Shown: positions 1 through 13,063 of the stretch, one piece after another
Layout: every line of letters starts with the position of its first letter
Numbering within the stretch: position 1 is the stretch's first letter
NCBI GenBank assembly: GCA_021846605.1
Contig: JAJZWQ010000090.1
Coordinates: 1 to 13,063, forward strand
Direction: 5' to 3'
Length of the DNA: 13,063 nucleotides
DNA from: Bacillota bacterium
GTDB lineage: Bacteria > Bacillota_E > RBS10-35 > JAJYVN01
Translations under genes and position numbers: made by a program
Notes under the pieces: model-generated
Seen by the model: only the letters and a program-made list of their open reading frames with translations
Databases searched by the model: none
What the model was told of the DNA's origin: nothing

Positions 1-913
1 CACGGCCGCACTTCTGACTGGTGTAGCGGGGGGCTACCGTGGCCACGGCCCCACCCACCAACGCCGCCTTGTGGCGCGAGAAGGACCACGCGTGCCGGCG
101 CCGACGCTGCCGTTTGCGCCCCTTCAGACGTGTGCGGATGTCGGTCAGGTCCTCGCCGACCAGTGTTCGGCCGGGATCCACGGACTGGACCAGGCGCTTG
201 GACAGCACGTGGTCGCAGTCCCGGCGGAAACGTTCCTGGCGGCCGGACACCTTGGGCCGGTGCCGATTGGCCGACCGTGGGCCTTTCGCCTGAAGAGCAC
301 GGCGCAAGCGGAACGAACGGGCCTCGACTTCCCGCCAAGGGCGCTGGCCGAGGAATGGGGCCTGGGCAGTTACGGCGGGGCACACAACGCCAAGCCCAAC
401 ACCGACCACCGCTCCTGTGGGGCGCACTTGCGGCTCCGGGGCTTGCAGCCCAAGCCGACCCCCGCGGTCCACGCAGAGGTCGGACGAACGAACAGGGAGA
501 TTGACGCGCCCGGCATGGCAGAGTGGGATGCCCAGCGATACCCGCTGTCGATCAGCAACGCTCGACCGGAGGGCATAGCCTTCGGCAAGCTGGACCTTGG
601 CCGAGCGGGCGTCGTAGCGGCTGGCGGTGCGACGCGCATGCGGGCAGGACGCCTTCCGGCCCTTGCGCCAGCGGGTACGGCAGGACGCGACGGCTTCAGT
701 GGCTCTTACACGGGCGGAGCAGACCAGTTGCGCCGGCGGCGCTGCTCCCGCACGTTCATCTGTGCAGGTCTCGTGGTGTTCCACACCGTTGAGGCGCGGC
801 ATCTCCCAACCCACAGAGCAGACGCGGTTGAACGCAGCGGTGTACTGCGCGCTGGTCTCACGCCGGATCGCCACGCCCGCCGCCGGCGCCTTCACGCGCA
901 GCCCTGTTCCCAC
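1..913 (-). CDS. tnpB: TnpB-like protein (IS200/IS605 OrfB), partial, RuvC-I aspartate lost
   Basis: The minus-strand frame is open from an in-frame TAG at 944-946 to the window edge, at least 304 codons from a GTG at 913, so the C-terminal zinc ribbon is mostly outside. Recognisable OrfB/TnpB segments in order are: SAQYTAAFNRVC (about residues 21-32), PPAQLVCSARV (59-69), SRYDARSAKVQL (98-109), the RuvC-I region GVGLGVVCPAV (171-181), a basic helix region RLRRALQAKG with SGRQERFRRDCDHVLSKRL (202-241), GEDLTDIR (253-260) and PRYTSQKC (295-302). The family has Asp in the third position of GVDLG; here codon 395-397 gives Gly. The second acidic residue (Glu254) is kept. Compared with the copy at 11860-12604, about six residues are missing after WSF (277-278). 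TnpB is an RNA-guided nuclease in active IS200/IS605 elements; this one is probably nuclease-dead. The absence of frameshifts is notable for a relic. The GTG start is a guess. Confidence 0.8.
   Translation of the reverse strand, partial: MGTGLRVKAPAAGVAIRRETSAQYTAAFNRVCSVGWEMPRLNGVEHHETCTDERAGAAPPAQLVCSARVRATEAVASCRTRWRKGRKASCPHARRTASRYDARSAKVQLAEGYALRSSVADRQRVSLGIPLCHAGRVNLPVRSSDLCVDRGGRLGLQAPEPQVRPTGAVVGVGLGVVCPAVTAQAPFLGQRPWREVEARSFRLRRALQAKGPRSANRHRPKVSGRQERFRRDCDHVLSKRLVQSVDPGRTLVGEDLTDIRTRLKGRKRQRRRRHAWSFSRHKAALVGGAVATVAPRYTSQKCGR
178..252. repeat. Best-conserved block of the direct repeat shared with 12263-12337
   Basis: These 75 bases differ from 12263-12337 at one position by my reading. 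The block lies within the basic-helix part of both minus-strand tnpB copies. The two copies are in the same orientation, so they are direct repeats about 12.1 kb apart. Confidence 0.85.
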
Positions 914-975
914 AGGGGGGGGAACGCGCGGCCCCGCCCACGGCTAAAGCCGGGGGTATCAGACGCCCGCGCGGA
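906..975. repeat. IS200/IS605-type element end with two hairpins (copy 1)
   Basis: Two stem-loops lie side by side: GTTCCC/GGGAAC (906-911 with 920-925), and a palindrome at 937-956 with core CGGCT-AA-AGCCG and flanking CCC/GGG around an A-G mismatch. Read on the minus strand, this stretch matches the plus-strand sequence at about 12610-12680 (CGTCTGATACCCCCGGCTT and what follows). It is therefore the conserved upstream end of the same element family. Subterminal hairpins are what IS200/IS605 elements use as single-stranded recognition sites. No tnpA is visible nearby. Confidence 0.65.
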
Positions 976-981
976 GACTTG

Positions 982-2310
982 ATGGAGGCCGGCGGCGCGT
1001 TCCCGCCCACCGCGGCGCGCCTCCGTGCCGCGCGGGAGGCGCGGGGACTCACCGTCGAGCAGGCGGCGGAGGCGGTGGGCGTGGACTCCAGTGTCTGGGC
1101 GGCGTGGGAGGCGGGTGGCGCGGCCCAGGTCGACTCCGCGACCCACCTGGCGGCCCTGGGCCGCGTGCTGCGCGTGGAGGTGGCCTGGCTGCTCGGGGTG
1201 GGCGGCCGGGCCGGGCAGCCGGACGCGCGGCGAACGGGGTGGACGACGACGGGCGTCGTGGGCGTCGTGGCCACCGCCGCCCTGCGGCTGCGGGAGGATG
1301 CGCCGATGGGCCCAGGCCCGGCGGTTCGCCTGGGACCGGTACGCCTGCGGTGCGACGTCGTCGAGATCGCCTGGCGGCTCCGTCCCGGGGATGATCCCGC
1401 TCAGGTGCGGGATGTGTGGGTGGAGCCGGTGGACGGCGGACGAGGCGTGGGGGTCGAGGTCCAGATCCAGGAGACACCCGACCCGCCGCCGGTGGCGCCG
1501 CACACCCCGCCCGCGCCCGCGGGCCTCTTCCGCCTGCCCGTGCCCACCTTCGGCCCACCCTGGACGGTGCGCGGCTCGGGACCCGGCGGCCCATGGCGAC
1601 GGAACCCGCGGGTGGACGGCACGATCCTGGAGGACTACCGGCGTGGGGTTCCCGCGCGGGAAGCGCGCGCGGTGGCGGACCAGGCGGGTGTGCGCATCCG
1701 TCTGGTCCGCGTGGCCTGCCTGCCCGACCGCCTCGCCGTCTTCACCGCACTGGACGCGGAGCCGGCCGCGGCCGACATCCACGCCGGCCGTGCTCGGCTC
1801 CTGCGGCGCGGGGCCCGCCCGGACACGCAGCGCGCGATCCCCACCGGGTCCACCCGTCTGCCCCCGGTGCGGGCGGATGTGGCCTACTTCTCCCCGGTCG
1901 CTCCCGGTGCGGATGTCGAGGTCGAGTTTCCGACCGTCGAGTGGTCGGCGCACCTGACCTGCCACGCGCGCCTGCCGCTGCCCGCGGTGGCCCCGGCGGA
2001 GATCGCGCCCGAGGGCGGCCTGCCGGACGGATACGGTGTCACGGCGGTGTATTGGAACCGCGGGCTGCTGTTGGACCTGCGGGGGCCCCAGGACAGCGGC
2101 GTGATCTGGCCCTCCCTGGAGACCGAGGACGAACGGACGGTGCCGCTGCTGGAGGCCCGGGGGGGAGACGGCCGCACGGTCGCGGTGACCGGGACCTTGC
2201 CCGCAGGGGCGCAGTCCATCCGGCTGCGGGCCCTGGGCGTGCCACGGCATGTGCGCGGCCCGTGGATCCTCCCGTTCCGGGTGCCGGAGGAGCGTGCGCG
2301 CGAATCCTGA
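982..2310 (+). CDS. XRE-family HTH protein with large unrecognised beta-rich C-terminal region
   Basis: This 442-residue protein starts at ATG 982, five bases after GGAG at 973-976; a TTG directly upstream (979) is an alternative. Residues about 12-70 form a helix-turn-helix of XRE/Cro type (LRAAREARGLTVEQAAEAVG, then WAAWEAGG and a third-helix region ending VAWLLGV), so it probably binds DNA. A short hydrophobic stretch near residues 87-101 (GVVGVVATAAL) is too short for a confident membrane helix. The remaining 340 residues are Pro/Arg/Val-rich with alternating strand-like segments (for example VRIRLVRVACLPDRLAVFTALD and LPAGAQSIRLRAL), suggesting stacked beta-sandwich domains; I do not recognise the family. 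Its start lies just outside a transposon end, so its native promoter may have been replaced. Target genes are unknown. Confidence 0.7.
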   Translation: MEAGGAFPPTAARLRAAREARGLTVEQAAEAVGVDSSVWAAWEAGGAAQVDSATHLAALGRVLRVEVAWLLGVGGRAGQPDARRTGWTTTGVVGVVATAALRLREDAPMGPGPAVRLGPVRLRCDVVEIAWRLRPGDDPAQVRDVWVEPVDGGRGVGVEVQIQETPDPPPVAPHTPPAPAGLFRLPVPTFGPPWTVRGSGPGGPWRRNPRVDGTILEDYRRGVPAREARAVADQAGVRIRLVRVACLPDRLAVFTALDAEPAAADIHAGRARLLRRGARPDTQRAIPTGSTRLPPVRADVAYFSPVAPGADVEVEFPTVEWSAHLTCHARLPLPAVAPAEIAPEGGLPDGYGVTAVYWNRGLLLDLRGPQDSGVIWPSLETEDERTVPLLEARGGDGRTVAVTGTLPAGAQSIRLRALGVPRHVRGPWILPFRVPEERARES

Positions 2311-2347
2311 CCCCGCCGCCGCGCCGTGACCAGCCCCAGGCGGGGGC

Positions 2348-2377
2348 TTGACGGGCTCCCCCCCGCGCTGGTACGTT
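2348..2377 (+). promoter_or_regulatory. Sigma-A-type promoter for the thiazole cluster
   Basis: The -35 TTGACG (2348-2353), an 18-bp spacer and the -10 TACGTT (2372-2377) preceded by TGG form an extended -10 promoter. Transcription would begin near 2384, giving a leader of about 105 nt before tenI. Confidence 0.55.
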
Positions 2378-2437
2378 TCCGGCGTACGGGCCGGCGCGGC
2401 CGGCGGGCACGGAATGGCAGTCGGGTATGGCGCTGTC

Positions 2438-2475
2438 GCCGTCCACCCTATGGGGTGCGACGGCTTTTAACTTTT
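2438..2475 (+). terminator. Intrinsic terminator / attenuator just before tenI
   Basis: GCCGTC-CACCC pairs with GGGTG-C-GACGGC (2438-2448 with 2453-2464), 11 base pairs with one bulged C and a TATG loop, followed by TTTTAACTTTT. It lies downstream of the promoter at 2348-2377 and ends one base before the GGGGGTGA ribosome-binding site at 2477-2484. It therefore acts inside the tenI leader rather than ending an upstream unit, unless that promoter is not real. A GGCG/CGCC hairpin (2429-2440) overlaps its 5' arm and could be an alternative fold. Confidence 0.6.
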
Positions 2476-2488
2476 CGGGGGTGACGCT

Positions 2489-3154
2489 GTGCCGGGCTTT
2501 GTGCTGCATCTGGTGACCGACCGCCTGGAGAGCCGCCTCCCCCTGGAGGCGGCGCTGCGGCAGGCCGCGGCGGGCGGCGTCGACGCCATCCAGGTGCGCG
2601 AGAAGGGCCGTCCCGCCCAGGACGTCCTGGCGGCCACCGAAGCCGCCCTGGCCGCGGGGGCCCGCCAGGTCCTGGTCAACGACCGGGCGGACGTCGCCCT
2701 GGCCAGCGGCGCCACGGGCGTGCACCTACCGGCGCGGGGCATCCCCATCGCCGCCGCGCGACGCCTGCTGCCGCGCGCGGACGGCTGGCTGGTGGGGGCG
2801 TCGGTGCACAGCGTGGCCGAGGCGCAGGCCGCGGCGGCCGCCGGTGCCGATTACGTCACGTTCGGGCACGTCTTCCAGAGCGACAGCAAGCCGGGGTTGC
2901 CGCCGCAGGGCGCGGGCGCGCTGCGGCGCGTGGTCGAGGCGGTACCGGTGCCGGTGCTGGCGATCGGGGGCATCGAGCCGGGCAACGTCGCGGCCATCCT
3001 GGAGACGGGGTGCGCCGGCGTGGCGGTGATCCGGTCCGTGCTGGCGGCGGAGGACCCCCGGCGCGCCGCGGCAGCGCTCTCGGCAGCCATGGCGGCCGCC
3101 CGGGGCCGCCCGCGCCACGCGTTTCCCACGGGGAGGGGCCAGGGGGATGGATGA
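2489..3154 (+). CDS. tenI: Thiazole tautomerase TenI
   Basis: A 221-residue TIM-barrel protein of the ThiE/TenI family, starting at GTG 2489 behind GGGGGTGA. TenI converts the initial ThiG product to the aromatic carboxythiazole phosphate tautomer. Family features are LHLVTDRL (6-13), IQVREKG (34-40), VNDRADVAL (63-71) and AIGGIEPGNV (158-167). The TenI assignment over ThiE rests on VGASVHSVAEA (102-112) and YVTFGHVFQSDSK (122-134), with His127 at the position expected for the TenI catalytic histidine, and on absence of the ThiE GQxD stretch after GVHL. Neighbours thiS::thiG and thiO match the B. subtilis tenI context. The last residues after about 205 are low complexity. It overlaps the next gene by 8 nt. 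Annotation pipelines may call it thiamine phosphate synthase; I favour TenI. Confidence 0.85.
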   Translation: MPGFVLHLVTDRLESRLPLEAALRQAAAGGVDAIQVREKGRPAQDVLAATEAALAAGARQVLVNDRADVALASGATGVHLPARGIPIAAARRLLPRADGWLVGASVHSVAEAQAAAAAGADYVTFGHVFQSDSKPGLPPQGAGALRRVVEAVPVPVLAIGGIEPGNVAAILETGCAGVAVIRSVLAAEDPRRAAAALSAAMAAARGRPRHAFPTGRGQGDG

Positions 3155-4148
3155 GGCGACGAACGGCATGGAGATCGTGCTGAACGGCGCGGGGGCCAGT
3201 GTGCCCGCCGGGGAGAGCATCGCCGGGCTTCTGCGGGCGCGCGGGGTCGAGCCCGCGCGCGTGGTCGTGGCGGTCAACCGCGAACTGGTGCCGCGCGAGC
3301 AATGGGAAGCGGTGCGCCTGCAGTCCGGAGACCGCGTGGAGGTGGTGCATGTGGTGGCAGGGGGAGCGGACGCGGATGACGCGCTGGAGATCGCCGGGGT
3401 GCGGCTGGACAGCCGCCTGATCTGCGGTACGGGCAAGTATCCGTCGGCGGCCGTGATGAACGCGGCGCTGGCCGCGGCGGGCACGTCCCTGGTCACGGTC
3501 GCCGTCCGGTACTTCGACATGGACATGGGCGGGCGGTCGCTGTTGACCGAACTCGACCCGGACAGGTACCGGCTGTTGCCCAACACCGCCGGCGCCTACA
3601 CGGCCGAAGACGCCATCCACATGGCGGAGTTGGGCCGCGCCGCCACCGGGACGAACTGGATCAAGCTGGAGGTGATCGGCGACCGCGACACGCTCTGGCC
3701 CGACGTGCGCGCCACGGTAACGGCCACGGAGGAACTGGTGCGGCGCGGATTCGTCGTCCTGCCTTACACCTCCCCCGATCCCGTGGTCGCCCGCCAGTTG
3801 GAGGAGGCGGGGGCGGCGACCGTCATGCCCCTGGGGTCGCCCATCGGCAGCGGCCAGGGCGTGCTGGACGTGGCCAGCATCCAGCGCATTGTGCACAGCG
3901 TGCACGTGCCGGTCGTGGTCGACGCCGGCATCGGCTCGCCGGCGGACGCCGCCGCGGCGATGGAGGCCGGGGCCGCGGCCGTCCTGATCAACACCGCGAT
4001 CGCCCGGGCGGCCGACCCGGTGACCATGGCCCTGGCCATGGCCCTGGCGGTCCGCTCCGGGCGCCTGGGACTGCGGGCCGGCCGCATCGCGCGCCGCGCG
4101 GAGGCCAGCCCGTCCACGGCGACGGCGGGGGTGCCGCACATTGAGTAA
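3147..4148 (+). CDS. thiSG: ThiS-ThiG fusion: sulfur carrier protein plus thiazole synthase
   Basis: This 333-residue protein joins two partners normally made separately. Residues 8-73 are a complete ThiS ubiquitin-like fold (MEIVLNG, VVVAVNRELVPREQW, GDRVEVVHVVAGG) ending in the diglycine at 72-73. ThiG begins at once (DALEIAGVRLDSRLICGTGKY, 78-98) and runs to about 333, with LLPNTAGAYTAEDA (143-156), WIKLEVIGD (171-179; Lys173 is the expected Schiff-base lysine), MPLGSPIGSGQG (227-238) and VVVDAGIGSPADA (256-268). ThiG builds the thiazole ring from deoxyxylulose 5-phosphate, ThiO-derived iminoglycine and sulfur from ThiS thiocarboxylate. ThiF, needed to activate ThiS, is not in the window. 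ThiS normally needs a free C-terminal Gly-Gly, which is internal here. ATG 3147 has an AGGGG-type site upstream; ATG 3168 is the usual ThiS start and an alternative. Confidence 0.9.
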   Translation: MDEATNGMEIVLNGAGASVPAGESIAGLLRARGVEPARVVVAVNRELVPREQWEAVRLQSGDRVEVVHVVAGGADADDALEIAGVRLDSRLICGTGKYPSAAVMNAALAAAGTSLVTVAVRYFDMDMGGRSLLTELDPDRYRLLPNTAGAYTAEDAIHMAELGRAATGTNWIKLEVIGDRDTLWPDVRATVTATEELVRRGFVVLPYTSPDPVVARQLEEAGAATVMPLGSPIGSGQGVLDVASIQRIVHSVHVPVVVDAGIGSPADAAAAMEAGAAAVLINTAIARAADPVTMALAMALAVRSGRLGLRAGRIARRAEASPSTATAGVPHIE

Positions 4149-5202
4149 GGGAGCGGACGTCGTGGTGGTCGGCGGCGGGGCCGTGGGGTGCGCGATCGCC
4201 TATGCCCTGGCCCGCCGGCGGGCCAGGGTCGTGCTGTTCGAGCGCGGGCGGCTGGGCGGGGGGGCATCCTACGGGGCTGGCGGGATGCTGGCGCCCCAGG
4301 TGGAGGCCGACGGTCCCGGCCCGCTGCTCGATCTGGGGCTGCGCGCGCGGAACATGTTCCCGGAGCTTCAGGAGGTCCTTCCCTTCCCCTTCGACCTGGA
4401 CCGCTCGGGGATCCTGCGGGTGGCCCGGGAAGCCCCCGCGGCCACCCGCCTGCTGGCCCGGGCCGCCTGGCAGCGGGCGGCGGGCCTGGAGGCGCGCCTG
4501 CTGGATCCGGCCGAGGTCCGGGCGCTCGTCCCGGCCGCGGCCCCGGTCGCCGTCGGCCTTTGGGTGCCCGACGGCCAACTCTCCCCGCTGCGCCTGACGC
4601 TGGCCCTGGCGGCGGGCGCCACGCGCCATGGCGCGGAACTGCGCGAGGGCGTGACCGTCCGCGCGTGGGCGGACGGCCGGGTGGACACCTCCGCCGGCCC
4701 CCTGGACTGCGAGACCGTGGTCCTGGCGGCGGGCGCCTGGAGCGGCGCCCTGGCCGGCGTGCCCATCGTGCCCCTCAAGGGCCAGCGCCTGCTGCTCCGC
4801 CAGGCGCGCGCCGCGCTCCCGCTGACCTTCTGGGGAGACGGCGCCTACCTGGTGCCCAAGCCGGGCGGGGGGGTGCTCGTGGGCGCCACCGAGGAGCCCG
4901 AAGCCGGGTTTGACCCGCGCGTCACCCTGGGGGCGACGACCACCCTCAGCCAGGCCGCGATCGCCCAGGTACCCGCGCTGGCCGCGGCGGAGTTGGTCGA
5001 GACGTGGGCCGGCTTCCGGCCGGCCACGCCCGACCACCTGCCGCTGCTGGGTCCGCTGCCGGGCCATCCCGGGGTCTGGGTCGCCTCGGGGCACCACCGC
5101 AACGGCATCCTGCTCTCGGCACTGACCGGCGAGCTGCTCGCGGCCGCCCTGCTGGAGGGGCAGCCCCTGCCCGCGGCCTGCGCGCCCGGCCGCTTCGGTT
5201 GA
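4141..5202 (+). CDS. thiO: Glycine oxidase ThiO
   Basis: A 353-residue FAD-dependent oxidase of the DAO family, which oxidises glycine to iminoglycine for ThiG. The N-terminus has the dinucleotide-binding motif VVVVGGGAVGCAIA (7-20) and the acidic end of strand 2 (LFERG, 34-38). GASYGAGGMLAPQVEA is the flavin-contact loop typical of ThiO. The C-terminal block GFRPATPDHLPLLGPLPG ... SGHHRNGILLSALTGELLA carries the conserved arginines and the glycine-rich flavin loop. Translation probably starts at TTG 4141, overlapping thiSG by 8 nt behind GGGGGTG; no other start precedes the FAD motif. Full length for the family, with no signal peptide. It closes the cluster: a new promoter lies over its stop codon. 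ThiF, ThiD, ThiC and ThiE are not present here. Confidence 0.9.
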   Translation: MSKGADVVVVGGGAVGCAIAYALARRRARVVLFERGRLGGGASYGAGGMLAPQVEADGPGPLLDLGLRARNMFPELQEVLPFPFDLDRSGILRVAREAPAATRLLARAAWQRAAGLEARLLDPAEVRALVPAAAPVAVGLWVPDGQLSPLRLTLALAAGATRHGAELREGVTVRAWADGRVDTSAGPLDCETVVLAAGAWSGALAGVPIVPLKGQRLLLRQARAALPLTFWGDGAYLVPKPGGGVLVGATEEPEAGFDPRVTLGATTTLSQAAIAQVPALAAAELVETWAGFRPATPDHLPLLGPLPGHPGVWVASGHHRNGILLSALTGELLAAALLEGQPLPAACAPGRFG

Positions 5203-5228
5203 CCGGGTGCGCCCCGCTGCGCTAAGGT
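5199..5228 (+). promoter_or_regulatory. Promoter of the thrS T-box leader
   Basis: TTGACC (5199-5204), which contains the thiO stop codon, is followed by an 18-bp spacer and a weaker -10 TAAGGT (5223-5228). Initiation near 5235 would match the expected 5' end of the T-box RNA. Confidence 0.45.
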
Positions 5229-5234
5229 ACAGAG

Positions 5235-5466
5235 GTGACGATGGAGGCCCGGCGGACGCGTGGACCCCGAGCGAGCGGGGGAGGGTGCAAGCCCCGCGGT
5301 CGCGCACCGCCAACGGGAACGGCTCCGGAGCAGGCGACAAGCGGCCGTGCCGCGAAAACGCCCGTGTCTGCCGGCGTTAACGGCATCCGAGGCCCCCGCC
5401 CGGCGGGGGGGCGAATTTGGGTGGAATCGCGGGTATTGCCCGTCCCTGTGGGGACGGGCTTTTTTT
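5235..5466 (+). promoter_or_regulatory. T-box riboswitch controlling thrS
   Basis: The leader has the hallmarks of a tRNA-sensing T-box. ACGATGGAGG comes near the 5' end. The distal stem I has GCGGGG (5275-5280) pairing with CCCCGC (5292-5297) around a GAGGGTGCAA loop, with an AGCGAG-type bulge. A GC-rich stem-III-like hairpin lies at about 5391-5411. The T-box sequence GGGTGGAATCGCGGG is at 5419-5433, and an intrinsic terminator follows. ACC at 5306-5308, a Thr codon on the 3' side of stem I, is the best specifier candidate, consistent with thrS downstream, but I have not folded the region rigorously. Uncharged tRNA-Thr should pair by anticodon to the specifier and by NCCA to the TGGA bulge, stabilising the antiterminator and allowing thrS expression. 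The motif reads GGAATCGCGG where GGNACCGCGG is usual. Confidence 0.85.
5438..5466 (+). terminator. Terminator of the thrS T-box
   Basis: GCCCGTCCC (5438-5446) pairs perfectly with GGGACGGGC (5451-5459) around TGTG, followed by seven T (5460-5466). It directly follows the T-box sequence and competes with the antiterminator. Confidence 0.9.
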
Positions 5467-5510
5467 GCGCCTACAGAATTTGCGCCCACAGAAATAGGGA
5501 GGTGGCGGCG

Positions 5511-7469
5511 ATGGCGGTGGCCCTGGTGTTGCCGGACGGTTCGCGACGGGAGGTGGAGCCCGGGACGACGGCCGCCGATGTCGCGGCGGGGATCGGGCGG
5601 CGTCTGGCGGCGGCGGCCGCCGCCGCGCGGGTGGGGGAGCGGGTGGTCGACCTCCACCGGCCGCTGGACGAGGTGGCCGGCACCGGACCGACGCCGTTCG
5701 CCATCCTCACCCCCGCCGATCCACAGGGTCTGGAGGTGCTGCGGCACACCTGCGCCCACGTGCTGGCCCAGGCCGTCCGGCGCCTGTATCCGGGGACGCG
5801 CCTGGCCATCGGCCCGGTGATCGCCGACGGCTTTTACTATGACATGGACGTGCGGAACGCCGCCGGGGCACCCGTCCGCGTGACGGTCGAGGACTTCCCC
5901 GCCATCGAGGGGGAGATGGCGCGCGTCGTCGCCGAGGACTTCCCCGTTCAGCGCGAGCGCTGGGCGCGGGGGGAGGCCCGTGCCCATTTCGAGAAAGACG
6001 GGGAATCCTTCAAGGTCGAGATCATCGACGACCTCCCGGCGGAGGCGGAGATCACCGTGTATCGGCAGGGGGACTTCCATGACCTCTGCCGCGGCCCGCA
6101 CCTGCCGTCGACCGGGCGCATCCCGGCCTTCAAGCTACTGTCTGTGGCCGGGGCGTACTGGCGGGGCGACGAGCGCCGGCCCATGCTGCAGCGGCTGTAT
6201 GGCACGGCGTTTCCGTCCGCCAAGGAACTGGAGCACTACCTCTGGGTGCAGGAGGAGGCCAAAAAGCGCGACCACCGCCGCCTGGGTCCGGAACTGGGGC
6301 TGTTCCTGCTGCGGGACGAGGCCGCCGGCTTCCCGTTCTGGCTGCCCAAGGGCTACGCCATCTGGCGGGCGCTGGAGGACTGGTCGCGGCAACTGCAGGC
6401 GGTGGCGGGCTACCAGGAGGTCAGCACGCCGATCATCATGCGCTCCGAGCTCTGGGAGCGTTCTGGGCACTGGGGCCACTACCAGGAGAACATGTTCACC
6501 CTGGAGCGCGACGAGGAACGCTTCGCGGTCAAGCCGATGAACTGCCCGGCCCACTGCATTGTGTATGGCAGCCAGACCCGCAGCTACCGCGACCTGCCCC
6601 TGCGGCTGGCGGAATACGGGCAACTGGCGCGGTACGAGCGCTCGGGCACCCTCCACGGCCTGTTGCGGGTGCGTTCCCTGCACCAGGACGACGCGCACAT
6701 CTTCGTGACGCCCGACCAGATCCTGGACGAGATCGGTTCGGTGCTGCGGCTGGTGGACATCGTCTACCGCACCCTGGGGATGGCCTACGAGATCCGCCTG
6801 GCCACACGCCCCGAGAGCTTCATCGGCGACCCGGAGGTCTGGGAACGCGCGGAGGCGGACCTGGCCGCGGCCGTGCGCGCCGCCGGCAAGGAGGCCCAGA
6901 TCGCGCCCGGCGACGGGGCCTTCTACGGGCCCAAGCTGGAGTTCCACGTCACCGACGCCCTGGGACGGCGCTGGCAGTGTGCCACGGTGCAGCTGGACTT
7001 CAACTTCCCGGAGCGCTTCGACCTCTGGTACACAGGGGCCGACGGCGAGCGCCACCGGCCGGTGATGATCCACCGGGCGATCTTCGGCACCCTGGAGCGC
7101 TTCATCGGCGTCCTGCTCGAGCACTTCGCCGGGGCCTTCCCGGCCTGGCTGGCGCCGGTGCAGGCCACCGTGCTGCCCATCGCCGACCGCCACCTGCCGG
7201 CGGCCGCGGGCGTGCTGCAGACCCTGCAGGAGGCCGGGTTCCGCGCCGAGATGGACGGGCGGGCCGAGAAGATCGGCTACCGCATCCGCGCGGCCCAGGT
7301 GCAGAAGGTGCCGTACATGCTGATCATGGGGGATCGCGAGCAGGAGGCCGGCACGGTGGCGGTGCGGGAGCGGCACGGGGGAGACCGGGGGACCGTGCCG
7401 GTGGGGGAGTTCGTCTCCCGCCTGCGGAGCGAGGTCGTGGAGCGGCGGCTCGGCACCGAGGCCCCATAG
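5511..7469 (+). CDS. thrS: Threonyl-tRNA synthetase
   Basis: A 652-residue class II synthetase that charges tRNA-Thr. It starts at ATG 5511 behind AGGGAGGTGG (5497-5506); the frame is open upstream, but that is the T-box. Residues 1-65 form the TGS domain. The editing domain (about 70-230) has HTCAH (79-83) and Cys193 in HDLCRGPHLP. The catalytic core (about 260-540) has MNCPAHC with Cys345, GLLRVRSLHQDDAHIF with His396, and MIHRAIFG with His521; these three are the expected zinc ligands that read threonine. The anticodon-binding domain runs from about 545 (WLAPVQATVLPIAD) to the end (PYMLIMGDRE). All hallmarks are intact. HQDD replaces the commoner TQDD before the zinc histidine. The T-box upstream controls it; a tRNA-like gene in the opposite orientation follows 14 nt after the stop. 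Confidence 0.97.
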   Translation: MAVALVLPDGSRREVEPGTTAADVAAGIGRRLAAAAAAARVGERVVDLHRPLDEVAGTGPTPFAILTPADPQGLEVLRHTCAHVLAQAVRRLYPGTRLAIGPVIADGFYYDMDVRNAAGAPVRVTVEDFPAIEGEMARVVAEDFPVQRERWARGEARAHFEKDGESFKVEIIDDLPAEAEITVYRQGDFHDLCRGPHLPSTGRIPAFKLLSVAGAYWRGDERRPMLQRLYGTAFPSAKELEHYLWVQEEAKKRDHRRLGPELGLFLLRDEAAGFPFWLPKGYAIWRALEDWSRQLQAVAGYQEVSTPIIMRSELWERSGHWGHYQENMFTLERDEERFAVKPMNCPAHCIVYGSQTRSYRDLPLRLAEYGQLARYERSGTLHGLLRVRSLHQDDAHIFVTPDQILDEIGSVLRLVDIVYRTLGMAYEIRLATRPESFIGDPEVWERAEADLAAAVRAAGKEAQIAPGDGAFYGPKLEFHVTDALGRRWQCATVQLDFNFPERFDLWYTGADGERHRPVMIHRAIFGTLERFIGVLLEHFAGAFPAWLAPVQATVLPIADRHLPAAAGVLQTLQEAGFRAEMDGRAEKIGYRIRAAQVQKVPYMLIMGDREQEAGTVAVRERHGGDRGTVPVGEFVSRLRSEVVERRLGTEAP

Positions 7470-7483
7470 CCCCATAGCCGGGG

Positions 7484-7554
7484 TGGAGCGGGCGGGCCGA
7501 CTCGAACGGCCCCTCCGGTCTGGTGGACCGGTGCGCTCCCAGCGCCTCGCCCGC
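7484..7554 (-). tRNA. Non-canonical tRNA-Gly-like gene (anticodon loop CCACCAG, ACC)
   Basis: The minus strand folds into a mismatch-free cloverleaf with encoded CCA. The acceptor is GCGGGCG/CGCCCGC (7548-7554 with 7488-7494), then discriminator T (7487) and CCA (7486-7484). The D stem is GCGC/GCGC (7542-7545 with 7533-7536) around only TGGGA. The anticodon stem is CCGGT/ACCGG with loop CCACCAG (7526-7520). The variable region is AGG, and the T arm is GGCCG/CGGCC with a standard TTCGAGT loop. The acceptor end, U73 and C35-C36 match tRNA-Gly identity elements. Deviations are A instead of U8, a five-base D-loop without A14, C instead of the near-universal U33, and A34. These make an ordinary elongator unlikely; it may serve a non-ribosomal role or be a decaying copy. 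A shared reading on the plus strand lacks a T-loop and CCA. Confidence 0.6.
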
Positions 7555-7559
7555 ACACG

Positions 7560-7884
7560 TGAAGAAGGGGTATGCGGCCGCGGTCCGACCGATGCGCCGC
7601 GCCAGCCGTCGCGGAAACCGCGCGGGGAGAGTCCGCATGCACAGGGGCGGCCGTGCTGGGCAGGCGGGACCGTCTTCGCGCACTCCCGCGGGAAGCGGGC
7701 CCCGCCGCAACTCCGCGGAGCCCGCGCCGGCGGGCCTCCGGACGGGCCGCCGCCCGGTGTGTGGCGGTACGGCGCCAACGCCTGCCGTACCACCGGTGGC
7801 GGTCGCCCCGGTCGCCCGGCGGCGAACGCCGTTGGCCGCCCGCGCCCCGGGCGTTCGCGCGCTGCGGCAAGCGGCCTTGCGGTA
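7560..7884. other. Non-coding gap with GC-rich inverted repeats
   Basis: No convincing gene is visible on either strand between the tRNA-like gene and the rpsB promoter. Three pairings stand out. One is an 8-bp long-range stem closing GTATGCGG with CCGCATGC (7570-7577 with 7633-7640, one G-T pair), enclosing a CGCGG-AAA-CCGCG hairpin (7610-7622). The second is GGTACGGC/GCCGTACC (7766-7773 with 7784-7791). The third is GCGAACGCC/GGCGTTCGC (7822-7830 with 7850-7858). None has a T-tract. At this GC content such pairings arise easily, so a structured RNA is possible but unproven. Confidence 0.35.
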
Positions 7885-7893
7885 TGGTATACT
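7885..7893 (+). promoter_or_regulatory. Extended -10 promoter for the rpsB operon
   Basis: TGG followed by TATACT (7888-7893) is an extended -10 element with five of six consensus bases; no good -35 lies at the right distance. It would give an rpsB leader of about 120 nt. Confidence 0.5.
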
Positions 7894-8018
7894 TCGCCGG
7901 TTCGGGCGCGTTGCGCCCTCAACACGCACGTGGGAGGGATCGTCCGGCGTGGTGGCCGCCATGCGGCTGCGCCGGGCGGAGGATCTCCTGCGGAGGCCAA
8001 CCGGGGAGGGATTCCGAG

Positions 8019-8816
8019 TTGTCTGTCGTGTCCATGAAGCAGTTGCTGGAGGCCGGCGTCCATTTCGGGCATCACACGCGCCGCTGGAACCCCAAGATGC
8101 GCCCCTACATTTTCACCGAGCGCAACGACATCTACATCATCGACCTGCAGAAGACCCTGCGCATGATCGAGGACGCGTACCGCTACACGCGTGACCTGAT
8201 GGCCGACCACCCCAACGGCAAGATCCTGTTCGTCGGCACCAAGAAGCAGGCCCAGGACAGCATCGCCGAAGAGGCCGCGCGCTGCTCGATGCCCTACGTG
8301 AACCAGCGCTGGCTGGGCGGCATGCTCACCAACTTCTCCACGATCCGCATGCGCATCGACCGTTTGCAGGAGTTGGAGCAGATGGAGGAGACCGGCATCC
8401 TGGCCCGGTTGCCCAAGAAAGAGGTGGCGCTGCTCCAGGCGGAGCGGGCCAAGCTGGATAAGTATGTCGGCGGGATCCGCACCATGCGCGAGTTGCCCGT
8501 GGCGCTGTGGGTGGTCGACCCGCGCAAGGAGCACATCGCGGTGACCGAGGCCCGCAAGCTCCGGATCCCCATCATCGGCATCGTGGACACCAACTGCGAC
8601 CCCGACGAGATCGACTGCCTGATCCCCGGCAACGACGACGCGATCCGGGCCGTGCGTCTCATCACAGCGCGCATCGCCGACGCCGTGGTGGAGGCCAGGC
8701 AGGGCGAGGAGCTCAGCGAGGCCACCCCGTCGTCCGGGGACGGCGAGGCACCGGTCGCCACCGCCCCCGCGGCCGGGGAGTCGAGGGTGGAGGCGGGAGC
8801 GGAGGCCGGGGCCTAG
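8019..8816 (+). CDS. rpsB: 30S ribosomal protein S2
   Basis: The 265-residue small-subunit protein, recognised by [23 protein letters not shown] (5 onward), [38 protein letters not shown] and the late block [30 protein letters not shown]. The TTG start at 8019 is chosen because GGGGAGGG (8003-8010) sits eight bases upstream and the encoded [12 protein letters not shown] matches the family N-terminus; ATG 8034 would leave out the usual first residues, and the open frame back to 7572 has no S2 similarity. After about residue 230 the chain is an acidic, Ala/Gly/Glu-rich tail, common in S2 of high-GC bacteria. It heads the rpsB-tsf-pyrH-frr-uppS cluster. Confidence 0.97.
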
Positions 8817-8835
8817 GCCCGCGGCGGAGCGGAGC

Positions 8836-8869
8836 GGGCGCGGCCCGGGTAGCTGCCCGGGCCGCGCCC
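8836..8869 (+). other. Strong hairpin between rpsB and tsf
   Basis: A perfect 14-bp stem (GGGCGCGGCCCGGG at 8836-8849 with its complement at 8856-8869) with a six-base TAGCTG loop fills the 90-nt gap. There is no T-tract, so it may be a partial attenuator, an mRNA 3'-end stabiliser or a processing site setting the S2 to EF-Ts ratio. Confidence 0.55.
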
Positions 8870-8906
8870 CTGCACGGAGATCCAGCCAGGTTGGGGGGCG
8901 GACGCT

Positions 8907-9542
8907 GTGGCGGATGCGGTGGAGGCCGGCAGGGTAAAGGAACTGCGCGAAAAGACCGGCGCGGGCATCATGGACTGCAAGCGGGCGCTGCAGGCCTCGG
9001 GCAGCGACCTGGAGGCCGCCGTCAAGTGGCTCCGGGAGAAGGGCCTGGCCTCGGCGGCCAAGAAGGCGGGTCGCGTGACCAGCGAGGGGCAGGTCGTCTC
9101 GTACATCCACCCCGGGGGCCGGGTGGGGGTCCTGCTCGAACTGAACTGCGAAACGGACTTCGTCGCCCGCACCGACGAGTTCCAGGCGCTGGCCCGCGAG
9201 CTGGCGATGCAGGTGGCGGCGGGGAACCCGCGCTGGGTGCGACGGGAGGACGTCCCGGCCGACGTCGTCGCGGCCGAGCGCGAGGTCCTGACCCGGCAGG
9301 CCGCCCAGGAGGGCAAGCCGGAGCGGATCGTCGCCAACATCGTCGAGGGGCGCCTGAAGAAATTCTTCCAGGAAAACTGCTTGATCGACCAGCCGTTCAT
9401 CAAGGACGATTCCAAGACGGTGGAGCAGTTGATCCGGGAAGCCATCGCCCGCCTGGGCGAGAACCTCGTGCTACGGCGCTTCGCCCGCTTCGGCCTGGGC
9501 GAGGCCGAAGGGGCCGCGCTCCCCACGGGGGCGGGACGGTGA
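8907..9542 (+). CDS. tsf: Elongation factor Ts
   Basis: A 211-residue nucleotide-exchange factor for EF-Tu. The N-terminal UBA-like domain contains [19 protein letters not shown] (10-28); the core carries the TDFVAR motif (83-88) that contacts EF-Tu, and the C-terminal part has [16 protein letters not shown]. The length fits the short EF-Ts form with one core subdomain, as in Thermus and many Gram-positive thermophiles, rather than the roughly 280-residue E. coli type. It starts at GTG 8907 after a G-rich site (TTGGGGGG). The end overlaps pyrH by 4 nt (GTGA), implying coupled translation. Confidence 0.97.
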
Positions 9543-10270
9543 GCGCGGCAGCACCCCTGCGCTACCGGCGCGTGGTCGTCAAGCTGAGCGGCGAGGCCCT
9601 GGCCGGCAACGGCACCGGGATCGACCCGCAGGTGGTGGAGCGCGTCTGCGGCGAACTGGCGGCGATCTCGCGCCTGGGCGTGCAGGTGGCGGTGGTGGTG
9701 GGCGCGGGCAACATCTGGCGCGGCGCGGTGGGGGAGGCCCGGGGCATGGACCGGGCCACGGCCGACTACATGGGGATCCTCGCCACGGTCATCAACTCAC
9801 TGGCCCTGCAGGAAGTGCTGGAGCGGCGGTTCAACCTCGCCACGCGGGTGATGTCGGCGATCAGCATGCAGGCCATCGCCGAGCCATACATCCGCCGCCG
9901 GGCCATCCACCACCTGGAGAAGGGCCTGCTCCTGATCTTCGCGGCGGGGACCGGCAACCCGTTCTTCTCGACCGACACCGCGGCGGCGCTGCGCGCGGCG
10001 GAGATCGAAGCCGAGGTGATGTTCAAGGCCACCCGGGAGGAGGGCATCTACGACGCCGACCCGCGGACCCACCCCGATGCCAGGATCCTGCGGCGACTGT
10101 CTTACCTGGAGGTGCTGCAGCGGGGCCTCAGGGTGATGGACGCGACGGCGGTCTCGCTGTGTATGGAGAACCGGATTCCCATCATCGTGTTCGACCTGCG
10201 CAACCCGGGCGCCATCGTGCGCGCGATCAGCGGCGAGGACATCGGCACCCTGGTGGCGGATCCGGACTAG
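9539..10270 (+). CDS. pyrH: UMP kinase
   Basis: A 243-residue amino-acid-kinase-fold enzyme that phosphorylates UMP to UDP in pyrimidine synthesis. Features are [10 protein letters not shown] (12-21) at the phosphate-binding lysine, [11 protein letters not shown] (52-62), [22 protein letters not shown], the nucleotide-binding block [20 protein letters not shown], and [13 protein letters not shown]. The glycine loop reads GAGN where GGGN is usual. It starts at GTG 9539, whose GTGA overlaps the tsf stop codon; the frame upstream is an out-of-frame shadow of tsf and rpsB. It ends 7 nt before frr. Confidence 0.96.
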
Positions 10271-10277
10271 CGGGGGG

Positions 10278-10841
10278 ATGCATGTGGTTGGCGACGTGCT
10301 GGCGCAGTCGCGCCAACGGATGGAGAAGAGTCTGGAGGCCCTGCGGCATGACCTGGGAGGGGTGCGGGCCGGACGCGCGAACCCCGCGTTGCTGGACCGC
10401 ATCCGCGTGGACTATTACGGTGCGCTGACCCCCCTGCAGCAACTGGCGGGCATCACCTGTCCGGACGCGCGCACCATCGCGGTGCAACCCTGGGACAAAT
10501 CGGCCGTCTCCGCCGTGGAAAAGGCCATCCTCAAGTCGGACCTCGGGCTGACGCCGCAGGTCGACGGGGGGGTGCTCCGGCTTCCGCTGCCGCAACTCAG
10601 CGCGGAGCGCCGGGCTGAACTGGTTCGGCACGTGCGTAAGCTGGCAGAGGACCAGCGGGTCGTGCTGCGCAACCTGCGCCGCGAGGCCCGGGAACAGCTG
10701 GACCGGCAGGAGAAGGGCGGCGACGCATCCCTGGACGAGGTGAAGCGGGCTGGCGACGAGTTGCAAAAGCTCACGGACCGGTATATGGAACAGGTCGCGG
10801 TGATGCTGGCCGCCAAGGAACAGGAGATCACCGAGGTCTAG
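10278..10841 (+). CDS. frr: Ribosome recycling factor
   Basis: A 187-residue factor that, with EF-G, splits post-termination ribosomes. The family pattern is intact: MEKSLEALRHDLGGVRAGRANPALLDRIRVDYYG near the N-terminus, LTPLQQLAGITCPDARTIAVQPWD, then the coiled-coil helices RRAELVRHVRKLAEDQRVVLRNLRREARE and DELQKLTDRYMEQVAVMLAAKEQEI. The length is standard (about 185). It starts at ATG 10278 right after GGGGGG, 7 nt after pyrH, so it is co-transcribed. Confidence 0.97.
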   Translation: MHVVGDVLAQSRQRMEKSLEALRHDLGGVRAGRANPALLDRIRVDYYGALTPLQQLAGITCPDARTIAVQPWDKSAVSAVEKAILKSDLGLTPQVDGGVLRLPLPQLSAERRAELVRHVRKLAEDQRVVLRNLRREAREQLDRQEKGGDASLDEVKRAGDELQKLTDRYMEQVAVMLAAKEQEITEV

Positions 10842-11108
10842 GTGGGGCGAGGGGGGCGAGGGGTGCTGCCGGATGTGGTGGGCAGGGCCCCAGAGACCGC
10901 GGCGGGGATGCTGCGCGACGCGGGCTGGGCGTACAGTTGCCGCACCACGGGCTGGCGGGGGTGGACGCCGTCGGGGACATCCGCTGCGCGGCGCGTATCC
11001 CGGGTGATTGCCGTGCGGCCGGCCGGACCCCGCGCGGTCGAACTGGTCCTGGCAAACTTCCCCGTGGACCCGGGCGGCCCCGGGGCGCCTGCGGGCGAGG
11101 GCGGGTGA
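10842..11108 (+). CDS. Small PASTA-like domain protein
   Basis: An 88-residue ORF starting at GTG 10842, immediately after the frr stop, with GAGG in the frr tail as ribosome-binding site; GTG 10863 is an alternative. LPDVVGRAPETAAGMLRDAGW (9-29) resembles the first half of a PASTA repeat, and VIAVRPAGPRAVELVLA its closing strand. PASTA domains in Bacillota are usually extracellular parts of PBPs and PrkC kinases, but here there is no signal peptide or membrane helix, so this is a stand-alone, probably cytoplasmic version. It lies between frr and uppS and its stop overlaps the start region of uppS. The tail is low complexity (Gly/Pro/Ala). Function unknown. Confidence 0.6.
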   Translation: MGRGGRGVLPDVVGRAPETAAGMLRDAGWAYSCRTTGWRGWTPSGTSAARRVSRVIAVRPAGPRAVELVLANFPVDPGGPGAPAGEGG

Positions 11109-11113
11109 CGGCG

Positions 11114-11869
11114 ATGCAACTCCCGGCGGACATGGCGGCAGGCGGGGAGTTGCCCCGCCACATCGCCATCATCATGGACGGCAATCGGCGGTGGGCGCAG
11201 CGCCACGGCAAGCCCCCGTTGGCCGGGCACCGCGCCGGCGTGGAGAACGTCCGCATGGCCGTCCGCCTGTGCTCGGACCTCGGGGTCGGCTACCTGACCT
11301 GTTACGCTTTCTCCACCGAGAACTGGAAGCGCAGCGCCACCGAGGTCCAGGGCCTCTGGCGCCTGCTGATCGAGTTCCTCGCCTCCGACCTCCCCGAATT
11401 GATGGCGCGGGGCGTGCGGCTACGGGTCATCGGCGACCGCGCCGGCCTTCCCCTGTTCGTGCGTCAGGCGGTCAACTCCGCCGAGACGGCGACGACCCGC
11501 GGCCGGAGGCTGTCGCTTCTGCTGGCGCTCAACTACGGCTCCCGCCAGGAGATCGCCGGCGCGGCGCGCGCCCTCTGCCGCGAGGTGGCCGAGGGGCGTC
11601 TGCGGCCCGAGGATGTCGACGAGCATGCCCTGGAGACCCACCTCAGCACTGCCGGGATCCCGGACCCGGACCTGGTCATCCGCACCAGCGGGGAGCAGCG
11701 GCTGAGCAACTTCCTGCTCTGGCAGGTGGCATACAGCGAGTTGTGGGTGACGCCCGCCTGCTGGCCAGATTTCACCCGCGACGACTTTCTCGCCGCCCTG
11801 GACGATTACGGCAAGCGGCACCGGCGCTTCGGCGGTTCAGACGCCCAGAGGTCAGGACCCCCCGGCTAA
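11114..11869 (+). CDS. uppS: Undecaprenyl diphosphate synthase, C-terminus altered by transposon end
   Basis: A 251-residue cis-prenyltransferase making the C55 lipid carrier for cell-wall synthesis. Signature blocks are HIAIIMDGNRRWAQRHG (16-32; Asp22 binds Mg-diphosphate), GHRAGVENVR, YLTCYAFSTENWKR, LALNYGSRQEI and PDLVIRTSGEQRLSNFLLWQVAYSELW. ATG 11114 is chosen because GGGTGA (11103-11108) lies five bases upstream and the N-terminus has normal length; GTG 11105 is possible. The family usually ends near RRFGG; here ten further residues (SDAQRSGPPG) follow. The TAA stop (11867-11869) lies in the loop of the transposon palindrome. The enzyme is probably still functional because the added tail lies beyond the conserved core. 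cdsA, the usual next gene, is displaced by insertion debris. Confidence 0.95.
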   Translation: MQLPADMAAGGELPRHIAIIMDGNRRWAQRHGKPPLAGHRAGVENVRMAVRLCSDLGVGYLTCYAFSTENWKRSATEVQGLWRLLIEFLASDLPELMARGVRLRVIGDRAGLPLFVRQAVNSAETATTRGRRLSLLLALNYGSRQEIAGAARALCREVAEGRLRPEDVDEHALETHLSTAGIPDPDLVIRTSGEQRLSNFLLWQVAYSELWVTPACWPDFTRDDFLAALDDYGKRHRRFGGSDAQRSGPPG

Positions 11870-11877
11870 AGCCGGGG
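11860..11877. repeat. Element end palindrome at uppS 3' end
   Basis: CCCCGGC (11860-11866), a TAAA loop and GCCGGGG (11871-11877). It sits at the 3' side of the minus-strand tnpB relic, where IS200/IS605-type elements have their right-end hairpin and the 3' end of the guide-RNA scaffold. It shares the GGCTAAAGCC core with the hairpin at 937-956. Confidence 0.65.
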
Positions 11878-12604
11878 CTTGCGGCCGTGGGATTGCGCCG
11901 CGATAGGCCGCCTGCTTGCGACCCCCCGGTCCCACGTATGGCAAGGCTGGCAAGGTGGTTGGCTCCGATGTTCCTGGCCGCATTCAGGTCCGCATGGAGA
12001 GACAAGCCGCATTGCTGGCAACAGGAGTCGCCCCGACTCGGACGGTTGGCCTTCTGGCGGTGCCCGCACCGACTGCACTTCTGGCTGGTGCAGCGGGGGG
12101 CCACCGTGGCGATGGCCACGCGCGCCAAAGCAGTCTTGTGGCGCGAGAAGCCGAGCAGGCGGGCGAAGGACCACGAGCGCAGGCGTCACCGCTGTCGGTG
12201 GCGTCCCTTCAGGCATGTGCGGATGTCGGTCAGGTCCGCGAAGGCCAGGGTTGTGCCGGGCTCCACGGACTGGACCAGGCGCCTGGACAGCACGTGGTCG
12301 CAGTCCCGGCGGAAACGTTCCTGGCGGCCGGACACCTGGCGCCGGCGCCGCTTGGCCGACCGTGTGCCTCTCGCCTGAAGAGCACGGCGCCGGCGCAACG
12401 AACGGGCCCCGATCTCCCGCGCCGTTGTGGCACGTTGGGCCGCATCGGTCTGGGGGTGGATCTCGACGCCCTGGACGTGGGGCAGGTCCCCGCCCACAGC
12501 GCAGACGCGGTTGAACGAGGCGGTGTACTGCGCGATGATTTCGCGCAGCGCGGCCTCCGCGTCCAGGCCTGCACCCGAAGTCGGAGTGTCAAGTCCATGT
12601 TCAT
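11860..12604 (-). pseudogene. tnpB: Decayed tnpB (IS200/IS605 OrfB), copy 2
   Basis: A minus-strand relic with several lesions. The start ATG (12604 or 12598) encodes MDLTLRLRVQA, then a one-base frameshift is needed to reach IIAQYTASFNRVCAV. About 100 residues, including the whole RuvC-I region, are missing between HPQTD and TAREIGARSLRRRRALQ. The catalytic-Glu motif reads AFADLTDIR, where copy 1 has GEDLTDIR. A TGA at 12186-12188 interrupts it. The remaining frame is then open with RSWSFARLLGF and an intact zinc ribbon CSRCGH-(about 15)-CQQCG-LSLHADLNAARNI. No stop follows inside the element: the frame reads through the end palindrome into antisense uppS to a TGA at 11772. It is close kin of the gene at 1-913, with 74 of 75 bases identical at 12263-12337 versus 178-252. 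It cannot make a nuclease. Confidence 0.85.
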
Positions 12605-12690
12605 CACATCTTCGCGCGGCCGTCTGATACCCCCGGCTTCAGCCGTGGGATTGGCCGCGCGTTCCCTCCCTTGTGAGAACAGACTGTCCA
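12605..12690. repeat. Shared element end between head-to-head tnpB copies
   Basis: This stretch lies between the two divergent tnpB starts. It holds CCCCCGGCTTCAGCCGTGGG (12630-12649), the same imperfect palindrome as at 937-956, and a GTTC...GAAC pair further right. It matches copy 1's upstream end when that is read on the minus strand, so it belongs natively to the rightward copy 3. Confidence 0.6.
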
Positions 12691-12699
12691 TGGTACTAT
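12671..12699 (+). promoter_or_regulatory. Promoter of tnpB copy 3
   Basis: TTGTGA (12671-12676), a 17-bp spacer and TACTAT (12694-12699) with TGG directly upstream. The expected start point (about 12705-12707) coincides with the ATG at 12706, predicting a leaderless or nearly leaderless mRNA. Confidence 0.5.
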
Positions 12700-12705
12700 A
12701 TGAGT

Positions 12706-13063
12706 ATGGACTTGACGCTTCGGGTGCGTGTCGTAGCGGATGCGGAGGCGAATGCGGCCTTGCGTGAGACCATCGCGCAGTACACCGCCTCGTTCAACCG
12801 CGTTTGCGCTGTGGGATGGGATATGCCCCGTCTCAACGGCGTGGAACTCCACCACGAGACGTACAGGGCGGAACGCGCATCGACCGCGCTCCCCGCACAG
12901 CTTGTATGTAGTGCTCGTGTCAAGGCCACCGAGGCCATTGCCTCCTGCCGGGCGCGTACTCGTCGGGGGCGGAAGGTTTCGTGCCCCAAGTCGCGCCGCG
13001 CCGCCATTCGCTATGACGCTCGCTCCGCCAAGGTCCAGCTTGCCGATGGCTAGGCCACGCTGG
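12706..13063 (+). pseudogene. tnpB: tnpB N-terminal part with amber codon, copy 3, partial at window edge
   Basis: From ATG 12706 (ATG 12700 is an alternative) the frame encodes a clean OrfB/TnpB N-terminus: MDLTLRVRVVADAEANAALRE, IAQYTASFNRVCAVGWDMPRLNGVELHHETYRAE, LPAQLVCSARVKATEAIASC, RRGRKVSCPKSRRAAIRYDARSAKVQLADG. At 13051-13053 a TAG interrupts. The gene at 1-913 has TAT (Tyr) at the equivalent place, and the following codons (Ala-Thr-Leu) continue the family pattern. This looks like a single substitution in an otherwise well-kept gene. The rest, including the RuvC domain, lies outside the window. It is the least decayed of the three copies in this part. Confidence 0.75.

Follow-up and report, generated by a model that had tools for sequence, protein, structure and literature searches.

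We analysed a 13,063-nt stretch of DNA (the window) that carries a small tRNA-like gene between thrS and rpsB. ARAGORN reports one tRNA gene in the window, a tRNA-Gly(ACC) located exactly at 7484-7554 on the minus strand. This gene, its parts and the features around it are as follows:

7484..7554 (-): atypical tRNA-Gly-like gene, 71 nt including CCA, recognized by ARAGORN and supported by homologues in three genomes (G001, G074 and G071) and by covariation
7548..7554 (-): acceptor stem 5' strand, GCGGGCG, pairing with 7488-7494; 28 of 28 cells paired in the four copies
7546..7547 (-): A8 G9, where U8 is expected; base 8 is A in three copies and C in one
7533..7545 (-): D arm, GCGC-UGGGA-GCGC, with U rather than A14 as the first loop base; two of its pairs changed at both positions across the four copies
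7515..7531 (-): anticodon arm, CCGGU-CCACCAG-ACCGG; two pairs changed on both sides
7522..7524 (-): anticodon ACC, with C33 before it and A37 after it; the other copies have ACC, GCC and CCC
7495..7511 (-): T arm, GGCCG-UUCGAGU-CGGCC, with C-G at 51-63 against the usual G-C
7488..7494 (-): acceptor stem 3' strand, CGCCCGC
7484..7487 (-): U73 and the encoded CCA
5511..7469 (+): thrS, a convergent neighbour in the window only
7569..7574 (-): weak -10-like CATACC, 20 nt upstream of the gene, seen by eye and taken as a lead only
7888-7893 (+): TATACT, a likely -10 element of rpsB
8034..8816 (+): rpsB (ribosomal protein S2, named from sequence), start codon assumed; the conserved divergent neighbour

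A single A joins the D and anticodon arms and AGG joins the anticodon and T arms, and the whole forms a 7-4-5-5 cloverleaf with Watson-Crick pairing at 21 of 21 stem positions. The perfect stems and encoded CCA described in an earlier note on this DNA are thus confirmed, as is its description of this copy as lacking U8, A14 and U33 and having a D-loop of five bases; we read A8, U14 (the first base of the D-loop) and C33. Free folding also gave a cloverleaf (-42.5 kcal/mol; z, -2.64), in which the D, anticodon and T stems are each one pair longer and the acceptor stem has six pairs; 2 of 200 shuffled sequences folded equally well. As a control for chance cloverleafs, we ran ARAGORN on 10.45 Mb of first-order Markov sequence with the dinucleotide make-up of the window. 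It returned 20 matches (~0.025 per window), of which one had a terminal CCA, three were Gly and none was Gly with CCA. The Rfam tRNA model RF00005 did not report the gene, either in the window at an E value of ≤1 or in a 161-nt stretch at an E value of ≤10.

The gene ends 14 nt past the thrS stop codon, on the opposite strand, and 479 nt separate its 5' end from the start assumed for rpsB. A promoter search at the window gene found no consensus promoter. By eye, CATAGC (G001) and CATATC (G074) lie 27 nt upstream of the gene. Elsewhere in the window, the thrS leader (5335-5467, plus strand) resembles a T-box with a terminator after it, with an RF00230 score of 26.9 bits, below the gathering score of 93. 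The ends of the window carry related repeats (82% direct, 71% inverted; 8-335/12075-12420 and 572-984/12602-13056), and a frame at 11772-12128 resembles, by eye, the end of an IS200/IS605-type TnpB.

Three further copies of the gene were found. The first (C55:4378-4446, minus strand) is in G001 and is 80% identical to the window copy over 71 columns (E value, 6e-10). The second (C183:11954-12023, plus strand), in G074, came from a DNA search across the 154 class genomes, and the third (C116:1133-1198, minus strand), in G071, came from a covariance model of the other three copies run on the class genomes. The copies, with the window copy first, are 71, 69, 70 and 66 nt long. ARAGORN recognizes the window copy and calls the G074 copy an unassigned tRNA; the G001 and G071 copies go unrecognized, and RF00005 does not list the copies in G001, G074 or G071 at an E value of ≤1. 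With model R2, applied to 16 chosen genomes, the three relatives scored 93.5, 89.6 and 78.7 bits and the best other match scored 51.4 bits; R2 was built from the copies themselves, so that the high scores and part of this gap arise by construction. With model R1, which lacked the G071 copy, that copy scored 56.0 bits versus 56.9 bits for the best ordinary tRNA-Gly.

Across the class, copies occur in at least 3 of 154 genomes among the matches listed, under strict filters with which weak copies may be missed. At an E value of ≤0.001, the DNA search matched nine genomes, of which only G001 and G074 have matches that span the gene. The partial matches in the other seven (G003, G034, G036, G044, G089, G109 and G151; 23 to 46 bases) were not counted as copies; the strongest, in G003:C164 (2e-6), covers the 5' half of the gene, and ARAGORN, which also misses two real copies, found nothing at any of the seven sites. 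A 23-bit match in G072, 1.2 kb upstream of rpsB, was dropped because it reads as coding sequence. The rpsB loci of 28 relatives, taken with up to 1.5 kb on each side, contained no other copy (best score, 17.9 bits; no ARAGORN call). In a sample of 398 genomes from the phylum, where at most 12 candidates per genome were scored and sensitivity was limited accordingly, only the G001 copy exceeded 55 bits. Plasmid DNA and phage DNA each gave one weak partial match. An exact 22-base pattern from the 5' part occurred in five viral contigs; the rest of the gene was not shared and ARAGORN found nothing there, and we attribute these matches to chance in GC-rich DNA. A 25-base pattern from the 3' part had no match in the viral contigs.

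We used the four copies to look for selection at the RNA level. Of the 81 cells counted, 80 hold standard pairs. Both partners have changed in 6 of the 21 pairs: two each in the D and anticodon stems and a single pair each in the acceptor and T stems. No shuffle out of 500 reached six such changes, in a test that ignores the relatedness of the copies; slid structures paired at 30 to 49%, with 0 or 1 such pairs. An alternative structure with 20 pairs gave 79 of 80 cells paired. The fifth anticodon pair falls in a gap column and was counted in one copy only; it is standard in G074 and G071 and a C-A mismatch, outside the 81 cells, in G001. The alignment was fitted to the model and leans toward the structure, yet each copy still folds into a cloverleaf alone. 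One T-stem pair of the G071 copy reads U-G on the minus strand, and for this reason the minus strand is favoured. A small protein encoded on the plus strand was rejected, since copies of 71, 69, 70 and 66 nt keep no frame. We conclude that the gene is almost certainly a member of a real RNA family under selection. The recent pseudogene that the earlier note had put forward as an alternative does not fit these data: the fold is kept in all three homologues through compensatory changes, and they are 67 to 81% identical to the window copy, compared with 54 to 56% for the ordinary tRNA-Gly of the relatives. Two of the points on which that note had let its case depend, conservation in relatives and intact stems in the homologues, were thereby tested, with homologues found and the fold retained.

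The gene was originally described as lying antisense to, and directly after, thrS. That is true of the window, but the neighbour that is conserved is rpsB and not thrS. Divergence from rpsB is common to the window, G001 (L086) and G074 (L097); the G071 copy is not adjacent to rpsB and instead adjoins a polysaccharide deacetylase-like frame (named by eye). Among the genomes searched, the nearest relatives of the window ThrS are in three metagenome-assembled genomes labelled Bacillota bacterium (L001 to L003; 74, 73 and 74% identity), the first of which is G001, and none of these three thrS loci contains a copy of the gene detectable with ARAGORN or with model R2 (best score, 15.4 bits). A threonine-related role via thrS was therefore rejected.

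We next compared the bases that serve charging with those that serve decoding. According to passages of PMC9976931, the bacterial glycine determinants include G1-C72, C2-G71, U73 and C35/C36. G1-C72, C2-G71 and U73 are present in all four copies, and in each anticodon loop an A follows NCC; in G071, where the loop reads CCCAAA, the assignment of C35/C36 depends on the loop numbering. U8, in contrast, is absent from all four, so that the U8-A14 pair is gone throughout. The first D-loop base (position 14) is U in the window, G in G071 and A in G001 and G074. The anticodon is preceded by C in the window, A in G001, C in G074 and G in G071, and never by U. Hence, of the deviations first described for the window copy, loss of U8 and U33 extends to the whole family, whereas loss of A14 is confined to the window and G071. 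The D-loops have 3 to 5 bases, depending on copy and fold, and contain GG in all four copies (in G071, by free fold). The G074 and G071 copies have anticodon loops of 6 bases, as does the G001 copy when its C-A mismatch is assigned to the stem; free folding gives the G001 loop 8 bases.

The T stem differs as well. Passages of PMC4052509 name G49-U65 and G51-C63 as strong EF-Tu pairs and describe their replacement in the staphylococcal nonproteinogenic tRNA-Gly. All four atypical copies have G49-C65 and either C51-G63 or U51-G63, and none has G49-U65 or G51-C63. For comparison, we took the 38 distinct tRNA-Gly calls in the fetched loci and dropped one that lacked CCA; among the remaining 37, a nonrandom set that came from searches with tRNA-like sequences and includes two odd genes (L291 and L108), U8 is present in 37, A14 in 37, U33 in 35, G51-C63 in 36 and G49-U65 in 29. 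Because G49-C65 also occurs in 8 of the 37, the change at 51-63 is the clearer sign. The gene in L108 (G038; 1501-1574) is an otherwise ordinary tRNA-Gly(UCC) with C33 in place of U33. The atypical family thus resembles ordinary bacterial tRNA-Gly in the type of acceptor stem, U73, CCA, the UUCGA T-loop and the glycine anticodon and differs from it in lacking U8 and U33, in the loss of A14 from two copies, in being shorter and in not being listed by RF00005. The fetched stretches of G001 contain 41 tRNAs by ARAGORN, including ordinary tRNA-Gly with anticodons CCC, GCC and UCC; those of G074 contain a GCC gene and the odd UCC gene (L291), and those of G071 contain CCC and UCC genes. The original suggestion of a glycylatable but poorly ribosomal tRNA accords with the sequences, with glycine identity kept and U8 and U33 lost in all four copies, and we consider it quite probable that the atypical tRNA is glycylated and mainly nonribosomal.

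Three readings in which the gene is not a dedicated glycine carrier have to be weighed against this. That it is a decaying duplicate, a remnant of a mobile-element attachment site or a chance cloverleaf in GC-rich DNA is hard to credit: six pairs have changed on both sides, random sequence rarely yields a match at the rate given above, and identity is 67 to 87% within the family versus 54 to 62% to the ordinary tRNA-Gly of the carriers. The patchy distribution would fit such a reading, as would the existence in G001 and G074 of two sequences that resemble tRNA 3' remnants. These two (L271, G001:C7:1932-1996; L279, G074:C31:288-354) have ordinary-looking 3' parts and odd 5' halves and, judged by eye, are perhaps attachment-site remnants. 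For the gene itself such an origin was rejected, since its T arm differs from that of every ordinary tRNA-Gly seen in the carriers; the acceptor stem of the G071 copy is the same as that of the ordinary tRNA-Gly there. A working but odd translational tRNA-Gly, such as a reader of GGU or a suppressor with a short anticodon loop, would account for the glycine anticodons of all four copies and for the A14 kept in two, and the C33 in L108 provides a precedent in the class. It is nevertheless very unlikely, given that neither U8 nor U33 is found in any copy, that CCC, GCC and UCC tRNA-Gly are already present in G001, that the length of the anticodon loop varies among copies and that RF00005 lists none of them in three genomes. 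An uncharged regulatory tRNA-like RNA, acting as part of a longer transcript or as a regulator of the rpsB operon, is suggested by the position divergent to rpsB, which is conserved in three genomes. The precedent is tRNA-Other of Bacillus cereus, which, as described in PMC3399842, is considered nonfunctional in translation and is a tRNA-like element within a larger regulatory RNA next to a genomic island. The atypical family differs from it in keeping glycine identity and in lying by rpsB in three of four copies. We regard the regulatory reading as unlikely, since the constant parts of the RNA are those used by the synthetase together with the CCA end and since the G071 gene is not beside rpsB.

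The earlier note had drawn a parallel with staphylococci. Staphylococcus aureus tRNA-Gly genes whose products are charged, poorly recognized by EF-Tu and linked to pentaglycine bridges are described in passages of PMC8007984 and PMC4052509. The family described here resembles that nonproteinogenic set in being extra to the ordinary one, in keeping glycine identity, in having altered EF-Tu determinants in the T stem and in occurring in genomes with FemX-type enzymes. The deviations themselves are different. In the S. aureus copies, by the same partial accounts (PMC4052509 and PMC8007984), GG18-19 is replaced by UU or CU and the T stem has A49-U65/A51-U63. The present family keeps the D-loop GG and lacks U8 and U33, and two of its copies also lack A14; its D-loops have 3 to 5 bases, anticodon loops of 6 bases occur in G074 and G071, and the 51-63 pair is C-G or U-G. 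We tested for replacement of GG18-19 and did not find it, and hence we do not class the family as staphylococcal in type; the parallel is apt in its logic and does not extend to the deviations. A full-text literature search, in which few subscription papers were covered, listed no report of such a family outside staphylococci.

To relate the gene to a possible consumer, we determined its distribution and that of the FemAB family (PF02388). In a tree of RpsB, the window groups with seven relatives in a single clade (support, 99/94), and four of these eight are carriers; no gene was found in G002, G003, G072 or G073. The carrier label requires 3 changes on the tree, and 52 of 500 label shuffles cluster equally. 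G003 groups with G074 (87/80), and the 1.2 kb upstream of its rpsB contain no gene, which may have been lost, moved or left unassembled. The assemblies are uneven, with 30 tRNA matches in G003, 46 in G002 and 41 each in G072 and G073. In G072, a close relative of G071, the 1,101-base stretch around the G071 copy was matched only by short hits within its last 35 bases.

FemAB proteins occur in all seven clade relatives' genomes, including the carriers G001, G074 and G071, and in 37 of 154 class genomes, two sets that overlap. One G001 FemAB protein (L210:1384-2577) has as its nearest PDB entry 6SNR, a lipid II:glycine glycyltransferase that we take to be the S. aureus enzyme (178.5 bits), and scores 117 bits against the best PDB entry named FemX; entries of that name are, presumably, mostly the alanyl enzyme of Weissella. 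NCBIfam models gave only matches below their cutoffs. Two FemAB sets in the clade loci that we compared are ~60 to 65% and 44 to 47% identical to the L210 protein. FemAB is also present in the four clade genomes in which the gene was not found, and FemX there consequently needs no atypical tRNA. FemAB presence follows the clade, so that the co-occurrence of gene and FemAB is confounded by descent. Gene and femAB lie on different contigs in G001, G074 and G071. In G001 (L210, C47) and G074 (L209, C2), femAB comes immediately after a polysaccharide deacetylase-like frame (by eye) that is encoded on the same strand. We considered the deacetylase beside the G071 copy as a link to femX and dropped it, as it is only 37 to 40% identical to the femAB-linked ones; it is closer (50%) to one from G002, in whose fetched locus there is no femAB match. 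Separately, L216 (G002:C117) and L209 give identical scores for femAB and the deacetylase-like frame, and the G002 bin may therefore be contaminated.

The explanation that we favour is that the gene belongs to a small family of additional tRNA-Gly genes, restricted to the clade, that would serve as glycine carriers outside translation and feed FemX, a reading to which we assign a probability of roughly 0.5. FemX and peptidoglycan as the consumer is, taken by itself, about an even bet, and the link would be one of function and lineage, with no tight genomic association. Gly-tRNA feeds FemX-type enzymes outside the ribosome, as passages of PMC4052509 describe. On the favoured reading, the gene would be transcribed away from rpsB and its transcript trimmed at the 5' end by RNase P, with CCA already encoded. 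Glycyl-tRNA synthetase would read G1-C72, C2-G71, U73 and C35/C36 and load glycine. Loss of U33, together with the unusual core and a T stem that lacks G51-C63, would keep the product off the ribosome and weaken its binding to EF-Tu. U73, which protects proteinogenic and nonproteinogenic Gly-tRNA from DTD according to part of PMC6097841, would guard the product against D-aminoacyl-tRNA deacylase. The FemX-type transferases of the clade would then place glycine from the atypical tRNA on lipid II. This reading draws on the existence of the family, its covariation, its retained determinants, the ordinary tRNA-Gly in one carrier and FemAB in seven clade genomes, and from these we infer transcription, charging, exclusion from the ribosome and use by FemX.

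A different consumer is suggested by a set of tRNA-Gly-like genes beside mom. Mom adds a glycine-derived group to adenine, and we know of no identified donor for this phage Mu-type modification. In G074, an odd tRNA-Gly(UCC) (C19; L291:941-1016, plus strand; 29.6 bits with RF00005) ends just before a match to the Mom family (PF25680; E value, 1.7e-42; frame from 1018), and the two may overlap, depending on where mom starts. We fetched 18 phage records around mom, a subset of 249 with a Mom match; in 5 of the 18, which come from two phage groups, a tRNA-Gly-like gene lies beside or overlaps mom. The Microbacterium phages Blett and MenE have identical, annotated tRNA-Gly(CCC) genes by mom, and in the Arthrobacter phages GravityBall, BarretLemon and Sicarius2 the gene by mom is unannotated. 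The five phage genes are as follows:

L332:3163-3237 and L343:2163-2237 (-): mom-linked tRNA-Gly-like genes
L334:3083-3153, L344:2083-2153 and L337:2044-2114 (+): mom-linked tRNA-Gly-like genes

ARAGORN finds the Sicarius2 gene and misses the GravityBall gene. The three Arthrobacter copies have 63 of 63 cells paired and three pairs changed on both sides, and all five phage genes have A8 and keep U33. Model R2 does not detect the mom-linked genes. A scan of the mom loci gave loose extra matches in L331 (one), L333 (two, overlapping), L332 and L343 (one each), which we took as chance, 1.5 being expected in 19 loci; the same scan missed the L291 gene and had no match in 11 of the 18 phage records. 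A literature search found no paper on a link between tRNA-Gly and Mom.

These observations suggest Gly-tRNA as a donor for Mom. They also bear on whether the atypical family might be a dedicated glycyl-tRNA for a consumer other than FemX, for instance DNA modification of the Mom type, a different peptide ligase dependent on aminoacyl-tRNA or an unknown transferase. Such a role would be in keeping with the retained glycine identity, with the Mom-family gene beside the odd tRNA-Gly of G074 and with the genes that adjoin mom in some phages. However, the family lies beside rpsB and not mom in the window, G001 and G074, and tblastn of the window and the bacterial loci examined found no Mom match except in L291; we consider another consumer improbable. 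A broader and still doubtful proposal, to which we would give some weight, is that bacteria and phages repeatedly evolve decoding-disabled tRNA-Gly for nonribosomal transfer, with FemX served here and a parallel set serving Mom. Under repeated evolution, the anticodon loop would serve the synthetase only, and Mom would take the glycine-derived group from Gly-tRNA.

If the favoured reading, of glycine carriers that feed FemX, is true, this clade would be a further lineage, beyond the staphylococci, with tRNAs reserved for delivery of glycine off the ribosome. The loss of U8 and U33 together with the retention of synthetase determinants would separate the needs of charging from those of decoding, and the four copies would provide a natural set of variants for this purpose. 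Given that RF00005 is silent on the family and that ARAGORN misses two of the four copies, similar genes elsewhere may be overlooked. If the Mom lead also holds, the donor of phage Mu-type DNA modification would become directly testable.
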